Positions 1 through 64,000 of a stretch of DNA of 64,000 nt are shown here, one piece after another. The stretch covers positions 105,184-169,183 of IMG/VR virus record IMGVR_UViG_3300032294_003343; one strand, given 5' to 3'. Origin of the DNA: a virus. Both the position numbers and the translations under genes were made by a program. The stretch's first letter is position 1; the number at the start of each line of letters is the position of its first letter. Under the pieces are notes generated by a model that did no database searches, was not told the origin of the DNA, and saw nothing but the letters and a program-made list of their open reading frames with translations.

Positions 1-705
1 TTATCAGCAATAAAATCTCAGAATTATAACATGGTTCTTGATGTCTTAAGTTTTGGTAAAGGTTTAGTAAAAACTGCTTTATCAACCACCAATATTGAAC
101 TACCTAGTGGAAATGAACAAGGATACACAATTCAAGAAGTATTAGGAAATATTGACGTAATGTCAGATGGATATATTTTTGGGAAGATTTTTCTAACTTC
201 TGATAGTGTTGATGGTGAGGAATTAGTATTTTCTTTAGCAAGACCAATAAATGATCCAAATGGCAGTCCTTTGATTATAAGTAAGGATATTGATATAGAT
301 ACTGCTGAAGAAATTATTAAAACGTCACAAGAGTTATCATTTACGACAGATAAATCTTATGCAATAGAAATATATAAATTTATAGCAGATATTTCTTATT
401 ATGATCAGACAATCAAAAACTCTAGAGTATTTTTCAAACTTATAGATGAAAGATTACCAAGAGGATACTTTGGGTACACAGAAGAGAATATTTCAAAAAT
501 AGTTATCTCATCAATCATAAGAAATTATGCATTAATTTCAGAACAATATAATACACAGAAAAATTTAACTAAAAGCATCATCACAAATTGGGTAGGAAGT
601 TCAACTTGGAACCCTGACTTTGCATCATATTGGCAAAATTCAGATCAAACGTTACCTAGTAGGCTTTTATCTTACTTGTCATCAGAGTTGAGTATAAATA
701 TATAA
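1..705 (+). CDS. Structural-region hypothetical protein, 5' end cut by window
   Basis: I do not recognise this protein. The reading frame is open from base 1, and the first ATG (31) has no ribosome-binding site, so the gene most likely begins left of the window and only its C-terminal part (about 234 residues) is visible. It is a soluble-looking mixed alpha/beta protein rich in Ile, Ser and Asn, with no signal peptide or membrane segment. It sits one base upstream of a long virion-like gene and reads in the same direction, so a tail or baseplate role is inferred from context only. A complete shorter gene starting at 31 (224 aa) cannot be excluded. Confidence 0.6.
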   Translation, partial: LSAIKSQNYNMVLDVLSFGKGLVKTALSTTNIELPSGNEQGYTIQEVLGNIDVMSDGYIFGKIFLTSDSVDGEELVFSLARPINDPNGSPLIISKDIDIDTAEEIIKTSQELSFTTDKSYAIEIYKFIADISYYDQTIKNSRVFFKLIDERLPRGYFGYTEENISKIVISSIIRNYALISEQYNTQKNLTKSIITNWVGSSTWNPDFASYWQNSDQTLPSRLLSYLSSELSINI

Positions 706-706
706 A

Positions 707-3157
707 ATGGCAATTTCATCAAAAGTAGAAGAGATAGTTTTAGAACTTACAAAAACGGTGGGTAATATTTACGATGCCTTGAATTATGGTATTGGCAATG
801 TAGATATTCCTGGGTCTTCAATTTTTGAAATCAACAATTTGCTTTCTATGGCAAATACTGGCTTTCCTTACTTTGGTATTTTAGAAACTGCTCCTTTAGG
901 CTGCGATACGACATATGATATTGCTTTTGATCCTTATTATGTTACTGTTAGAAGCGGACAAGTTGCATACAATGGCTCTGTAATAAATTTACAACCACAA
1001 AAAATACCACTTAAAAAAGAATGGTCAAAAAACTACTCAACTGGTGGTTTTGGTGCAAGTTATAAATATGGGGTGACTTTAGGCTTACCAATTTCAGAAG
1101 TACAAAAAGCAACTCAAGTTTGGGCAACTACTGTTAGTGATACTTGTTTAGCTGGAACTTCTGTTCTTTTGGTCAAAGATACTTCAATTGCAATTAATTT
1201 GGGATTCCCTATTCAAGCATTTGTTGGCAATTATCTGATTACATTTTCAAACGTTACCGATGATCTTACTGGATTAATTGTTGACCCTTCATATTATAAT
1301 GGTGCTTCATTTGGAACATTACCAGCAACATATTATCTTGACAACCCAGTGACATTTTTATTCCAACCAAGAGTTAAATACATAACAGGTTTTCCAATTT
1401 TAGAAACTTCTGAAAATGTAAATACTTTTGATTATTTTCCACCATTACCTCAAAGCTGGATACCTATCAGTAAAGTTATGGTGAAAAATCCTGAGAATCC
1501 AGTAGTTGTTGATTCGGGCACAGGCTTAACTAGAACTATTGTAGATATGCCCACTGATATATCAACATATCAAATTTTAGGTGATTCTGCTGATAAAAAC
1601 CTTATAATTCAAAGCTGTACAGAAGCTAACAATGCTTTGACATCATACAAGACAAACGATTATGTAAGAAATACTGTTTCAGCAGTTTATCGTTATATAA
1701 ACACTGTGTCCGCAAATTCTGGAATGTCAAACAGAGAGCTTTTATCAACACAGCCATTTAGAAAAACAGAATTTTATTCTAAAGGCACTTCTTTTAGTGG
1801 TTTAGAAAGATTTGAACTTCCTTATAATTTTGCCAGAGCTTATTTTGAAACTATTGGGTCTGACGTGCAACACACCTTTGCAATTTTCAGAGGCGACTTG
1901 ATTACTTACAACGCAGCAATAGGAAGCAATAATACAGCTGCTGCAACTGGATTGACTAATACTGTAATACCTTGTTCAAACTATGTTTCTTCATTATCAT
2001 CAGGCACTCAAATTTATGGTGTCACTATAGTTTACAATATTTCAACAGATGAATATGTTGAAAGTATACCAGTGTATAGTAATCTAGTTTCGTCTAATTT
2101 TACAAGTAGTAATTATTTGGTGGAATTAAATTGGTCAGGCGCTGGTATTACTAATCCGCTTTTTTATCATATTTATAAAAAACCACAATTAAGTAGTGAT
2201 TTGATAGAAAGAAAAATCACTAATATTAATGAAATTCAGTACCCGTCATATAATACAATGACAACTATTATAGACGACACTGATTTAGTTCTCAACAATG
2301 GTCTGACTGCTTTCAAAATTACTCCAAATGAAGATTGTTTTATTGGCGGAGTAACTTTAAAATTAAAATATATTGCTGGTGGGCAATCGACAGGTTCAGG
2401 AACTTCAGGCATCTCTGTTTCAATTTATTCAGCAACTGGTTCTACTCCAACTCCAAATGGAATGATTACCACAGCATCATTAATAAGAAATTCGGATGTA
2501 ATTCAAGGTACTAACGAATATACAGTTAAGTTTAATACTGGAGCAAATTTAGAGCAAGGTACATCTTATTGGCTTATGATAAATAAGCCTTCAGATTTTA
2601 CTACTGGATTAGGTTCAACTAGTTTATTTACTAGAATTATAGCTGGTGGTTCAGGACAAGGATTAACATCTATCAATGATGGGTCGTCATGGACAGGTAC
2701 AGGTGGAACTGCATATCACAAATTCAGAGGCTACCTTGATGATGGTAATATTTCTGGAGAGATATTGAGAAGGGGTGTTAAGCTAACCAACAGAATTGCT
2801 TTACAGCCAAGTGCAATTTCAGTTTATGTTCCTAATGTAGAAGATTTAACTTCTTCTAATGTTGTGTTCAATGGCTCTACTACTGGTATAGCAACAACAG
2901 ATGACCAGACAATTAAGAATGATCTGATTGTTACTGTTATAGCTCAAAATGGCGATAATGGTGAACCAATCACATTAACTACTACAGTTCCAAAAGGTAC
3001 ACTTAGAAACCAAAGATTTCCTCTTGGAAATGATTTACAAGTTTTTGATAGAGTCATTGATGCTTATGTTTCTCCAGGAGCTAACTTGACTAGAATAAAT
3101 AATGGTCCAATTTTATGGGATATTTATGATCTTATAACTATTGAAACTACACCATAG
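707..3157 (+). CDS. Large virion protein, probable tail fibre/baseplate component (816 aa)
   Basis: Long, beta-rich, Ser/Thr/Gly/Asn-rich protein typical of phage appendages. The N-terminal half is without a recognisable domain. Residues about 430-520 look like an Ig/Fn3-type strand pattern ending in an Asp-Asp-Thr-Asp turn. Residues about 540-690 form a Gly/Ser-rich section resembling jelly-roll or carbohydrate-binding modules of extracellular and tail proteins. The start ATG lies one base after the previous stop, without an evident Shine-Dalgarno. It overlaps the region just upstream of the next gene's start. Tail-fibre or baseplate identity is inferred from size, composition and position; no catalytic motif was seen. 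Confidence 0.55.
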   Translation: MAISSKVEEIVLELTKTVGNIYDALNYGIGNVDIPGSSIFEINNLLSMANTGFPYFGILETAPLGCDTTYDIAFDPYYVTVRSGQVAYNGSVINLQPQKIPLKKEWSKNYSTGGFGASYKYGVTLGLPISEVQKATQVWATTVSDTCLAGTSVLLVKDTSIAINLGFPIQAFVGNYLITFSNVTDDLTGLIVDPSYYNGASFGTLPATYYLDNPVTFLFQPRVKYITGFPILETSENVNTFDYFPPLPQSWIPISKVMVKNPENPVVVDSGTGLTRTIVDMPTDISTYQILGDSADKNLIIQSCTEANNALTSYKTNDYVRNTVSAVYRYINTVSANSGMSNRELLSTQPFRKTEFYSKGTSFSGLERFELPYNFARAYFETIGSDVQHTFAIFRGDLITYNAAIGSNNTAAATGLTNTVIPCSNYVSSLSSGTQIYGVTIVYNISTDEYVESIPVYSNLVSSNFTSSNYLVELNWSGAGITNPLFYHIYKKPQLSSDLIERKITNINEIQYPSYNTMTTIIDDTDLVLNNGLTAFKITPNEDCFIGGVTLKLKYIAGGQSTGSGTSGISVSIYSATGSTPTPNGMITTASLIRNSDVIQGTNEYTVKFNTGANLEQGTSYWLMINKPSDFTTGLGSTSLFTRIIAGGSGQGLTSINDGSSWTGTGGTAYHKFRGYLDDGNISGEILRRGVKLTNRIALQPSAISVYVPNVEDLTSSNVVFNGSTTGIATTDDQTIKNDLIVTVIAQNGDNGEPITLTTTVPKGTLRNQRFPLGNDLQVFDRVIDAYVSPGANLTRINNGPILWDIYDLITIETTP

Positions 3158-3167
3158 GTTTAGAGCT

Positions 3168-4640
3168 ATGAGAAAAGACATTCTTGCTAGTTCGCTACAA
3201 ACAGATATTCATGCTTTTGGTGTTGATCAAACAATCATAGTACCTAGTATTGGAAGTTCAGAATCAGTCCCAAATCAGTACCTATATAAAGAAGCATACA
3301 ATAATTTTAGTTCTCACTTATATGCCCCAGCTTTTGAAACAGGTTATTACGATATCTTTGCCTTATCAAGAGAATTTGGAGAAGATCCTGATTTTAATTT
3401 GTCTTTTAATAATATAAATACAAATTATCTTTTCTCTATCGATAATTTTAACATGCAAGGTGCTCAAGAATCTGACGCTGGAGAAAGATACGCAGGTGAA
3501 GGAGCAAACCCAAACACTTTCCAACTAGGACCTAAAGAGTATAATGTTAGTTTTACATATCCTTTTAAAGTTGATAGTTGGGGGTATTTAGATTTTTCAT
3601 TAGCAGCATTTTTCGATTATTGCATACAAGCTTTTCAAGGTAGTCCAACTTCAATTATTGGAAGATTTACCTCAGATAATTCATCTACAATCGCAGCTGG
3701 AACTACTCAATTATATGTAGACAATATTGCAGAATTTATGGGTTTGACAGTTCCTTTTAATGCAAAAATAAAGTCTGATAATAATGCAAACTATGATTTA
3801 GTTGAAGTTACAGGGGTAAATAAAGCAAGTAGAATGCTCACTGTTGTAGCAGGAATCAATGCTGCTATAAGTAGAGATTCATCTTATATTTCAGTAAATC
3901 CTCAATCTTTAGGAAAAGAAGCATCATTCTCTTTGTTTACTTTGAAACAAGGATTATTAAGTGGTTGTTTGGTTGAAAAATTTGCAATAAATTTCAAGCC
4001 TGGCGAACAAATTATAGCATATATAGATTTGAAAGTGCTGAATGTAGACAGAACATATCAAGTTCAAATGTTTAATAATTTCACCTCAATAATTCAAAAC
4101 TATTTTAAGAAAAAACCAAGTTATATACTCAATGGTTATAACGTTAGGGTTTATAAAAGTGCTCCAGAATATGGATTATTTGGCTTAGGTACTATGATTG
4201 ATTCAAAATTATTCAGAGGCTTTCAACAATCACAATTAGATAGTATTTATGTCACAGAAATTGATATAAGTATTGAAAATAATTTGAAACCAATATTTAC
4301 ATTGAATTCCAAAGGGAGCGATCCAAAGCAAAATTTCTTTAAGAATTCTCTTCCTTATGGCTATTATTCGGAGGGACGTAAAATATCAGGTTCAATCACT
4401 TACACTGGCCCAATAAAACCTTGGGCAATGGTTGAATTTTTATCTGGACCAAGCAGCATTAATAATGATGGTATAACTTTTGATATGGGCCCAATTAAGT
4501 TAGAATTGCCTGAAGTTGTATGGTCAACAGTTTCTCAAGAACATTCTAGAATGGATTATCAAAAGAATAAAGTTAATTTTTCAGTGGCAACTCAAAACTA
4601 TACATTTGACCCAGTATTAAAATCAACAGGAAGTTATTAA
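3168..4640 (+). CDS. Virion structural protein, possible tail protein (490 aa)
   Basis: I chose ATG 3168 because it follows the previous stop (3157) closely; an in-frame TTG at 3141 would overlap that gene. The 490-residue protein is beta-rich and has no membrane segment. Near the C-terminus a GSITYTG-type strand precedes a fold-like stretch that recalls a corresponding GTIKLF stretch in the gene at 5027-6265, hinting that the two share a structural domain such as a tail-tube or sheath-like beta sandwich. That is an impression from reading the two sequences, not an alignment. It ends in a TAATG overlap with the next gene, implying translational coupling inside a structural operon. Confidence 0.5.
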   Translation: MRKDILASSLQTDIHAFGVDQTIIVPSIGSSESVPNQYLYKEAYNNFSSHLYAPAFETGYYDIFALSREFGEDPDFNLSFNNINTNYLFSIDNFNMQGAQESDAGERYAGEGANPNTFQLGPKEYNVSFTYPFKVDSWGYLDFSLAAFFDYCIQAFQGSPTSIIGRFTSDNSSTIAAGTTQLYVDNIAEFMGLTVPFNAKIKSDNNANYDLVEVTGVNKASRMLTVVAGINAAISRDSSYISVNPQSLGKEASFSLFTLKQGLLSGCLVEKFAINFKPGEQIIAYIDLKVLNVDRTYQVQMFNNFTSIIQNYFKKKPSYILNGYNVRVYKSAPEYGLFGLGTMIDSKLFRGFQQSQLDSIYVTEIDISIENNLKPIFTLNSKGSDPKQNFFKNSLPYGYYSEGRKISGSITYTGPIKPWAMVEFLSGPSSINNDGITFDMGPIKLELPEVVWSTVSQEHSRMDYQKNKVNFSVATQNYTFDPVLKSTGSY

Positions 4641-5026
4641 TGAGTATTTTTGTAGATGCTGGAAAAAGATTTGAATTGAAATTAAACTGCAATATCATAA
4701 AAAATGATAACGGGGATGTTCTTTGCTACAAAATTGATCCAAACGGTGAATGCGAAATATCTTGTGATGTCAAAGGTAGAAACTTTGCTGATATGTCAAA
4801 TATTATAGAAGACGCAACCATCATCAATTCAGTAACAGGCAACCCGCTTCTTAGAACATCTGTGCTTTGCAAAAATATTATAACAAATTTCTTTTCTGTT
4901 ATTAAGATCATAGATGGGGAAAATGTTGAAACTTATTATCCAGATCCACATAATGTAAGTATGATCAGATACGAATTGGTTAAAGCTTTATCAAAAAAAT
5001 GGTTGGAAATGACAGGCGGAAAGTAA
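4640..5026 (+). CDS. Small structural-operon protein (128 aa)
   Basis: Not recognised. A compact 128-residue protein with several cysteines (N-terminal half) and a Lys-rich C-terminus. Its ATG overlaps the stop of the upstream gene (TAATG), and the next gene starts immediately after its own stop, so it is translated as part of the tail-type operon. Its size and place between two larger virion-like proteins would fit a small tail or chaperone protein. That is an inference from context only. Confidence 0.45.
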   Translation: MSIFVDAGKRFELKLNCNIIKNDNGDVLCYKIDPNGECEISCDVKGRNFADMSNIIEDATIINSVTGNPLLRTSVLCKNIITNFFSVIKIIDGENVETYYPDPHNVSMIRYELVKALSKKWLEMTGGK

Positions 5027-6265
5027 ATGCCAGATATTATAAACAATGTTATAAATGGGTTATATCCAGCATCAGGACATAATATTTATGTTAGTGAATT
5101 AGCCCCATTTAATAACCCAAGTTTATATGAACAACAGCTTAAATCATTTGGTGGATTTAGAATTGCTAAAAATGACACATGGTCAAGATCTCATTTATGG
5201 GATTTATATCTACTTAGCGCTAATATGACCAACAGAGTCACCCACTCTTCTAGAAACTTTTTCTATAAAAGATTTTCAAATGAATACAAACCATTATATT
5301 GCTCTACATTTAATGACAATGCTGGACAAGATGTTTACCAACCCATACAGAATTTTTCTGGATTATCTGTCTTAAATCGTCCAACATTTAGTAATTACAA
5401 ATACTCTGGAAGTTTTACTTTCAACCCAATTTTATCTACAAACATAAATCAACAATATGCTGCTGAAAGTATAATTTATAGAGCATCATATTTTCCACTT
5501 TATCCTTTGATTTTTTGTTCAAGTATTCCTACTCATAAATCTTTTGGACCAGCCTTTTTGAGTAGTTTTCAAATTTCAGTTGATGGTATGGATCAACTTG
5601 GAGATGTTGAAATTTCTTGCGCACTTGTAGGTGGAAGATCCGTAATTTCACCTGATGGTGTAACAGTTTATAGACCTTTTTTGAACAATAATTTGATTTC
5701 AATGAAAAACTTAGGCGACACAGATTTTGAAAACGAAATCAACAATTTTCAAGACAAATATAGAGTCATAAATTTATCTGACTGCGCATTTCATCCAGGA
5801 TTATTCACAGGCAAAGATGCATTTAAAAATTTTGGACTTGCTGTTCAAAGCGCATATAGTGCAAATACCATGCCCATCCACAAAATAGTAAGCATGTCAT
5901 TGTCAATCCAACAATCTATTGACTTTACATATACCTACCCTGGATATTCTATTGGAACCAATTTGACTGAATTTTTTGATGTTGCGGGACCAAGATTTGC
6001 TTCCTTAAGCAATAGAAAAGTAACGGGAACGATTAAGTTATTCAGTCCACAAAATTATCCATTTATAACTACTAATGCTTCTTCTCTAACATTGTATTTT
6101 GGTAGTGTGTTTTTCTATACAATGAAAAATGTTGATTGGCAGCAACCAATAATCACCATCAATCCTGGAAGTGGATTCTTTATTGAGTATAATTTTTCCG
6201 CAAGGTTGAATGAATTTACAGCTTTTAATGGATTGCTTAATTCAAGAGTATCAGAATTTTTATGA
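5027..6265 (+). CDS. Virion structural protein, possible tail tube/sheath-like (412 aa)
   Basis: A beta-rich, Asn/Ser/Phe-rich protein without membrane segments or catalytic motifs. A stretch around residues 180-205 (VDGMDQLGDVEIS) and a later KVTGTIKLF strand are of the kind seen in self-assembling phage tail proteins, and the latter recalls the GSITYTG strand in the gene at 3168. The ATG follows the previous stop with no gap, and its own stop overlaps the next ATG. Tail function is inferred from operon position and composition; the exact role cannot be given. Confidence 0.45.
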   Translation: MPDIINNVINGLYPASGHNIYVSELAPFNNPSLYEQQLKSFGGFRIAKNDTWSRSHLWDLYLLSANMTNRVTHSSRNFFYKRFSNEYKPLYCSTFNDNAGQDVYQPIQNFSGLSVLNRPTFSNYKYSGSFTFNPILSTNINQQYAAESIIYRASYFPLYPLIFCSSIPTHKSFGPAFLSSFQISVDGMDQLGDVEISCALVGGRSVISPDGVTVYRPFLNNNLISMKNLGDTDFENEINNFQDKYRVINLSDCAFHPGLFTGKDAFKNFGLAVQSAYSANTMPIHKIVSMSLSIQQSIDFTYTYPGYSIGTNLTEFFDVAGPRFASLSNRKVTGTIKLFSPQNYPFITTNASSLTLYFGSVFFYTMKNVDWQQPIITINPGSGFFIEYNFSARLNEFTAFNGLLNSRVSEFL

Positions 6266-6852
6266 TGAAAGAATTTATAGAATTTTACGAAAAAGTTAAA
6301 TCAAACAAAACACATATTATTACAATCGATTCTGTAAAGTTTATTGTTCGTGAAATTACTTGGAAAGAAGGCTTACTGATTGATGCAAAATCGTTCAGAA
6401 AGAAAGACAATATTGTTTATCAAAATTCAGAATTTGAAAAAAGAGAAATTTTGAAGATTGCTATTCTGAGAGTATTTGACACCAATACTAATACTGATTA
6501 CATACCTGATTTTGAAACATCATTATTAGAAAAACTTGATTACACAATCATAGAAAAACTTTGGGTCGAATATCAAAATTATCTTTATCTTAACGCCGAT
6601 GAAGCTAATTTTTACTACATTGCAACAAAAAAATATTATAATCCAAATGATACAGAAACATACCCCGTGCCACCCTTAATCGTTGAAATTGATTATATGA
6701 CACGAGGTTTAGTTTCTATGAGTAAAGATGAATTTGCCAATCTTAGTATGAAAGAATTTGAAACAATTCAGTTAATTTTAGCTACTAAGAATGAAGCAAA
6801 GCCAGAAAGTGCAGCAGATCTTGATATTGATTTAGAAAAAGAAATGCGCTAA
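6262..6852 (+). CDS. Possible tail-assembly protein/chaperone (196 aa)
   Basis: A helical, charged 196-residue protein with an acidic C-terminal tail. It follows the putative tail genes and overlaps the previous stop (ATG at 6262). Small, charged proteins at this position in tailed phages are often tail-assembly chaperones, and the text shows an N-terminal beta part followed by helices compatible with that role. No specific family motif was recognised. Its stop overlaps the end of the convergent gene at 6849 by four bases and there is no terminator hairpin between them. It marks the left border of the carbohydrate cassette. Confidence 0.4.
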   Translation: MMKEFIEFYEKVKSNKTHIITIDSVKFIVREITWKEGLLIDAKSFRKKDNIVYQNSEFEKREILKIAILRVFDTNTNTDYIPDFETSLLEKLDYTIIEKLWVEYQNYLYLNADEANFYYIATKKYYNPNDTETYPVPPLIVEIDYMTRGLVSMSKDEFANLSMKEFETIQLILATKNEAKPESAADLDIDLEKEMR

Positions 6853-7658
6853 AGAGTAAATGAAAGTGTGTTTTTGTATTTATTTCTAACCATTTCAGCA
6901 ATTGCAGTTCTGTCCCATTGATGGAATAAAAAATACTTCTCTCCACTTTCATTACAAACATCTGTTCCATCAAAAAATACATCAACATTATCTCTTTTTA
7001 TTGCTTCACCTGTAGCACAAAAAGTATCAGTATATGGATGGCATAGCATAATATTAGGATTTTGTTTAAATTGTCTGTATAGATATCCCAACATAGCCTG
7101 ATCTGGAATTACATAGCTATATCTTCTATTTATTGCTGTGAGAATAAGTGTGCAATAATTTAGAAATGCACTAGTTTTTCCGCCATATGTTCCACCATTG
7201 ATTACATAAGAATCATCATATCTTTCTTTGTTAAAAACTAATGTATTCAAAGTCCATTCATGCCATGCAGCATTACAATCATTTTCTTTTATTTGCATGC
7301 CTTCACAAACTAAAAATAACTCTTTTTCTGGATGGCTTGCCATAAACTCAAATGGATCTTTTTGAATAATTACATCTCGCATGTCCCATTGCATGCAGTA
7401 ATCAAAATCTTTACCATGTTCACAAATCCAATTGTAATATGCAACATATGTCAAGTTGAAAGGATTCATGTTTTCTTCAACTTCTACTATATAATCGTAG
7501 TATTTTCTAAGTTTCTCTATGTTGCTTTGTGAAACATCATGTACACAAATTAGTTTCTTGAAGTTTTTTTGTTTTGCTAAAGATTGAAGATAAATATCAG
7601 CATCAATAGAGTCTAATATTCGATCACCTTGCAAAAAATTAAGCATTAAGTTATTCAT
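6849..7658 (-). CDS. Putative glycosyltransferase, GT-A type (269 aa)
   Basis: The protein looks like a nucleotide-diphospho-sugar transferase of GT-A fold. An acidic motif WDMRDVIIQKDPF (about residues 91-103) is placed like the metal-binding DxD and donor site of such enzymes, followed by NGGTYGGK and a DQAMLGYL stretch often seen in the second half of this fold. There is no signal peptide or membrane helix, so it would act in the cytoplasm. It is the last gene of the leftward arm of the sugar cassette. A TATAAT box lies six bases before its ATG and there is no Shine-Dalgarno sequence. The sugar and acceptor cannot be predicted. Confidence 0.65.
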   Translation of the reverse strand: MNNLMLNFLQGDRILDSIDADIYLQSLAKQKNFKKLICVHDVSQSNIEKLRKYYDYIVEVEENMNPFNLTYVAYYNWICEHGKDFDYCMQWDMRDVIIQKDPFEFMASHPEKELFLVCEGMQIKENDCNAAWHEWTLNTLVFNKERYDDSYVINGGTYGGKTSAFLNYCTLILTAINRRYSYVIPDQAMLGYLYRQFKQNPNIMLCHPYTDTFCATGEAIKRDNVDVFFDGTDVCNESGEKYFLFHQWDRTAIAEMVRNKYKNTLSFTL

Positions 7659-7662
7659 AAAA

Positions 7663-7672
7663 ACATTATACT
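7663..7672 (-). promoter_or_regulatory. -10 box of a leaderless-type promoter
   Basis: TATAAT occupies 7665-7670 on the minus strand, with exactly six bases between it and the ATG ending at 7658. Initiation seven bases after the box would start the mRNA at the A of the ATG. No convincing -35 element was found at 16-18 bases. Confidence 0.45.
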
Positions 7673-7695
7673 CTTTAGAATCAAAAATTATTTTT

Positions 7696-8529
7696 CTATT
7701 TATTAAAATTACCAGATATCAATAATTCTTCATAAGTTTTCTTAATTCCAGAATGCAATCCAATCAAATTGATATCAAAAAGATGCAGATTATATTCACC
7801 ATAATAACTTAATCCTAAATTTTCTTTTTCAATAATTGTTTCAACATTATAATCAGATAAGTTATTGATAATTGTTGCAATATCAGATAGTTTGTATTTT
7901 TGCTGATATGAACAATTTATAGTTTGTTGTTTTACACTAGCATCGATTGTGAACTTTACAACTTGACATAAATCATCCATATAGAAAAAGTCCATAAATT
8001 TATCTTGATGAATTTGTATAGGTTTTCTATTTATGTAATTTATTATGTTAGCTTTGATCATTCTAGAAGTAAGTTCATCACTATTGAAAACATTAAATAG
8101 TCTTATATTATAAAAACCTTTCAATAAAAGTCCAGATTTAGCAATTAAGTTCTTGCTCATTCCATATGGATCGATTGGATGTGCGCACTTCAAATCAGTT
8201 GAAAAGTCTATGTTATATCTTCGGTCTAATTCTGCACCTGATCCAAATGAAATATATTTATCAAAAGACAAAGAATTATCTAAAATATTTTGATGCATAA
8301 TACAGTTTTCGTAAAAAACAGTATTTTCATCATCTTTAAGTCTACTTCCACCAGTTGTTGCAGTATGAATGACAACATCAAAATACTTGTCTTTAAAAAA
8401 ATGTTTTACTTCTTCTGAATTTAATAAATTAAGATTTGATCTATTAGTCAGAGTCAAATTATAATCTTTAAGATTTTTTGCTAAATTTCTAGCTACAAAT
8501 CCATTTGAACCTGTGATCAGGATATTCAT
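7696..8529 (-). CDS. NAD-dependent epimerase/reductase, SDR family (277 aa)
   Basis: Extended short-chain dehydrogenase. The N-terminal dinucleotide-binding motif GSNGFVA (about residues 7-13) starts a Rossmann fold, and the catalytic YxxxK appears as Y-G-M-S-K near residue 122. The overall plan resembles RmlD, GDP-fucose synthase and similar 4-ketosugar reductases. Such enzymes reduce or epimerise a nucleotide-linked keto sugar in the cytoplasm. The gene overlaps the upstream ThDP-enzyme gene by four bases (ATGA), so the two proteins are likely made together. The pairing is like yersiniose-type YerE/YerF partners, where an SDR reduces the branched keto group. That comparison is inference; the substrate is unknown. 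Confidence 0.7.
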   Translation of the reverse strand: MNILITGSNGFVARNLAKNLKDYNLTLTNRSNLNLLNSEEVKHFFKDKYFDVVIHTATTGGSRLKDDENTVFYENCIMHQNILDNSLSFDKYISFGSGAELDRRYNIDFSTDLKCAHPIDPYGMSKNLIAKSGLLLKGFYNIRLFNVFNSDELTSRMIKANIINYINRKPIQIHQDKFMDFFYMDDLCQVVKFTIDASVKQQTINCSYQQKYKLSDIATIINNLSDYNVETIIEKENLGLSYYGEYNLHLFDINLIGLHSGIKKTYEELLISGNFNK

Positions 8530-10247
8530 TTAATGTCTTCTAAACTTCCAGGAATAATTTTGCCATTTTCATCAATACCTTTTGCAGATACTTTTGGCTC
8601 ATGAAGTTCCCAAGGATCTGTCATCACTTCAATAATTTCAGGACCTGAATGTGAAAAAGTACTTTGTATTAAGTCAAGTTGATTATTGTTCAATATTTGA
8701 CTGTACTTAATCCCAAAAGCATCAGATATTTTTTTGAAATTTGGAAGAGTAACTCCTGATGAAGGTTCAGAACCAACTAAATTTCCTTTGAAAAATGAAT
8801 TTTGTGTAAGTTTGATTGATAAGTACCCATCATTATTCAGAATAAATATTTTGATTGGTAAATTATGATGAACGACAGTTTGCAATTCTTGCAAGTTCAT
8901 CATAATACTCCCGTCGCCTTCTATGCAAATGATAGTTTTATTACATCCATAATAGGCTCCTATTGCTGCAGGAAGACCATAGCCCATTGGAGCAGTACCT
9001 TCATTAGAAAAAAGCTGTTGATTTGATCGCAGCCTTACAGTCTTGTGAAGAACAACATGAGCTGTTCCATCACTAGTAACTATAATGCTATCATCATCAA
9101 GAAATTCTTCTAACTTTTCAGAAAACACATAGGTACTTACATAGTTTTCTAACTTTCTATGTTTATCTAATACAAGTTGTTCTTCAGATCTTTTGAGCTT
9201 AATATAGTCCAGCCATTCTCTTATATCAAAGTTTGCTTCATATGTTTCAAAAAACTCAAAAAAATTCTTTAAATCTAAATTGATTCCAATGAAAGAATCA
9301 TTTTGATCAAATTTTTTTATTTCAAAATTATCTACATCTATTACTATTTTTTTAGCATTTGGAGCAAACTTGTTAAGATCGTATCCAATTACTTTAGGAT
9401 TTAATCTAGACCCTAAAGATATAATAAAATCAGCTTGTTGAATTATCTGGTTTGATGTTTTTTGCCCTAAGATTCCAATTTTACCAGTGTAAAATTCATA
9501 ATCATAATTGATAATGTCTACTGCTGAATGAGGTCCTGATACAACTGGCAACTGATACTTTTGAATAAAATTCTTAAGCTCATTGATGGTGCCAGAAGAT
9601 TTAATTCCATTGCCTATAACAACAACTGGCTTTGATTTTTGAAAATTATCAAAACAACTTTTCAATAATTCTATTTGTTTTGAATTGTCACTTTCATCAA
9701 ATATTTGAGCAGATTTAAGAGATTCAACATCAATTTCCGAGGCTTGAATATCAAGAGGTACATCCAACCATACGGGTCCTGGTCTCTTATTAACGCATTC
9801 ATTCCATGCAGTTTCCAAATGATATTTAATTTCATTTTTATCATAAACTGTTTCTGCATACTTAGTCATAGTTTTTACTGTATTGACAATATCAAATTCT
9901 TGTTGTCCAATTTGTCTACATCCAGTATTGATTGACATTTGCTCAGTAGGAACTTGACCAGATATAACTATCATTGGGATAGAATCTTGGTAAGCACACA
10001 AAACTCCAGTAATTGCATTTGTTCCTCCTGGACCAGTAGTAACCAAAACACAACCAGGTTTACCAGAAGTTCTGAAATATGCTTCTGCTGCCATTGCACA
10101 GGCTTGTTCATGGTGATTGCAAACGTATCTTAAGCCTGATTTACCAAGTGAATCAATTAAATGCATACAGCCTCCACCGGATACGGTGAAGACTGTGTCT
10201 ATGCCTTTTTCTTTTATAAATTCAAAAATATAGTCTGATAATTTCAT
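8526..10247 (-). CDS. ThDP-dependent acetolactate synthase-like enzyme (573 aa)
   Basis: Full-length member of the acetolactate synthase/pyruvate decarboxylase ThDP family with Pyr, central and PP domains in the usual order. The activating glutamate is in NHHEQA (Glu47), and the diphosphate/Mg site GDGS (about 444-447) is followed some 25 residues later by the NN of the ThDP fold. Length matches the family (550-590 aa). In polysaccharide loci such enzymes include YerE, which adds a two-carbon unit from pyruvate to a CDP-3,6-dideoxy-4-ketohexose. The RfbH-type dehydrase at 27860 makes that class of substrate. Biosynthetic acetolactate synthase is less likely because no other branched-chain amino acid gene is present. 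Confidence 0.75.
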   Translation of the reverse strand: MKLSDYIFEFIKEKGIDTVFTVSGGGCMHLIDSLGKSGLRYVCNHHEQACAMAAEAYFRTSGKPGCVLVTTGPGGTNAITGVLCAYQDSIPMIVISGQVPTEQMSINTGCRQIGQQEFDIVNTVKTMTKYAETVYDKNEIKYHLETAWNECVNKRPGPVWLDVPLDIQASEIDVESLKSAQIFDESDNSKQIELLKSCFDNFQKSKPVVVIGNGIKSSGTINELKNFIQKYQLPVVSGPHSAVDIINYDYEFYTGKIGILGQKTSNQIIQQADFIISLGSRLNPKVIGYDLNKFAPNAKKIVIDVDNFEIKKFDQNDSFIGINLDLKNFFEFFETYEANFDIREWLDYIKLKRSEEQLVLDKHRKLENYVSTYVFSEKLEEFLDDDSIIVTSDGTAHVVLHKTVRLRSNQQLFSNEGTAPMGYGLPAAIGAYYGCNKTIICIEGDGSIMMNLQELQTVVHHNLPIKIFILNNDGYLSIKLTQNSFFKGNLVGSEPSSGVTLPNFKKISDAFGIKYSQILNNNQLDLIQSTFSHSGPEIIEVMTDPWELHEPKVSAKGIDENGKIIPGSLEDIK

Positions 10248-11317
10248 TGCAAATCATCTTTTGTTAATGGACTACCTTTTTTCAAATCTTTGTTTAGGAT
10301 AAATTCATTATCCATAAATTCTCTAGAAGTGATTTGATTTATGTCTGGTAAATAAGGTACAGCCGCATAAACATCCTTTAATGTTACAGTATACCCTTTT
10401 TTCAAATCCTTATTTATATAAAAGCCTCGGTAAAGAGCAGCTAAATATTCACTCTCTTTTTCATCAATAATTCTTCTTTGTGATGAGGATGTTCCACACA
10501 TTTGGTTTGACTTATGAAATGCTTTGAACCATTCGTCAACTTGATGAGGTAAAGAACAATATTTACTTACTTCTTTCTGCTCATGGTTTTTTGGATAAGG
10601 TATATCAATGTGTCTCTCCCAAGTCCTTACTCCTTTTGCATAAGAAATGAACATTGAAGATTCCCAATCGTGATACTCATGAGTGGAAAAACCAATTGTA
10701 TGATTTGGATATTTAGATTTCAAATAGTCTATTTGATTTAACTCAAGTTCAGAGTCTTCGCTTGGATATTTAGAAACACAATGATTTATAGCTAATGGGA
10801 TTTTTCTATTGTCAAAAAATCTAACGACATCATCAATTTGTTTTTCATTAGCCCCACCAGTAGAGATAATTACAGGTTTCTTAGTACTGGCAATTTTTTG
10901 AAGCAGAATCCAATCATTGATATCTGCACTAGAAACTTTGATAATTGGTAAATCAAATTGCACACACCAATCAACAGACTTTTCGTCAAAAGGTGTAGCC
11001 ATGGGTATGCAATTAGTTTTCTTGATGTATTCGACAAGTTCAGACATTTCGTCAAAACTTAGCTTTGTTTTTAAAGTTTTTTGAATGTATCTTTCTTTTT
11101 TGGGAAGAGTAAGTAAATCTTGATTCTTCCCATTATCAACAAACTCACTATGAATGAAATTTTCAACATCTCTGAATTGCAACTTAATTGCAGCTTTGAT
11201 TTTGTTATTTCGTACAACAGAAGCAAATTCTTTAACTATTTGTTTGCCTCTTGACAAAGAGCCCCAATGGTTATTTGCAAGCTCTAAAACAAATAAATTA
11301 TGGAAAATTTCGTTCAT
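10244..11317 (-). CDS. NeuB-family sialic acid synthase-like protein with SAF domain (357 aa)
   Basis: Aldolase-type TIM barrel of the NeuB family, which condenses phosphoenolpyruvate with an N-acyl mannosamine-type sugar to make nonulosonic acids. Visible family landmarks: ELANNH near the start, PFDEKSVD (about 125), KVSSADI, ISTGG, HCVSKYP and an ERHID motif near the end of the barrel. The C-terminal 70 residues resemble an SAF/antifreeze-like domain with repeated DLKKG turns. Length fits NeuB/PseI/LegI. No NeuA-type CMP transferase or NeuC lies in the window, so the product or its activation would need host enzymes, or the enzyme has another sugar substrate. It overlaps the ThDP gene by four bases. 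Confidence 0.75.
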   Translation of the reverse strand: MNEIFHNLFVLELANNHWGSLSRGKQIVKEFASVVRNNKIKAAIKLQFRDVENFIHSEFVDNGKNQDLLTLPKKERYIQKTLKTKLSFDEMSELVEYIKKTNCIPMATPFDEKSVDWCVQFDLPIIKVSSADINDWILLQKIASTKKPVIISTGGANEKQIDDVVRFFDNRKIPLAINHCVSKYPSEDSELELNQIDYLKSKYPNHTIGFSTHEYHDWESSMFISYAKGVRTWERHIDIPYPKNHEQKEVSKYCSLPHQVDEWFKAFHKSNQMCGTSSSQRRIIDEKESEYLAALYRGFYINKDLKKGYTVTLKDVYAAVPYLPDINQITSREFMDNEFILNKDLKKGSPLTKDDLQ

Positions 11318-11321
11318 AAAA

Positions 11322-11352
11322 ATATTATAGTGTAAATTGAACTAAAGGTAAA
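11322..11352 (-). promoter_or_regulatory. Leaderless-type promoter before NeuB-like gene
   Basis: On the minus strand a TTTACC -35-like box (11347-11352), a 17-base spacer and TATAAT (11324-11329) end six bases before the ATG at 11317. The box lies over the end of the upstream methyltransferase gene. No ribosome-binding site is present, so an mRNA starting at the ATG is predicted. Confidence 0.5.
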
Positions 11353-12221
11353 GTAATTCCAGTTTGATCAATAACTTCAGACTTGTATCCATATGATTCC
11401 AAAATCTTTGTAAATGTATCAATGTTAAGTACTCCATTTACATTATGAGCTTCCACAATAATTTTGGGTTTATAATGATCAAAAAACTCTTTATTTTCAA
11501 AGATAAAAGATTCTGCACCCTCAATATCACACTTAATAAAATCAACTCTATCAAGGTTATATTTTTGTACGATATCAAAAAGAGTGTAACATTTTACTTC
11601 AACAATCTCGCCTCTTTCTCCAACAAGATCAACTGCTGAAGATCCCATATTTTGTTCAAGCGAAAATTTCAGTGTTCCAGTATGTGTCCAAACTGCAGCA
11701 TTTAATAATTCAATATTCTCTGATTGAAACAACGCAATATTTTTTTGCAAGCATTCGAAGTTTGTAAAATCAGGTTCCATAGCAATAACTTTTCCTGACT
11801 TTCCAACATTATTTGAAAAAGCTATTGACGTTAAGCCAGAATATGCACCAAGGTCAAACACTACATGTCCTTCTGACAAATTAGCAAAATCCAAATATTG
11901 CTCAATTGTTACAAATGGTTCAGCAAGTGATGGGCAAAAAGGCTCAAATAAATCAAATCCCTTGACCTTATGTTGTGCAGGTTTTGAAAAATCTACTACT
12001 TTTTTCCCATCTACAATTTTGTAAGAAACTGAACTAAAATAATAGTCAAACCCATACATTATAGTTTTTATGTAAACATTTTGTCTTTTATTGATAATAA
12101 CGATTTGATCATCATTAATAATGTGGATATTGTCATCTACTTCTACCACTTGCATGTTCAGTTCTAACATTGCTTCATAAACTGTTTTCTTTTTTGGTAA
12201 AACATCAGTTTCAGTTACCAT
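11325..12221 (-). CDS. FkbM-family methyltransferase (298 aa)
   Basis: Class I SAM-dependent methyltransferase of FkbM type. SAM motif I is VVFDLGAYSG (about residues 120-129), followed by an acidic AMEPD turn, and the family signature VDFIKCDIEGAE lies near residue 220. FkbM-type proteins usually O-methylate sugars or natural products and are common in surface-glycan loci and in phages. The N-terminal 110 residues are an unassigned extension. The start has a good Shine-Dalgarno (AAGGAG) and the gene follows the SDR gene at 12215 with a seven-base overlap. It is cytoplasmic; substrate unknown. Confidence 0.8.
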   Translation of the reverse strand: MVTETDVLPKKKTVYEAMLELNMQVVEVDDNIHIINDDQIVIINKRQNVYIKTIMYGFDYYFSSVSYKIVDGKKVVDFSKPAQHKVKGFDLFEPFCPSLAEPFVTIEQYLDFANLSEGHVVFDLGAYSGLTSIAFSNNVGKSGKVIAMEPDFTNFECLQKNIALFQSENIELLNAAVWTHTGTLKFSLEQNMGSSAVDLVGERGEIVEVKCYTLFDIVQKYNLDRVDFIKCDIEGAESFIFENKEFFDHYKPKIIVEAHNVNGVLNIDTFTKILESYGYKSEVIDQTGITLPLVQFTL

Positions 12222-13168
12222 ATAAAATTCTCCTTATAGTATTTGATAATTTCAATAATTTCATTATCAAAAATACACTTTGGTGTCCATCCAAGATTTC
12301 GCAATTTACTGTCATTGAGTGCATATCTGACATCTTGACCTGGTCTAACAATATTAAAATCGATGTACTCTCTCGGATCTTCAATATGTTTGTCAAAGTA
12401 GATATCTAATATTTTTTCAACTGTTCTTATATTTGATTGTTCAAATCCACCAGCAACATTAAATATCTCATTTTTACAATTGTTCTCAATTATAGTCAAA
12501 ACAGCGCTGGCGGTATCTTTAGCATGCAACCAATTTCTTACAGGTTTGCCTTCTGCATGTAAAGGTATTCTTCTGCCAAGTTTAAGGAATTTACACGCTT
12601 TTGGGATAAGTTTTTCTACATATTGACCTATGCCATAATTATTTGTTGGTCTGATTATAATATAGGGTATGTTGTAAGTTCTTGACCATGCTGTAATCAA
12701 TTGATCTGCAGCAGCCTTGGTTGCTGAATAAGGGTTAGATGGCTTAAGAACGTCAGTTTCAATATGTTCACCATCTGATATATCACCATAAACTTCATCA
12801 GTGCTAAAATGAATAAATGTAGGAACAATATATCCCTCTTTTTGATAAGCCCTCAAAAGTTCAAGAATGTTATAAACACCATCAATGTTTGAATGTAAAA
12901 AATCATCACTTTTACGTATTGAATTATCTACATGTGTTTCGGCTGCAGTATTGATAAAATAATCGCAGTCAACCAATCTATCTAAATCACATATATCTTT
13001 TTCTTCAAACTTAAACTTTGGATTAGATTTAAATTCTTCCAATTTAGAAATTCTTGATGCATATGTACATTTATCAATTCCGAAAACATACCAGCCTTTA
13101 TCAAGACAAGCTTGAGTTACATATGACCCAATAAATCCTAAGCATCCTGTCACGTATACTACTTTCAT
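12215..13168 (-). CDS. rfbB-like: dTDP/CDP-glucose 4,6-dehydratase-like SDR (317 aa)
   Basis: Close to the RmlB/RfbB type of extended SDR that oxidises C4 and removes water across C5-C6 of a nucleotide-activated hexose, giving the 4-keto-6-deoxy intermediate used for most deoxysugars. Landmarks: TGCLGFIGS at the N-terminus, AAETHVDNSI, FSTDEVYGD (catalytic Asp-Glu pair), NPYSATKAAAD (YxxxK) and RPTNNYGIGQ. ATG 13168 is taken because it overlaps the upstream stop as ATGA; an earlier in-frame codon at 13192 lies inside the previous gene. Whether the natural nucleotide is dTDP, CDP or another cannot be read from the sequence; the RfbH-like gene downstream would favour CDP. Confidence 0.8.
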   Translation of the reverse strand: MKVVYVTGCLGFIGSYVTQACLDKGWYVFGIDKCTYASRISKLEEFKSNPKFKFEEKDICDLDRLVDCDYFINTAAETHVDNSIRKSDDFLHSNIDGVYNILELLRAYQKEGYIVPTFIHFSTDEVYGDISDGEHIETDVLKPSNPYSATKAAADQLITAWSRTYNIPYIIIRPTNNYGIGQYVEKLIPKACKFLKLGRRIPLHAEGKPVRNWLHAKDTASAVLTIIENNCKNEIFNVAGGFEQSNIRTVEKILDIYFDKHIEDPREYIDFNIVRPGQDVRYALNDSKLRNLGWTPKCIFDNEIIEIIKYYKENFIW

Positions 13169-14040
13169 GATGTTTTCTTTTTCTTTTTGCAAGCTAGCAT
13201 ATATAAGTTTGTGAAATGAACATAATCTAAAGCTGCCTGATAATTCAAAACTTGCTCCTTGATAATTTCAAGTCCACAAGATTCAATTAAGCAATGCAAA
13301 GATTTATTAGAATAAAAATTTATATGTTCATGCCAATGTTTTTTAGTTTTATATAGATCTAATGACTCATTATTTTTTGCCATAAGATCTTCACAAGGAA
13401 CCTCTAGATATAAAACCGTATTTTCGCTCATGGATTCAATTATATCCATAAGTAATTGCTTTGGATAAGAGACATGTTCAAGAACATTGCTACAAACTAC
13501 CAAATCATAAGCATGATTTTTAATCATAGATGGTTCTATTTTTTCACAATTTGGAAACAATGTTTTGTCTGTCCATTCATAGATGTAAACTTTGCTAGCT
13601 GTTTCTAAAAATGGAGTGTTTTTACCATCATCTCCTCCCCAATCCAATACGAGTGGTTTAATGCTGATAAAGTCAAGAAAACTTTCAATTTCTTTTTTAT
13701 ATCCAATAGCTACATCCAAATTTTTCTGTTTATCTTTATAACCTGGTTCATAAGAATCTCTGACATCTATATATTTTGATTCTCTGTAATTCTCATATAA
13801 GTTTTTTAATTCATGATCTTCAAATCTGAAATCACTGAATAAAAAACCACAATCTTGGCATTGCACAGACTTGCAAGGCATATAAATAGTGCCATTTGGT
13901 ACTCCATACAAATTCCATGTGTCATCTATTTCAAATAAATCATAATCGAATATCATTTTTGACATAAATGGCATCAAAATAGCAGAAGATTTTTCTAGTT
14001 TTTTACTTTCACAACAAGGGCAGGATAAAGCTAAATTCAT
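13165..14040 (-). CDS. SAM-dependent methyltransferase with N-terminal zinc motif (291 aa)
   Basis: The N-terminus carries CPCC (about residues 8-11) and a second CQDCG (about 59-63), a zinc-binding pattern of sugar C-methyltransferases and related polysaccharide-locus methyltransferases. The methyltransferase domain follows, with a degenerate SAM loop LDWGGDDGK and the DLVVCSNVLEHV motif typical of Methyltransf_11/23 folds. The usual third C-terminal domain of sugar C-methyltransferases seems absent, given the short length. It is the first gene of the leftward arm. Its ATG lies 127 bases from the divergent gene at 14168. Confidence 0.65.
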   Translation of the reverse strand: MNLALSCPCCESKKLEKSSAILMPFMSKMIFDYDLFEIDDTWNLYGVPNGTIYMPCKSVQCQDCGFLFSDFRFEDHELKNLYENYRESKYIDVRDSYEPGYKDKQKNLDVAIGYKKEIESFLDFISIKPLVLDWGGDDGKNTPFLETASKVYIYEWTDKTLFPNCEKIEPSMIKNHAYDLVVCSNVLEHVSYPKQLLMDIIESMSENTVLYLEVPCEDLMAKNNESLDLYKTKKHWHEHINFYSNKSLHCLIESCGLEIIKEQVLNYQAALDYVHFTNLYMLACKKKKKTS

Positions 14041-14167
14041 TTTGCATTCTCAAAAAAATATTATACATTCATAATTAACAAACGTAAAAACTTGACCAAC
14101 ATAATCTCTATAGTTATTGAAAATTGATTTTTTTATAAGTAGGTATAATTAAATTAGGATTATTTAT
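14041..14167. promoter_or_regulatory. Divergent promoter region of the sugar cassette
   Basis: A 127-base AT-rich gap separates the two arms of the cassette. Rightward, TATAAT (14144-14149) lies 18 bases before ATG 14168 with an AGGA ribosome site between; TTGAAA (14117) and TTGATT (14124) are badly spaced as -35 boxes (21 and 14 bases). Leftward, TATAAT sits at 14060-14065 on the minus strand, 19 bases before the ATG of the methyltransferase gene. No operator-like palindrome stands out. Confidence 0.5.
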
Positions 14168-14569
14168 ATGAATAGAAAATATTTACCAACTCTTTCAGAA
14201 CTCGTTGATCGTCTTTCAATTGTGCAGCTTAAAGAAGTTTTTATAACTGAACATAAGGCTGAATATGCAGAGGAAATTGCTGCAATTGTTCATGATATCC
14301 AGGCACATCTTGATGAAAATGATGCTGTTGTAGATGCAGAGGTAATTCGTGCAATAGTTGTTCTTTCGCAAATGAATTTACATATTTGGCATAATGAAAC
14401 TAATTATCGTAAGGGTATCAAGGATGGAAACAATCTTGAACTAACTCATGGATTGAATGGAATTAGAAATACTGCTAAAAACAAAATTCAAGAAGTTTGT
14501 GGTGGTAGAAAAGATTATAAGATCGATTGTCTTGCTGCTGATTTCAAAGATTGGGAGATTAGCTGGTAA
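14168..14569 (+). CDS. Small hypothetical protein of the sugar cassette (133 aa)
   Basis: A soluble, helical 133-residue protein starting with a LPTLSELVDRLSIVQLK segment and carrying an LHIWHNETNYRKG stretch in the middle. Small helical proteins with this layout occur in bacterial polysaccharide loci, and the N-W-E-R pattern recalls DUF4254, but I cannot place it in that family with confidence. It has an AGGA ribosome site eight bases before the ATG, and its stop overlaps the next ATG by one base, so it is probably co-translated with the SDR enzyme that follows. No catalytic residues could be proposed. Confidence 0.5.
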   Translation: MNRKYLPTLSELVDRLSIVQLKEVFITEHKAEYAEEIAAIVHDIQAHLDENDAVVDAEVIRAIVVLSQMNLHIWHNETNYRKGIKDGNNLELTHGLNGIRNTAKNKIQEVCGGRKDYKIDCLAADFKDWEISW

Positions 14570-15507
14570 TGGAAAAAGTCTTAATTACTGGTGGAGCTGG
14601 ATATTTAGGTTCTACCCTTACTGAAGTGTTGTTGTCTAAAGGCTATGCAGTTACTGTATTAGACAATTTAACTTATAAGCAACTTTCTCTCACGTCTTTC
14701 TGTCATAATAAAAACTTCAATCTTATTGTTGGAGATGTACGGGATACCAAACTTCTTACAAGTCTGGTGGAAACTCATGACATCATCATTCCATTAGCTG
14801 CAATTGTAGGTATGCCAGCTTGTAAAAAAGATCCAGATCTAACAGTAGCTGTAAATTATCAACAAATTAAAAACATTGTTGAGGTAATTCAGCCAAGTCA
14901 GAAATTGTTAGTTCCTAATACAAACTCTCAATATGGAAGTTCTGAAACAATCATTACAGAAGAAAGTCCATTCAATCCTCTTTCTCTTTATGCGCAAACA
15001 AAATGCGATGCTGAAAAGCGTGTTTTAGAATGGGGTAATGGTATTTCTTTAAGGCTTGCAACAGTATTTGGAGTTTCTTACAGACAAAGAATGGATTTGC
15101 TTGTAAATGATTTTGTTTATCGAGCTTTCACTGATGAGTTTTTAGTTTTATTCGAATCTCATTTCTTACGAAACTATGTGCATGTAAGAGATGTTGCTAA
15201 AGCTTTTGTTCATTTGATTGAAAATTATGAAACCTGCAATAACAATGCATTCAATGTAGGTCTTACTTCTGCAAACATGTCAAAACTTCAACTTGCTCAA
15301 AAGGTCAAAGAATATGTGCCAAGCTTAGTCATTATTGAAGAACAATTTAAAGAAGATTTTGATAAGAGAAACTATGTTGTTTCTAATGAGAAACTTGAAA
15401 AAACAGGTTGGTCATGTGATTTTTCATTGGACGCTGGAATTCAAGAATTGCTTATGGCATATCAAATGATAGCGAATTTCAAGAATAAAGATTTTACAAA
15501 TTTATAG
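14569..15507 (+). CDS. NAD-dependent epimerase/dehydratase, SDR family (312 aa)
   Basis: Extended SDR with the NAD-binding motif TGGAGYLGS at residues 7-15 and the catalytic Y-A-Q-T-K near residue 144, preceded by a TNSQYG stretch supplying the catalytic Ser. The family contains nucleotide-sugar 4-epimerases, dehydratases and heptose epimerases. The C-terminal half carries substrate-domain motifs (RNYVHVRDVAKA, FNVG). It is the second gene of the rightward arm, overlapping its upstream neighbour by one base, and is followed seven bases later by a glycosyltransferase. Exact substrate unknown. Confidence 0.75.
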   Translation: MEKVLITGGAGYLGSTLTEVLLSKGYAVTVLDNLTYKQLSLTSFCHNKNFNLIVGDVRDTKLLTSLVETHDIIIPLAAIVGMPACKKDPDLTVAVNYQQIKNIVEVIQPSQKLLVPNTNSQYGSSETIITEESPFNPLSLYAQTKCDAEKRVLEWGNGISLRLATVFGVSYRQRMDLLVNDFVYRAFTDEFLVLFESHFLRNYVHVRDVAKAFVHLIENYETCNNNAFNVGLTSANMSKLQLAQKVKEYVPSLVIIEEQFKEDFDKRNYVVSNEKLEKTGWSCDFSLDAGIQELLMAYQMIANFKNKDFTNL

Positions 15508-15514
15508 GAATATT

Positions 15515-16534
15515 ATGAAAGTACTCTTCGTTTACAAACCTTTTTATCAACATGATACAAAATCAGAAAACCATCAAGAAAAGCTTAGAGGTTCATTTCA
15601 TGCAGCTTTTGGTGAAGATAACCCAGATTATCAAATGGAAGTTTTACATTTCGGTAATGCTCCTGGATTAATTAGAACCCCCAAAGAAATGAATGAAGAA
15701 ATGCTCAAGAGAGATTTCGATATTTGTATTGTATGCGAAGAACTTCATTTTGCGGTTGAGCTAGATACTATCAAAAAACTTGGTAAGAAGTTATTTCTTA
15801 CTAATTGGGACTTGTTTATTGGAACAGCTCCGAGCATACATGTCAACTTCAGATTAATGATTAAGAAGCCTAGAATCTGGGGTGAGCACAAATTTCCAGT
15901 TCCAATGATTGAAGCAACTCAATATTGTAAGTTTTTAGTTGGTGACTATGGTTACGATGAAATTCTTCCAAATATGTATGCTATTGATCAGCCTATAGAT
16001 TCACGAGTTTTTAATACTGAAGGATGCACTGAAGAAAGTAGAACTACAGATGTTGGCTTCAATGGAATGATTTATATTCAAGAAAGAGCTAGATATTATG
16101 AACTCTTTCGAAAAGCTAATCTGCCTATCACATATACCGGAAGCGTCAACAAAGATATTTTCCCAGCTCAAGTTTTGTCAACTAAAGACTATGCTGAGAT
16201 TTATAAGAAAACCAAAATCTCTTTGTGTTTTACAGAAGCAATTTTTAGTCCAAACAATCATACAAGAAAAGGCAGAATTTCAGAAGTAGCATCTTGTGGA
16301 AGTTTTTTACTTACTACTCATCCTGACTGTATGAAGTATCGTGATAAGTCTTGGTACAAAATTGGGGAGCATTTTGACTCTATGGATGAATCTGACTGTG
16401 TAGATAAAGTTAGATATTATTTGAATAATCCTGAAAAAAGAATTCAAATGGCTGATGCAATGCATAAACATTGGCAAGAAAATTATTCTCCAGTCAAATG
16501 GTGGGGAAATGTCTTTAGATGGGCAAAATTATAA
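15515..16534 (+). CDS. Glycosyltransferase, CgeB/GT1-like, paralogue 1 (339 aa)
   Basis: GT-B-like protein of the CgeB/Glyco_trans_1_2 type. The C-terminal half shows the donor-domain pattern: an EIYKKTKISLCF segment, RKGRISEVASCGSFLL (the glycine-rich turn and catalytic-site Glu region), then DKVRYYLNNPEKR and a terminal W-Y/W-W helix. The same C-terminal sequence order recurs at 21939-22934 and 24136-25107, so the three are paralogues. No membrane helix is present. An AGGA ribosome site precedes the ATG. Donor and acceptor sugars are unknown. Confidence 0.75.
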   Translation: MKVLFVYKPFYQHDTKSENHQEKLRGSFHAAFGEDNPDYQMEVLHFGNAPGLIRTPKEMNEEMLKRDFDICIVCEELHFAVELDTIKKLGKKLFLTNWDLFIGTAPSIHVNFRLMIKKPRIWGEHKFPVPMIEATQYCKFLVGDYGYDEILPNMYAIDQPIDSRVFNTEGCTEESRTTDVGFNGMIYIQERARYYELFRKANLPITYTGSVNKDIFPAQVLSTKDYAEIYKKTKISLCFTEAIFSPNNHTRKGRISEVASCGSFLLTTHPDCMKYRDKSWYKIGEHFDSMDESDCVDKVRYYLNNPEKRIQMADAMHKHWQENYSPVKWWGNVFRWAKL

Positions 16535-16568
16535 ACTGTTAGTATAATGAGAATAAGGTAAAAAATAT

Positions 16569-18077
16569 ATGCGAAAACTAGATATTTTGTTTGTACACCC
16601 CAATGCTTCTGAAATTATTTACCAGGATTTGAGCAAAAAAAGTGCTGCAATTGAACCACCAATTTGGGCAGGCATGTTGGCAAATCACGTAAGGACTAGA
16701 AATTTTTCAGCTGCTATCTTAGATTGTGAAGCTGAGAGATTGAATTGGGAAGATGCTAGTAAAACTATTGTTGATTATAATGCAAAAGTAATTTGTTTTG
16801 TAGTTTATGGCCAACAACCTTCTGCTTCTTCACAAAACATGACTGGAGCAGTTGGTATTGCTAGATTAGTAAAGCAACTTACAGATACTCCTATTGTCTT
16901 TGTTGGTGGCCATGTTGCTGCATTACCAGATGAAGTTCTTGCTGAAGATTGTGTTGATATCGTACTTCTTAACGAAGGTGTGTATGCAATCTCAAACTTG
17001 CTTTCTACAGATTTGTCTGTCGAGCAGCTTAAAAACTGCACTGGAATTGGATTCAAATTAGATGGACAAATTTACAAAAATGAACCAGAAAGAATTGTTC
17101 CTAAATCCTTATTAGAGCAAGATTTACCTGGAATGGCTTGGGATTTACTTCCATCATTCAATAAATACAGAACTGCAGGATGGCATTCATGGAGTAATAA
17201 TACGGAAAATGCTCCTTTTGCTGCTCTTTACACAAGTTTAGGTTGTCCTTACAAGTGCTCGTTTTGTATGATCAACATCATCAATAGAACAAGTAATCTC
17301 CCATTGATTACTTCTGAAGATTCTAATATGTTCAGATGGTGGACCCCAGAATTTATTATCAAGCAGTTTGATTATTTTGCTGAAAACAATGTTAGAAATA
17401 TCAAGATTGCTGATGAATTATTTGTATTGAATCCAAATCATTTTCAAAAAATATGTAACTTAATTATTGAGCGTGGATATGATTTTAACATCTGGGCATA
17501 TTCTCGTGTAGATACTTGTAAACCACAATTTTTAGATACATTAAAGAAAGCTGGTGTTAATTGGCTTGGACTTGGAATTGAAAACCCAAATCAAACTTTG
17601 AGACAAGAGATTCACAAAGATCACTTTGTTGATGTAAAAATTACTGATTTGATGCAAAATATGAGAGATGCTGGAATAAGCATTGGTGGAAATTATATTT
17701 TTGGATTGCCAATGGATACTCATGAATCTATGCAAAATACTTTAGATTTTGCTATGGCTAATAAAACCGAAATGGCAAATTTTTACTGTGCTATGGCATA
17801 TCCAGGAAGCCCACTTTATAAAACAGCAGTTGCAAAGGGTTGGAAGCTTCCAGAAACATATTCAGGATATAGCCAACATTCATATGACATGTTGAATTTG
17901 TCAAATGATTTTCTTTCTGCCAAAGACATCGTAGCATTCCGAGATAAAGCTTTTGTAACTTATCATTCTGATGAAAACTACTTAAACTTGTTAGAAAATA
18001 AATTTGGCGTTCATGCAAAACACAATGTTGAAGATGTGTTGAAGATTAAACTTAAGAGAAAGTTATTAGGTGATTAA
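16569..18077 (+). CDS. B12-binding-type radical SAM protein (502 aa)
   Basis: The N-terminal part (about 1-150) has the flavodoxin-like layout of cobalamin-binding domains (VFVGGHVAALPDE). The canonical DxHxxG histidine loop is not obvious, so cobalamin may be bound without a lower ligand. The radical SAM core has CPYKCSFC, giving Cys226, Cys230 and Cys233 for the [4Fe-4S] cluster, followed by a GNYIFGLPMDT stretch typical of this superclass. Members methylate unactivated carbons or rearrange carbon skeletons; in a sugar locus a C-methylation or deoxygenation step is plausible but unproven. A TATAAT box and an AAGG ribosome site lie upstream in the 34-base gap. Confidence 0.75.
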   Translation: MRKLDILFVHPNASEIIYQDLSKKSAAIEPPIWAGMLANHVRTRNFSAAILDCEAERLNWEDASKTIVDYNAKVICFVVYGQQPSASSQNMTGAVGIARLVKQLTDTPIVFVGGHVAALPDEVLAEDCVDIVLLNEGVYAISNLLSTDLSVEQLKNCTGIGFKLDGQIYKNEPERIVPKSLLEQDLPGMAWDLLPSFNKYRTAGWHSWSNNTENAPFAALYTSLGCPYKCSFCMINIINRTSNLPLITSEDSNMFRWWTPEFIIKQFDYFAENNVRNIKIADELFVLNPNHFQKICNLIIERGYDFNIWAYSRVDTCKPQFLDTLKKAGVNWLGLGIENPNQTLRQEIHKDHFVDVKITDLMQNMRDAGISIGGNYIFGLPMDTHESMQNTLDFAMANKTEMANFYCAMAYPGSPLYKTAVAKGWKLPETYSGYSQHSYDMLNLSNDFLSAKDIVAFRDKAFVTYHSDENYLNLLENKFGVHAKHNVEDVLKIKLKRKLLGD

Positions 18078-18620
18078 ATGAAAAAGGCACTCATTATTAC
18101 TTGGGAAAAGTATCAAGACCACGAACTAATTTATCCATATTATTCATTAAAAGAACATGGGTATGAAGTGACTTTGATGGCTAATCAAGTTGGAAAAATT
18201 TGGGGCAGCTTGGGAACTCATATGCCTTGTGATGTTGAGACTAAAGTTTTTGAAGATGAAAATATTCGTCAAGAATTTTTAAAAGATTACGAAATTCTAG
18301 TAGTTCCTGGTGGTGTCAAAGCACTTGAAAAATTGCGACAAGAAAAGGGTGTTTTGGAATTTATTCGTCAGTGGAATTCACAAAATAAAACAATTTTCTG
18401 TATTTGCAATGGTGCTCAGTTATTAATTTCAGCAAAAATCTTAAATGGTAGAGTGATGTCTGGTTATTACTCTATTGATGTTGACATCGAAAATGCTGGT
18501 GCTACTTATGATAGAAGCCCAGTAGTAGTTGATGAAAATATCATTTCTTGCCCACATTATGACTTTATGGGCTTGTGGCTTAAGACTGCTTTTGAAGTAC
18601 ATGAAAACAGGAACATATAG
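18078..18620 (+). CDS. DJ-1/PfpI-family protein (180 aa)
   Basis: Small Rossmann-like protein of the DJ-1/PfpI superfamily: LVVPGG near residue 77 and the nucleophile elbow IFCICNGAQ around residue 113, where the conserved Cys is followed by Asn-Gly. The family covers glyoxalases/deglycases, amidotransferase-like and chaperone proteins. The partner Glu may lie in the N-terminal WEKYQDHE segment. It starts right after the radical SAM stop and overlaps the cupin gene by 20 bases. Its job in a sugar cassette is unclear; detoxifying reactive keto sugars would be one idea. Confidence 0.7.
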   Translation: MKKALIITWEKYQDHELIYPYYSLKEHGYEVTLMANQVGKIWGSLGTHMPCDVETKVFEDENIRQEFLKDYEILVVPGGVKALEKLRQEKGVLEFIRQWNSQNKTIFCICNGAQLLISAKILNGRVMSGYYSIDVDIENAGATYDRSPVVVDENIISCPHYDFMGLWLKTAFEVHENRNI

Positions 18621-19275
18621 CAATAATATTGTCAAGAAACCTTGGGGTTATGAATATTTAGTATTTGAAAATTCCCAAGTGGCTTTATGGGCTTTATTTA
18701 TTGCAAAAAATCACCAAACATCAATGCACTGTCATCCCAATAAAACAACTGGGCTGATAGTGCTTGATGGAGCTTGTGAGATAAGTTTTTTTTCTAACTC
18801 TTTTGTTGTAGATGAGCTGGACAAAATTATGATTAGAAAAGGCTTATTTCATTCAACTAAATCAATAAGCGAAAATGGATCAGTAGTTTTTGAAATTGAA
18901 ACACCAAATAACAAGCAAGATTTAGTTCGATTCGATGATTCTTATGGTAGAAAAGGTTTACCTTATGAGGGCAAAGAATTTGAACAACCCAAATCTGACA
19001 GTTGTTTGTGGATCAATGAAGATTTTCAATTAAATTTTTCAAAATTTGCAAATTGTGAGTTAGAAATTCACACAGTTGATGATATTTCATTTTTTGACAA
19101 TTACGATGATTCAGTCAATTTTATATTTTTAAGTGGCGGTGTTATGACAAACTATGACGTAACACTTGTTAATCCTGGCGACATCATCAACAATATTATT
19201 GCAAAAAAAATTACTAGTATTTTTAAAAATATCATTCCAAATACAAAATTATTGATTATCAAAAAGGCAAAATAA
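18601..19275 (+). CDS. Cupin-type sugar-locus protein (224 aa)
   Basis: ATG 18601 is preferred because the sequence from MKTGTYSN onward fits a cupin; an earlier in-frame start would lie deep inside the DJ-1 gene. KPWGYEYL near the start, then MHCHPNKTTG (metal-binding His pair), an acidic LDGACE turn and RKGLFHST correspond to the two cupin motifs, as in mannose-6-phosphate isomerase type II and sugar-locus cupins. Likely cytoplasmic, metal-binding. Isomerase, epimerase or simple sugar-binding roles cannot be separated. It overlaps the upstream gene by 20 bases, suggesting coupled translation. Confidence 0.6.
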   Translation: MKTGTYSNNIVKKPWGYEYLVFENSQVALWALFIAKNHQTSMHCHPNKTTGLIVLDGACEISFFSNSFVVDELDKIMIRKGLFHSTKSISENGSVVFEIETPNNKQDLVRFDDSYGRKGLPYEGKEFEQPKSDSCLWINEDFQLNFSKFANCELEIHTVDDISFFDNYDDSVNFIFLSGGVMTNYDVTLVNPGDIINNIIAKKITSIFKNIIPNTKLLIIKKAK

Positions 19276-19301
19276 GCATATAATTATTTAGAGGTTTTAA
19301 T

Positions 19302-20222
19302 ATGTCTACTTATCCAGAAAGAAAACAAAGATTTGAAAATTTAAAAGAAGCATGGTCATTGAATCAATTGAATGATTTGATGTTACAATACAATCCTCCT
19401 CAAAATTTATTGTCTGATTTCAAGTTTGCTGTAATGCTTTATATTTCAAAAGCATTTGATTTTGAATTTACAGCTGATGAAACTGAATTTATTAACAGGC
19501 TTGATAGCAAGAGATATTTTAAGGATAATGTCACGCCAAATGGAGCTGTCGTTCCAAAAAAAGAATATCAATTAGAATTTAATATGGTCTTGAGGGCATG
19601 GTCTAAATTAGTTCAAAATATGATATCAGGCCAACCAAGTTTACTTAATAAAATTAGAATGACACCTAATGTAAGAATTAAGTTTGGTGTTGAGCTTGAA
19701 GAAAATTATGGTAGGCCATTAAATACTAGTATTCCACATTCTGATGCCTGGATTGATGGTCCTTGGGGAATAATTTGTTTCACACCATTGCTAGGCGATG
19801 TTGAAAACAACAATTTATATCATTATAAGCCAAAAAATCCTGATCAATTTAACGATGATTGGTTAGCATTATCGCCAACTTTCGGAGATATGCAATGGGT
19901 TTTAGAGTATTACGAGCAATCTGATGAAATAACTCCAGTGAAAGGCAAAATTCATTTAGTTGATTATGCTCTTATTCACGAAACACATAGAAATGAAAAT
20001 TGTGGAACAAGAATTTCTATCGACACTACTATTTATGTGGGAGATTATGATATTCACGAAGATCGACAATCTGAATATCTTGATGAAATGAAGATTTTTG
20101 GAGAAGATCTGTTTATTACAACAAATAGATCAGTGCATGAAAATCAAATAGTAGATAAAAAAACTTCTTTTTCTCATTACACATCAGGTACGTTAAAAAT
20201 CCATAATTGCAATGACAACTGA
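19302..20222 (+). CDS. 2-oxoglutarate/Fe(II) oxygenase-like protein (306 aa)
   Basis: A PHSDAW motif (about residues 145-150) supplies a possible His-x-Asp pair, and a later LIHETHRNENCGTRISID segment supplies a distal His and the Arg that in 2OG-Fe(II) dioxygenases binds the 2-oxoglutarate carboxylate. The spacing suits a double-stranded beta-helix oxygenase. Such enzymes hydroxylate or deoxygenate small molecules, and some occur in glycan loci. The first 100 residues are an unassigned helical extension. TATAAT and GAGG lie just upstream of the ATG. It overlaps the E1 alpha gene by 11 bases. Family call is by motif spacing only. Confidence 0.55.
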   Translation: MSTYPERKQRFENLKEAWSLNQLNDLMLQYNPPQNLLSDFKFAVMLYISKAFDFEFTADETEFINRLDSKRYFKDNVTPNGAVVPKKEYQLEFNMVLRAWSKLVQNMISGQPSLLNKIRMTPNVRIKFGVELEENYGRPLNTSIPHSDAWIDGPWGIICFTPLLGDVENNNLYHYKPKNPDQFNDDWLALSPTFGDMQWVLEYYEQSDEITPVKGKIHLVDYALIHETHRNENCGTRISIDTTIYVGDYDIHEDRQSEYLDEMKIFGEDLFITTNRSVHENQIVDKKTSFSHYTSGTLKIHNCNDN

Positions 20223-21045
20223 TTATCTTACAGATGTATTTACTAAAATTTCATTATGCAGACATTTTGAAAACGTAGTTTATGAAAAAATACAAGATAA
20301 ATCTATAAGAGCACCAACTTATTTATCAGCTGGTCAGGAAAGCATTCCATGTTCAATTGCCTCTTATCTTCAAGCTAAAAATATTGACCCGAATATTTTT
20401 ATTCAGCATAGGGGGCATTCAACTTATTTGGCTTTTGATGCTTCGCCTGAAAAGCTTGTTGATGAGTTGCTCGGCCTAGAATCAGGTTGCTCTTTTGGTA
20501 TGGGTGGATCAGCATCAATTCAATCATTTGAAAAAAATATTTTTGGACATGATGGTTTGATGGGTTCACAAGTGCCCATAGCTGTTGGTCATTGTTATGA
20601 AACTAGAAGTCCGACAATTGTTTTTATGGGAGATGCTTCTGCCGAAGAAGACTATGTAGGATCTGCAATAGGTTGGGCATCTACTAAAAATTTACCCATA
20701 CTTTTTATCGTTGAAGATAATAATTTATCAATACTAACAGAGAAAAAAGTAAGAAGAAATTGGGCTATGCACGATTTGGCAATAGCCTACAAAATGAATG
20801 CTTATGATATCAGTGATGATCCTACAATAATTGCTGAACATCTTAAGGACGTATTTAATGGGCCATTGTTATTAAATATAAGAACTGTCAGAAAGTATTG
20901 GCATGCTGGTGCTGGCATAGATGGAGATTATTTTGATAGATATGAATGGCTCAAAAAAATTATGCCACTTGAAGTATTGAATATTGATGAAGAAAATAAA
21001 AATAGGGTAGAGGCATTATGGCAATCACGCTTAGAGAAACTATAA
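20212..21045 (+). CDS. ThDP-dependent E1 alpha-like subunit, pair 1 (277 aa)
   Basis: Resembles the alpha subunit of split 2-oxoacid dehydrogenase E1/transketolase-type enzymes. IQHRGH and a GMGGSASI stretch correspond to the substrate and diphosphate regions; GDASAEED begins the ThDP/Mg motif and EDNN ends it about 30 residues later. It is somewhat shorter than housekeeping E1 alpha proteins. The partner beta subunit follows with a 28-base overlap, indicating an obligate complex. No E2 or E3 genes are nearby, so it probably performs a transketolase-like or decarboxylating condensation on a sugar precursor rather than making acyl-CoA. Confidence 0.75.
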   Translation: MTTDYLTDVFTKISLCRHFENVVYEKIQDKSIRAPTYLSAGQESIPCSIASYLQAKNIDPNIFIQHRGHSTYLAFDASPEKLVDELLGLESGCSFGMGGSASIQSFEKNIFGHDGLMGSQVPIAVGHCYETRSPTIVFMGDASAEEDYVGSAIGWASTKNLPILFIVEDNNLSILTEKKVRRNWAMHDLAIAYKMNAYDISDDPTIIAEHLKDVFNGPLLLNIRTVRKYWHAGAGIDGDYFDRYEWLKKIMPLEVLNIDEENKNRVEALWQSRLEKL

Positions 21046-21929
21046 AATCTTTAGTCAAAAATCATTTGCTTGAAAAAAAGGGCAAAGTTTATGGGCAATG
21101 TTTATCAGCTGTTGGATGGGTAGGCGGAACATTGCCAGAACTCTTTGAAGAAGATGGCATGGTTGATTTATCAATGGCTGATGTTGCTAATGGTGCAATA
21201 ACTGTTGGTGCTGCACTTGCAAACACAAGACCAATTTATGTCGTCCGATATCAAGGATTTCAATGGTACAACTGTGTTTCAATATTAAATTACGCAGCTA
21301 AAAGTAAGGATATTTGGAAAAGATCTTGTCCTGTATTAGTGAGAAGTGTTGCTATGGAAGGTGCAATTGGACCAGTTGCAGGTTCATCTCATCACTCTTT
21401 ATTTTATAGAATGCCAGGAATAAAAATTGTTTCTCCTATGACTCCAAATGAATACGAACATGCATACAATGAATTTATGAATGATGATGTTCCATATTAT
21501 TTTTCAGAACATAGAAAAAGTTTTGATAATGACAAAGACTTAGAAAACATCATTTATGAAGACGCTGACGTTGTGCTGATTCCATTTTCAGTGACAAGAT
21601 TTTCAGCTCAAAAAGCATCTGAAATTTTATTCAATCAAGGTATTAAATGCAATGTCTTGCACCAATTGTGGATAAAGCCATTGAAGTTTGATGATAATTT
21701 TTATAAAAATGCTTCTAACTGCAAATATGGTTGCATTGTGCTAGATGACGATTATACGTCAGGCATAATTGAATCTGTGGCATACAAATTAAGTAAAAAA
21801 ATAAATAAGCCTATAGAATGTATGGGTTTAGATGATAAAACTGCTGGTTTTGCTAAAGAACATGATAATTTGCCTCCAGATGAACATCAAATAGTAAAAA
21901 AAGTGATTGAAATGATTGGTAAAAGATAA
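21018..21929 (+). CDS. ThDP-dependent E1 beta/transketolase C-terminal-like subunit, pair 1 (303 aa)
   Basis: Corresponds to the Pyr and C-terminal domains of E1 beta/transketolase: SMADVANGAITVGAALAN in the cofactor-binding region, an SSHHSLFYRMPG segment, and a C-terminal Rossmann-like domain after residue 180. The start at 21018 lies inside the alpha gene and is preceded by AGAGG. With the alpha protein it makes a complete split ThDP enzyme. It is followed ten bases later by glycosyltransferase paralogue 2, forming the first of two alpha-beta-glycosyltransferase modules. Confidence 0.75.
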   Translation: MAITLRETIKSLVKNHLLEKKGKVYGQCLSAVGWVGGTLPELFEEDGMVDLSMADVANGAITVGAALANTRPIYVVRYQGFQWYNCVSILNYAAKSKDIWKRSCPVLVRSVAMEGAIGPVAGSSHHSLFYRMPGIKIVSPMTPNEYEHAYNEFMNDDVPYYFSEHRKSFDNDKDLENIIYEDADVVLIPFSVTRFSAQKASEILFNQGIKCNVLHQLWIKPLKFDDNFYKNASNCKYGCIVLDDDYTSGIIESVAYKLSKKINKPIECMGLDDKTAGFAKEHDNLPPDEHQIVKKVIEMIGKR

Positions 21930-21938
21930 AATAAAGTT

Positions 21939-22934
21939 ATGAAAATATTAATTATTACCACAAAATGGGCTGCTGGTACAATGAAAAATGTATATTGTGC
22001 TACGCATAGATCTTTAGTTAGACCAGCTCAAGAGTTATTTAAGAATAATCCAGATGTAGATTTAGCAATCGAATATATCGAAGTAAATGAAATTTGGTCT
22101 GCAAAGCAGTTAAATGAGAGATTGCTCAGAAATGACTTTGATATTTGTGTTTTTTCGCCTTTTGAGAGCATAGTTCCATCTTTAGATACTACAAAAAAAC
22201 TTGGTAAAAAATTGTTCATTTGTGTATGGGATCAACTCAATGGAGCAACAAATAACAGAGCAGTTAACATGCGATTGTTCTTAAAAAATCCATACAATAA
22301 TGGTGTTGTCAATTTTGAACATTCTATGTGTGCATACTCGCAATATTGCAACATTTTAGTAGGCGGAAACTTATATGGACAAAAGTTTCCTAATATTTAC
22401 GCAGTTTACGAACCCATGGATACTACCGTTTTGTATCCTGTGCCAGAAGAAGAAAAATCACATGAATTAGCTTTCATTGGATCACTTTATGAATTTGAAA
22501 GACAGTGGTTTGTCAATAAACTTTTAGAGAAAAAATTTCCATTGCATGTGCTAGGTGGCAAAGGTGAATCAGAACAAAAACTCTCTTATAATGATTGGGC
22601 AAAGGTTAATAGAGAAACAAAAATCTCACTGAATTTCAATGGTAATTTTTGCATGGGCTGCCTTAAAGGAAGAGTGTGGGAAATTGCTGCTTGCAACAAT
22701 CTTATGATAGCAACTATACCTGATGTATACAAATTTCCCAATGGATCATGGTTTACAGAGGATGTTCACTATGTAAGTATTGATAAAGTCAATTACTTAG
22801 ATAAGATTAGATATTACCTTAATAATCCACAAAAAAGAATAGCTATTGCAAATGCTATGCATGAACACTGGAAGAATAATTACACAGCTGAAATTTGGTG
22901 GAATAATATATTCAATTGGTCCAAAAATGTTTAA
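21939..22934 (+). CDS. Glycosyltransferase, CgeB/GT1-like, paralogue 2 (331 aa)
   Basis: Same GT-B-like plan as 15515-16534 and 24136-25107: an N-terminal domain with FDICVFSP and KKLGKKLFI, then a donor domain with VNRETKISLNF, a glycine-rich KGRVWEIAAC turn, VHYVSIDK and DKIRYYLNNPQKR. There is no signal peptide or membrane helix. It closes the first ThDP pair module. The ATG has only a weak upstream site (AAAG). The sugar transferred cannot be predicted. Sequence similarity to paralogue 3 in the final 80 residues looks higher than to paralogue 1. Confidence 0.75.
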   Translation: MKILIITTKWAAGTMKNVYCATHRSLVRPAQELFKNNPDVDLAIEYIEVNEIWSAKQLNERLLRNDFDICVFSPFESIVPSLDTTKKLGKKLFICVWDQLNGATNNRAVNMRLFLKNPYNNGVVNFEHSMCAYSQYCNILVGGNLYGQKFPNIYAVYEPMDTTVLYPVPEEEKSHELAFIGSLYEFERQWFVNKLLEKKFPLHVLGGKGESEQKLSYNDWAKVNRETKISLNFNGNFCMGCLKGRVWEIAACNNLMIATIPDVYKFPNGSWFTEDVHYVSIDKVNYLDKIRYYLNNPQKRIAIANAMHEHWKNNYTAEIWWNNIFNWSKNV

Positions 22935-22997
22935 TTATAATATTTAATAATTATTGATAACTCGGATTTCCAACCAGACTTAAGAGACATATATAAA

Positions 22998-23603
22998 ATG
23001 AAAAACTATACTGAGCAAGAATTGATCGATTTTGAAACTGATATTGCAAACTGTTTCAACAATTTAATGATAAAGGCTGTAATCCATTTATCAAATGGAA
23101 ATGAAAAACAACTTATTGATATATTCAAAAATATCAATGAAGATGACTGGGTATTCTGTTCATGGAGATCACACTATCAGTGTTTATTGAAAGGTGTTCC
23201 TAGCGAAAAACTTAAGCAAGACATTATAGACGGTAAATCTATGGCTTTAAATTACCCAGAATATAAAGTGTATTCTTCTGCAATTGTAACAGGCAATATA
23301 CCAATTTCAGTTGGAGTGGCATTAGATATTAAGCGCAAAAATTTATCCAACCACGTTTGGTGTTTTGTTGGCGACATGACTTCAGAAACTGGCACATTTT
23401 TTGAAAATTGGAAGTTTGCTGTCAATCACGATTTACCAATCACCTTTGTTATAGAAGATAATAATAAATCTGTGTGTTCTGACACTAGAAAAGTATGGAA
23501 CACTGAAAAGTTATTCTTTGAAGAACCTAAACCAAAAGTTATATTCTTCAAATATGAATCAAAATATCCACATGCTGGAGCTGGAAAAAGGATACAGTTT
23601 TAA
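22998..23603 (+). CDS. ThDP-dependent E1 alpha/transketolase N-terminal-like subunit, pair 2 (201 aa)
   Basis: A minimal ThDP-binding subunit. GDMTSETG begins the Mg/diphosphate motif and IEDNN closes it; CSWRSHYQ and an SSAIVTGNIPISVGVAL stretch match the alpha/transketolase N-terminal plan. At 201 residues it is much shorter than E1 alpha proteins and lacks any long C-terminal extension. It overlaps the next gene by one base (TAATG), forming a second split pair. The 63-base gap upstream holds an AT-rich stretch with TATAAT (plus strand, about 22938) but no good terminator. Confidence 0.7.
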   Translation: MKNYTEQELIDFETDIANCFNNLMIKAVIHLSNGNEKQLIDIFKNINEDDWVFCSWRSHYQCLLKGVPSEKLKQDIIDGKSMALNYPEYKVYSSAIVTGNIPISVGVALDIKRKNLSNHVWCFVGDMTSETGTFFENWKFAVNHDLPITFVIEDNNKSVCSDTRKVWNTEKLFFEEPKPKVIFFKYESKYPHAGAGKRIQF

Positions 23604-24139
23604 TGAAATACGCAGATGAATTAAAAAGATCAATGGATTGGCTTGCTTCTAAAGAAGATACATTATTCTTGGGACAGGCAGTAGAATATCCAGGCACAGC
23701 GATGTCAAACACATTGAAAGATGTAAATCCAGAAAAATTATTAGAAGTACCAGTAGCTGAAGACATGCAAATGGGAATGACTCTAGGTTTAGCTTTAAAT
23801 GGCACTTTTCCTATTTCTTTTTTCCCCAGATGGAATTTCTTAATATTAGCAGCAAATCAATTAGTAAACCACATTGATAAAATCAAGATTATGTCTGATG
23901 GAAATTTTAAACCAAAAATTATCATTAGAACATCTATTGGTGCACAAAGACCACTTCACCCACAGCATCAACATATAGCTGATTACACAGCTGGTTTCAA
24001 GGCTATGTGTGACTTTGTTGATATCATCAGATTAGAAGAAGCACATCAAATTTTTGATGCTTATAAATATGCATATGAAAGAACTGATGGTAGACCAACA
24101 ATCTTGGTTGAATGGGGAGATTTCCTTAACGAAAAATGA
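23603..24139 (+). CDS. ThDP-dependent E1 beta/transketolase Pyr-domain subunit, pair 2 (178 aa)
   Basis: Matches the pyrimidine-binding domain of transketolase or E1 beta: VPVAEDMQMGMTLGLAL gives the activating Glu region, and an RTSIGAQRPLHPQHQH stretch sits where the active-site histidines lie. The C-terminal transketolase domain present in the first pair (about 110 residues) is absent here, so this pair is the minimal Pyr plus PP core. It is coupled to its alpha partner (TAATG) and to the following glycosyltransferase (ATGA). Function is presumably carbon-carbon bond chemistry on a sugar or keto-acid precursor. Confidence 0.7.
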   Translation: MKYADELKRSMDWLASKEDTLFLGQAVEYPGTAMSNTLKDVNPEKLLEVPVAEDMQMGMTLGLALNGTFPISFFPRWNFLILAANQLVNHIDKIKIMSDGNFKPKIIIRTSIGAQRPLHPQHQHIADYTAGFKAMCDFVDIIRLEEAHQIFDAYKYAYERTDGRPTILVEWGDFLNEK

Positions 24140-25107
24140 AAGTTTTAATCGTTGCTGATCATTTTAGAAACATTGAATCTCATGCTTATGCCTTTTTAGT
24201 AAGAAGCTTTGAGGGTGCTTTTATTGGCAATAATGAATATGAATTGCTGGTAAGACATATTGCACCTAATGAAATTTGGTCAGCTGAAGCATTGTCTAAA
24301 GTTTTATTAGAAACAGATTTTGATATTGCTGTTGTAAGTCCACTTTGGCACGTTCATGTTCAGCTTCATGTTGCCAAAAAGTTAGGCAAAAAACTTTTTA
24401 TTCAGTATTGGGATACACATTCTCCAATACATACTTCTTCTAGACTTACAAATTTTAAGATATTCTTGAAATCTATAACAGAATGCGGACATACATTTGT
24501 TCACACATGCAAAGAATATTCACAATATTGTAATGTATTAATAGCTGACTATGGAGATGGAGAATTTGAACCAAACATTTATTGTGTACCAACTCCTATA
24601 GATCCAAGAAAATTTTATCCAGTTCCTGAAGATGAAAAACAATATGATCTTTTATTTTTTGGACAGCTTTCTACCAATGAAAGAAAATTTTTTCTACCTG
24701 GCATTAAAAAAGCCAACCTGCCAATTACCATAAAAGGTGTTGACTCACAGCCAGATTGGGATGAATTTGCTGAAATTAACAGAAAAGCAAAAATTAGTTT
24801 AGTTCTTAATGCAAAAGCTTCAGGTGAGGGCCAAAGAAAAGGTAAAATTTATGAGGCAGCTGCTTGTAAAAATTTAGCTATTGTAACTCATCCCGAGGCC
24901 TACTATGATAGAGGAAAGCACATTTTTAAAGAAAATGTTCACTATGTTTCAATTGATAAACAAAACTATCGAGATAAAATTAAATACTATTTAGATAATC
25001 CTGAAGAAAGATTGAAGATTTCACAACAGTTATATGATTATTACATAGAAAATTACTCTGCTAAAGCATTTTGGTATAATATATTTAAGTACTCGAAAGA
25101 TAAATAA
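24136..25107 (+). CDS. Glycosyltransferase, CgeB/GT1-like, paralogue 3 (323 aa)
   Basis: Third member of the paralogous group: FDIAVVSPLW and KKLGKKLFI in the N-terminal domain, INRKAKISLVLN, RKGKIYEAAACKNLAIV and VHYVSIDK in the C-terminal donor domain, followed by DKIKYYLDNPEER. Overlap with the second E1 beta gene is four bases (ATGA). It ends one codon before the dehydrase gene. Cytoplasmic, substrate unknown. The repetition of the alpha-beta-glycosyltransferase order suggests each ThDP pair works with its own transferase. Confidence 0.75.
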   Translation: MKVLIVADHFRNIESHAYAFLVRSFEGAFIGNNEYELLVRHIAPNEIWSAEALSKVLLETDFDIAVVSPLWHVHVQLHVAKKLGKKLFIQYWDTHSPIHTSSRLTNFKIFLKSITECGHTFVHTCKEYSQYCNVLIADYGDGEFEPNIYCVPTPIDPRKFYPVPEDEKQYDLLFFGQLSTNERKFFLPGIKKANLPITIKGVDSQPDWDEFAEINRKAKISLVLNAKASGEGQRKGKIYEAAACKNLAIVTHPEAYYDRGKHIFKENVHYVSIDKQNYRDKIKYYLDNPEERLKISQQLYDYYIENYSAKAFWYNIFKYSKDK

Positions 25108-25108
25108 A

Positions 25109-26278
25109 ATGAATAAATTTTTCCTACCATTGATGAATGATAATATCGACAAAGAAGATGTAAATTCAGTGATTGAGTTTTTATCTCAAGATAATATTCC
25201 AAAGCTGACTAATGGACCAAAAGTTGTGGAATTTGAAAATGCATGGGGACAATGGTTAGGTACAAAATACAATTTGTTTGTAAATTCAGGTGCTTCTGCT
25301 AATGAATTAACAATGTTAGCTTTAGCTCACATTGTTGGTGAAGGCGAAATTATTGTCCCACCCTTAACTTGGATATCAGACATTTCTTCAGTTCTTTTTG
25401 CTGGTCATAAACTTGTATTTGTTGATGTCAATTTTACTAACTTATCATTTGATATAGATAAACTTAAAGAAGCAATTACACCAAATACAAAAGCCATATT
25501 TTTAACACACGTTTTGGGAATCAATGGCTTAACAGATGAGCTTATTGATATTTGCGAAAAGAATAATATCTTATTAATTGAAGATGTTTGTGAGTCCCAT
25601 GGTACAACCTTCCAAGGCTGCAAGGTTGGTAATTTTGGGTTTGCCAGTAATTTTAGTTTTTATTTTGCTCACCATATGTCAACAATTGAAGGTGGGATGA
25701 TTAGTACAAACAATTGGGAATTTTATCAAGTTTGTCGTGCCCTAAGATCTCATGGGATGACTAGAGAAATGACAAGTGATTCTATGAAAGTTTCTATTGC
25801 AATGGATAACCCTGATTTAAATCCTGATTTTATATTTTTACGTCCAGCTCACAATTTTAGAAGTACTGAAATTAATGCGGTTATAGGTTTATCGCAATTG
25901 CCAAAACTTGATGCAAAAAATCAAGAAAGAATTGATAATTTTGATTTATTTATATCGAATTTGGATTCTGAAAAGTATCATGTTGCTCTAAACACTGAAG
26001 GTAATTGTAATTACGCTTTTATTGTAATTCTAAAAGATGCTGATTTTTCAAAAAGAAATGAATTAGAGAAAAAATTACAAAACAACGGCATAGAATTTAG
26101 AAGAGGATTATCTGGTGGTGGTAATCAAATGAGACAGCCTTTTTTCAAGTCTGTTTACACTGATTTTTCAAATTTTCCAAATATTGAACATATTCATAAT
26201 TATTCATGGTATATCGGAAATTATCCAGGCTTAGAAAAAGAAAAAATTATAAAACTTCTTGAGGTTTTGAATGGCTAA
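25109..26278 (+). CDS. PLP-dependent DegT-fold dehydrase/aminotransferase, ColD-like (389 aa)
   Basis: DegT/DnrJ/EryC1-fold protein of normal length. The segment that carries the PLP-binding Lys in aminotransferases reads FSFYFAHHMSTIEGG: the Lys is replaced by His (H188/H189). That substitution is the hallmark of ColD (GDP-4-keto-6-deoxymannose 3-dehydratase) and of E1-type 3-dehydrases, which bind PLP/PMP without a Schiff base and remove the C3 hydroxyl. Unlike the RfbH homologue at 27860 it lacks the four-cysteine iron-sulphur motif, so ColD-like chemistry fits best. It overlaps the RmlC-like gene by eight bases. Confidence 0.7.
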   Translation: MNKFFLPLMNDNIDKEDVNSVIEFLSQDNIPKLTNGPKVVEFENAWGQWLGTKYNLFVNSGASANELTMLALAHIVGEGEIIVPPLTWISDISSVLFAGHKLVFVDVNFTNLSFDIDKLKEAITPNTKAIFLTHVLGINGLTDELIDICEKNNILLIEDVCESHGTTFQGCKVGNFGFASNFSFYFAHHMSTIEGGMISTNNWEFYQVCRALRSHGMTREMTSDSMKVSIAMDNPDLNPDFIFLRPAHNFRSTEINAVIGLSQLPKLDAKNQERIDNFDLFISNLDSEKYHVALNTEGNCNYAFIVILKDADFSKRNELEKKLQNNGIEFRRGLSGGGNQMRQPFFKSVYTDFSNFPNIEHIHNYSWYIGNYPGLEKEKIIKLLEVLNG

Positions 26279-26780
26279 GGTTGAAGCTTTATCCAATGTT
26301 ATAATCAAACAAGTCGATAGCTTCCATGATCACAGAGGGCAGCTTTTTACTTTATGGGAAAAATCTGACTTTGACTTTTTAAATTTCAACCATGATAAAG
26401 TTGCAATTTCGCACAAAAATGTACTAAGGGGACTTCATACTGATAAATCTTGGAAGCTTATCACTTGCATTCATGGATCAATACAGTTAGTAGTTGCAAA
26501 TATTGATAAAAACAGTCAGGAATATTTAGACCATATAGATATCATCATAAATTCTGATGACAAAATTAAAACTTTTGTTCTTGTTCCACCTGGTTATGTA
26601 AATGGGCATCTCGTACTAAGTGATGAAGCTGTGTTTTATTACAAATGGTGTTACGAAGGTGAATACCCAGACATGAAAGATCAGTTGTCAGTAAATTGGG
26701 CAGATCCAAAGTTAGACATAAATTGGCTTACAGATGACCCAATACTTTCTGACAGAGATAAAAAGACCCGATTATTATGA
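26271..26780 (+). CDS. rfbC-like: dTDP-4-dehydrorhamnose 3,5-epimerase (RmlC)-like protein (169 aa)
   Basis: RmlC-type cupin. Landmarks: HDHRGQLFTLW near residue 20, the catalytic VLRGLH (His about 62) followed by KLITCIHGSI, then VPPGYVNGH and an SVNWADPKLDINW tail typical of the family. RmlC epimerises C3 and C5 of 4-keto-6-deoxy nucleotide sugars. It is made with the ColD-like dehydrase upstream (8-base overlap) and the sugar kinase downstream (ATGA). Together with the RmlB-like gene at 12215 it suggests deoxyhexose synthesis, although RmlA and RmlD are not in the window. Confidence 0.75.
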   Translation: MAKVEALSNVIIKQVDSFHDHRGQLFTLWEKSDFDFLNFNHDKVAISHKNVLRGLHTDKSWKLITCIHGSIQLVVANIDKNSQEYLDHIDIIINSDDKIKTFVLVPPGYVNGHLVLSDEAVFYYKWCYEGEYPDMKDQLSVNWADPKLDINWLTDDPILSDRDKKTRLL

Positions 26781-27547
26781 AAGAACTATATAAAGATATC
26801 AAAATATTAGTAATTGGCGACTCTTGTACTGATATTTTCACCTATGGAAATGTACTAAGACTTGCTCCAGAAGGGCCAGCTCCTGTTTTCAACCCTTTAT
26901 TTACTACAAATAATGGTGGTATGGCATTAAACGTAGCTGCAAATATTTCTGCTATTGGAGCTAATGTCAAGCTAATTACCCAAGATGAAAATATAACTAA
27001 AACTAGATATATAGACCAAAGAACTAATTCACTATTATTGAGGATAGATGAAAATGATACATCATCTAAAATTTCAAAACATATACTCAATAATTTAATA
27101 GATAATGTATATGAAGATGTCAAATATGATGCAATTATTGTAAGTGATTATTGTAAGGGTTTTTTATCAGAAGAAGATATAGAAACTATAGCTACTAGGA
27201 ATTCGAAAGTATTTTTAGATACAAAAAAGATCTTAGGCGAATGGTGCAATGATGTAACATTCATAAAAATTAATCATACTGAATATGATAAGACAAAGCA
27301 TACTATCGATTATTTAGGTTTGTACGGGAAGATGATTATAACAAGATCTGATGAAGGTTGTGAGTATGATCATTCAATTTTTCCAGTTGAAAAAGTAAAT
27401 ATCAAAGATGTTTCCGGCGCAGGAGATACATTTATTTCTGGACTTGTATGTGAATTTATCAGAACAAATAATATTGTTGAGGCGATAAAGTTTGCCCAAG
27501 AATGTGCTACTCAAGTAGTTCAAAAGAAGGGAGTTTGTACTATATGA
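26777..27547 (+). CDS. PfkB-family sugar kinase, HldE/RfaE N-domain-like (256 aa)
   Basis: PfkB carbohydrate kinase. The N-terminal VIGDSCTDIF and RLAPEGPAPVF recall the heptose-7-phosphate kinase domain of HldE/RfaE; the C-terminal VSGAGDTF contains the catalytic Asp and the anion hole of the ribokinase family. It is shorter than typical HldA (about 320 aa), with a compact lid region. There is no cytidylyl/adenylyltransferase domain. It likely phosphorylates a sugar or sugar phosphate feeding the nucleotide-sugar steps. ATGA overlaps join it to both neighbours. Confidence 0.75.
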   Translation: MKELYKDIKILVIGDSCTDIFTYGNVLRLAPEGPAPVFNPLFTTNNGGMALNVAANISAIGANVKLITQDENITKTRYIDQRTNSLLLRIDENDTSSKISKHILNNLIDNVYEDVKYDAIIVSDYCKGFLSEEDIETIATRNSKVFLDTKKILGEWCNDVTFIKINHTEYDKTKHTIDYLGLYGKMIITRSDEGCEYDHSIFPVEKVNIKDVSGAGDTFISGLVCEFIRTNNIVEAIKFAQECATQVVQKKGVCTI

Positions 27548-27834
27548 ACATGAAAGAATATTATGCAATGTACTTAACTTTGCATCAAAACAAAATTTGC
27601 AGACGATTGCATGTCTTAGGACAGTTTATGACAATTATGTGGGTTGTAGGCTGTTTTCGTTTTGAATATTATTGGTTTTTATTATTGACACCATTTATTG
27701 TTTATCCGTTTGCTTGGTCTGGTCATTATTTCTTTGAGAAAAATAAGCCAGCTGCATTTAAGGATCCAGTTAAGGCTAAAATTAGCGATTGGATTATGCT
27801 ATTTGATATTCTTCGAGGCAAAGTACCATTCTAA
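27544..27834 (+). CDS. DUF962/Mpo1-family small membrane protein (96 aa)
   Basis: Short member of the DUF962 (YGL010w, Mpo1) family: the YLTLHQNKICRRLHVLGQ segment contains the conserved His-Gln-Asn and Arg-x-x-His pattern, two hydrophobic segments follow (about residues 32-50 and 52-66), and GHYFFEKNKPAAF carries the conserved second signature. Yeast Mpo1 is an Fe-dependent dioxygenase acting on 2-hydroxy fatty acids. It starts in an ATGA overlap with the kinase gene and is the last gene of the rightward arm, just before a terminator. It is the only clear membrane protein of the cassette. Lipid-linked chemistry is a guess. Confidence 0.7.
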   Translation: MNMKEYYAMYLTLHQNKICRRLHVLGQFMTIMWVVGCFRFEYYWFLLLTPFIVYPFAWSGHYFFEKNKPAAFKDPVKAKISDWIMLFDILRGKVPF

Positions 27835-27861
27835 AAAAAAGAGGCTTGTAGCCTCTTTTTT
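27834..27861. terminator. Bidirectional rho-independent terminator
   Basis: A run of A, the inverted repeat GAGGCT (27841-27846) / AGCCTC (27850-27855) with a TGT loop, and a run of T. It ends the rightward arm and overlaps the stop of the convergent dehydrase gene, so it can serve both strands. Confidence 0.85.
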
Positions 27862-29170
27862 ATTTGTCAAAAAAACTATCTAGAACTTCACCTATATAAT
27901 CAATTTGTTCTTCTGTTATAACTGGAGACGTTCCTAAAAAGAAAGTATCAGTGGTGACTTTTTTAGCAACTGGAAAGTCATTAAGATCCATATCGGCAAC
28001 TAAATGACTATAAGCTGGTTGCATCAAAATGTTTCCAGCAAAATATGGTCTAGTTTGAATTTTTTTAGATTCTAAATACTGACAAATATCACTTCTCTTA
28101 AAAGGTGCGTTATCTTTGACAGTTATTGGGAATGCAAACCAATTTACATCTGCATTCTTTTGTGCTACTGGAAGAACAAAATATTCTTCATACTTAGAAA
28201 ACTTTTCTGTTAATAATTTGTGATTTCTTTGACGTAAATTTTTAATTTCAGCAAGTTTATCAATTTGAGCTAACAACATACTGGCTTGAACTTCGATTGG
28301 TTTTAAGTTATAACCAATTTCTTCATAGACATATTTATGGTCAAATACTTCTCCTGGCATACTAGGTAGCCATTCTGAAAATCTTTGATTGCAAGCTCCA
28401 CATTCTGTAATATTTTGTTTACCAATACAAAAACATCCACGACCCCAATCACGAATAGAACGGATCACTCTTTCTAAATTATCATCATTACAAACAACTA
28501 ACCCGCCTTCTCCACAAGTAATATGATGAGCAGGATAGAAAGAACAAGAAGCCATAGTGCCGAAGCTGCCCAAAGGATTACCGTCGAATGATGAACCTAA
28601 AGCATCACAACAATCCTCAAGTAATATTAATCCATAATGATCAATAATATCTAATAATCTGTACATGTCAGGAGGATTTCCTAACACATGAGCAAATGTT
28701 ATGATTTTTATTTCTGGATCTGCCTGTAAAGTAGCTTCTACATCATCTAAATTTAAGTTTAAACCATCTAAAGAAATATCTACAAAAACAGGCTTGAAAC
28801 CACATTGAAAAATCGGGTTTATAGTAGTTGGAAAACCAGCAATAGGAGTAAGTACTTTAGTTCCTTCAGGTAAATTAAGATATCTTTTTGACTTCAAAGC
28901 TGACATCATGAGAAGATTTGAGCTACTACCTGAGTTAGTCAATAAAGCGTGGTTTTTACCGAATAGAGAGGCTAATTTTCTCTCTGCTTTATATGCTTCA
29001 GCTCCTAAAACTAACCAACCATCTAACAACGTAGAGACTGATCTAACAATTTCAGTATGATCAAAATAAGGACCAGCATAATGAACATGATCTTTGCCAG
29101 GTCTCCATTTTTTATTTGGTTCGCTTTTGATATAATCTTCAACTATTTTGAGCAATTCTTCTTTAGTCAT
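27860..29170 (-). CDS. rfbH: CDP-4-keto-6-deoxy-D-glucose 3-dehydrase (RfbH/DdhC/AscC-like, 436 aa)
   Basis: DegT-fold PMP-dependent dehydrase. The cofactor region reads SFYPAHHITCGEGG with His (about 214-215) in place of the aminotransferase Lys, exactly the E1 signature. The RDWGRGCFC and ECGACNQRF segments give the cysteines of the [2Fe-2S] cluster specific to RfbH/E1. Length (436) equals the known family. It removes the C3 hydroxyl on the way to CDP-3,6-dideoxyhexoses; its reductase partner (DdhD/E3) is not in the window, so a host or distant phage gene must supply electrons. It stands alone on the minus strand between two terminators, at the right border of the cassette. Confidence 0.85.
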   Translation of the reverse strand: MTKEELLKIVEDYIKSEPNKKWRPGKDHVHYAGPYFDHTEIVRSVSTLLDGWLVLGAEAYKAERKLASLFGKNHALLTNSGSSSNLLMMSALKSKRYLNLPEGTKVLTPIAGFPTTINPIFQCGFKPVFVDISLDGLNLNLDDVEATLQADPEIKIITFAHVLGNPPDMYRLLDIIDHYGLILLEDCCDALGSSFDGNPLGSFGTMASCSFYPAHHITCGEGGLVVCNDDNLERVIRSIRDWGRGCFCIGKQNITECGACNQRFSEWLPSMPGEVFDHKYVYEEIGYNLKPIEVQASMLLAQIDKLAEIKNLRQRNHKLLTEKFSKYEEYFVLPVAQKNADVNWFAFPITVKDNAPFKRSDICQYLESKKIQTRPYFAGNILMQPAYSHLVADMDLNDFPVAKKVTTDTFFLGTSPVITEEQIDYIGEVLDSFFDK

Positions 29171-29195
29171 ACTATAATTTTACCACCATTAAAAT

Positions 29196-29230
29196 AAAAA
29201 AAGGAGAGGTATTTCTACCTCTCCTTTTTA
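29196..29230. terminator. Rho-independent terminator after major capsid gene
   Basis: Inverted repeat GGAGAGGT / ACCTCTCC flanked by A-run and T-run, symmetrical for both strands. It follows the capsid gene on the minus strand and separates head genes from the sugar cassette. Confidence 0.85.
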
Positions 29231-29244
29231 TGACTAGTTTAGAA

Positions 29245-30099
29245 TTAGCTTACGGTAATTCTTGAAACTGCATAGTCATTGATGAGAGCAAAACCGAGCT
29301 CTTCGTAAACAACCCATCCGAGTCTAAGTCTCTTTGGATCGTCTGCTGGGAGGACAGTGATGTCTTGGCGAACTGGCATTGCACCAACAAATTGAGCAGG
29401 TGCGAGAACGTAAACACTGTTCTTAGGAACCATTGTGGAAACGTGGATGTCAGCGGAATAGATGTGTCCGTAGAGACCAGTCATAAGGATGTCTCTTTGA
29501 GTTGCCTCATCGAAGAATTCCTTACCCCAGTTTCTGATATCCTTGTATCTTTGTGGGTGAAGAACAACCTTAGCACCGATCAACTCGTGCTCTTCAATGA
29601 GGGTCAACGCAAGGTTGACATTCTCAGGTTGGAGAGTACCAGAGACGGAAATTGCTTGGTCAGTTGGAACACCAGCGTTGATGACCTTGAAGACTTCTGT
29701 ATCTTCTTGTCTTTGGAGGGAGTCCTTAGCACGGACTTGAGCTCTATCGACAATGTAGAATCTTCTTTGGCGAATTTCGTTCAAGCGGATTTGTGGGTGT
29801 GCAGCTAATTCAACTGTAGGAACGAGAAGCTCTTCAGCCTCAACCTCAGCTGTTGGAACAGCACCACGCTTAGGAATGACGTATGACTTGACAGCAACGT
29901 CTCTCTCATAGCGAGCAAGAGCACCTTGTGGGAGCTCATCAACCATCAAAAGCTTGCGACCGATGGCTTGGTACATGAGGGAAGTCTTGATTGGCTCAAC
30001 CATTGCTTGTGCAAGAGCTGTGCGTCCCTCTGGAGTCTCGAGAGCCATTGCAATAATGGATTCTCTTTGCTCATTTGTGTTTCTCTTAATCATTGACAT
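29245..30099 (-). CDS. Major capsid protein, HK97-fold type (284 aa)
   Basis: Identified as the major capsid protein by its composition and place: a 284-residue soluble protein with alternating helices and strands (AQVRAKDSLQRQEDTEVFK spine-helix-like, later LPADDPKRLRLGWVVYEELGFAL as the C-terminal A-domain strands) compatible with the compact HK97/encapsulin-like fold. It has a strong AGGAGA ribosome site, visibly higher G+C and more regular codon choice than its neighbours, and its own terminator, as expected for the most highly made phage protein. It lies after the decoration and scaffold genes. No N-terminal delta domain is fused; scaffolding is in separate genes. Confidence 0.75.
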   Translation of the reverse strand: MSMIKRNTNEQRESIIAMALETPEGRTALAQAMVEPIKTSLMYQAIGRKLLMVDELPQGALARYERDVAVKSYVIPKRGAVPTAEVEAEELLVPTVELAAHPQIRLNEIRQRRFYIVDRAQVRAKDSLQRQEDTEVFKVINAGVPTDQAISVSGTLQPENVNLALTLIEEHELIGAKVVLHPQRYKDIRNWGKEFFDEATQRDILMTGLYGHIYSADIHVSTMVPKNSVYVLAPAQFVGAMPVRQDITVLPADDPKRLRLGWVVYEELGFALINDYAVSRITVS

Positions 30100-30132
30100 T
30101 TGAATAATTCTCCTTTAAAAATTCTTTACCGA

Positions 30133-30783
30133 TTAGACGCCACTAAGTTGGGTGAAGTAGAGAAGGCCAGCAGCAGAGTCATAATTGTCAACTCTACCAA
30201 CGATAACACCATGTGTTCCAACAGTCTCTAACTTAACAAGCTTACCAGCGTTTGCAACACCACCAGCAACGGTAAGAAGGTCGCCAACAGCAGGTGTCCA
30301 AGCACTAGCGCCATCTTGAGTTACAGATGTTGAAGCAACAGCTGCAAATCTATCAGTAATAAATTGTGCACCTGGGGTGTTGAAAACGCCAACACCTCTT
30401 CTTGGACCTTCATATCCTGAAGAACCTGCAGTTGGGTTTGTAACACCATTGACGTTCTCAGCTAAGAAGTCGCCAATAGCTCTCTTTGATACAACATAGA
30501 AACCATTGTTGTTTGCGACAAGTTCACCTGAAGCGTTGGTAAATGAAGAACCAACTGGATCGGCAAGAATCATAGTATTGCCAGTTCTTGCTGTATCATC
30601 AGCAGAGAATCCAACAAATTTACCTAATTGTTGTTGAAGTGTTGTAAAACCAGTTGCTGATCTGTATGCAGCTGCAACAGTTCCATCAGATTGAAGGAAA
30701 AGAGCATCGCCTGCATACCATGAAGCAGAAGCAGCTGTATTGTAGTTAGCAACTACGAGTGTGTTTAATGCACGAATAGCCAT
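30133..30783 (-). CDS. Probable head decoration/structural protein (216 aa)
   Basis: A small, Ala/Gly/Thr-rich, beta-type protein without charged low-complexity regions, transcribed just before the major capsid gene and sharing its strong AGGAGA ribosome site and higher G+C. Its N-terminal MAIRALN and the strand-rich sequence with repeated turns (GDALFLQSDGT, VGDLLTVAGG) are what one expects of a decoration or cement protein. No known family signature was recognised, so the function is from position and composition. Confidence 0.55.
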   Translation of the reverse strand: MAIRALNTLVVANYNTAASASWYAGDALFLQSDGTVAAAYRSATGFTTLQQQLGKFVGFSADDTARTGNTMILADPVGSSFTNASGELVANNNGFYVVSKRAIGDFLAENVNGVTNPTAGSSGYEGPRRGVGVFNTPGAQFITDRFAAVASTSVTQDGASAWTPAVGDLLTVAGGVANAGKLVKLETVGTHGVIVGRVDNYDSAAGLLYFTQLSGV

Positions 30784-30815
30784 TGTTTATTTCTCCTAAT
30801 TATTTGTTGAGGAAA

Positions 30816-32483
30816 TTAGTCCTCGATTATTGGCATTGTCCAGGTACCCTTAAGAGCACCTTGGATGTCAAGAGCTGCACTATTGTTGGATAAACCACCA
30901 CTTAATGCAGGAGATGTAGATACGCCTAATGTTGAAGCGGTTCTAGTACTCATTCTTTCAGCTGCAGCAGCTGCAACTCTTTCGGTTGAAGACTGTGCGG
31001 ACTTAAGTAAGAGTTTGGTTTGTCTGATCATTGAGTCAGACTTAAGACCATCATTGATCATTTGCTCTGCATATGAATCAACTTCATCGGAAGTAATAAT
31101 TCCAGCTAAAGCTAATTTTGTTGCACAGCTGTAAGAAGTTTTAATTCTTGCTACATCAACGGAAGATTTCTTGAGTTCATTAACAGTTTGGTATGCACTA
31201 TCCAATTCTACTTGAGTGTCGTTAATCTTCTTTTGAGTATTGACGTGTTGTCTTGTGTCAACATTTTGTGCTTCAACTTCTTTGTCTTTGGACTCAGCGT
31301 TTGTTGGGCAATCCTTGTTAGCACATCTAGTGTTTGGATCTTCCATAGCTGCCTCAGACATTCTCATTGATGTACCACATGAAGTACATTCAACGTCATG
31401 CTCTGCGGAAGCACCAACTGTTCTAGTGGTCTTGTGTGGCATAGAAGGCATTTGAGTTGGGATGCTAGGTTGATCAGCATCTTCAAGTCCTTCAGATGGG
31501 GTTTCTAAATGATCCCAATCTACAGTGTATTCTAATGAACCATCACCTGAACCGTCAAATTTACCTGGCTTTGTGACTGATGGAAATTGTAATGAATCAG
31601 GGTTCATGGTAGGAACTCTTTGATCGGCCCAAGTTGGGTTTTGTTCCTTAAGTGAATTTCCCTCACTACCTTCCATAGTCATAGAAGGATATTCAATTTC
31701 ACCCTTCATATCAACCATATCTTCGTTATACTTAAATGAGGCTGACGCTGGATAAGTCTCTTCTTCTGAAGCAATCTTCATGAGAATTTCTTCTCTTTCG
31801 GCTCTTCTTAAGAGAGCTTCTCTCTGTGCTTTGCGCTCAGCCAATGCTTGTTTAGTCATTGATCTAACCTCGTTGCTGTTTTTCATAAATTGTGTTTCAT
31901 TGTCTTCGTCATCATCTGACTCATCTTCTGAATCCATATCATCTTCATCATCATTAAAATGGGTGATATCTTCATCATCATCTTCGTCAGAATCATCATC
32001 TCCGCCAAGAAGATTATCTAGCGCCTCTTGCACAGCTTTTTGTGCTTGGTCAACCATATCAGCGGGAACTTCAATTTCAAAAGTGGCGACATCATCACTA
32101 TCTTCTACTTCGTCTTCGTCTTCCATATCTTCATCAGACATGTCATCGTCATCTACATCTTCTGAATCTTCATCACTCATAAAGTGATGAAATTCAACAT
32201 CGTCTTCATCATCTTCAGATTCATCGTTTGCGAAGTCAACAGTCTCTTTGCCATGATCAAGGTCTAAATTTGAAACATCAAGACCAGCTTGTCTAGCAAT
32301 GTTAGGGAGATACTTTGCTCTGATTGCTTTTGCGACAACAACAGCTTCATTGGCATCCAAAGACGCTGTCTTTTCCATGTCGGAAGCGCAGTTCATAAGA
32401 TCTTCCTTATCAGTTGCATTGATTTCAGCTAATCTCATTGCTGCAAATCTTTCCTGATTGGCTTTATTCGAATTTTTATTCAT
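30816..32483 (-). CDS. Acidic prohead core/scaffold-like protein with zinc motif (555 aa)
   Basis: ATG 32483 is chosen because GGGAAG precedes it and the longer frame uses a TTG. About residues 80-200 form a long Asp/Glu-rich section, as in phage scaffolds and prohead core proteins. A zinc-ribbon-like pair (CTSCGT and a CANKDC motif) lies around residues 365-395; the C-terminal third is helical with Ala and Lys. The mix of acidic core, zinc motif and location immediately upstream of the capsid genes makes a head-assembly role likely; it could be cut by the prohead protease. No direct family match. Confidence 0.55.
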   Translation of the reverse strand: MNKNSNKANQERFAAMRLAEINATDKEDLMNCASDMEKTASLDANEAVVVAKAIRAKYLPNIARQAGLDVSNLDLDHGKETVDFANDESEDDEDDVEFHHFMSDEDSEDVDDDDMSDEDMEDEDEVEDSDDVATFEIEVPADMVDQAQKAVQEALDNLLGGDDDSDEDDDEDITHFNDDEDDMDSEDESDDDEDNETQFMKNSNEVRSMTKQALAERKAQREALLRRAEREEILMKIASEEETYPASASFKYNEDMVDMKGEIEYPSMTMEGSEGNSLKEQNPTWADQRVPTMNPDSLQFPSVTKPGKFDGSGDGSLEYTVDWDHLETPSEGLEDADQPSIPTQMPSMPHKTTRTVGASAEHDVECTSCGTSMRMSEAAMEDPNTRCANKDCPTNAESKDKEVEAQNVDTRQHVNTQKKINDTQVELDSAYQTVNELKKSSVDVARIKTSYSCATKLALAGIITSDEVDSYAEQMINDGLKSDSMIRQTKLLLKSAQSSTERVAAAAAERMSTRTASTLGVSTSPALSGGLSNNSAALDIQGALKGTWTMPIIED

Positions 32484-32598
32484 TTTTATGCTGCTTCCCT
32501 TAATAAAAATAAAATCTTTTATCAAAGAATCTATAAATTAGTTATTTATAAACTTTTTTTTAACTTCTAGATAAGTTGTTTTTACACCTTTTTTAAAG

Positions 32599-32633
32599 AA
32601 AATAGTGGAGGAGTAAATCCCCCACTATTTTTA
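32599..32633 (-). terminator. Rho-independent terminator
   Basis: AAATAGTGG (32600-32608) pairs with CCACTATTT (32622-32630); on the minus strand the stem follows the stop of the 1383-residue gene and is followed by a T-rich tract. It sits in the 154-base gap before the scaffold gene. Confidence 0.8.
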
Positions 32634-32637
32634 TTTA

Positions 32638-35600
32638 TTAATCTATCCAAGTAATGGATACATCGAGTTTTGATGGATCTTTCTTGGAAGCTTGTACAGT
32701 TGTTCTTGAATAATTTCCACACTTGTAGCAGAATGTATTATTCTTGACTTTATGTGCTTCTCTATCTCCACATGAAGGGCAAACCATACCCACTGGAAGC
32801 ATTGATTCTGCTGTTCTGTCAAAAGACGGTAATGCAGTCTTCAAGTAGATATCTGAATCAACTGTAGCTGATAATCTGACCATTGTTTTGATAGTGTCTG
32901 CAACAGGTCCCATACCAGGTGCAGCTGGGTTAGCAGCTGGCATTTCTGTTGGTGCAGTTGCAGCACCTAATCCAGTATCAGGTCCAAGACCAAGTGGTTC
33001 TTCTTCTGGTGAAGATTTGCCCTTATCACCCATTGAAATTAATTCAAGGGATTGCATAATCTTGTAAGTAGTGCCACAGCTTTGACAATCTGCATTTGAT
33101 TCAGAGATGTTTACATCGTCGGAACCACAAACTGGACAAACTGAACCCCATGGTTTCTTTTCACCTGGTTCTGAAATTGCATCCATATCACCAGATTCAT
33201 TCATATCAGATCCACCAGTAAGTGAAGAAATACCTAAATCACCACCAGCAGGTGCACCACCACCCAAACCTGGATCAACTGGACCAGCTGCAGGGCCTTG
33301 AGGAGCTTGAGCACCACCAGCAGGAGCTCCCATGCCTGGTGCAATTTGTGCATATTTAGCTAAAATATTGTCTCTTCTGGCTTTTCTAGCTAATCTAGCA
33401 CCTTCAGTCATTATTACTGGCATTTCCATGCTATCTTCAGCATTCATTTCGGCATCTACATCATCAGTCTTGAATGTTTTTGAAGATGCAGTAGAAACAG
33501 TTGCAGTAACATCGCCGTTTTCAGATACAATCAAGTCTGTGAATGAGAATGTACCTGGATCAACTTGGAATCCATGACCTTGAAGAACTTCAATTGCTTT
33601 TTGCTTGAATGATTCATCAAAATTGCTATCACTTGGTTGTACGCCATCTAAATCTTCAGCTCTGCACATAAATCTAATGCAGTCAGATTTGCTTTGAGTA
33701 ACTGTCATACCAGCTGTTCTTTCAGAAGCTAAAACAGCCTTGGCTACTAACTTTTCTGCAACTTCGAATTCTTCACAAAGTCTCTTTGCAGCTTTAGCAA
33801 TTCTTCTTGTGCTGATACCAAAGTTTGTTGAATAATCTGCCAACCAACCAATGACATTTTCAGAAATATTCTTTGTGGATGCAGTTTTTACACCCCAGAA
33901 TTCTCTTCTTGCTCTAGCTCTCAATCTGCCATCAGTTGCAGTAGCTGTCTTTGCTCTATCAATAGCTGCCATCAATTGTTTTTCTGGCATTGCTTCAACA
34001 GAATCAACAACTTCATCAGGAGTTGTTCCAGTTTCTTTTGATGACATTGCCATTGCAGAAATTGCAGACTTAAGGTCTTCCTTTGAAATTAGATCAGCAT
34101 CAGCATCTACAGCTGACATGAGTGCAGACTTAAGTTCTTCTGATTTTGAAGGGGTTGTATCAACATCTAAACCTTCTGTAGGAACATTTGCTTGACCCAT
34201 GAGAAGCTCTGCAATTCTTGAAACGCCTTCTTTAGTCATTTCACCTTCTTCAACTGCAACTGAAAGAGCATCAGCAAGATCCATAGCAGTAATCTCAGAA
34301 GTAACAGCAGCACCTAATTGCTTAATAACAGCAGAAACTGAATTTTCTGGTTCAGCACTACCACCAAAGAATTCTGCTTTTTCTGCTTTGTCTGCTTCCA
34401 TGTCTGTTCCAGCAGCAGCAGTGCCAATCATTTCAGGAAGCATTGGTTCTTCAGCTAAAGTTTGTGCAACACGAATGATAGTTTTAGGTGTTTCAAGTGA
34501 AGAAATTACAGCCTTGCCTAACGCAGTGATTGTGGCTGTCATAATTTCAGTAGCACTTGCAGAACCTTCAGCACGATGGTTTGATAATTGCTTTTCTAAA
34601 ACTTCAGTTGGGACACCATGAGTAACTTCATCAACAAGTTGTGTTAAGGATTTACGGACTTCGTCATCTTTTACTCTTCTTCCATAAAGACCAGCATCTC
34701 CAAGAAGAATTTCTGTTACAGCGTCTTGGCTTGCACCAGTTTGCTTTGATTGTAATTGTTTTTCTTTGACTTCATTCACAAAACCAGTATTTTTGGACTT
34801 AATGCCATCGACTAAATTATCATACGATTCACCGCTTCTAACTTCGTCAAGCTGTCTTTCTCTATCGTCAAGTCTTTCTTTGACATCAAGCAAAGCAGTC
34901 TTGACAAATTGTGAATAATCCTTGAGCAATTCAGCAGCAACTCTTGTCCCTTGTCCATTTTCCATCAAACCAAGTTGATTTTCATTTAGGATAGGTTCCC
35001 AAGCAGTTCTTTTTCCATTTGTGTAACCTGTGATTGAACCATCAGTAGAAAGAACAACTCTATTACCTGCATTGTCCTCGACTTTAAAATCGATTGTAAC
35101 TGCAGCAGCAAGTTTTTTTCTTTGCTCTGATGCAATCTTTGCAAAGTGATCCATTTGATTTCTGCTCCCCGCCACGAAAGGCGTATTTGTTTTTATATTT
35201 TTGCTTCTTTCATTAGCAATTCTAATGACATTATCAATACTTTTTTGAGTTTGAGCATCATTATTTAAATTAAGTTTCAAACTTAAAATACTTTTTGTCA
35301 AATTCAAAATTTTATTGGAAGATGAACCGTTTTGAGCGCTAGCAAAAACTTCTCTTTTACCATCTCTTGAAGCCCATACCAAATTGTGAATGCTAGAGGC
35401 TAATGCAACACCGCCTCCAACTTGGGTACCTTGATCTCCAGAATAAGTAAGGTCCATTACTTTTCCTACAGATTCAGTTGGTGCATAATTTGCCAGACCA
35501 ATATTGGCATTCATAGGAGAAGCTTGTGCAGCTTGTCCTTGTTGCATACTTTGAGGTTGATTGATTTGTTGAGGTCTTTGGCCAGAACCAACGTCAATTC

Positions 35601-36789
35601 CATCATCAATCATGTCCTGCATAGTTGATTGAAGTTCAGCCATAGATTTGGTTACTTTACCTACATGACCTAAATCAACATTATCTTTTCTAGCAAACAT
35701 ATTCATCACTGCAACTTCCAAGAAGTTTAATGATAAGTTGATTAAATCTAGGATGTTCAACCCAGCAGCAGGATCAATTCCTAAAGCCGTCAAAACTGCT
35801 TGAACAGTTGAATTTTGATTAGCCCCAGCCCCAGCCAATAAAGGGCCACCTACAAGAGTTCCAGCTTGTTGAGCAAGTCTTATTGCAGTTTTAGCTGTAG
35901 AATTAGCTACTCTTAAACAATTCTCGTATTCTGATCTTGCAGAAGATTCTTGTGGAGATCCTTGTAATGCTAGTACGATATTTGCAGAAAGCTCATTTGC
36001 TTTCTTTTCCAAATTCATTGCTGCATCTAAAACATCATCAACATCATAAATTTCTTGAATTTCACAAGATTCAAAAGCACCATCACCAACGCAGCTTAAC
36101 TCAATAAACTTAACGCCATAGTTCTTTTCGTATGCTTTTTTGCCAGATTCAGGATAAATTTTGCCTTTATACTTCTTGAGGTGATCACAATAATCTCTCT
36201 CTGTGTATGCTTTATTGCCACAAATTGAACAAACACCCCATTCAACACTAGCACCCATTGAAACATCGTGAATTACACCAGTACGTATGTTTCTTGCAAT
36301 ATCAGGATAAGCTTCTTCATCTACAAAGAAAGTACAGTAAACACAATCTTCTTCTTCATCCCATTCAGCATAAACAACCATTCCTTTGGCTTGTTCAATA
36401 TCATCATTCTTATGGTTTGTGTAAATTGGCACACCTTCGAATGTTTTATATGATGGGATTTTCTTGCCCTTAATCTCAACTTCTTTGAGTAATTCTTCTT
36501 TAGAAAACAAGTCACCATTAGCATTTACAACATCTGCGTCGATTGCTCTGGCTCTAACCCATAAAAGCTTTGCACCTTTACGAGCTTGCATTTCCTTAAC
36601 AATGTCGAAATCTTTGTATTTTTCTAGGACTTCTTTTGGATCAGCGTAGAGAGATTGAAGACCAATTTTTGCAGCTTCTCTCATATTAGATGAAGCAGTC
36701 TTAATAATATAATCTCTAGCTATATTTCGGTCATTTTCGTTGAGAAAACTATTAATTGTAATAGCTCCTCCTTTTGCAACCTTGTACAT
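32638..36789 (-). CDS. Giant prohead protease/scaffold fusion candidate (1383 aa)
   Basis: ATG 36789 has a GAGGA ribosome site; a longer frame would need TTG. Residues about 75-200 look like the prohead maturation protease fold: NANGDLFSKEEL, TNHKND (candidate catalytic His) and HDVSMGASV (candidate Ser) are spaced as in phage capsid proteases. A CSICG with a downstream Cys/His follows. The remaining 1100 residues are Ala/Glu/Lys-rich helical scaffold-like sequence, and the C-terminus carries two more zinc-ribbon motifs (CPVCG/CQSCG and CPSCG/CYKCG). It lies between portal and capsid genes where protease and scaffold belong. The protease reading is by motif layout only. Confidence 0.55.
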   Translation of the reverse strand: MYKVAKGGAITINSFLNENDRNIARDYIIKTASSNMREAAKIGLQSLYADPKEVLEKYKDFDIVKEMQARKGAKLLWVRARAIDADVVNANGDLFSKEELLKEVEIKGKKIPSYKTFEGVPIYTNHKNDDIEQAKGMVVYAEWDEEEDCVYCTFFVDEEAYPDIARNIRTGVIHDVSMGASVEWGVCSICGNKAYTERDYCDHLKKYKGKIYPESGKKAYEKNYGVKFIELSCVGDGAFESCEIQEIYDVDDVLDAAMNLEKKANELSANIVLALQGSPQESSARSEYENCLRVANSTAKTAIRLAQQAGTLVGGPLLAGAGANQNSTVQAVLTALGIDPAAGLNILDLINLSLNFLEVAVMNMFARKDNVDLGHVGKVTKSMAELQSTMQDMIDDGIDVGSGQRPQQINQPQSMQQGQAAQASPMNANIGLANYAPTESVGKVMDLTYSGDQGTQVGGGVALASSIHNLVWASRDGKREVFASAQNGSSSNKILNLTKSILSLKLNLNNDAQTQKSIDNVIRIANERSKNIKTNTPFVAGSRNQMDHFAKIASEQRKKLAAAVTIDFKVEDNAGNRVVLSTDGSITGYTNGKRTAWEPILNENQLGLMENGQGTRVAAELLKDYSQFVKTALLDVKERLDDRERQLDEVRSGESYDNLVDGIKSKNTGFVNEVKEKQLQSKQTGASQDAVTEILLGDAGLYGRRVKDDEVRKSLTQLVDEVTHGVPTEVLEKQLSNHRAEGSASATEIMTATITALGKAVISSLETPKTIIRVAQTLAEEPMLPEMIGTAAAGTDMEADKAEKAEFFGGSAEPENSVSAVIKQLGAAVTSEITAMDLADALSVAVEEGEMTKEGVSRIAELLMGQANVPTEGLDVDTTPSKSEELKSALMSAVDADADLISKEDLKSAISAMAMSSKETGTTPDEVVDSVEAMPEKQLMAAIDRAKTATATDGRLRARARREFWGVKTASTKNISENVIGWLADYSTNFGISTRRIAKAAKRLCEEFEVAEKLVAKAVLASERTAGMTVTQSKSDCIRFMCRAEDLDGVQPSDSNFDESFKQKAIEVLQGHGFQVDPGTFSFTDLIVSENGDVTATVSTASSKTFKTDDVDAEMNAEDSMEMPVIMTEGARLARKARRDNILAKYAQIAPGMGAPAGGAQAPQGPAAGPVDPGLGGGAPAGGDLGISSLTGGSDMNESGDMDAISEPGEKKPWGSVCPVCGSDDVNISESNADCQSCGTTYKIMQSLELISMGDKGKSSPEEEPLGLGPDTGLGAATAPTEMPAANPAAPGMGPVADTIKTMVRLSATVDSDIYLKTALPSFDRTAESMLPVGMVCPSCGDREAHKVKNNTFCYKCGNYSRTTVQASKKDPSKLDVSITWID

Positions 36790-36860
36790 ATATTCAATCC
36801 TCAAAAAATAAAGTTATCAATAGGATTTGTTCTATTTTCAACATATAAAAACCTGTAAAA

Positions 36861-36890
36861 TTTAAACCCGTCGATTTCGACGGGTTTATT
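36861..36890 (-). terminator. Rho-independent terminator after portal gene
   Basis: An 11-base perfect inverted repeat AAACCCGTCGA / TCGACGGGTTT (36864-36887) lies between the portal stop and the protease/scaffold start, with a T-rich tail on the minus strand. Confidence 0.8.
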
Positions 36891-36914
36891 GTACAGTGAC
36901 AAACTATTCTTCAA

Positions 36915-39287
36915 TTACAAATATTCCGAATTACCCTCACCCATACCTGTTCGTTTTTTGATTGCTTTGATCAAAACATTTAGACAATCTTGAGGATGAT
37001 CATTGATTTCTTTGTCTGTAAATCTAACAATAATCCATCCATTTGCAGCTAATTCTGAATCTCTTCGTTTATCTTTTGCAATTTTATCTGGATTGTTATG
37101 CCAAATTTCTCCATCTGCTTCAATACCAATTTTAAGATTTGGAATTGCAGCATCTAATTGATAATCCATTGTAGGCCCAGCAGAATATTGAGCATAAAGA
37201 GGAAATGGCATATTTAATGACATTGTTAAACCATATAGTTTCTTCTCTAAACTAGTAAACATTTTTGGTTGTTGGGAAACATCTATTTTCTTTTTAGCAT
37301 ATCTTTTGATAGATTCATTCTCATTTGATGCAAATTGATATATCTCTTCCAAAGCATAATTATTCAATGGATGAGAATTATCTCCTCCACAGAGAGGGGT
37401 TTGCAATGATCCAAACAAACCATCATATTCACTTGGGAGTGGCCCAAGAGATCCTCTTCCTGTTACTGGGGTCAAAGACATCAAGAAGCCTTCATGAGCA
37501 GCAGACTTTATTCTTTTACTTGCAGTTCTGACACCTGAATTTTTAGCATTAATTCTTTCATCATAAATTTCGTTTATTAAATTACTAGCTAATTTGTAAT
37601 TTTTTGTCATAACTGAAGCTGTTGGAGCTGGTGCACCACCGGGTGCAGGAGCTGCAGGAGGAGCTCCAACAGGAGGCGGAGGAGCCCCACCAACTGCTAA
37701 ATCTGCTGGGGGAGGAGCTCCCATACCACCAGATGCATCTGGTGCTCCAGCACCAAATCCCTGCCCTGTCACTCCTCCACTTTGAAAACTCAATGAAATA
37801 TTGGGAGTTCCAAATGATTGATCATTGACAAAGTTTGCTCCCTGTTCAAATCTCAATCTTTCAATTTCTTGATCAGAATCTAATCCAAATGCTTCAATGA
37901 GAGAAACATTTGAAATCACACCGTTTTGGTTTGCAGTTACAAGCATTTGAAGCTTGCCAGTATCATCACGTAATTGAAGATCATCAAATTTGATTTTAGG
38001 ATAAACTAATTCATCCTGACCTCTTTCGCCTTCAATTACAAAACCATTCCATTTTGCAACTGGCATGAAAACATTTTGTTCAATCCAGTGTGCAACTTCT
38101 CTTCTAAAAGTCTCTAATCTTTGAGCCATTGCAAGAAGACCAACTTGAGCATTACCATAAGTTGGACCCTCGCCATTCAATAGAGCTTTATTGAGCATGA
38201 CACCATCTAAAATTTCTTGTTCAATTAATTCAAATTCACCAGTAAGAGGATGAATTTTGCCCGTAGCTCCGTACCATTCAAGATCAAAATTATGGTGAGT
38301 TACAAGAGTTAAGTTTGGATCATTAGCAATAGAAGCTAACTCATCTTGAACATTGTCAATATCTTCTTGTGATGCTGGTCTTGTATCACTACCAATTTTT
38401 ACAACCTTAATAGGCAAAATAAGACGTTCAGCAATCATATATTGAGCTTGACGTAATTTATCCTTGTAAGTCAAGATTGGAAACAACGGTCTGATCATGG
38501 AAATTCCATAATCTTCCCAAGGGTTTGAGCCATACTTAAAATGATGAATAGAAATAGGATTAAGCTTGATAGGATTTCCTTGCATAATCATCTTTTTTAT
38601 ATCATCAGGAATTTTGTCATAGACTTCCTTAGGATGTCTTTCATTTACAATTCTAATTTCTTCTGCAGATGGTCTGTAAGCATAACTACCTGGTTGATCA
38701 ATCATGCCTGGACTTTTAATTACAGAGTCTGGATTTAAAATCGAAATTGATTTCCAGGTAGCTCCATCATGTTCACACTCTTTATTTTTGTCATCATCCC
38801 AATTTGAACCGTGGCAGTGAGGACAATCAAGAGAAAGCAAAACAAATGAATCACCTAACAAGTGATATGTTTTGGAAATTTCAGGAAGCCATTTTTGAAA
38901 ATTGAGAGATTCTACTAACTTTTCAAAATAGTCTTTCACGTAAGAAGAAGAACATTCTAGCTTCCAGCCAGAAAATGGATAGTTGGTGTAAAAATTGACA
39001 GCTGCAGCAATTTTTGGTTCGTTATTTCTCCACCAGTTAGCCCAAAGATAAACTTCACGACGAGCATTTGGGATTTGAAAAGATGATGGAGTTAAAAAAG
39101 GCGAATAGAAATTTGGAGATGTAGTTACTGTGTTTACACTAGCAGTTCTTGTAACACTGGGTCCTAAACCTAGACCAATTCTACTGCTTGCATAATTTCT
39201 ATCTACAGTTGATGAAGTTGTGGGTGCTCCTGATACTTGTGTTGCTGCTGTTCTGATAGCAGAAGCCAATGATGTTCTATTTGCCAT
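36915..39287 (-). CDS. Portal protein with C-terminal DUF559/Vsr-like nuclease domain (790 aa)
   Basis: The first 560 residues read as a phage portal: conserved-looking WANWWRNNEPKIAAAVNFY helix, a DSFVLL strand, stem/crown region and clip-like Gly/Pro stretch. A zinc-type CPHCH is inserted near residue 155. A Pro/Ala/Gly-rich linker (about 535-580) leads to an extra C-terminal region whose end (707-775) fits the DUF559/Vsr family of PD-(D/E)xK nucleases: Asp712, the E-A-D motif Glu723-Asp725, then a KDKRRDSEL helix and GWIIVRFTDKEI. An MWYK-tagged gene precedes it on the minus strand. TATAAT lies seven bases before the ATG. The nuclease fusion is unusual for a portal. Confidence 0.75.
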   Translation of the reverse strand: MANRTSLASAIRTAATQVSGAPTTSSTVDRNYASSRIGLGLGPSVTRTASVNTVTTSPNFYSPFLTPSSFQIPNARREVYLWANWWRNNEPKIAAAVNFYTNYPFSGWKLECSSSYVKDYFEKLVESLNFQKWLPEISKTYHLLGDSFVLLSLDCPHCHGSNWDDDKNKECEHDGATWKSISILNPDSVIKSPGMIDQPGSYAYRPSAEEIRIVNERHPKEVYDKIPDDIKKMIMQGNPIKLNPISIHHFKYGSNPWEDYGISMIRPLFPILTYKDKLRQAQYMIAERLILPIKVVKIGSDTRPASQEDIDNVQDELASIANDPNLTLVTHHNFDLEWYGATGKIHPLTGEFELIEQEILDGVMLNKALLNGEGPTYGNAQVGLLAMAQRLETFRREVAHWIEQNVFMPVAKWNGFVIEGERGQDELVYPKIKFDDLQLRDDTGKLQMLVTANQNGVISNVSLIEAFGLDSDQEIERLRFEQGANFVNDQSFGTPNISLSFQSGGVTGQGFGAGAPDASGGMGAPPPADLAVGGAPPPPVGAPPAAPAPGGAPAPTASVMTKNYKLASNLINEIYDERINAKNSGVRTASKRIKSAAHEGFLMSLTPVTGRGSLGPLPSEYDGLFGSLQTPLCGGDNSHPLNNYALEEIYQFASNENESIKRYAKKKIDVSQQPKMFTSLEKKLYGLTMSLNMPFPLYAQYSAGPTMDYQLDAAIPNLKIGIEADGEIWHNNPDKIAKDKRRDSELAANGWIIVRFTDKEINDHPQDCLNVLIKAIKKRTGMGEGNSEYL

Positions 39288-39292
39288 AACAT

Positions 39293-39302
39293 ATATTATA
39301 CC
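39293..39302 (-). promoter_or_regulatory. -10 box of leaderless-type promoter before portal gene
   Basis: TATAAT at 39295-39300 on the minus strand, seven bases before the portal ATG, no ribosome-binding site and no clear -35. Confidence 0.4.
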
Positions 39303-39320
39303 GTTCTATAAATTGAGAAC

Positions 39321-39854
39321 TTAGTACCAAGTTTGATTGGAAGGTTTGTTTCCGAAAAGAATAGGATCTTGTTTGCCTTTAAGTGCTTGATAGTATCCTT
39401 CACCATTCTTAAAATGTTGAAAACTATTACCTCTTTCTGTTGAAGCCATACTTTGAGGATCTCTATTGTTATTTTGTTGTCTAGATCCTTCTAATTGATC
39501 TTCAATAGTAGTATTTTCTGGCGCTTCATGATAAGGTGAATGTCTACGAGCTTCATTTGCTGCTGATTGTGGAGACTTGATAAAGTTTCCAGTATTATCC
39601 ATAGTCATTCTATGAGGTCTTTCAACAAGTAAATCCCAAATTTCTTTTTGTTGCACTTGATTCATACTGTAATATTCATCAAGAGTTTTGCCCATTTTTT
39701 CAAGAATGCCTGATAATTCGTCATATAATCCAGCAGGTTGATTATCTACATCTCTAATCTTATCAATCTCAGAAGGATTTTTAGTGTCAAATTTCTCTAT
39801 TCCCTCTAAATTGACTCCACCACCAATTTGAGATAAAACTTGCTTATACCACAT
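39321..39854 (-). CDS. Head-module hypothetical protein with MWYK N-terminus (177 aa)
   Basis: I place the start at ATG 39854 because the protein then begins MWYKQVLSQ, matching the MWY(R/S) N-termini of three other genes in the window; an ATG at 39887 is also possible. The gene overlaps the upstream one by 11 bases. The protein is acidic to neutral, Asn/Gln-rich, without catalytic motifs, and ends just before the portal gene. A head-to-tail or packaging accessory role is inferred from place alone. Confidence 0.5.
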   Translation of the reverse strand: MWYKQVLSQIGGGVNLEGIEKFDTKNPSEIDKIRDVDNQPAGLYDELSGILEKMGKTLDEYYSMNQVQQKEIWDLLVERPHRMTMDNTGNFIKSPQSAANEARRHSPYHEAPENTTIEDQLEGSRQQNNNRDPQSMASTERGNSFQHFKNGEGYYQALKGKQDPILFGNKPSNQTWY

Positions 39855-41505
39855 CGTCGTATTCTTCTCTTTTAGATTCCATGACATAATCTAAACCAAG
39901 TTCTTCTGCAAATACTTTGAGATCATCTTCAGAGAATTGATGACCAAAACTATCTTCATCATCTTCGTCTAATAAAGCTTCGATATTTTTGGTTATTTTT
40001 GTGTGATGTCTTTTATCTTTCAATTGCTCTTCTTGAGAAACATCAACAATATTTTTTCTTCTTGTTTCGCTAAGAAGTTGTTCTTGATTCATTTCTTTTT
40101 TAGAAGCAGTGATATTTTTGTCTAGTTGATGAATAATAGATTCTTTTGGCTCATCTTTATCTTTGTTTAATTCATCTCTATAATTGATTGGATCTTTACC
40201 GTTCACATTCAATTGATCAGCATAAGATTCTTCCATTTCACCACGATGATTGTAAAGTCCATCAGATTCTAATTGAGTTTCTCTAACTTCATCTGTCACA
40301 GATTCTTTATTGTTCAATCTTCTAAGAAGCATTTCAAGATAATCTGTGCCTTTTTGATCTTTTCTTGGTAATTGTGAATCTATAGTTTTGCTTGAATCAG
40401 TTTGAGCTTGTTTTGGGCGCATAACTGGCTTTTCGCCTTGTTGATGTCCATAGCTTGATTGTTTTGCATCAGATAGTTGTTTCTCTCTAGAATCATCAAC
40501 ATTTTGCTTGCCTCTGATTTTATTAGCACCTCTATCTGAATTGTCAAATCTAGCTTCAAATCCAATTTCACCTTCAGTAAGTTTTTTGGATCTTTCGCCC
40601 TCTTTAAGTTCAAGAGCATTTGCTTCATTGTCAGGATGTCTATGAACATCTAATCTTGCCATAACTTCGTCGTGTGATTGGAAAGCTACCTTAAGCCAAT
40701 CTTGATAAGCACAAGTTACCTGACCATTTTTATCTATTCTTGAGTCAATGCAGTTCTCACGACACTTTGAAATTTCCATTGGAATTGGAGAACTATAACC
40801 ATTGAATTTACCTTTAGGGCAAAGCAAATAAGGTTCATTTGCTTGAGTAAATAATGTTGTGTATGCTATTCTTCTGTTTTCTTTTGGTGTAACTTCTGAG
40901 TACCAGTTGTGTAAATAATTAGCAACTTTGGTTGCTTGTAATTTATTTCCAGATAAAATAACTTTTCTAGCACTTTCAAGTTTAGAAAATCTCAATGATG
41001 TTGAAGCAAAGTTATTAAGTTTATCTAAAGCATTGATAGCTTCAATTTGCCAATAACCAGCAGATCTATCTGTAGTTTTATATGCCACTCTTTCTAATCT
41101 TGCTGCTTCATTATCTTTGTTTAAAAAGTTTTGAATTGCCATATAAGCATAACGAAGAGTATTTCTTTCTTCTGCTAACTTAATATTATTAAGTTTGCTA
41201 AATGCTTCATGCAAATGGTGATGTGCTTCTTTTTCAGGAAGTGCAATTACCTTGACAATATTCTCAGGTCCGCCCATATTTTTAAATGCTGAAATTACTG
41301 GATCATCACCAAAATCATTCATATCTAAAACGTGGAAAGGAGAAGACATTGGCATAGAATCACCGTCTCCAAGTCCAGCAATTGTGTCTTGAAGCATACT
41401 GAGTAATCCAGTTCCGCCAATCAATGGTTTCTTTTCCATAATCTCGTGAATTTTTTTAGGATCGTGAGTCTCGTATGTTGCTTTGATTTTATATCCCTTG
41501 TCCAT
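39844..41505 (-). CDS. Head-module hypothetical protein with cysteine cluster (553 aa)
   Basis: Not recognised. A helical first half (about 1-230) is followed by a cluster of four cysteines (LLCPKGK, SKCRENC, VTCAYQD) spaced like a zinc site, then a long charged, Lys/Glu/Asp/Gln-rich, probably disordered region and an acidic C-terminus. Such a layout suggests an assembly or scaffold-type protein. It follows a three-base gap after the gene at 41508 and overlaps the MWYK gene. Position between terminase and portal genes points to a head or packaging accessory function. Confidence 0.5.
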   Translation of the reverse strand: MDKGYKIKATYETHDPKKIHEIMEKKPLIGGTGLLSMLQDTIAGLGDGDSMPMSSPFHVLDMNDFGDDPVISAFKNMGGPENIVKVIALPEKEAHHHLHEAFSKLNNIKLAEERNTLRYAYMAIQNFLNKDNEAARLERVAYKTTDRSAGYWQIEAINALDKLNNFASTSLRFSKLESARKVILSGNKLQATKVANYLHNWYSEVTPKENRRIAYTTLFTQANEPYLLCPKGKFNGYSSPIPMEISKCRENCIDSRIDKNGQVTCAYQDWLKVAFQSHDEVMARLDVHRHPDNEANALELKEGERSKKLTEGEIGFEARFDNSDRGANKIRGKQNVDDSREKQLSDAKQSSYGHQQGEKPVMRPKQAQTDSSKTIDSQLPRKDQKGTDYLEMLLRRLNNKESVTDEVRETQLESDGLYNHRGEMEESYADQLNVNGKDPINYRDELNKDKDEPKESIIHQLDKNITASKKEMNQEQLLSETRRKNIVDVSQEEQLKDKRHHTKITKNIEALLDEDDEDSFGHQFSEDDLKVFAEELGLDYVMESKREEYDDVV

Positions 41506-41507
41506 AA

Positions 41508-42512
41508 TTATTTACCCAATCCTAAATTCGATAATTCTTCTTTATCAAAACCTCTATTGGTAAGTGCTGCTCTAATTTGTTTTAGCTCTTCACTAACACC
41601 TTTTTTGTCAGCAGCATCTTTAAAATCACCCTGTTTAGTAGTTTTAGAATAATCTTGCAAATCCATAAGGAAACAAGCTCTCATAATTAATTCAGGAGTA
41701 GATCTTTTTTCGAAATTAGGTTTTGAATCATAGTTTAAGGCAGCAGTTTTGACTTTGGTATCTTTTTTAGATTCTATAGTTTCTTCAGTATCATTGATCA
41801 TTTCTATAGTTTCTTCAACATCTTTAGTTTTTCTTTCAACTTCTTCTTTGTCTTTAACTAATTTATTGAGATCAACAGTATCTGCAGTTTTTTCTGACTT
41901 TTCTGATTTTTTTGGATTCTCGTCTTTATCTTTGCCTTGCTCTAATTTTTTATTATATTCTTTAACAATATCAACAGCACGTTCAATTGTTTCTTTATTC
42001 CAATACTTAAGCTTTGAGATGTATCTGACAATATCGTTCTTTTCGACACCGTGATCAAGCAATTTACCCACTTTACCCATTAAAACACGGAATGGATTGC
42101 CTCTAGTTTTCTTTTTCTTTTTGACCTGTGCTGTTTTGGAATTGTTGTACACGTTCTTAGCCTCGGATAAATAAGTTTGTTCAATCTTATTTGCTATATC
42201 AGAATAGCTTGGATCCAACTCTTGAGTAATTGGATCTTTTGTTCTTGTTCTATTGTTATTTGACATAATAAGTGCTTTAGATAATTTATCTAGTTGATGT
42301 TTCAAGTTATTATCTTGCACTTTGTCTGCTATGACAGTGACTTCGTTAGAAAGTTCACCAAAGTTGTCATTAGCAGACTTGACTTTATTCATCAACTGTC
42401 TCATTTCATCTTTAGTCACACCTTCAACACTATCGCCATTCAAGGGGATATTATTTATTCCATTAGCTGGATTTGATGCTAAGGGTGGAGCTATTTGAGA
42501 CAGTTTATTCAT
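41508..42512 (-). CDS. Head-module coiled-coil-like protein (334 aa)
   Basis: Not recognised. A highly charged, Lys/Glu-rich helical protein; a central section (about residues 190-270) rich in KDKE/KSEK repeats looks like a coiled coil or disordered linker. The start overlaps the previous stop (TAATG at 42512), so it is translated with the gene upstream. There is no membrane segment or catalytic motif. It belongs to the head and packaging operon and may be an internal or scaffold protein, which is inference only. Confidence 0.45.
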   Translation of the reverse strand: MNKLSQIAPPLASNPANGINNIPLNGDSVEGVTKDEMRQLMNKVKSANDNFGELSNEVTVIADKVQDNNLKHQLDKLSKALIMSNNNRTRTKDPITQELDPSYSDIANKIEQTYLSEAKNVYNNSKTAQVKKKKKTRGNPFRVLMGKVGKLLDHGVEKNDIVRYISKLKYWNKETIERAVDIVKEYNKKLEQGKDKDENPKKSEKSEKTADTVDLNKLVKDKEEVERKTKDVEETIEMINDTEETIESKKDTKVKTAALNYDSKPNFEKRSTPELIMRACFLMDLQDYSKTTKQGDFKDAADKKGVSEELKQIRAALTNRGFDKEELSNLGLGK

Positions 42513-43327
42513 TAGTCAATATCATCAAAGTTGATGTCAATACTATTATAAATTTCATTGACAGTTTTTGCTCTTGATTGAGCCTTGTTATTCATATCGC
42601 TTTGAATATTCTTCTTAATTGCCATTCTTTCGTTTCTATTCTTCTCTTGATTGGCAATTCTCATTGATTCACGATTGTCCAGAGCAGATGGATCAATCAT
42701 TCCGAATGTTGAATTAAATTCATTGTCTGAAGATGTTCTTAAGATAGAATGTGCTCTTGAAGAAACTACAGAAGATTGTCTCAAGTTATTAATTTGACTT
42801 TCTTCCCAAGCCTTATGGCGAGTTGCTTTTGCTTCTCTAGCTCTTTGATTCTCAACGATAGATTGTTCACTGGTAGAAGCTTGTGAATTTAAAAATTCTT
42901 CTGAAATTGAAATCATATCTGGATTAAAAATAGATGCTGATCTAGAAAGCATAGCATTCATATATTCGTCAGCTGAAAATGCTTTTAAACCACTAGTTGT
43001 AGTTCTTGCAGTCTCACCTTGGTCAAATTGTGAACCAGCTCTTCTAATAGCACCAAAATCTTGTGAGAGAATTCTATCTTCAAGTGTGGTGTCTCTTAAG
43101 TCTTGGTAAGTTGATGCACCTTGGATCTTCTCCCAAGATTTATTAATTGTGTTTGCTTCTTTTGTGAAACCAATATTTTGTTTAGAAATTGATTGTCTAT
43201 TTGCAGTTGAATTTCTCTTTAACTCAGCGTAAGGATCTTCTTCAACTTCAACTTGAGCGCCAATAAATCTCTTTTCCAAAAATGATGGAATATTTTCGAT
43301 TTCTGATACTTTTCTAAATCTGCTCAT
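42512..43327 (-). CDS. Head-module hypothetical protein, Ser/Gln/Arg-rich (271 aa)
   Basis: Not recognised. A soluble, helical 271-residue protein rich in Ser, Arg, Gln and Asn with no cysteines or membrane segment. It has an AGGA ribosome site and is preceded by an unusually stable hairpin in the 79-base gap upstream. TAATG overlap couples it to the next gene. Its position in the head operon suggests a structural or assembly role. Confidence 0.45.
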   Translation of the reverse strand: MSRFRKVSEIENIPSFLEKRFIGAQVEVEEDPYAELKRNSTANRQSISKQNIGFTKEANTINKSWEKIQGASTYQDLRDTTLEDRILSQDFGAIRRAGSQFDQGETARTTTSGLKAFSADEYMNAMLSRSASIFNPDMISISEEFLNSQASTSEQSIVENQRAREAKATRHKAWEESQINNLRQSSVVSSRAHSILRTSSDNEFNSTFGMIDPSALDNRESMRIANQEKNRNERMAIKKNIQSDMNNKAQSRAKTVNEIYNSIDINFDDID

Positions 43328-43359
43328 GTTTATATTTCCTGCTCTTACTTTTCAAGAAT

Positions 43360-43382
43360 GTCCCAGGGCTGAGCCCTGGGAC
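43360..43382. other. Perfect GC-rich hairpin without T-run
   Basis: GTCCCAGGGC (43360-43369) is complementary to GCCCTGGGAC (43373-43382) with a three-base loop, in the gap between two head genes. There is no run of T on either strand, so it is not a standard terminator; an mRNA-processing, stability or translational role is possible. It is striking in this AT-rich DNA. Confidence 0.6.
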
Positions 43383-43406
43383 TATCATCTTGAGGAGTGT
43401 AATTTT

Positions 43407-44486
43407 TTACTTGTCGTATTTCTTGGTGAAGAGTGCATCAATCCACTCTTGATCACCATAACCGAGTTCATTCTTCCAGTAATCAATAATTCTGGAATAG
43501 TCTGCATCTGAGAGAGTTGCAACTTTGATCATTGAAGATGCTGCAGCAACCTTTACATTAGTTTCGAGGCCAGATGCAAGGACATTCTTGATATCGGACA
43601 ACTTGTCAACTGCAGGAGCTGATGTTTCGCCTAATCTAGCATTTACATACTCAATTGGGAAACCTTCCGCAATTGCCTTTGCAGCAAATGCTCTTCTTGC
43701 AGCAGATGAGAATGCTTTAACTTCCTTCATTTCTGAATCTTTTTCGCATTCACATTTTTTACCAGCATAAACTCCGCCACACTTTTCGCAAGATTTGTCC
43801 ATAGCTGCTTCTTTTTCGTCTTCCATCTTTGCAGCAACTTTTTGAACCAATGCTTCTCTGTAAGCTCTTCTTTGTGCAAGCTTTAAATTGGTTTCTTGTT
43901 GCGCTTGAACTTGGCGCTCAATTTTGCCAGCTAAGCGAACTCTTCTCTCATGGCGAGCAGCAAGAATTGCATTCTTAAGATCTTCATCACCAGCAGCAAT
44001 TGCAGCTTCTACTGCTTCAGCTGATAATTGTGATGCATGATTGAAATGAAAAGCTTTCTTTTCAGTCTTGGACTTAGGACCTTTTCTCTTCATAGGGCCT
44101 TTGCCTTCCATTTCTTCTTCATCTTCATGATCTTCATCTTCATGATCTTCATCTTCATGATCGTCATCAGACTCGGATTTCTTACCCTTGCCATTCTCTT
44201 CCATCCACTTCTTCAAGCCTTCTGGAAGACCTTTCTTGGCTTCTTTCATATAACCTGATTTGTGATCCATACCAGCTTCATCATGATCATCATGATCTTC
44301 GCCTTGTAATCTATCCACTTCTTCATCGCCAATAGCATCAATAAGAGCTTTGAGACCCTTGTTCTCTTTTGGCTCTTTTGCTTCGGCTAATCTTTGGTTA
44401 AAGTTGTCCCAGTCAATTCCTTGGAAAACCAAGTCAGAATCAAGAGGATCTTCTTGAAATCTGTTTGGGAAAATTCTATCTGCCAT
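43407..44486 (-). CDS. Acidic head-module protein with DHEDE repeats and zinc-type motif (359 aa)
   Basis: A 359-residue protein with an Asp/His/Glu-rich low-complexity section (about 85-130) that includes three perfect DHEDE units, followed by a Lys/Arg/Ala-rich helical body and a CEKCG...CECE cysteine motif around residue 230. It has a GGAG ribosome site. The acidic block resembles those in phage scaffold or core proteins. Its function is otherwise unknown. It lies next to the putative scaffolds and may bind metal or DNA. Confidence 0.5.
   Translation of the reverse strand: MADRIFPNRFQEDPLDSDLVFQGIDWDNFNQRLAEAKEPKENKGLKALIDAIGDEEVDRLQGEDHDDHDEAGMDHKSGYMKEAKKGLPEGLKKWMEENGKGKKSESDDDHEDEDHEDEDHEDEEEMEGKGPMKRKGPKSKTEKKAFHFNHASQLSAEAVEAAIAAGDEDLKNAILAARHERRVRLAGKIERQVQAQQETNLKLAQRRAYREALVQKVAAKMEDEKEAAMDKSCEKCGGVYAGKKCECEKDSEMKEVKAFSSAARRAFAAKAIAEGFPIEYVNARLGETSAPAVDKLSDIKNVLASGLETNVKVAAASSMIKVATLSDADYSRIIDYWKNELGYGDQEWIDALFTKKYDK
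44118..44162 (-). repeat. Three 15-bp tandem repeats inside the acidic gene
   Basis: Three perfect direct copies of a 15-base unit, in phase with the reading frame, encode the repeated DHEDE peptide; this is coding low complexity, not a CRISPR or origin repeat. Confidence 0.85.
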
Positions 44487-44564
44487 AATTAATTTTTCTC
44501 CTCAAGAAAAAATACATTAAGAAAATTTCTAATTTTAATGCTCAAATTCCTTTAATGCATCCAT

Positions 44565-44867
44565 TTATGTTTTTTTACTGAAAATTACTTTCTTGCCCTT
44601 CAAAAACAATTTATCTCCAACACCGATGCCTAATTTTTTGAACAATCCTTTCTTTGCTTCTACAACAAATACAACATTGTTCGAATCTGGAGATACAGAT
44701 TTAGGGTCGTCTGCTTCCATATCCTTAATATCCACAATCTTATAATTTTTATCTAAAAAAGCTAAAGATAATGGAAAAGAAACATTCTTATTCCAAAATG
44801 AATAGCAATCAGGATAATCAAAAGTAAAAAAAACTACTTCGTAATCATCTAAAGGCTCAGCATTCAT
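44565..44867 (-). CDS. DUF192-family domain, only ATG internal to the domain (100 aa)
   Basis: The sequence from ATG 44867 to the stop matches the C-terminal two thirds of DUF192 (FWNKNVSFPLSLAFLDKNY, then a GVGDKLFL end). The domain's expected N-terminal strand and GLM motif (VRFVADSDKLRTKGLM) are encoded just upstream in the same frame, back to a TGA at 44946-44948, with no ATG, GTG or TTG in between. That TGA is the stop of the upstream 163-residue gene. So the domain is complete only if the TGA is read through. Otherwise this is a truncated or broken gene. DUF192 function is unknown; several members are secreted. Confidence 0.6.
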   Translation of the reverse strand: MNAEPLDDYEVVFFTFDYPDCYSFWNKNVSFPLSLAFLDKNYKIVDIKDMEADDPKSVSPDSNNVVFVVEAKKGLFKKLGIGVGDKLFLKGKKVIFSKKT

Positions 44868-44948
44868 TAAGCCTTTAGTGCGTAATTTATCTGAATCTGC
44901 TACAAATCTGACATCGAATTCATCACGGAATTCTTTACTAGCGAGTCA
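44868..44948 (-). other. In-frame TGA and open frame linking two genes
   Basis: The 163-codon gene ends in ...TCT TGA, and the following 26 codons (LASKEFRDEF...) have no stop and continue in the same frame into ATG 44867, supplying the missing start of the DUF192 domain. TGA followed by C is a leaky context. TGA serves as a true stop elsewhere in this window (many ATGA overlaps), so general recoding is excluded. Readthrough, a recent mutation or a sequencing error could each explain it. Confidence 0.7.
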
Positions 44949-45437
44949 AGAACCAACTTTCTTAAATTTATTTGTAGATGCTTTTACGCTTCTAGCTTCT
45001 TCAAGATCAAATCTATCTTTGGTTCTTTGCTTTCTAAATTCATTAACATTATCAGTGCTCAAATAATGGTCACGTAATGCTAATTTTGCTCTTTCAGTAA
45101 GTTCTACAGATCTTCCATATCCAGTGAGTAATCCTGCTGTTTTAAGAGCTAAAAGATCATTATCAGAAATTTCTGTTGGTACACCACAAATTTTGCTGTC
45201 TTTATGTAAAGCAACATAGCTAGCTGCAGTAACTAAAGCATCGGTGTTAGCATCAATTGACTTGAGCATACCAAGATATTTTTCGCTTAATTTAGCTGCT
45301 TCAATTTTCTTTGGAGCTTGTGAAACACCAAGAAGTTGAATTTGGATATCTGAAAGTCCAAGACCTTCCATTGATGGTCCGTCAAATAATTCTGCGTGTA
45401 AATCTAAAGAATGAACTGGTTTAATTGGTATAGGCAT
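44946..45437 (-). CDS. Head-module hypothetical protein, possible readthrough donor (163 aa)
   Basis: Not recognised. A helical protein beginning with a Pro-rich strand (MPIPIKPV), carrying a HTH-like LLALKTAGLLTGYGRSVELTERAKLAL segment (about 95-120) and a basic C-terminus. It ends at TGA 44946-44948, behind which a DUF192 domain continues in frame. If read through, the product is 291 residues including the translated stop. It has an AGGA ribosome site. Function unknown; inferred to be a virion or packaging-associated protein by context. Confidence 0.5.
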   Translation of the reverse strand: MPIPIKPVHSLDLHAELFDGPSMEGLGLSDIQIQLLGVSQAPKKIEAAKLSEKYLGMLKSIDANTDALVTAASYVALHKDSKICGVPTEISDNDLLALKTAGLLTGYGRSVELTERAKLALRDHYLSTDNVNEFRKQRTKDRFDLEEARSVKASTNKFKKVGS

Positions 45438-45448
45438 AATTTAATTCC

Positions 45449-45907
45449 TTATCTGTATGGTATTCTGTTTTTCCAAGCATTTCCTTCATCAACATTTTTC
45501 TCATATGTTTCTTCCCAGGAAAATTTATCGCACAAATCCTCACCACTATGAATTGCCATAGATGGACTAGAAGCTGGGTTGCCCGGATCGACGTAAGCTG
45601 GTCCAGGTACATTGTCAGGACCATGTAATTGTCCTTCAATATTTTGACCATCGGCTTCACCACCTAAGTCTCTGTATTCTGGAACTCTTTTCCTCGGGTT
45701 AATTTTTTGACGCCAGAAATCGTTTTGTTTAGTTTCTTCTTCTATTTCTTCATAAGGAACTAAAGATACGTTTGGTGATTGGGTGACAGATTGTTGAGGA
45801 TAATATTGAGCAATTTTTTCAAACAAAATGTCAGCCTTTGAATAATGCCCAGATTTATCTAATCTTGAGCAAACTTTGATTATTGTTTGAATTGATTTTG
45901 CATTCAT
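45449..45907 (-). CDS. Head-module hypothetical protein with LDxxGxYxxAD motif (152 aa)
   Basis: Not recognised. The N-terminal helix contains RLDKSGHYSKADILFEK; the same pattern (LDxxGxYxxAD) occurs at the start of the protein at 57126. The remainder is Pro/Asn/Gly-rich and probably extended. The 5' side carries a 15-base sequence (TTAATAAGAACAAAT on the minus strand) also found before the neighbouring gene at 46934. No ribosome-binding site is evident. Head or packaging accessory role by context. Confidence 0.45.
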   Translation of the reverse strand: MNAKSIQTIIKVCSRLDKSGHYSKADILFEKIAQYYPQQSVTQSPNVSLVPYEEIEEETKQNDFWRQKINPRKRVPEYRDLGGEADGQNIEGQLHGPDNVPGPAYVDPGNPASSPSMAIHSGEDLCDKFSWEETYEKNVDEGNAWKNRIPYR

Positions 45908-45941
45908 AATTTGTTCTTATTAAATAAAACTCAACTAACCT

Positions 45942-46934
45942 TTAAAAAGTATGACCACTAATTCCAAAAAAGGCAGAACCATCATAAACTTCTTCTGTGC
46001 CTTTATCTTCTTTATTTGTAGGATCAATATAGTCTAAATATGATGTATCTTTTTTCTTTGGATTCAATGCTTGCTCTGTAGTGATATATGGATTTGATTC
46101 TTTGGTCGCTTGTGATTGTGGGGCTATATCTTTTGGAGCGTGAACATTTGCTTTGGTATCAGGATCAGGATAAGAAAGCACAGTATCCTTCAGTTCGTAT
46201 TCTTGAAATCCATCATGATCTGGAGTATTGACAGTCATCAAGCCTTGAATATATCCATCAAATTCTTCACCATGAGTAAGAATAGGAGTCTTGCCTATTG
46301 GAGCATATGAAAATTGTTTTTCATCAAACTGATTTCTATTTTCAGGATATTCATCAGTAATTCTATTTCTTCTTCTAACTGCATAATCTTCAGCTACACG
46401 ATTAATTGCTTGGTCAGAAATAGCAAAATGTAATCTTTCTGGCTTATCAGGATCTTTATACTCTTCTCTATCGTATTTATGATCTTTGTTGTATTTATGG
46501 CGTCCTTCTAAAGATTGTTCCATAGTCATCATATGTTCATCTTTTGGACGATAATGTTCTTTGATATATGCTGGGCTGTTTTTCATTAAATCAGAAGCAG
46601 CATTTTCGAGTGATTTTTTATAATTATGAAGTTGAGCTCTGAATTTTGCTCTCATTCTTTCTTCAGGTGTTAATTCATAAGGAATTAATTCTTCGTAATT
46701 TTTATGTTGAGGAGTAAGTCTCGACTCAATATTTACATCTCTTGTGTCAGGTTCAATGTGTGTTCTTCGTAACAATTTATCAAAACTTGCATCTTCATCT
46801 ACATAAAGATTAATTTCGTGTCCACCCCTATTAGATCCACCACGACCTATAGGACTGCCACCAGGCTGAAATGGAGCACCATTCCCTCCACCGCCTACAC
46901 CACCAAATTGAGCTGTTCTGATATTGTTAGACAT
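45942..46934 (-). CDS. Head-module hypothetical protein with Gly-rich N-terminus (330 aa)
   Basis: Not recognised. Starts MSNNIRTAQ and continues through a Gly-rich flexible stretch (about 8-40) into a charged helical body rich in Glu, Lys, Arg and Tyr, with an aromatic GISGHTF-like C-terminus. It lies between the large terminase and other head genes on the minus strand. The upstream region carries the same 15-base TTAATAAGAACAAAT sequence as the next gene. An internal virion or assembly protein is the best guess. Confidence 0.45.
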   Translation of the reverse strand: MSNNIRTAQFGGVGGGGNGAPFQPGGSPIGRGGSNRGGHEINLYVDEDASFDKLLRRTHIEPDTRDVNIESRLTPQHKNYEELIPYELTPEERMRAKFRAQLHNYKKSLENAASDLMKNSPAYIKEHYRPKDEHMMTMEQSLEGRHKYNKDHKYDREEYKDPDKPERLHFAISDQAINRVAEDYAVRRRNRITDEYPENRNQFDEKQFSYAPIGKTPILTHGEEFDGYIQGLMTVNTPDHDGFQEYELKDTVLSYPDPDTKANVHAPKDIAPQSQATKESNPYITTEQALNPKKKDTSYLDYIDPTNKEDKGTEEVYDGSAFFGISGHTF

Positions 46935-46968
46935 AATGATTTGTTCTTATTAATTAAAAAAATTACCT

Positions 46969-49080
46969 TTATCGTCTATTTAGATTAACCATTTTTGATC
47001 TTGGCAATCTGACCATAATTTTAGATGTAAGGCATTCATAAGCTACAGCAGCTACAGCATCACAAATATCATCTTTATATCCAGAAAGAGCTTCTATGTA
47101 ATATCTTTTACCTTTCCACTTCTTTTGTAAGAATAAAAATTGAATTTTTGCTTCTTGAATTTCATTTAGCGAAATTAATTTTTTATCTTGATCGTAATAT
47201 TCACCACCAGATAAATCATATATATCAATTCGATCATCACGAATTAATTGAGATAATTCTGTGTAAATATTTTCTTTATATTCTTTATTAAATTGACGCT
47301 CTACAATTGGAATTCTCATTGATTGCAATTTTATGATAGAAGATTGCGAATTCCATTGGTCTATTGATACTTGCTTAAATTTAAATTTATTATGTAAATC
47401 AATTACATAATCTTCAACTTCACTTTCTTTAACTGGTTGATTTTTCGATTTAGGATTCCAGAAATGAATATGGTCTATCACTACTCTTTTTAATGGTTTA
47501 AAGTCAGGGCCAATTTGTCCATACATATTTTCAGTATGAGCAATGACAAGAGCATAATAGTCAGAGGTACGAGCTGGATCTAAATGGCAGAAATACTCAA
47601 AGTTTCCTTCGGCTCTTTCTTTTCTCTTAACCATTGACATAGATGAGAACATTCTGTCTATATCATCAGAAACAAACATAGGGTCAGATGAAGAAGCTCC
47701 AAATTCTGCTCCATATTGCATTTGGAATTCTTGTGGATCTTTTTTCTTTTGACCATCTAACCATTCTTTATCAATGTTAGGATTTGTAAGCCAAGTTGGA
47801 AGTCTCATTACAAGTGTAGTAGGATCTTCTTGTCTATTTTCATGCAAATCATAAAGTAATCCAATTGGACCTTTGGGGTTGGAAAGAAGCATCATTTTTC
47901 CATCTTTACCAAATGTAGCAAGAGATGGCTTCAAATCATCATAAAGAGCATAGTCAACACCAGAATCAGGATTATCTCCTGCCATAGCTGCAACTTCGTC
48001 CATGATGATTGTCCAACAAGTTAAACCAACAAGACCTGAAGCATTACTGGAACCACATCTTAATACCAAAGAACCCGCAAAAAGATTGATATTTTGCTCT
48101 TTTCTTCTTACATTCTCTTCTCGGTCATGTTCAGTGTAAAATCGCATTTCAAGCTCTGTATCTTTGCCAATATAAGGTGCAAAAAATGGAGAAGCTAAAA
48201 CTGTTTGCTTGATTTTAGAGAAGATTGCTTTCTTAGCCTGTTCTTCATTACGAGCAACGTTGAGAATAACAACTTCATCAAATTCCATCAAGCCATATCT
48301 TGCTTGAGGATGACCCATAGAAATCAATCTATATAATTCATAAAGAGCCATAGCAGAAACAAGGAATGATTTTCCTGAACGTCTACCAAGTACTAAAACT
48401 AATTCTTCAAATTTGTATCTTTTAGTACATTTGTCTTGAACTTGCATCCTTAGCTTTGGATCAAATTCTTCAGAGTAAAGTAAATCAAATTCACTTTGAA
48501 ATCCATCAATTATAGGTCTTGCTTCTAATACTTCTACTTGTCTTTCTGCATCAGGATTGGTAGCTTCGTCTTTAGCAAATTTATATCTTTCATCTCTAAC
48601 ACTACCGTCAAGACGTTTGCATTGTAGGCAAGGTGAATTAACAACATTGAAGATTGTCTTAAATTGTTTACCTTCTGAACGAGCTTTTAAGAAATCATTT
48701 TCATTCTTGTGAACATAATCCCATACACATCCCTTACAATCTTCTTGATTATCAGATTCATCTATAACAAGATTGGTATTACCTTCTTGTCCCATATAAA
48801 AACATTTTAGTATAAGTTTTTGCCAGGGATATGGTTTTAGATTACAAAAATAAGGATGCTCAATAAATGTAATAATATCTACAATTTGATCAGGATTAAA
48901 TCTATCTTTGCTTGGTTTAAGAGGAGGGGAAACTTCTGATCTTGTGGCAGGAGCAATTTCATCAACAAAATCATCTGCATATTCAGTACCCTTAAATAAT
49001 TCTGTTACTGAATTGGCTTGCTGAAGTAATTGTGTTCGTAATTCTGCGGGAGATTTAGGAACTTGGGTTTGTTTTCTCAT
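46969..49080 (-). CDS. terL: Large terminase subunit, TerL (703 aa)
   Basis: Two-domain packaging motor. ATPase: Walker A LGRRSGKS (about 231-238), Walker B TIIMDE (about 357-362). Nuclease: Asp501 in HLDPARTSDYY, Asp in SIDQWNSQS (about 570) and a DDICDAVA segment near 672 give the RNase H-like acidic triad. An unusual insert before the ATPase carries paired CxxC motifs (Cys115/118 and 151/154), a likely zinc site. It overlaps the start of its upstream neighbour by one base. It drives DNA packaging and headful or site cleavage at the portal. Long for a TerL, owing to the N-terminal zinc region. Confidence 0.9.
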   Translation of the reverse strand: MRKQTQVPKSPAELRTQLLQQANSVTELFKGTEYADDFVDEIAPATRSEVSPPLKPSKDRFNPDQIVDIITFIEHPYFCNLKPYPWQKLILKCFYMGQEGNTNLVIDESDNQEDCKGCVWDYVHKNENDFLKARSEGKQFKTIFNVVNSPCLQCKRLDGSVRDERYKFAKDEATNPDAERQVEVLEARPIIDGFQSEFDLLYSEEFDPKLRMQVQDKCTKRYKFEELVLVLGRRSGKSFLVSAMALYELYRLISMGHPQARYGLMEFDEVVILNVARNEEQAKKAIFSKIKQTVLASPFFAPYIGKDTELEMRFYTEHDREENVRRKEQNINLFAGSLVLRCGSSNASGLVGLTCWTIIMDEVAAMAGDNPDSGVDYALYDDLKPSLATFGKDGKMMLLSNPKGPIGLLYDLHENRQEDPTTLVMRLPTWLTNPNIDKEWLDGQKKKDPQEFQMQYGAEFGASSSDPMFVSDDIDRMFSSMSMVKRKERAEGNFEYFCHLDPARTSDYYALVIAHTENMYGQIGPDFKPLKRVVIDHIHFWNPKSKNQPVKESEVEDYVIDLHNKFKFKQVSIDQWNSQSSIIKLQSMRIPIVERQFNKEYKENIYTELSQLIRDDRIDIYDLSGGEYYDQDKKLISLNEIQEAKIQFLFLQKKWKGKRYYIEALSGYKDDICDAVAAVAYECLTSKIMVRLPRSKMVNLNRR

Positions 49081-49760
49081 TAATTATCTTGTTGAATTTT
49101 TTCTCTTAATGCAACAATTTCTTCTCTGATGATTCTTTTGTCATTTTCAGAATCCATCTTTTCGTGCAATTTAGCAAGAATTTCAAAAATGTTGATATTA
49201 TAAATACCTTGATTATCTCTAACTTCTTTAAGATGCAAAATTTTAGAAATTAACTTTTCTACCATTGCTGCTCTCTTAAGTTTCATATCATTATTTTTAG
49301 AGCAGTCAATTCCTCTTACATCATCAAGCTCTACAAGTAAAGCGGTAAGGGCAAGATGGTGTTCTCGGAAAATCCAAGGGGCAATCAGTTCTTCTCGTTG
49401 TTCGTAATTCTTAAGACCTGAAGTAGAAATCTTTTTAAAATCACAGTGTTGTTCCATATGAGTATTAATCTGCATCCAGTTCATCTGTGCATCAAAATAC
49501 TGTTGGAAAAATCTAATTACTGATTGATTTTTACGTCCTGAATCAAGATATACATGTTCTACCAAATCTCTAAAAGGCGAAGTACAAATTGCGCATCTTG
49601 GTTCCATAAATTGAGGATAAGATATATCACTCATATTATCAGGGGGAAGAGGCATTAATGGTTTGTCCCCTTCTTTCAAATCCCTGAACATTTTAGATGG
49701 CTTTTTTGGCCCTTCATCGGGAACAATTAGTGCATCTACAGTTTCTTTTTTTGATTCCAT
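49080..49760 (-). CDS. Candidate small terminase with zinc-type motif (226 aa)
   Basis: ATG 49760 is the preferred start. The protein lies directly upstream of TerL, the usual place of the small terminase, and has a helical core and a C-terminal Lys/Arg/Glu-rich helix compatible with DNA recognition. A CAICTSPF motif plus a later His-Cys pair (about 56-105) may bind zinc. No family signature was recognised, so the TerS call rests on position. Its promoter has TATAAC seven bases before the ATG and it immediately follows a terminator, so it probably begins the packaging operon. Confidence 0.5.
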   Translation of the reverse strand: MESKKETVDALIVPDEGPKKPSKMFRDLKEGDKPLMPLPPDNMSDISYPQFMEPRCAICTSPFRDLVEHVYLDSGRKNQSVIRFFQQYFDAQMNWMQINTHMEQHCDFKKISTSGLKNYEQREELIAPWIFREHHLALTALLVELDDVRGIDCSKNNDMKLKRAAMVEKLISKILHLKEVRDNQGIYNINIFEILAKLHEKMDSENDKRIIREEIVALREKIQQDN

Positions 49761-49765
49761 TTTTA

Positions 49766-49775
49766 TAGTTATACA
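49766..49775 (-). promoter_or_regulatory. -10 box of leaderless-type promoter before TerS/TerL operon
   Basis: TATAAC (49768-49773, minus strand) is seven bases before the ATG at 49760, with no ribosome-binding site. It lies just downstream of the hairpin terminator at 49779-49808, as expected for the start of a new transcription unit. Confidence 0.4.
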
Positions 49776-49778
49776 AAA

Positions 49779-49808
49779 CAAACAAGCCGCTGGAAAGCGG
49801 CTTGTTTG
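49779..49808 (-). terminator. Rho-independent terminator
   Basis: A 12-base perfect inverted repeat CAAACAAGCCGC / GCGGCTTGTTTG with a six-base loop, followed on the minus strand by a T-rich tract. It ends the upstream gene at 49826. Confidence 0.85.
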
Positions 49809-49825
49809 AGAGTTTAGAGTGTAAG

Positions 49826-50539
49826 TTAGTCTTTGAGGGCTCTTTTTAATCTTTGATACGGAGAAACTGTATCAGCAGCTTTCACCATATATTCATCAGC
49901 GAGTCCGAAATCAACATAATTTCCACCAATAAATTTGTCGCTTGATGAAGTTGCATTAGATAAATCAACTTCAGCGGTTCCCTTCTTCATAGATACAACA
50001 AATTTAGTTTTAGAAGCGGTCTTAATTTGTGCTTCTTGAGATTGTGCTAAAAGAACATTGTTTAGTAATGTTTCTTCAACAAAAGGCTTCAAGGATGCGT
50101 GAAGATTACCTTTGCCAGTTCTACTTTCCTTAGCAGCCTCAGTAAGTCTTACCCAATAAGCCAAGCCCTTTTCATCTGTCTTTACAATAGAATGTGGACC
50201 AGTGCAAAGTCTCTTGACAAATTCCTTAGCAGATAATTTAGTCAATGATCTTTCAATAACAGGAGCACAGTCAGAATACTTTGTTGGAACGACAGCAACT
50301 TCGACAGCAGTGTTTTGTTCTACTTCTTCAGTAGAATCAAACAACTTGGAAGCAACTCTATTAGCAATGTCCAAATCAAAATTATCAGCTGCAAGCAATT
50401 CTACAACTTCGGACTTATCGAAACCTTGATTTTTATATTTTTGAGCTTGACTATTAGCTACAACGAGAACGCCATCATGATGTGAACGTAATTCATTGCG
50501 CCAGTTATAAATCATGTCATTTGTGTTGTTTTCAGACAC
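49826..50539 (-). CDS. Hypothetical protein, GTG start (237 aa)
   Basis: Not recognised. It starts with GTG at 50539, supported by a GGGAG ribosome site; no ATG lies close by. A soluble helical protein with an N-terminal DUF-like helix (YNWRNELRSHHDGV) and a C-terminal Ala/Lys-rich part. It stands as a single-gene unit between a terminator upstream (50600) and one downstream (49779), hence separately regulated, perhaps a highly expressed internal or early protein. Confidence 0.45.
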   Translation of the reverse strand: MSENNTNDMIYNWRNELRSHHDGVLVVANSQAQKYKNQGFDKSEVVELLAADNFDLDIANRVASKLFDSTEEVEQNTAVEVAVVPTKYSDCAPVIERSLTKLSAKEFVKRLCTGPHSIVKTDEKGLAYWVRLTEAAKESRTGKGNLHASLKPFVEETLLNNVLLAQSQEAQIKTASKTKFVVSMKKGTAEVDLSNATSSSDKFIGGNYVDFGLADEYMVKAADTVSPYQRLKRALKD

Positions 50540-50599
50540 TTCTCTAATCTCCCTTAGATTTTTTTGATCCCCACCAGTAAAAGGACTTAATTAAATAAT

Positions 50600-50638
50600 A
50601 AAACCTCCAGACGCACTTATAATGTCTTAGAGGTTTTT
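50600..50638 (-). terminator. Rho-independent terminator after sigma factor gene
   Basis: AAACCTC / GAGGTTT arms with an inner CAGAC / GTCTT pairing in the gap after the sigma factor stop (50684), followed by a T-rich stretch on the minus strand. Confidence 0.75.
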
Positions 50639-50683
50639 GTGGAACATAATTATATAATACGAGAAATCAAAAAATATATTCCA

Positions 50684-51250
50684 TTAATCAAAAAGGAAAT
50701 CTTTTCCCAATATATTTTTCATTTGTTCAAGAGCTTTAGATAATCTTTTTGAAAATGCACCTTGGGTTATTCCAAGCTTTTCAGATGCTTCTTTCTGATC
50801 TAATTGCTCAAAGAAATAAACTTGAATCACTTCTTTGCTCTTATCATTTAATTTTTCAAATGCTTGATGGATACAAATTACATTGTCAATCTTGTTAAAT
50901 GGATCATCATATTGTTCAGTAAATTCAACCTCTTCAACTGATTCTTCTTTTGGAAAATACTTATCAGAAATATATCTAAATAAATTAATATCAATTCTTG
51001 TTGATAAAAAATAAGAAAAATAAGAAAGTTTAGGATCGTATTGGTCTATTAGCTTGATAAAAACAAATAGAGTGTCGCCCAAAATATCTTCTCTGTAAGG
51101 AGACAGTCTTGGTTCTTTATAGAGAATTCTTTTTACCGATGAAATAAATAAAGGTTTATAAAATTCATAAAGCTCATATAAAGCCGAATCATCACCAGCT
51201 TTGTATTTAAATAATAACTTATTGATTTCGTCGTAGTTCTGATCGGCCAT
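50684..51250 (-). CDS. ECF-type RNA polymerase sigma factor (188 aa)
   Basis: Small sigma-70 family protein. Region 2 lies in residues 25-90 (FISSVKRILYKEPRL, then FSYFLSTRI) and region 4 in 130-180, with a helix-turn-helix QKEASEKLGITQGAFSKRLSKAL. It lacks regions 1 and 3, typical of ECF sigma factors. It would redirect host RNA polymerase to phage promoters. TATAAT six bases before the ATG and no ribosome site suggest a leaderless mRNA. It is followed by a terminator, so it may be transcribed from that promoter alone or from the delta-clamp operon upstream (7-base gap). Confidence 0.8.
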   Translation of the reverse strand: MADQNYDEINKLLFKYKAGDDSALYELYEFYKPLFISSVKRILYKEPRLSPYREDILGDTLFVFIKLIDQYDPKLSYFSYFLSTRIDINLFRYISDKYFPKEESVEEVEFTEQYDDPFNKIDNVICIHQAFEKLNDKSKEVIQVYFFEQLDQKEASEKLGITQGAFSKRLSKALEQMKNILGKDFLFD

Positions 51251-51254
51251 ATAA

Positions 51255-51264
51255 AAATTATACA
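51255..51264 (-). promoter_or_regulatory. -10 box of leaderless-type promoter before ECF sigma gene
   Basis: TATAAT (51257-51262, minus strand), preceded by TG, six bases before the ATG at 51250; no ribosome-binding site. It overlaps the end of the upstream gene. Confidence 0.45.
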
Positions 51265-52259
51265 GATGCCAGTTTTGAAATTAATATAGGAACAGAATGA
51301 TTTACAGAACCATTAGTTCGTAGGTCAACTATTGAATCAACCACCATTGTAATCATTTTAGAAAACTGGGCTGGACTATATAAATTCTCTTTGCTCGATT
51401 GTATACGAATTCTTATTGGATTTTGAGCTTTGACAGTGAATGTAGGCTCTTTGTATTCTTCGTCTAAATATTTGCCTAAAATATCACGTAATTCGACAAT
51501 CTCTTGCACTTTGGTCAATGGAAGATTTGTCTTATTAGTTTCTGATATCACAAGCATAAAGTTTAATTGACTTAAGAGAACTAATAAAAAGCCTTGTTCA
51601 CCCATAGAATCGATAAGAAGATCTATCTTTGTTAGGCAGTAGTCCAAATCTTTATTCATCAGTTTGTCGATAAATTCGAATATGTCGCATTCTTCATTAA
51701 AAGAAGCATTTGTAATGTCACGCAGAAATATTTTATCTGTGTAGGAAATGATCTTTTCTAATTCTTTAAATAAAATATCAATGTCATAGCATAAGATTTC
51801 TTTCTTACTACCAGATTGCTTTGATTTAATGCGTAAAATAGGACATATTTCAACAAGATGATTTAGTGTCTCACCATTTATATTAGCATTATTCTTCATA
51901 ACAAAATTATTGATATGGCGCTTTAACGAATTAGAGTCTCCCGCAAGTGGATAACTACAATCAAAAACTAAGTTATTCTTTTTAGCTTTAGCAATAAGAG
52001 ATAATCTACCATCAAAGCTATCATCCTCATATAAAATGATGTGTTTGATTCCTAGCCTTTCACTCTTCTCTTGAATGAGCTTTATGTCTTCATTAGAAAT
52101 ATTTGTATGGATGTATATGTTGTTATTATCAAAGAATTTAGAATAACTATTGATAATTTTTTCAACATTGTTGTCGAAACAAAGAATAAGACCAGGGAAT
52201 TCTTCCTTGATCTTATTCAATGCTAAAGTGGTTGATCCGTAGTAAATTCTTGGAAACAT
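51258..52259 (-). CDS. DNA polymerase III delta subunit-like clamp loader (HolA-like, 333 aa)
   Basis: Resembles HolA: an N-terminal Rossmann-like part, a conserved central part with DDSFDGRLSLIAKAKKNNLVFDCSYPL and an LKRHINNFVMKNN helix, and a C-terminal helical collar with FEFIDKLMNKDLDYCLTKIDLLIDS, matching the delta subunit layout. The Walker motifs are absent, as in true delta. It follows the clamp gene directly (TAACATG junction) and, with the DnaX-like gene, gives this phage its own clamp-loader subunits. The assignment is by order and pattern, not by a hit. Confidence 0.6.
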   Translation of the reverse strand: MFPRIYYGSTTLALNKIKEEFPGLILCFDNNVEKIINSYSKFFDNNNIYIHTNISNEDIKLIQEKSERLGIKHIILYEDDSFDGRLSLIAKAKKNNLVFDCSYPLAGDSNSLKRHINNFVMKNNANINGETLNHLVEICPILRIKSKQSGSKKEILCYDIDILFKELEKIISYTDKIFLRDITNASFNEECDIFEFIDKLMNKDLDYCLTKIDLLIDSMGEQGFLLVLLSQLNFMLVISETNKTNLPLTKVQEIVELRDILGKYLDEEYKEPTFTVKAQNPIRIRIQSSKENLYSPAQFSKMITMVVDSIVDLRTNGSVNHSVPILISKLASV

Positions 52260-52260
52260 G

Positions 52261-53358
52261 TTAATCCATTGGGAACAGTAAATGCTTAAAGTTTTCTGCT
52301 TCTAACATCAATAAAATAAAATCATTGTGCTTGATAAAATTAAGCTTAATTTTTCTACCATCTAGCAAATCTAAAACTCTTATCAAGTGAGCTGATACAT
52401 ATGACACGGAAAATATATCATAATTATCAACATCAATTGTATCTACCACTGCATTTTTTTCGTTGCTATTGCCAGAAATGACAAGTTTATTTATTTCTAA
52501 ATTCAAACTTATCATGTGAGAATTTGCAATGTTGGAGACAAACTTAACAGACTTGACTAGCGCATCTTTTTCTAATTCAAGAGATAAGAAAAATTCATCA
52601 CTAAAGAATTGATTAAAATTGGAGAATATTTTTTCAAAAGTATTCTTCTCAAGATTACAAAATAATTCTCCACCATCCCAAGTCAGAAAAAGCTTACTGT
52701 TATGAAGAGAAAAGACAACTCCTGATACTTTTTCAACATAATACAAAACGATATCAGAAATGTTTTTTGAAATTAGATATGATGGTTGTAATTCATATTT
52801 CTTACCAAATACACTAATTCTATGTTTGTCTGATGATTGAGTGTTGATTTTGCCATCTTCAATAAACCAGAGAATAGAAGTGTAAGGATGCTCATCAAAA
52901 TCAGGCGCACAAGAAAATGAAGTCATCTTAATGCTGTGAACAAAATCATCAACAGTTATATCTAATGGCTCTAAATTGCTAGAAAAATCCACTGTAAAGT
53001 TATCGACAGGAGCAGAAGCCAAAGACACTCTGGTTTTCTTATTGCCAAAGATAAGCATGTTTTCTTCAACATTATAAATAAATTGAATCTCTTCGGTTGG
53101 GAAATTGTTGACTGCATTGTAGAAAGAAGAGATGTCCAAACCAAAAGTGCCATCTTCTGTGGGTTCGACATTCTTAAGTAAAAATTTAGAGCAGCAAAAA
53201 TTGTTCTCTGATTGCACATAAAGTTTGCCATCAGAAGAATGAAAAATAAGACTACTCGATGATGTTTTATTTTCACGCATCGACAGTTTAGATTTCTCAA
53301 TTTTATTAAGTAAGGCAAAACATACAAGATGCTCTGCCTTATTCAACTTAAATTTCAA
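52261..53358 (-). CDS. dnaN: DNA polymerase III beta sliding clamp (DnaN-like, 365 aa)
   Basis: The start is a TTG at 53358, which overlaps the PurA stop as TTGA and gives a protein beginning MKFKLNKAEHL, matching bacterial DnaN starts; AAGGG precedes it. The three-domain clamp pattern is visible, including TSILWFIEDGKINTQSSDKHRIS in domain 2 (compare the DnaN GVLLE...DGHRL block) and a C-terminal HLLFPMD like the clamp's LLPMR end. The protein rings DNA and tethers the polymerase; its length fits the family. Coupled to the upstream PurA homologue and the downstream delta gene. Confidence 0.8.
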   Translation of the reverse strand: MKFKLNKAEHLVCFALLNKIEKSKLSMRENKTSSSSLIFHSSDGKLYVQSENNFCCSKFLLKNVEPTEDGTFGLDISSFYNAVNNFPTEEIQFIYNVEENMLIFGNKKTRVSLASAPVDNFTVDFSSNLEPLDITVDDFVHSIKMTSFSCAPDFDEHPYTSILWFIEDGKINTQSSDKHRISVFGKKYELQPSYLISKNISDIVLYYVEKVSGVVFSLHNSKLFLTWDGGELFCNLEKNTFEKIFSNFNQFFSDEFFLSLELEKDALVKSVKFVSNIANSHMISLNLEINKLVISGNSNEKNAVVDTIDVDNYDIFSVSYVSAHLIRVLDLLDGRKIKLNFIKHNDFILLMLEAENFKHLLFPMD

Positions 53359-54350
53359 TGTAGTTGCCCTTGGAATTGGATATATACACCAGGAAGTACC
53401 ATTCCAACTTCTTTCCAAATATTAGAAACAAATGTATCTTCATTTGCACAAGAAATCAACATATTGTTTTCATAATAATTCCAAGCACTGTCAACTTGTC
53501 GAAGAACATCCATTTTGTTGACAATAAGCTTTGTGACACCATTCATTTGACAAGCAGTTATAACTTCTTGGATGTTTAGCCAGTCGATTTGTCTTGGTCG
53601 TCCGGTCGTGGCTCCATACTCTTGACCAATTTCTCTGAGTTGTTCAAATCGCTCGTCATCTTTTTGGTATCCTTTAGCTCCAACATAGGTAGAATAACAC
53701 TTGATGACCCCGACAACATCCCGTACTTGCATAAAATTGAAACCATTATTTAATAATGCTCCTACTCCAGTGTTTGAAGAAGTGACATAAGGATAATCAC
53801 CAAAGTCAACATCAAGCCAATATCCTTGAGCACCTTCAGCTAAAAACTTCTTCGGTTCTGAATGAATTAAATCGTGCATATTGACAAGAAAAGGTGCTAA
53901 TTCAGGTACATCTTTAGCACGAAGCCCTGTGCGACCAACTTTGTCTTTATAACAAGGGCCATTCCCAGTGCGAGTTGTTCCAATAGTTGTATCTTTGGAA
54001 TCTTCTTCGATATGTTCTAGGGTAATAATATGGGCGTTTTCTGCAATCTTTAAAAGCGATGTGTCAAATCCAAATCCTTCAAGATACTCAAGTTCGTCAA
54101 ATAATTTTTGCGTATTGATAACACAACCATTACCGATGACACTAGGAACACCATGCAGAATGCCGCAAGGAACAAGGTGTGTAACAATTTTCTCTCCATT
54201 GAGGTAAATTGTATGACCAGCATTGCCTCCACCATTGAAGCGGACAACATAATCATAATTACCAGTACTTACTAGTTGATTGGCAATTTTACCTTTGCCT
54301 TCATCTCCATACTGCATACCAATAACTACATCTACAATCGAAGTTTCCAT
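53355..54350 (-). CDS. purA: Short adenylosuccinate synthetase-like protein (PurA/PurZ family, 331 aa)
   Basis: PurA fold with conserved motifs: GMQYGDEGKGK at the N-terminus (Asp16 in the catalytic position), NAGHT (His46), TTRTGNGPCYKDKVGRTGLR, EGAQGYWLDVDFG and NKMDVL. It condenses IMP (or dGMP in PurZ) with aspartate using GTP/ATP. At 331 residues it is about 100 shorter than bacterial PurA, like archaeal PurA and phage PurZ. The retained P-loop Asp argues for canonical PurA-type chemistry, since PurZ is reported to carry Ser there. A -10 TAATAT and TTGATT -35 precede it; it heads the PurA-clamp-delta operon. Confidence 0.8.
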   Translation of the reverse strand: METSIVDVVIGMQYGDEGKGKIANQLVSTGNYDYVVRFNGGGNAGHTIYLNGEKIVTHLVPCGILHGVPSVIGNGCVINTQKLFDELEYLEGFGFDTSLLKIAENAHIITLEHIEEDSKDTTIGTTRTGNGPCYKDKVGRTGLRAKDVPELAPFLVNMHDLIHSEPKKFLAEGAQGYWLDVDFGDYPYVTSSNTGVGALLNNGFNFMQVRDVVGVIKCYSTYVGAKGYQKDDERFEQLREIGQEYGATTGRPRQIDWLNIQEVITACQMNGVTKLIVNKMDVLRQVDSAWNYYENNMLISCANEDTFVSNIWKEVGMVLPGVYIQFQGQLH

Positions 54351-54356
54351 AAAAGA

Positions 54357-54385
54357 ATATTACCAAGCTACCCATTCAAAATCAA
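54357..54385 (-). promoter_or_regulatory. Leaderless-type promoter before purA-clamp operon
   Basis: On the minus strand TTGATT (54380-54385), a 17-base spacer and TAATAT (54357-54362) end six bases before ATG 54350. No ribosome-binding site is present; the predicted transcript starts at the ATG. Confidence 0.55.
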
Positions 54386-54404
54386 GGGCTTATGGGGATA
54401 AATG

Positions 54405-54410
54405 TAAAAT
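54405..54410 (+). promoter_or_regulatory. Possible -10 box before MWY HEXXH gene
   Basis: TAAAAT preceded by TG, nine bases before ATG 54420, in the 69-base gap shared with the divergent purA promoter. No -35 or ribosome-binding site seen. Confidence 0.3.
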
Positions 54411-54419
54411 AAAGTAAAT

Positions 54420-57134
54420 ATGTGGTACTCAAGAATTATCGAATCAGCAACTGCCTGGGATGTCCTTTCAACTAAAGAAGTTGTTTGGAGTGGCTCTTTT
54501 TCTAGAACATTTAAAGATTTTTCATTTTATAGCTCAACTAATATGCCTACTATGACTGCTATGCTTAAATTCTTAGCTGAAATAGAAAAAGGTAAAAATA
54601 ACGATTCTATACTTGATAAATATTTTGAAAAAGCTAAAGATGATCGAGTTGCAATGGCTGACATAATGAGTTTTGCTAGTGGATTATCAAAATTTATCGA
54701 TACTGAAATGAAAAAGCAAGGTAGTTCTGCCAATACAGATATGATGAAAGTTCTTGATTTTTTGGGGAAATTAAATAGTTTCGCAAAATCTCAAGGTCAA
54801 AAAGGCAACAAATTAGGAGACGAAATTCCTGATGCTGAAAAAGCAAAAGCATATGTCAATTCTACTTTAGGTATAGGATTTACAACACTCAATTTATTAG
54901 TTAGAAAAGGTACCGAAATAAGTGATTCTCTAGCCCTTTTTATGATGCGTGGTGATGACAAAGCATTATTGGGAATACCTGATTCTGAACAAAGAAATTT
55001 ATTGATAGAACAATTGAAACAACAGAAGCCTGAATTGGAAAAGTTTGAAAGCTACGAAGCTGTTATAGAAACAATTTGGAGTGGTGAAATAAAGAATTAT
55101 CTGCCCCTATTGAAAAGTTTTCTTTTTTCAGGAATTGATCCACCTCAGATTTTACATATGATCATTCAAATATTGAATCAATCTGATATAGAACAAAAAG
55201 ATGTTGTTAATATGGTTATGGGATTACCTACAGAGTCTTTAGTTGACACACTTACTAACTTAGAACAATATTCCCAGTATGATGAATTCACATCTCCTTT
55301 AGCTCAAAGATTATATAACGTAATTGGTGAATATGAACTTAACTCAAATCCTGTACTTATTGGAAAACTTAAAAGATGCAAAACATTTACTAACTATGTA
55401 CATTCATTAGGTGATAATTGTCAACCTATGTATATCATAAAAGGAATTGCAAAGCCTGAAGTGATCATTAGGTATTTGGAAAAAAACCCTGAAGATTTTG
55501 AAAAATTTGATGTCAATCTTTTAAGTAGTTTGGGCGATGAGATTAAAAAGCAAATTATTGCTCGTGGAACTGCAGCAAAAGCAAGAATACAGTCTGATGG
55601 TTTAGCTTTGTTGGAAAAAGCTGCACAACAAAATATAATTAAAATTTCAAAAGCATCAGAAACTTCTTTCAATTATGCATATGGAAAAGGTCCTAAAAAT
55701 CAACCAACTCAAGAAGGTATGTCTGATAGTGAATTGAGACAAAAAGGCAAATCAGACGAAATTTTTGGAAAGATTTATCAATCTTATGAAGATCGTATGA
55801 AGCAAGAGGCTCCTTTTGCTGGTGTCAGTGAAGAAGACATTGAAACATATGCCGATCAGATGGTCATCATAGAATTTAGCACTTATAGCTTGCAAAGTTT
55901 TTTAAGAGAAAACAATGCGCCAAAGATGAAAATTGGTCCTGTAGATATGCTTGATGAAAAATGGGGCGGATTGTTTGTACCAAGATTTCCAACAAAAGAT
56001 AGAGGTCCAATACCAGCTATATTGATCAAAACAGATATATGGAATCAACTTGCTTATCATCAAGCATTAGCAGAAAATATTGGCATGAATGCTGAACATT
56101 ATGTTGAAGCAACTAGAAGACACGAAGTTGCTCACGCATTGCAATATCTACAATCTGGTGATTTGACAATGCAAGATTCAATTGCATTAAATCCTGAATT
56201 GACACCAGAGGAAGCATACATTTCAAATCCATCAGAGCTATATGCAAGAATTCACGGAGACATTCCTTATCTTTCTAAAATATTTGATGCACATATTGGC
56301 AACTTAATGTCTGACAGAAAAATCTATGAAGCTGCGAAAGAACAATGGATTTTAGATATTCAAGATGAAATGGTTCACTTAATGTCAGGTGGAACTAATG
56401 CTACAAGATTGCTTGCAGATATGGAAGCTGGAAGATTTGGAACTTTCACTACTGATTCTGGTCAAACTATAAAATTACCAGACCCACTTGAAGCAATTAA
56501 TAAAAAATTACAGCGCCAAAGAAACAAACTTGAGATGATTTTCCACGAAACATTTCAAATTCAAGGCAGAAGAGATTTTAGAAGAGGCTTGATTAGTAAG
56601 AAAAATCAATTAGCTCAACAAATACAATCTACCCCTATTTATTCCCCAGAAAGAACACATCTTGAACAAGAACTAAAAGATGTAGAAACCCAATTGGTAG
56701 AATCTGGAAAAATGTTAATCTTTGATGTCAAAGATGTATCTGAAGCTGTAGTTGAAGGATATATGTCTGACTATTATTCAAAGGTTGCAGAAGCTGTAGC
56801 TAATGGATTACTTACTACAGACATTGTGAATCCAGAGGGTGCAGATAGAAGATTGGAAAATGAGCAATTGAGAGAAGAAGCTAAAAAGCAAGAACCTCCA
56901 ACAGCCCAAGATATTAGACAGCATTCAAGATTCCAAATTCAACAAACAGAACCAATCCCAAGTGGTAGAAAAATTGATGTTATTATTCCTAGATATAAAG
57001 GACCAGGAAGACCATCAGGTAATTTCCCAGGATTTGATGATGCTGAACAAGACGAACAACAAGTTGATCTGTCAATAGAGCAGAATGAAAATAAGACAGC
57101 TAAAGTTTATAATTTCAGAAAAAGTTTAGGTTAA
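54420..57134 (+). CDS. Large HEXXH metallopeptidase-like protein with MWY N-terminus (904 aa)
   Basis: Unrecognised large soluble protein starting MWYSRI. It carries a zinc metallopeptidase signature R-H-E-V-A-H at residues 568-572, with a possible third ligand Glu606 in NPSELYAR about 38 residues later (gluzincin-like spacing). The rest is helical, Lys/Glu/Gln-rich, with a disordered Pro/Gln-rich C-terminus. No signal peptide. It might be an internal virion protease or host-acting enzyme injected with DNA. It shares the MWY start with other structural genes. It overlaps the convergent gene at 57126 by nine bases, with no terminator. Confidence 0.55.
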   Translation: MWYSRIIESATAWDVLSTKEVVWSGSFSRTFKDFSFYSSTNMPTMTAMLKFLAEIEKGKNNDSILDKYFEKAKDDRVAMADIMSFASGLSKFIDTEMKKQGSSANTDMMKVLDFLGKLNSFAKSQGQKGNKLGDEIPDAEKAKAYVNSTLGIGFTTLNLLVRKGTEISDSLALFMMRGDDKALLGIPDSEQRNLLIEQLKQQKPELEKFESYEAVIETIWSGEIKNYLPLLKSFLFSGIDPPQILHMIIQILNQSDIEQKDVVNMVMGLPTESLVDTLTNLEQYSQYDEFTSPLAQRLYNVIGEYELNSNPVLIGKLKRCKTFTNYVHSLGDNCQPMYIIKGIAKPEVIIRYLEKNPEDFEKFDVNLLSSLGDEIKKQIIARGTAAKARIQSDGLALLEKAAQQNIIKISKASETSFNYAYGKGPKNQPTQEGMSDSELRQKGKSDEIFGKIYQSYEDRMKQEAPFAGVSEEDIETYADQMVIIEFSTYSLQSFLRENNAPKMKIGPVDMLDEKWGGLFVPRFPTKDRGPIPAILIKTDIWNQLAYHQALAENIGMNAEHYVEATRRHEVAHALQYLQSGDLTMQDSIALNPELTPEEAYISNPSELYARIHGDIPYLSKIFDAHIGNLMSDRKIYEAAKEQWILDIQDEMVHLMSGGTNATRLLADMEAGRFGTFTTDSGQTIKLPDPLEAINKKLQRQRNKLEMIFHETFQIQGRRDFRRGLISKKNQLAQQIQSTPIYSPERTHLEQELKDVETQLVESGKMLIFDVKDVSEAVVEGYMSDYYSKVAEAVANGLLTTDIVNPEGADRRLENEQLREEAKKQEPPTAQDIRQHSRFQIQQTEPIPSGRKIDVIIPRYKGPGRPSGNFPGFDDAEQDEQQVDLSIEQNENKTAKVYNFRKSLG

Positions 57135-57752
57135 ATCTATATCTTTTTCTTCATCAAAAAATTCCCTGTCATCCACACCATTCATTTGAAAATCAATGTG
57201 GGCATCAGGGAATTTTTGTCTTAATCTACTTATTGCTTCGTCTTTGCTGTAATCTTCTAATGGTAAATTAGTGGTGAAAACAACCTCGTGGTGAATTTCT
57301 TCTGCATCTTCTTCATCACTATACAATTCTTCTAAGCCAGGAATAGACAATTGATCTGTAATTAGTTTACCCTCTTTATCAGACCCTGCTGATAATGCCT
57401 TAAATGACAAAGGATCCATAAAGAAAAATTTCCAAACACCATTTTCAGGAAATAATAAAATTTGCGGATAAAGCTCGAAATGTTTTCTTGTACCTTTATG
57501 TTTGTCAGCAATTTGTTCGACAGGATCCTTAGATGGATCAAAAATAAATTTATCATCACCTAAAACTTCAATAGGATCTCTACCTTCTTTTCTTGCTCTA
57601 ATTAATGCAAAATCAGAAAATGTTTCAGGATTCTTATATACTTGATCGAAATCTAAATCAGAAGCGTCAATTGCTACTTTGGTAAATTTATCAGCAAGCT
57701 TATAGCAGCCTAAATTATCCAAAATAGATGCTGTGCGAAGAAAGTTAAACAT
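57126..57752 (-). CDS. Hypothetical protein with LDxxGxYxxAD motif (208 aa)
   Basis: Not recognised. Begins MFNFLRTASILDNLGCYKLADKFTKVA, carrying the LDxxGxYxxAD pattern shared with the head-module protein at 45449. Acidic C-terminal half (EEDAEE, DEEKDIDL) without a membrane segment. It follows the sigma-H-like gene in the replication operon and is convergent with the HEXXH gene. Its function is unknown; the motif links it to virion-type proteins. Confidence 0.45.
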   Translation of the reverse strand: MFNFLRTASILDNLGCYKLADKFTKVAIDASDLDFDQVYKNPETFSDFALIRARKEGRDPIEVLGDDKFIFDPSKDPVEQIADKHKGTRKHFELYPQILLFPENGVWKFFFMDPLSFKALSAGSDKEGKLITDQLSIPGLEELYSDEEDAEEIHHEVVFTTNLPLEDYSKDEAISRLRQKFPDAHIDFQMNGVDDREFFDEEKDIDLT

Positions 57753-57754
57753 AC

Positions 57755-58438
57755 TTACTTCTTTGGCATTTTGTGAGAGGCATCCTTTTTCTCATCATCT
57801 TTGAATTGAACATAAACTTCAGATGCTTTTTTTCTGATGCGAGTGAGTGCATTGTCAACACACTTGGCTGGAACATTCAAAGTATAGGAAATTTCTTTAT
57901 ATGATGAATTGTGTCCGTATTCTACAAATATGTCTGCTTCTAATGGGGTGAGTTTATCCATCAACATTTCAGAGTTTAATTCTAATTCTTCTCTGACAAT
58001 AAGATCTTCTACTAAATTTACTTCTGGAGATTCATCATAAGGATTTTTCTTATCAGGAATATAATCTCCTAAAGAATGAAAATTGCCATCATCATTTAAA
58101 ATAAAAGGAGCATCTAACGAAATAGAATCGTTCAACGCTGAATTCTTCATTCTTTTCGCAGATGCTATAGCTGTGGCAAGATGTCTTTTACAAACTAAAT
58201 TTACGCAAAAGTTCTTGAATGTTGTGTCTTTGGTGCAATCGTAGGAATTTACTGCTTTAAATACACCTAATCTCAATTCTTGCATTACATCTTCTCTGTC
58301 TCCACCGACAATGAAAAAGTGAGGTGCAATTTTCTTGAGATCTGGTTCTACCATCTTAAGCAGCTTTTTAAAGGCTGCTTCATTACCTGCTTTTGCTCTA
58401 TTAACTATTCTTACTATTCTGAAATCTTCGGTTGCCAT
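57755..58438 (-). CDS. Sigma-70 family factor, SigH/Spo0H-like (227 aa)
   Basis: ATG 58438 is chosen because GGGAG precedes it; a GTG at 58456 is also in frame. Region 2 carries GGDREDVMQELRLGVFKAVNSYD, followed by a CKRHLATAIASAKRMKNSALN segment and SLDAPFILNDDG, a close match to the Spo0H/SigH linker (TAIKTATRQKH...SLDKP). Region 4 (ISYTLNVPAKCVDNALTRIRKKA) is a helix-turn-helix. It would direct RNA polymerase to later phage promoters. It lies directly after the clamp-loader gene dnaX in the same operon. Confidence 0.85.
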   Translation of the reverse strand: MATEDFRIVRIVNRAKAGNEAAFKKLLKMVEPDLKKIAPHFFIVGGDREDVMQELRLGVFKAVNSYDCTKDTTFKNFCVNLVCKRHLATAIASAKRMKNSALNDSISLDAPFILNDDGNFHSLGDYIPDKKNPYDESPEVNLVEDLIVREELELNSEMLMDKLTPLEADIFVEYGHNSSYKEISYTLNVPAKCVDNALTRIRKKASEVYVQFKDDEKKDASHKMPKK

Positions 58439-58477
58439 CAAAACTCCCGAAGGCACAAATCATCACAAAACTTCTTT

Positions 58478-59539
58478 TTACGCCTTTTCCCTATTTGCGT
58501 ACTTTTCTATAATTTTGAGAACACCTGTAGTTGCAACAATGTCCTCGGAAACAGTTTGCCTTATGTCTTTTGAAATGTTATACAATTGTTCTGCGATATC
58601 TATAAGCAACAAAGTATCAACAGACTTGGCTATATTTTCTATATCTTCATCTCTTTCAACCTTTTTTGTTTTAATAACAACATATCTGAAGGCTGTAATG
58701 AAGATATTTGATGTTTCTGCTAATAAATTACCTAAATTTCTTCCCTCTGCGTTGGCTGATTGAATTAATCTAAACGCATTAGCAAAATCTTCGTTGATAA
58801 TTGTGTAAGAAAGATCAATTGCAAGCTGTTTTGGCGATCTATCAAGCAATTCTCTGATGTTTTCTTCAGATATATCTTTATAAGAAGCTTGCTCAAGAAT
58901 AGATAATGCAGTTCTAGCACTACCTTCAGCATCAGTGGCAATAAGATCTAATGCCTCTTCTTCAAAAACAAGATTTTCTTTCTCACAAACATCTGAAAGC
59001 AGTTCAACTAAATTTTGTTTAGTCAACTTTTTCATCATAAATGTCTGGCAACGAGTATGGATGGCACGAAGAATCTTATGAGGATCTGTTGTGCAAAAGA
59101 AAAACTTTACATATGCTGGTGGTTCTTCAGTAAGCTTGATAAGAGATGTTTGTGCTTGAGTGGTAAGCATTTGAGCTTCATCAAGAATAAAAATCTTGTA
59201 TTTACCTAATGTTGGAGCAAGACGAGATAATTGAACTACATTTTCTCGGATGTGATCAACGCCATTATTTACAGCACAATTGATTTCATAAACATCTGGA
59301 TGTTCATCATTCAAGACCATATCTTTCAAATCGTCTTGATCATCATTGCAAAGAAGATGTGCTGAAGCAACACGAGCAAGAGTTGTCTTACCAGTACCAG
59401 GAGGGCCAGAAAAAATATAGGCGTGAGTAGTCCTGGTATTCTTAATTTGAATTTCAAGAATTTCTGCTGATTTACTGCCCTTTATATCTTTGAATGTTTT
59501 GGGGCGATATTTATTATAATAGCTTTGACTAATCATCAT
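58478..59539 (-). CDS. dnaX: DNA polymerase III gamma/tau clamp-loader subunit (DnaX-like, 353 aa)
   Basis: AAA+ ATPase of the clamp loader. Walker A GPPGTGKT (45-52), Walker B FILDEAQM (about 118-123), sensor Arg region TRCQTF (162-167) and the C-terminal collar helices. The zinc-binding cysteine insert of bacterial DnaX is reduced to a single Cys (LLCNDDQ), so the zinc module is lost. The short length corresponds to gamma without the tau tail. It works with the sliding clamp and delta-like subunit encoded nearby. It overlaps the upstream gene by 11 bases. Confidence 0.85.
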   Translation of the reverse strand: MMISQSYYNKYRPKTFKDIKGSKSAEILEIQIKNTRTTHAYIFSGPPGTGKTTLARVASAHLLCNDDQDDLKDMVLNDEHPDVYEINCAVNNGVDHIRENVVQLSRLAPTLGKYKIFILDEAQMLTTQAQTSLIKLTEEPPAYVKFFFCTTDPHKILRAIHTRCQTFMMKKLTKQNLVELLSDVCEKENLVFEEEALDLIATDAEGSARTALSILEQASYKDISEENIRELLDRSPKQLAIDLSYTIINEDFANAFRLIQSANAEGRNLGNLLAETSNIFITAFRYVVIKTKKVERDEDIENIAKSVDTLLLIDIAEQLYNISKDIRQTVSEDIVATTGVLKIIEKYANREKA

Positions 59540-60011
59540 CTTCCATCGGTAATATAAGAGGTAAGGCGTGAGTACCTTCTAAAAGAGAGGGCAAACCTTC
59601 CTTCGACATCCAATAAGGACCAAATCCAGTTCTAACAAAATATTCTGTAATAAAGCCATAATCTTGAACGTCGAATGTACGAATTTTACCATCCAATGAA
59701 GGACTTATCGAATACAAGCAACGGAAAATAATCCATTCCTTTTTAGACTGTTCTAATTCTTCCCATAAGTCAGACCACACACCAAGGCAGTAAACTTTTC
59801 CATTACCAAGAGATTGTAAAATTCCCCTAGCCCAAGATTGAGTTAGCCCCGACATAATATATGGCGGGGCATTCTTTCCTTTATATCCATCCATCTCTAC
59901 AAAATGAACTAGATCCAAATTTACATATCCTAAAAATGGATAATATTTAGAAACAAGCTTTTCTGCAATTTCTTGGCACTCAATGGATTCTATAAATTCT
60001 GGATCACTCAT
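59529..60011 (-). CDS. Degenerate phage metallopeptidase-like protein (160 aa)
   Basis: The order of segments resembles a putative phage metallopeptidase family (PhageMetallopep): helical N-terminus with EKLVSKYYPFLG, a WIIFRCLYSIS strand at the place of the zinc HE motif, and a following GKIRTFDVQDYGFITEYFVRTGFGPYW. Here the HExxH residues are replaced (R-C-L-Y), so the protein is probably not a peptidase or the resemblance is superficial. It overlaps dnaX and the neighbouring 111-residue gene (ATGA). Function unknown. Confidence 0.4.
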   Translation of the reverse strand: MSDPEFIESIECQEIAEKLVSKYYPFLGYVNLDLVHFVEMDGYKGKNAPPYIMSGLTQSWARGILQSLGNGKVYCLGVWSDLWEELEQSKKEWIIFRCLYSISPSLDGKIRTFDVQDYGFITEYFVRTGFGPYWMSKEGLPSLLEGTHALPLILPMEDDD

Positions 60012-60343
60012 AATGATAATTGTGTCACTGCAACAACTTGACCATTCTCATCACGAATTGCTGTTGGGCCTGTATCTACACTGAATACATCTTCACGATC
60101 AAATGGAATGAATTCCATCGAAACTCGACTAACGATGTAATAAACACCATCCTCAGGATCAGGAAGATTTACAATTTTTTCAAAATGAGTTTCAGCAACA
60201 GGAACGCTTGCAACTTTACCAATAATTCTTTGTTTAGTTTGAACAAAGCAAGGATTTTCTGCTCTTGGTAAAGTTCCATATCCTGAAATTGTAATATCGT
60301 GCCCAATCAAGTTCACAAATTTCTTAAATTCTGGATACATCAT
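60008..60343 (-). CDS. Small conserved-type hypothetical protein (111 aa)
   Basis: A beta-rich 111-residue protein. It begins with an F-V-N-L-I-G-H-D-I-T-I pattern, has an ETHFEKIVNLPDPEDGVYY core and ends with TGPTAIRDENGQVVAVTQL, a layout I associate with small phage and bacterial proteins of unknown function that lie near nucleotide-metabolism genes. No catalytic residue is proposed. ATGA overlaps link it to the phosphatase gene upstream and the metallopeptidase-like gene downstream. Confidence 0.5.
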   Translation of the reverse strand: MMYPEFKKFVNLIGHDITISGYGTLPRAENPCFVQTKQRIIGKVASVPVAETHFEKIVNLPDPEDGVYYIVSRVSMEFIPFDREDVFSVDTGPTAIRDENGQVVAVTQLSL

Positions 60344-60717
60344 AAATTGATACCTGCAATACCCTCATTACGCTTTGGCTGATACAAGAAACCTGATTGG
60401 TCTCCATTGGCTCTCAAGTCATTAATAAGAACTCTAGACCCACCACCAATACCCATTACCAATTGATCGTAAACAATTCCAGCATAAGAAAGCTGCTTGA
60501 CTGTTACATCACGCAAACTTTCTTTTCTGCCAGTAGTGAGAATAATCTTAAAACCTTTGCTATCCCATTCACGAATCTTATCTACAGTTCCGTGAATAAT
60601 TTTTGGTTGATATCCAGGCTTCGCAATTTCAGTGGGATCACCTTGCTCCCAAAGTGTTCCGTCTAAATCACAAAAAATAGTGTAATTCTTTGTGGCTTGA
60701 TCAATATTGTGTTCCAT
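60340..60717 (-). CDS. HAD-superfamily phosphatase-like protein (125 aa)
   Basis: Compact HAD hydrolase: FCDLDGTLWEQ carries the nucleophile Asp and the second Asp (motif I, about residues 16-20), ILTTGRKES is motif II (Thr), and INDLRANGD near 98 is an acidic loop like motif IV. No cap domain is present. Small HADs of this plan dephosphorylate nucleotides, sugar phosphates or polynucleotide ends. Linked by ATGA/TAATG overlaps to its neighbours, in the dUTPase operon, so a nucleotide role is likely. Confidence 0.7.
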   Translation of the reverse strand: MEHNIDQATKNYTIFCDLDGTLWEQGDPTEIAKPGYQPKIIHGTVDKIREWDSKGFKIILTTGRKESLRDVTVKQLSYAGIVYDQLVMGIGGGSRVLINDLRANGDQSGFLYQPKRNEGIAGINL

Positions 60718-61229
60718 TACTTACCTGTACTGCCCAATCCACCTTTACGGGATGTCTTATCAGTCTTTCCAAATTCTTCAACTTCGACAAGTTCGTGATC
60801 AGCTAACTTTGCCACAACCATTTGAGCAATTCGATCACCGTGCTTGATTGAAAATGGAATCTTGTTGTGATTGATAAGAATTACCTTAAGTTCAAAATCT
60901 TCACCATCACCACAATAATCACTGTCAATAGTGCCTGGAGTATTGAGAACAGTAACACCAAACTTAGCAGCCAAGCCAGATCTAGGACGAATTTGAATTT
61001 CGTAACCATTTGGAATATTTACATTAAGACCAGTAGGAACAATCAAAGTTGAATGTGGTGCAACAAGAGTTTGTTCATCATAAGAATCTTTTAACCAAGC
61101 ACAAATATCATAACCTGCTGCACTTTCAGTGGCTTTCTTAGGAATAACTGCATCCTCACGAAAAGCCTTGATCTCAACTGTTGCTTTAGGACCTGATACT
61201 GAAACCTGTCCACTACCTGATGCTGCCAT
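60717..61229 (-). CDS. dut: dUTPase (dut, 170 aa)
   Basis: Trimeric-type dUTP diphosphatase with all five motifs: AAGYDI (38-42), RPRSGLA (81-87), the substrate loop LNTPGTIDSDYCG (95-107), GDRIAQMV (131-138) and the C-terminal RKGGLGSTG (161-169). It removes dUTP and supplies dUMP, protecting phage DNA from uracil. ATG 61229 is preferred because an AGGAAGG ribosome site precedes it; an ATG at 61247 overlaps the upstream gene. It belongs to the leftward nucleotide/replication operon. Confidence 0.95.
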   Translation of the reverse strand: MAASGSGQVSVSGPKATVEIKAFREDAVIPKKATESAAGYDICAWLKDSYDEQTLVAPHSTLIVPTGLNVNIPNGYEIQIRPRSGLAAKFGVTVLNTPGTIDSDYCGDGEDFELKVILINHNKIPFSIKHGDRIAQMVVAKLADHELVEVEEFGKTDKTSRKGGLGSTGK

Positions 61230-61230
61230 A

Positions 61231-61548
61231 TTAAATACCTTCCTCATTCTTAATCATATCTGCAGTAATTTCTTCGGCTTCTGGATTGAATATAAGAGAC
61301 AATGGATGTTCACGATTTTTAAGAGCAATCGTAAAATTGATCAATTCTCTACCTTCTAAATATCGATCCATCTTTGTCAAATCTTTAATATCTTCCAGTG
61401 ATAACACAGCAGTATACACTCTTTCAGACTTTACATCTTGAAGTTGAAGCCAAATAAATTGAACAATTGTAGGCTCGTCCTCAGTGCCTTCATCTTCCTT
61501 CAATACTGCATCTAAAATCTTAACTTCTCTAACTACTGATTTTGCCAT
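61231..61548 (-). CDS. Small hypothetical protein, operon-first gene (105 aa)
   Basis: Not recognised. Beta-rich N-terminus followed by an acidic middle and a helical C-terminus. It is the first gene of the operon that runs through dUTPase, phosphatase, DnaX and the sigma-H-like factor. Its promoter is almost consensus, and the ATG sits exactly where transcription should begin. No known function; it may be an early protein, given its position at the head of the replication operon. Confidence 0.5.
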   Translation of the reverse strand: MAKSVVREVKILDAVLKEDEGTEDEPTIVQFIWLQLQDVKSERVYTAVLSLEDIKDLTKMDRYLEGRELINFTIALKNREHPLSLIFNPEAEEITADMIKNEEGI

Positions 61549-61552
61549 ACAA

Positions 61553-61583
61553 GGATTATATCTTATAAATAGTAAAATGTAAA
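61553..61583 (-). promoter_or_regulatory. Near-consensus leaderless-type promoter
   Basis: On the minus strand TTTACA (61578-61583), a 17-base spacer and TATAAT (61555-61560) end six bases before ATG 61548, placing +1 at the ATG. No ribosome-binding site. The clearest of the group in this window. Confidence 0.7.
61573..61578 (+). promoter_or_regulatory. Possible -10 box before MWYRLAQ gene
   Basis: TAAAAT, seven bases before ATG 61586 on the plus strand, in the region shared with the divergent promoter of the dUTPase operon. A TATAAATA string at 61564-61571 also lies here. No ribosome-binding site. Confidence 0.3.
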
Positions 61584-61585
61584 TT

Positions 61586-62431
61586 ATGTGGTACCGATTA
61601 GCTCAACTAGGTTCTTTTTTGCCTTCATTTATTTCAGATCCAACCGTTAGTAATTTAGCATCTGGAGAGAATAATTTTATTGCTATAGAAGATAAGATAA
61701 ATAAACTTATAAGGCAATTGAAACCAGAAGACCAATTAGAGTTTAAAAATAGATTATATGAATTAAGACAACAAAATTCATCTCAAAGCTCATTCTCTTC
61801 TCAAGACAGAATGGAGAATTGGAATAATCTTATTAATGATGTAAGTAATCAAGTATTTAAACAAAAAATCAATATCACAAATAATATTAAGTCTATTGTT
61901 GATAAAAGAACTGTAGGCCGTTATGAAGACGGTGAATTCAAGGATGCTGATAAATTATTTAAGGAATATCTAAATGCCCAAGGTAATTTAAATATTTTTT
62001 CAAATATTAAGTCAAGCTCAGATGTTTATGAGATTACAAGCTTTTTCATTAATAATGCTACAGATCCAAAATTTGATATTGTAAAAAAAATTATCAAAAA
62101 ATTTCCTACAAAAATTTTGAACTATACAGAAGTTTTTGATTTACTTTTAAACTTTTATTTAGAATATAAGTTAAGAGAAGTCAAGTCTGCACTTGAAAGA
62201 AAACAACCCTTATCTACAGATGATAAATTAGCAATTGATTTTATAAATTCCAAGATTATTTTGCATTCTGGAAAAATAGGTATCAATCTTTTCAATATTA
62301 CTAATAAAGATATTTTTGGAGCACTTTTAGGTTCTATTTCATCTACAGCTTTAGAAGGCGTTGAAGGATTACAAAATCAAATGAATGTCAACCAAAGTAT
62401 ACAACAATTGATAAACAATACAAGGCAATAA
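61586..62431 (+). CDS. Hypothetical protein with MWYRLAQ N-terminus (281 aa)
   Basis: Not recognised. It starts MWYRLAQLGS, the same first seven residues as the next gene, and continues into an Asn/Gln/Lys/Ser-rich, mostly helical protein without membrane segments or cysteines. It is separated by only one base from the GNAT gene, so the two form a small plus-strand operon inside the otherwise leftward replication region. Function unknown; the shared start suggests a common N-terminal signal or a common translational element. Confidence 0.5.
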   Translation: MWYRLAQLGSFLPSFISDPTVSNLASGENNFIAIEDKINKLIRQLKPEDQLEFKNRLYELRQQNSSQSSFSSQDRMENWNNLINDVSNQVFKQKINITNNIKSIVDKRTVGRYEDGEFKDADKLFKEYLNAQGNLNIFSNIKSSSDVYEITSFFINNATDPKFDIVKKIIKKFPTKILNYTEVFDLLLNFYLEYKLREVKSALERKQPLSTDDKLAIDFINSKIILHSGKIGINLFNITNKDIFGALLGSISSTALEGVEGLQNQMNVNQSIQQLINNTRQ

Positions 62432-62432
62432 T

Positions 62433-62795
62433 ATGTGGTATCGATTGGCTCAAGATCAAAATGATATTCAAAAATTAATTAACTTCTTTATGAATAAATA
62501 TCCTGAAGTTATCTTAAGAATTACAGAATTTGAAAACAAAATCAAGTTAGATAAAATATTCATTCCCAAAGAGATGAGAGGTATGGGTATAGGAACAGAA
62601 ATTATTACTGCTATTAAGGAATATAGCCAAAGAGCAAACAAACCTATTGTTCTTAATCCTGAACCTGAAAAAGGTAAAAAGGGTGCTCTTCAAAGATTTT
62701 ATGAGCGAAATGAATTTGTAGATAATGCTGGAAGAAGAAAAGATTACGATTTGACAGATACATTTTCTAGAACAATGTATTACAAACCAAAATAA
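62433..62795 (+). CDS. GNAT-family acetyltransferase-like protein with MWYRLAQ N-terminus (120 aa)
   Basis: GNAT fold: FIPKEMRGMGIGTEIITAI is motif A with the pyrophosphate-binding R-G-x-G-x-G (residues about 49-54), followed by PIVLNPEPEK and LQRFYERNEFV, the alpha4/beta region that ends the domain. Its N-terminal strands are partly replaced by the MWYRLAQ tag. It may acetylate a small molecule or protein. It starts one base after its upstream neighbour and is followed by a terminator. Confidence 0.7.
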   Translation: MWYRLAQDQNDIQKLINFFMNKYPEVILRITEFENKIKLDKIFIPKEMRGMGIGTEIITAIKEYSQRANKPIVLNPEPEKGKKGALQRFYERNEFVDNAGRRKDYDLTDTFSRTMYYKPK

Positions 62796-62826
62796 AAAAA
62801 GAGGGGATTTCTCCCCTCTTTTTTTA
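62794..62826. terminator. Bidirectional rho-independent terminator
   Basis: A-run, GAGGGG (62801-62806) / CCCCTC (62813-62818) stem with a six-base loop, T-run. It lies between the convergent ends of the GNAT and ribonucleotide reductase genes and works for both strands. Confidence 0.85.
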
Positions 62827-64000
62827 TGCTCCGCAGCTTTCGCAATCTGGATTATCTAATGAACAGACTTTTGCAGTAAATTCATTAGGATCAAAATCCT
62901 TCATTTGCTCCACTTCTTTAGGTTTTTCTACCTCTTGGATTGATGCGCTAGAAAGATCAATTCCAAGACCCTTTAATGCTTGCGCTTTTGGCTTGACACG
63001 TAAGTAATACATACCTGTCTTCAAACCTAATTTCCAACCATACATATGAGCAGAAGATAATTTACTTGCAGTTGGTTCAGCCATAAACATATTCAATGAT
63101 TGTGATTGATCAATGAAGTATGAACGATCACGAGCCATTTCAAGAAGAGACTTACCCTTCATCTCCCAAACTGTCTTGTAAACTTCTTTGATATCAGTTG
63201 GAATTTCAGGAATGTTTTGAACTGAACCATTCTCATTGAACAATTTCAGTCTAACATTGTCACTCCATATACCAAGATTGACAAGATCCTCAACTAAATG
63301 CTTATTGATAACAGCATATTCACCACTCAAAGTATTACGCTTGTAGAGATTGGTAGTAAAAGGCTCAAAACACTCATTATTTCCAAGAATTTGTGCAGTT
63401 GAAGCAGTGGGCATTGGAGCAACAAGAAGTGAATTTCTCAAACCAAATTGCTTGATTTCTTCTTTGAGCGCTGAAAAATCCCACATACCGGAAAGATCAT
63501 TCTCATTAAGTCCCCATAAGTCATATTGTAGTGAACCTTGAGATGCTGGAGATCCTTCAAAAGACGCATAAGAGCCATATTTCTTTGCCAAATCCTTAGA
63601 TGCAGTAAGAGCAGCAAAGTAAATTGTTTCAAAGATATCCTTGTTCAATTTACGAGCTTCTTCTGATTCAAACGGAAGACCCATCATAACAAAAGTGTCA
63701 GCCAATCCCTGAACACCTAATCCAATAGGACGATGCTTCAGATTTGATGCCTTTGTTTCTGGAGTTGGATAGTAATTTACGTCGATGACCTGATTCAAGT
63801 TGACTGTTGCTTGATAAACAACATCGAACAAGAATTTGAAGTCATACTTACGTAACTTCTTATCTTTCTCACGAACTTTACCAGATGGGATGATTACATA
63901 TTTTGGCAATGCAATAGAAGCAAGATTACAAACAGCAGTCTCATTCTTATCTGTGTACTCAATAATTTCAGTACAGAGATTTGAAGACTTGATTGTTCCA
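62824..64000 (-). CDS. nrdA: Class I ribonucleotide reductase large subunit, NrdA, 3' part
   Basis: C-terminal part of the alpha subunit; the frame stays open to base 64000, so the start lies to the right. It contains the NLCTEI active-site motif (Asn, Cys, Glu) near the window edge, the ETAVCNLAS region, GLGVQGLADTF, PMPTASTAQILGN, the tyrosine pair in LKTGMYYLRVKP and a C-terminal CESC redox pair. It reduces ribonucleotides to deoxyribonucleotides with a NrdB partner outside the window. Together with dUTPase it gives the phage its own dNTP supply. Confidence in family is high; only the 5' end is missing. Confidence 0.95.
   Translation of the reverse strand, partial: GTIKSSNLCTEIIEYTDKNETAVCNLASIALPKYVIIPSGKVREKDKKLRKYDFKFLFDVVYQATVNLNQVIDVNYYPTPETKASNLKHRPIGLGVQGLADTFVMMGLPFESEEARKLNKDIFETIYFAALTASKDLAKKYGSYASFEGSPASQGSLQYDLWGLNENDLSGMWDFSALKEEIKQFGLRNSLLVAPMPTASTAQILGNNECFEPFTTNLYKRNTLSGEYAVINKHLVEDLVNLGIWSDNVRLKLFNENGSVQNIPEIPTDIKEVYKTVWEMKGKSLLEMARDRSYFIDQSQSLNMFMAEPTASKLSSAHMYGWKLGLKTGMYYLRVKPKAQALKGLGIDLSSASIQEVEKPKEVEQMKDFDPNEFTAKVCSLDNPDCESCGA

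Follow-up and report, generated by a model that had tools for sequence, protein, structure and literature searches.

Stop-codon readthrough in phages has its textbook example in the RNA phage Q-beta; in E. coli, UGA is usually misread by the tryptophan tRNA. Readthrough signals of the form UGA-CUA(G) occur in eukaryotic and viral genes, and some of the viral sites add 3′ RNA structure. In Q-beta, as described in PMC8067240, a host tRNA misreads the UGA of the coat gene as tryptophan about 1 time in 15; the same review calls the readthrough mechanism unique to Q-beta's type of phage. The UGA_CUAG readthrough motif is described in PMC9841425, and UGA followed by C is reported to give inefficient termination in bacteria, with tRNA-Trp misreading UGA (PMC5289835). 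According to PMC7918605, prokaryotic genes show widespread in-frame stops, which are over-represented in mobile elements, an excess put down in part to pseudogenes. For bacterial selenocysteine insertion, the rule given in PMC13188914 is a stem-loop (SECIS) 16-37 nt after the UGA with a small apical loop carrying an early G; nearly all selenoproteins, according to the same source, have Cys homologues. The open-access texts consulted contained no account of a tailed phage with conserved programmed stop-codon readthrough, for which priority is uncertain, nor of a DUF192 domain reached by recoding.

The window analyzed here makes up the final 64 kb of a linear IMG/VR virus record of 169 kb, and contains a gene (gene A) whose terminal UGA is followed in the same frame by a DUF192 domain. 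Its features are as follows.

44946..45437, minus strand: gene A, an open reading frame of 163 codons (163 aa) whose 3′ end is the putatively recoded TGA; a winged-helix segment is likely.
45446..45450, minus strand: AAGGA, a Shine-Dalgarno-like motif for gene A, read from the sequence.
44946..44948, minus strand: the putatively recoded UGA stop codon, TGA in 64 of 66 distinct junctions and in 53 of 53 rows of the codon alignment.
44943..44945, minus strand: the CTC codon completing the UGA-CUN context; among 64 junctions it is CTC in 40, CTG in 23 and CTA in 1.
44565..44945, minus strand: the in-frame extension, 126 codons plus TAA, reachable solely by readthrough of the TGA and under purifying selection.
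44607..44903, minus strand: match to DUF192 (PF02643), Pfam E 5.2e-21, with PDB relatives 3m7a and 3pjy.
44865..44867, minus strand: the sole ATG of the extension, the Met of a GLM motif, inside the domain and unlikely as a start.

The arrangement resembles that of the Q-beta A1 protein in having one start codon, a UGA at the gene end and, as we propose, a minor product with a C-terminal domain. It differs in that Q-beta is an RNA phage whose base protein is its coat protein, and the proteins of the two phages are unrelated; the window comes from a double-stranded DNA tailed phage, the base protein is a head-operon protein, and the UGA stands in a UGA-CUN context with a stem-loop. With the eukaryotic and viral UGA-CUA(G) signals the site shares a UGA with CU directly after it, in a leucine codon; unlike them, it would be met by a bacterial ribosome and release factor 2, its third base is C or G and rarely A, and no G is required after it.

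The initial annotation had described a 163-codon gene closed by TGA, with the same frame open beyond it and encoding a complete DUF192 domain, and our analysis bore this out. The frame is open from 44945 to 44568 and ends at the TAA at 44567-44565; the Pfam match covers extension residues 15-113 at 75 bits (cut-off 27) and spans profile positions 5-94 of 96. That the only ATG (44867-44865) lies inside the domain was likewise correct: because the match runs from extension residue 15 to 113, its residues 1-12, including the first strand of the domain, precede this ATG. An AlphaFold model of the read-through protein agrees in placing the predicted first strand at residues 173-180, before the GLM Met (residue 191). 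In this model the DUF192 half is of moderate to good confidence (10-residue blocks of 69-88), and the junction, residues 161-167, scores below 50 and is predicted to be a disordered linker. The extension is related by sequence and by fold to the DUF192/COG1430 proteins 3m7a and 3pjy; these two structures belong to cellular proteins whose function is unknown, whereas the domain in the window would be reached by recoding only. Foldseek also found the DUF192 fold within several longer phage proteins, indicating that tethered copies exist in other settings as well. In the rest of the record TGA acts as an ordinary stop, as had been claimed: it ends 19 of the 124 open reading frames that reach 100 aa or more across the 169 kb. 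Among these 124, gene A is the sole one whose TGA is followed by C and the sole one with a long same-frame extension beyond its TGA, and a second comparable site was not found in the rest of the record.

To determine how the junction behaves in relatives, we searched 2.9 million viral contigs using as queries gene A, the extension, and alignments of each. Relatives were numerous, on contigs of up to 358 kb, and gene A homologues were present in more than 90 viral contigs. Each of the 66 distinct junction sequences obtained was read. Sixty-four had TGA-CTN at the end of gene A, most of them from other metagenomes and with identities to the window's full-length read-through protein going down to about 53%; the other two, L108 and L338, are outgroups with a different arrangement. 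No sense codon occurred at the junction in any of the 66, the outcome of the check that the initial annotation had itself named for its proposal of programmed readthrough, which is thereby supported. Across 53 full-length proteins placed on a maximum-likelihood tree, the wobble base of the leucine codon had changed at least 4 times, and the TGA and the CT never. Leucine codons in the window's phage are TTA (40%), CTT (27%), TTG (20%), CTA (6%), CTC (4%) and CTG (3%), so that CTC and CTG together make up only 7%, yet these are the codons kept after the TGA; therefore selection acts on the nucleotides and not on leucine alone. The residue before the TGA is variable (S, T, G, I, K or V, from the codons TCT, TCA, GGC, ACT, AAA, ATA or GTA), with indels directly beside the TGA.

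The extension has the properties of coding sequence from its first codons. In the frame of gene A, pN/pS was 0.37 for the stretch from the TGA to the GLM Met, 0.24 for gene A and 0.32 after the Met. The stretch from the TGA to the Met measures 23-29 codons, and in the codon alignment its indels are of whole codons only. No conserved start precedes the GLM Met; an in-frame ATG was present in 5 of the 64 junctions, and the TTG codons found between the TGA and the Met mostly correspond to the Leu of GLM adjoining it. Gene A is preceded by a Shine-Dalgarno-like motif, but such a motif stood before the Met in no more than 11 of the 64. The locus thus displays what is looked for at a readthrough site: the same stop at the same place in divergent relatives, an extension that is coding in the same frame without a start of its own, and a leaky context, UGA-CUN, accompanied by a candidate stimulatory stem-loop.

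The RNA downstream of the UGA contains one conserved stem-loop, SL1, and possibly a second, SL2.

44916..44933, minus strand: SL1, a 6-bp stem GAAUUC/GAAUUC with loop CGUGAU, starting about 12 nt after the UGA.
44908..44941, minus strand: SL1 plus an outer 4-bp helix (92% of cells paired); one of the outer pairs does not form in the window's copy.
44849..44878, minus strand: possible SL2 around the internal ATG (AAAGG..CCUUU), weakly supported, the lowest folding window.

In the clade whose TGA is followed by FRDEF, AATTCCGTGATGAATT was identical in 16 diverse sequences. In 16 relatives every cell of the inner helix of SL1 was paired (100%), and at one pair both partners had changed; for both helices, 97% of cells were paired, compared with 8-51% in slid controls. 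The pair flanking these letters, the first of the stem, is compensatory, being G-C in 21 and A-U in 13 of 34 sequences, without exception, and the 34 include the deep lineages L162, L319 and L068. Two rare codons of SL1 were invariant in the same 34, TTC for Phe (26% usage) and CGT for Arg (12% usage). As CGT was retained in 34 of 34 at 12% usage, we concluded that the letters of the SL1 loop are themselves selected. Other clades have, by inspection, a hairpin at about the same position made of other letters, such as GAACCU..GAGUUC in L051 and GACAAU..GAUGUC in L067. In 16 representatives, windows of 36 nt that began 2 codons past the UGA gave a mean folding z of −1.28, relative to a background of −0.03 (sd 0.29) over 24 other windows; the 36-nt size was chosen once the first hairpin had already been seen, and longer windows gave weaker values. 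When the scan was made finer (131 windows), the SL1 window was the second lowest and the lowest lay at +22 codons, at SL2. The SL1 signal emerged in the 36-nt windows and in the gap-free clade alignment; with RNAalifold on the gapped alignment nothing was detected near the junction, 60-nt windows gave weak signals only, and Rfam gave no match above the gathering score. Covariation in SL2 was no better than in shuffled sequences, and the conserved KG..PL residues may account for most of its pairing.

That the UGA is decoded in frame appears close to certain from this pattern of conservation, and the best explanation, which we consider probable, is programmed UGA readthrough yielding products of 163 and 290 aa. 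Most ribosomes would terminate at the UGA and release the 163-aa gene A protein; a minority would insert an amino acid there, stay in frame and complete a 290-aa fusion of gene A to DUF192. The decoder is most likely a near-cognate host tRNA, a proposal we make because no suppressor tRNA reading UGA was found in the window's record or in those of its relatives that carry tRNA genes. Such genes number 3 to 9 each in L043 (358 kb), L156 (316 kb), L024 and L029, and the window's 169 kb record has none. A phage-encoded release factor was not found, and a search of genome contigs for relatives that might identify the host found none. The level of readthrough would be set by the weak UGA-C context, in its UGA-CUN form, together with the stem-loop about 12 nt downstream, which would sit near the mRNA entry of the ribosome and be well placed to slow it. 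The most likely benefit would be that a low, constant fraction of the gene A copies carries a tethered DUF192 domain and is made alongside the head proteins; the fusion may be incorporated into the virion.

A different decoding of the same UGA, less likely but a serious rival, is that it is read as selenocysteine, with SL1 as a bacterial SECIS bound by host SelB and with the fusion being a phage selenoprotein or the insertion serving as a switch. The inserted residue may be selenocysteine because the apical loops of SL1 fit the bacterial SECIS rule, and the locus shares with bacterial selenoprotein genes an in-frame UGA, a stem-loop 16-37 nt downstream and an early G in a small apical loop. 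In all 16 representatives a hairpin lay 17-28 nt downstream of the UGA and had G in the first two positions of its loop, where synonymous shuffles gave an expectation of 57%; the loop contained GU in 13 of 16 (19% expected from shuffles), and an AGUU apex arose from different codons in 6 of 16 (4.5% expected from shuffles). The 16 are not independent, however, as 7 have one common hairpin. The invariant CGT of the loop and the fact that the UGA was never swapped for UAG or UAA also agree with selenocysteine, whereas the conserved CUN forms no part of the SECIS rule. Against it, too, a Cys codon occupied the UGA position in 0 of 64 distinct junctions, so that the site lacks the Cys homologues usual for selenoproteins; the flanking residues are variable, with indels beside the UGA, instead of forming a conserved redox flank; and the site lies at the ancestral gene end, in what the model predicts to be a disordered linker. 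A search for tRNA-Sec in 12 phage records returned one match over the cut-off, which coincided with a tRNA-Ser (anticodon tga), and the two phage thioredoxin genes found had no in-frame TGA; no glutaredoxin was found. We consider it unlikely that a tailed-phage gene here borrows the host selenocysteine machinery, using SL1 with its AGUU or CGU loop as SECIS and placing Sec at the old gene end to fuse DUF192 to a head-operon protein.

It is improbable that ribosomes terminate at the UGA and then reinitiate, whether at ATG 44867 or at a non-standard start immediately downstream of the stop, to make a free, truncated DUF192 protein. The gene pair of L338 is coupled by a TAATG overlap and the internal Met is invariant (53 of 53 codon-aligned rows), as reinitiation would have it, but ATG 44867 lies downstream of the first strand of the domain, the codons leading up to it are under purifying selection in the frame of gene A, and the codon after the UGA is mostly CTC, which is not a start, with neither a conserved start nor a conserved Shine-Dalgarno motif nearby. 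Stop hopping, in which the ribosome jumps the UGA in frame and inserts no amino acid, would leave the same sequence pattern as readthrough and was shown in E. coli with synthetic constructs (PMC5009743); as no matching codons are conserved on either side of the UGA and PMC5009743 knows of no natural case, we regard it as very improbable. Least credible, to the point of being negligible, is that the TGA arose from faulty sequencing or from a recent nonsense mutation interrupting a fused gene, or that it has a changed meaning in this phage. A lone in-frame TGA in one metagenome contig would look the same, but this one recurs in 64 distinct sequences, purifying selection acts both before and after it, and of the 19 long open reading frames ended by TGA none but gene A has a long same-frame extension. 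A base-calling error is excluded because 64 distinct relatives, mostly from other metagenomes, have TGA at this position. The same 64 conserved junctions rule out a pseudogene, and reassignment of TGA in an alternative code was rejected on the 19 of 124 reading frames that stop at TGA and the lack, in the records searched, of a tRNA reading UGA. A +1 frameshift of the release factor 2 type was rejected as well: the prfB site, CUU UGA C, likewise uses a weak UGA-C terminator in recoding, but in the window and its relatives the codon before the UGA is never CUU, and the extension continues in frame 0, not +1.

Readthrough of the UGA thus being the preferred reading, the two outgroups bear on how such a fusion may have arisen. 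In L338 (3270-4330) the TAA of a 239-aa gene A homologue overlaps the ATG of a free DUF192 gene (TAATG), a classical coupling; in L108 (4690-6360) gene A is followed by a 265-aa gene without known family and then by DUF192 with its own ATG. The initial annotation had held that relatives with the domain on a separate gene with its own start would tell against readthrough. Such relatives do exist, in these two cases, and that much counts against the proposal; both lie outside the set of sequences with the readthrough arrangement. As DUF192 is a separate gene in L108 and L338, it can be made as a free protein, and with outgroups having separate or overlapping genes, the family shows a route from a gene pair to a recoding fusion. 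The recurring neighborhood together with the recoding fusion suggests, by the usual reasoning from gene fusions, that the gene A and DUF192 proteins act together. The site would represent a deeply conserved UGA recoding site in large, uncultured double-stranded DNA tailed phages with a defined context, UGA-CUC/CUG plus a hairpin. Automatic annotation misses the true start of the DUF192 domain here and may miss further such cases.

The identity of gene A itself was sought in Pfam, PHROGs and PDB and with Foldseek, where the DUF192 half gave the sole confident match; gene A matched no known structural family, and among named phages (INPHARED) it had no relative, the only relatives there being distant terminases. 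A winged-helix segment in gene A is likely, though weakly supported: the homologue in L338 gave a weak match to HTH_45 in Pfam (E 0.0023), below the cut-off. The region upstream of gene A in relatives contains AGGA or AGGAG motifs, similar to the AAGGA of the window. Its neighbors are those of the head and packaging operon of a tailed phage (terminase, portal, maturation protease and major head protein), in agreement with the location originally assigned to it. The portal protein (790 aa, window 36915-39287) carries at its C terminus, at residues 706-776, a DUF559/MTES_1575 restriction-endonuclease-like domain (Pfam), which is unusual in a portal. Upstream of the terminase, and oriented like the head operon, is a gene for an RNA polymerase sigma factor (window 50684-51250, PHROG E 3e-15), and the regions 25109-27547 and 27860-29170 of the window, adjoining the major head protein, hold genes that were judged by eye to be nucleotide-sugar/aminotransferase-like and sugar-kinase-like.
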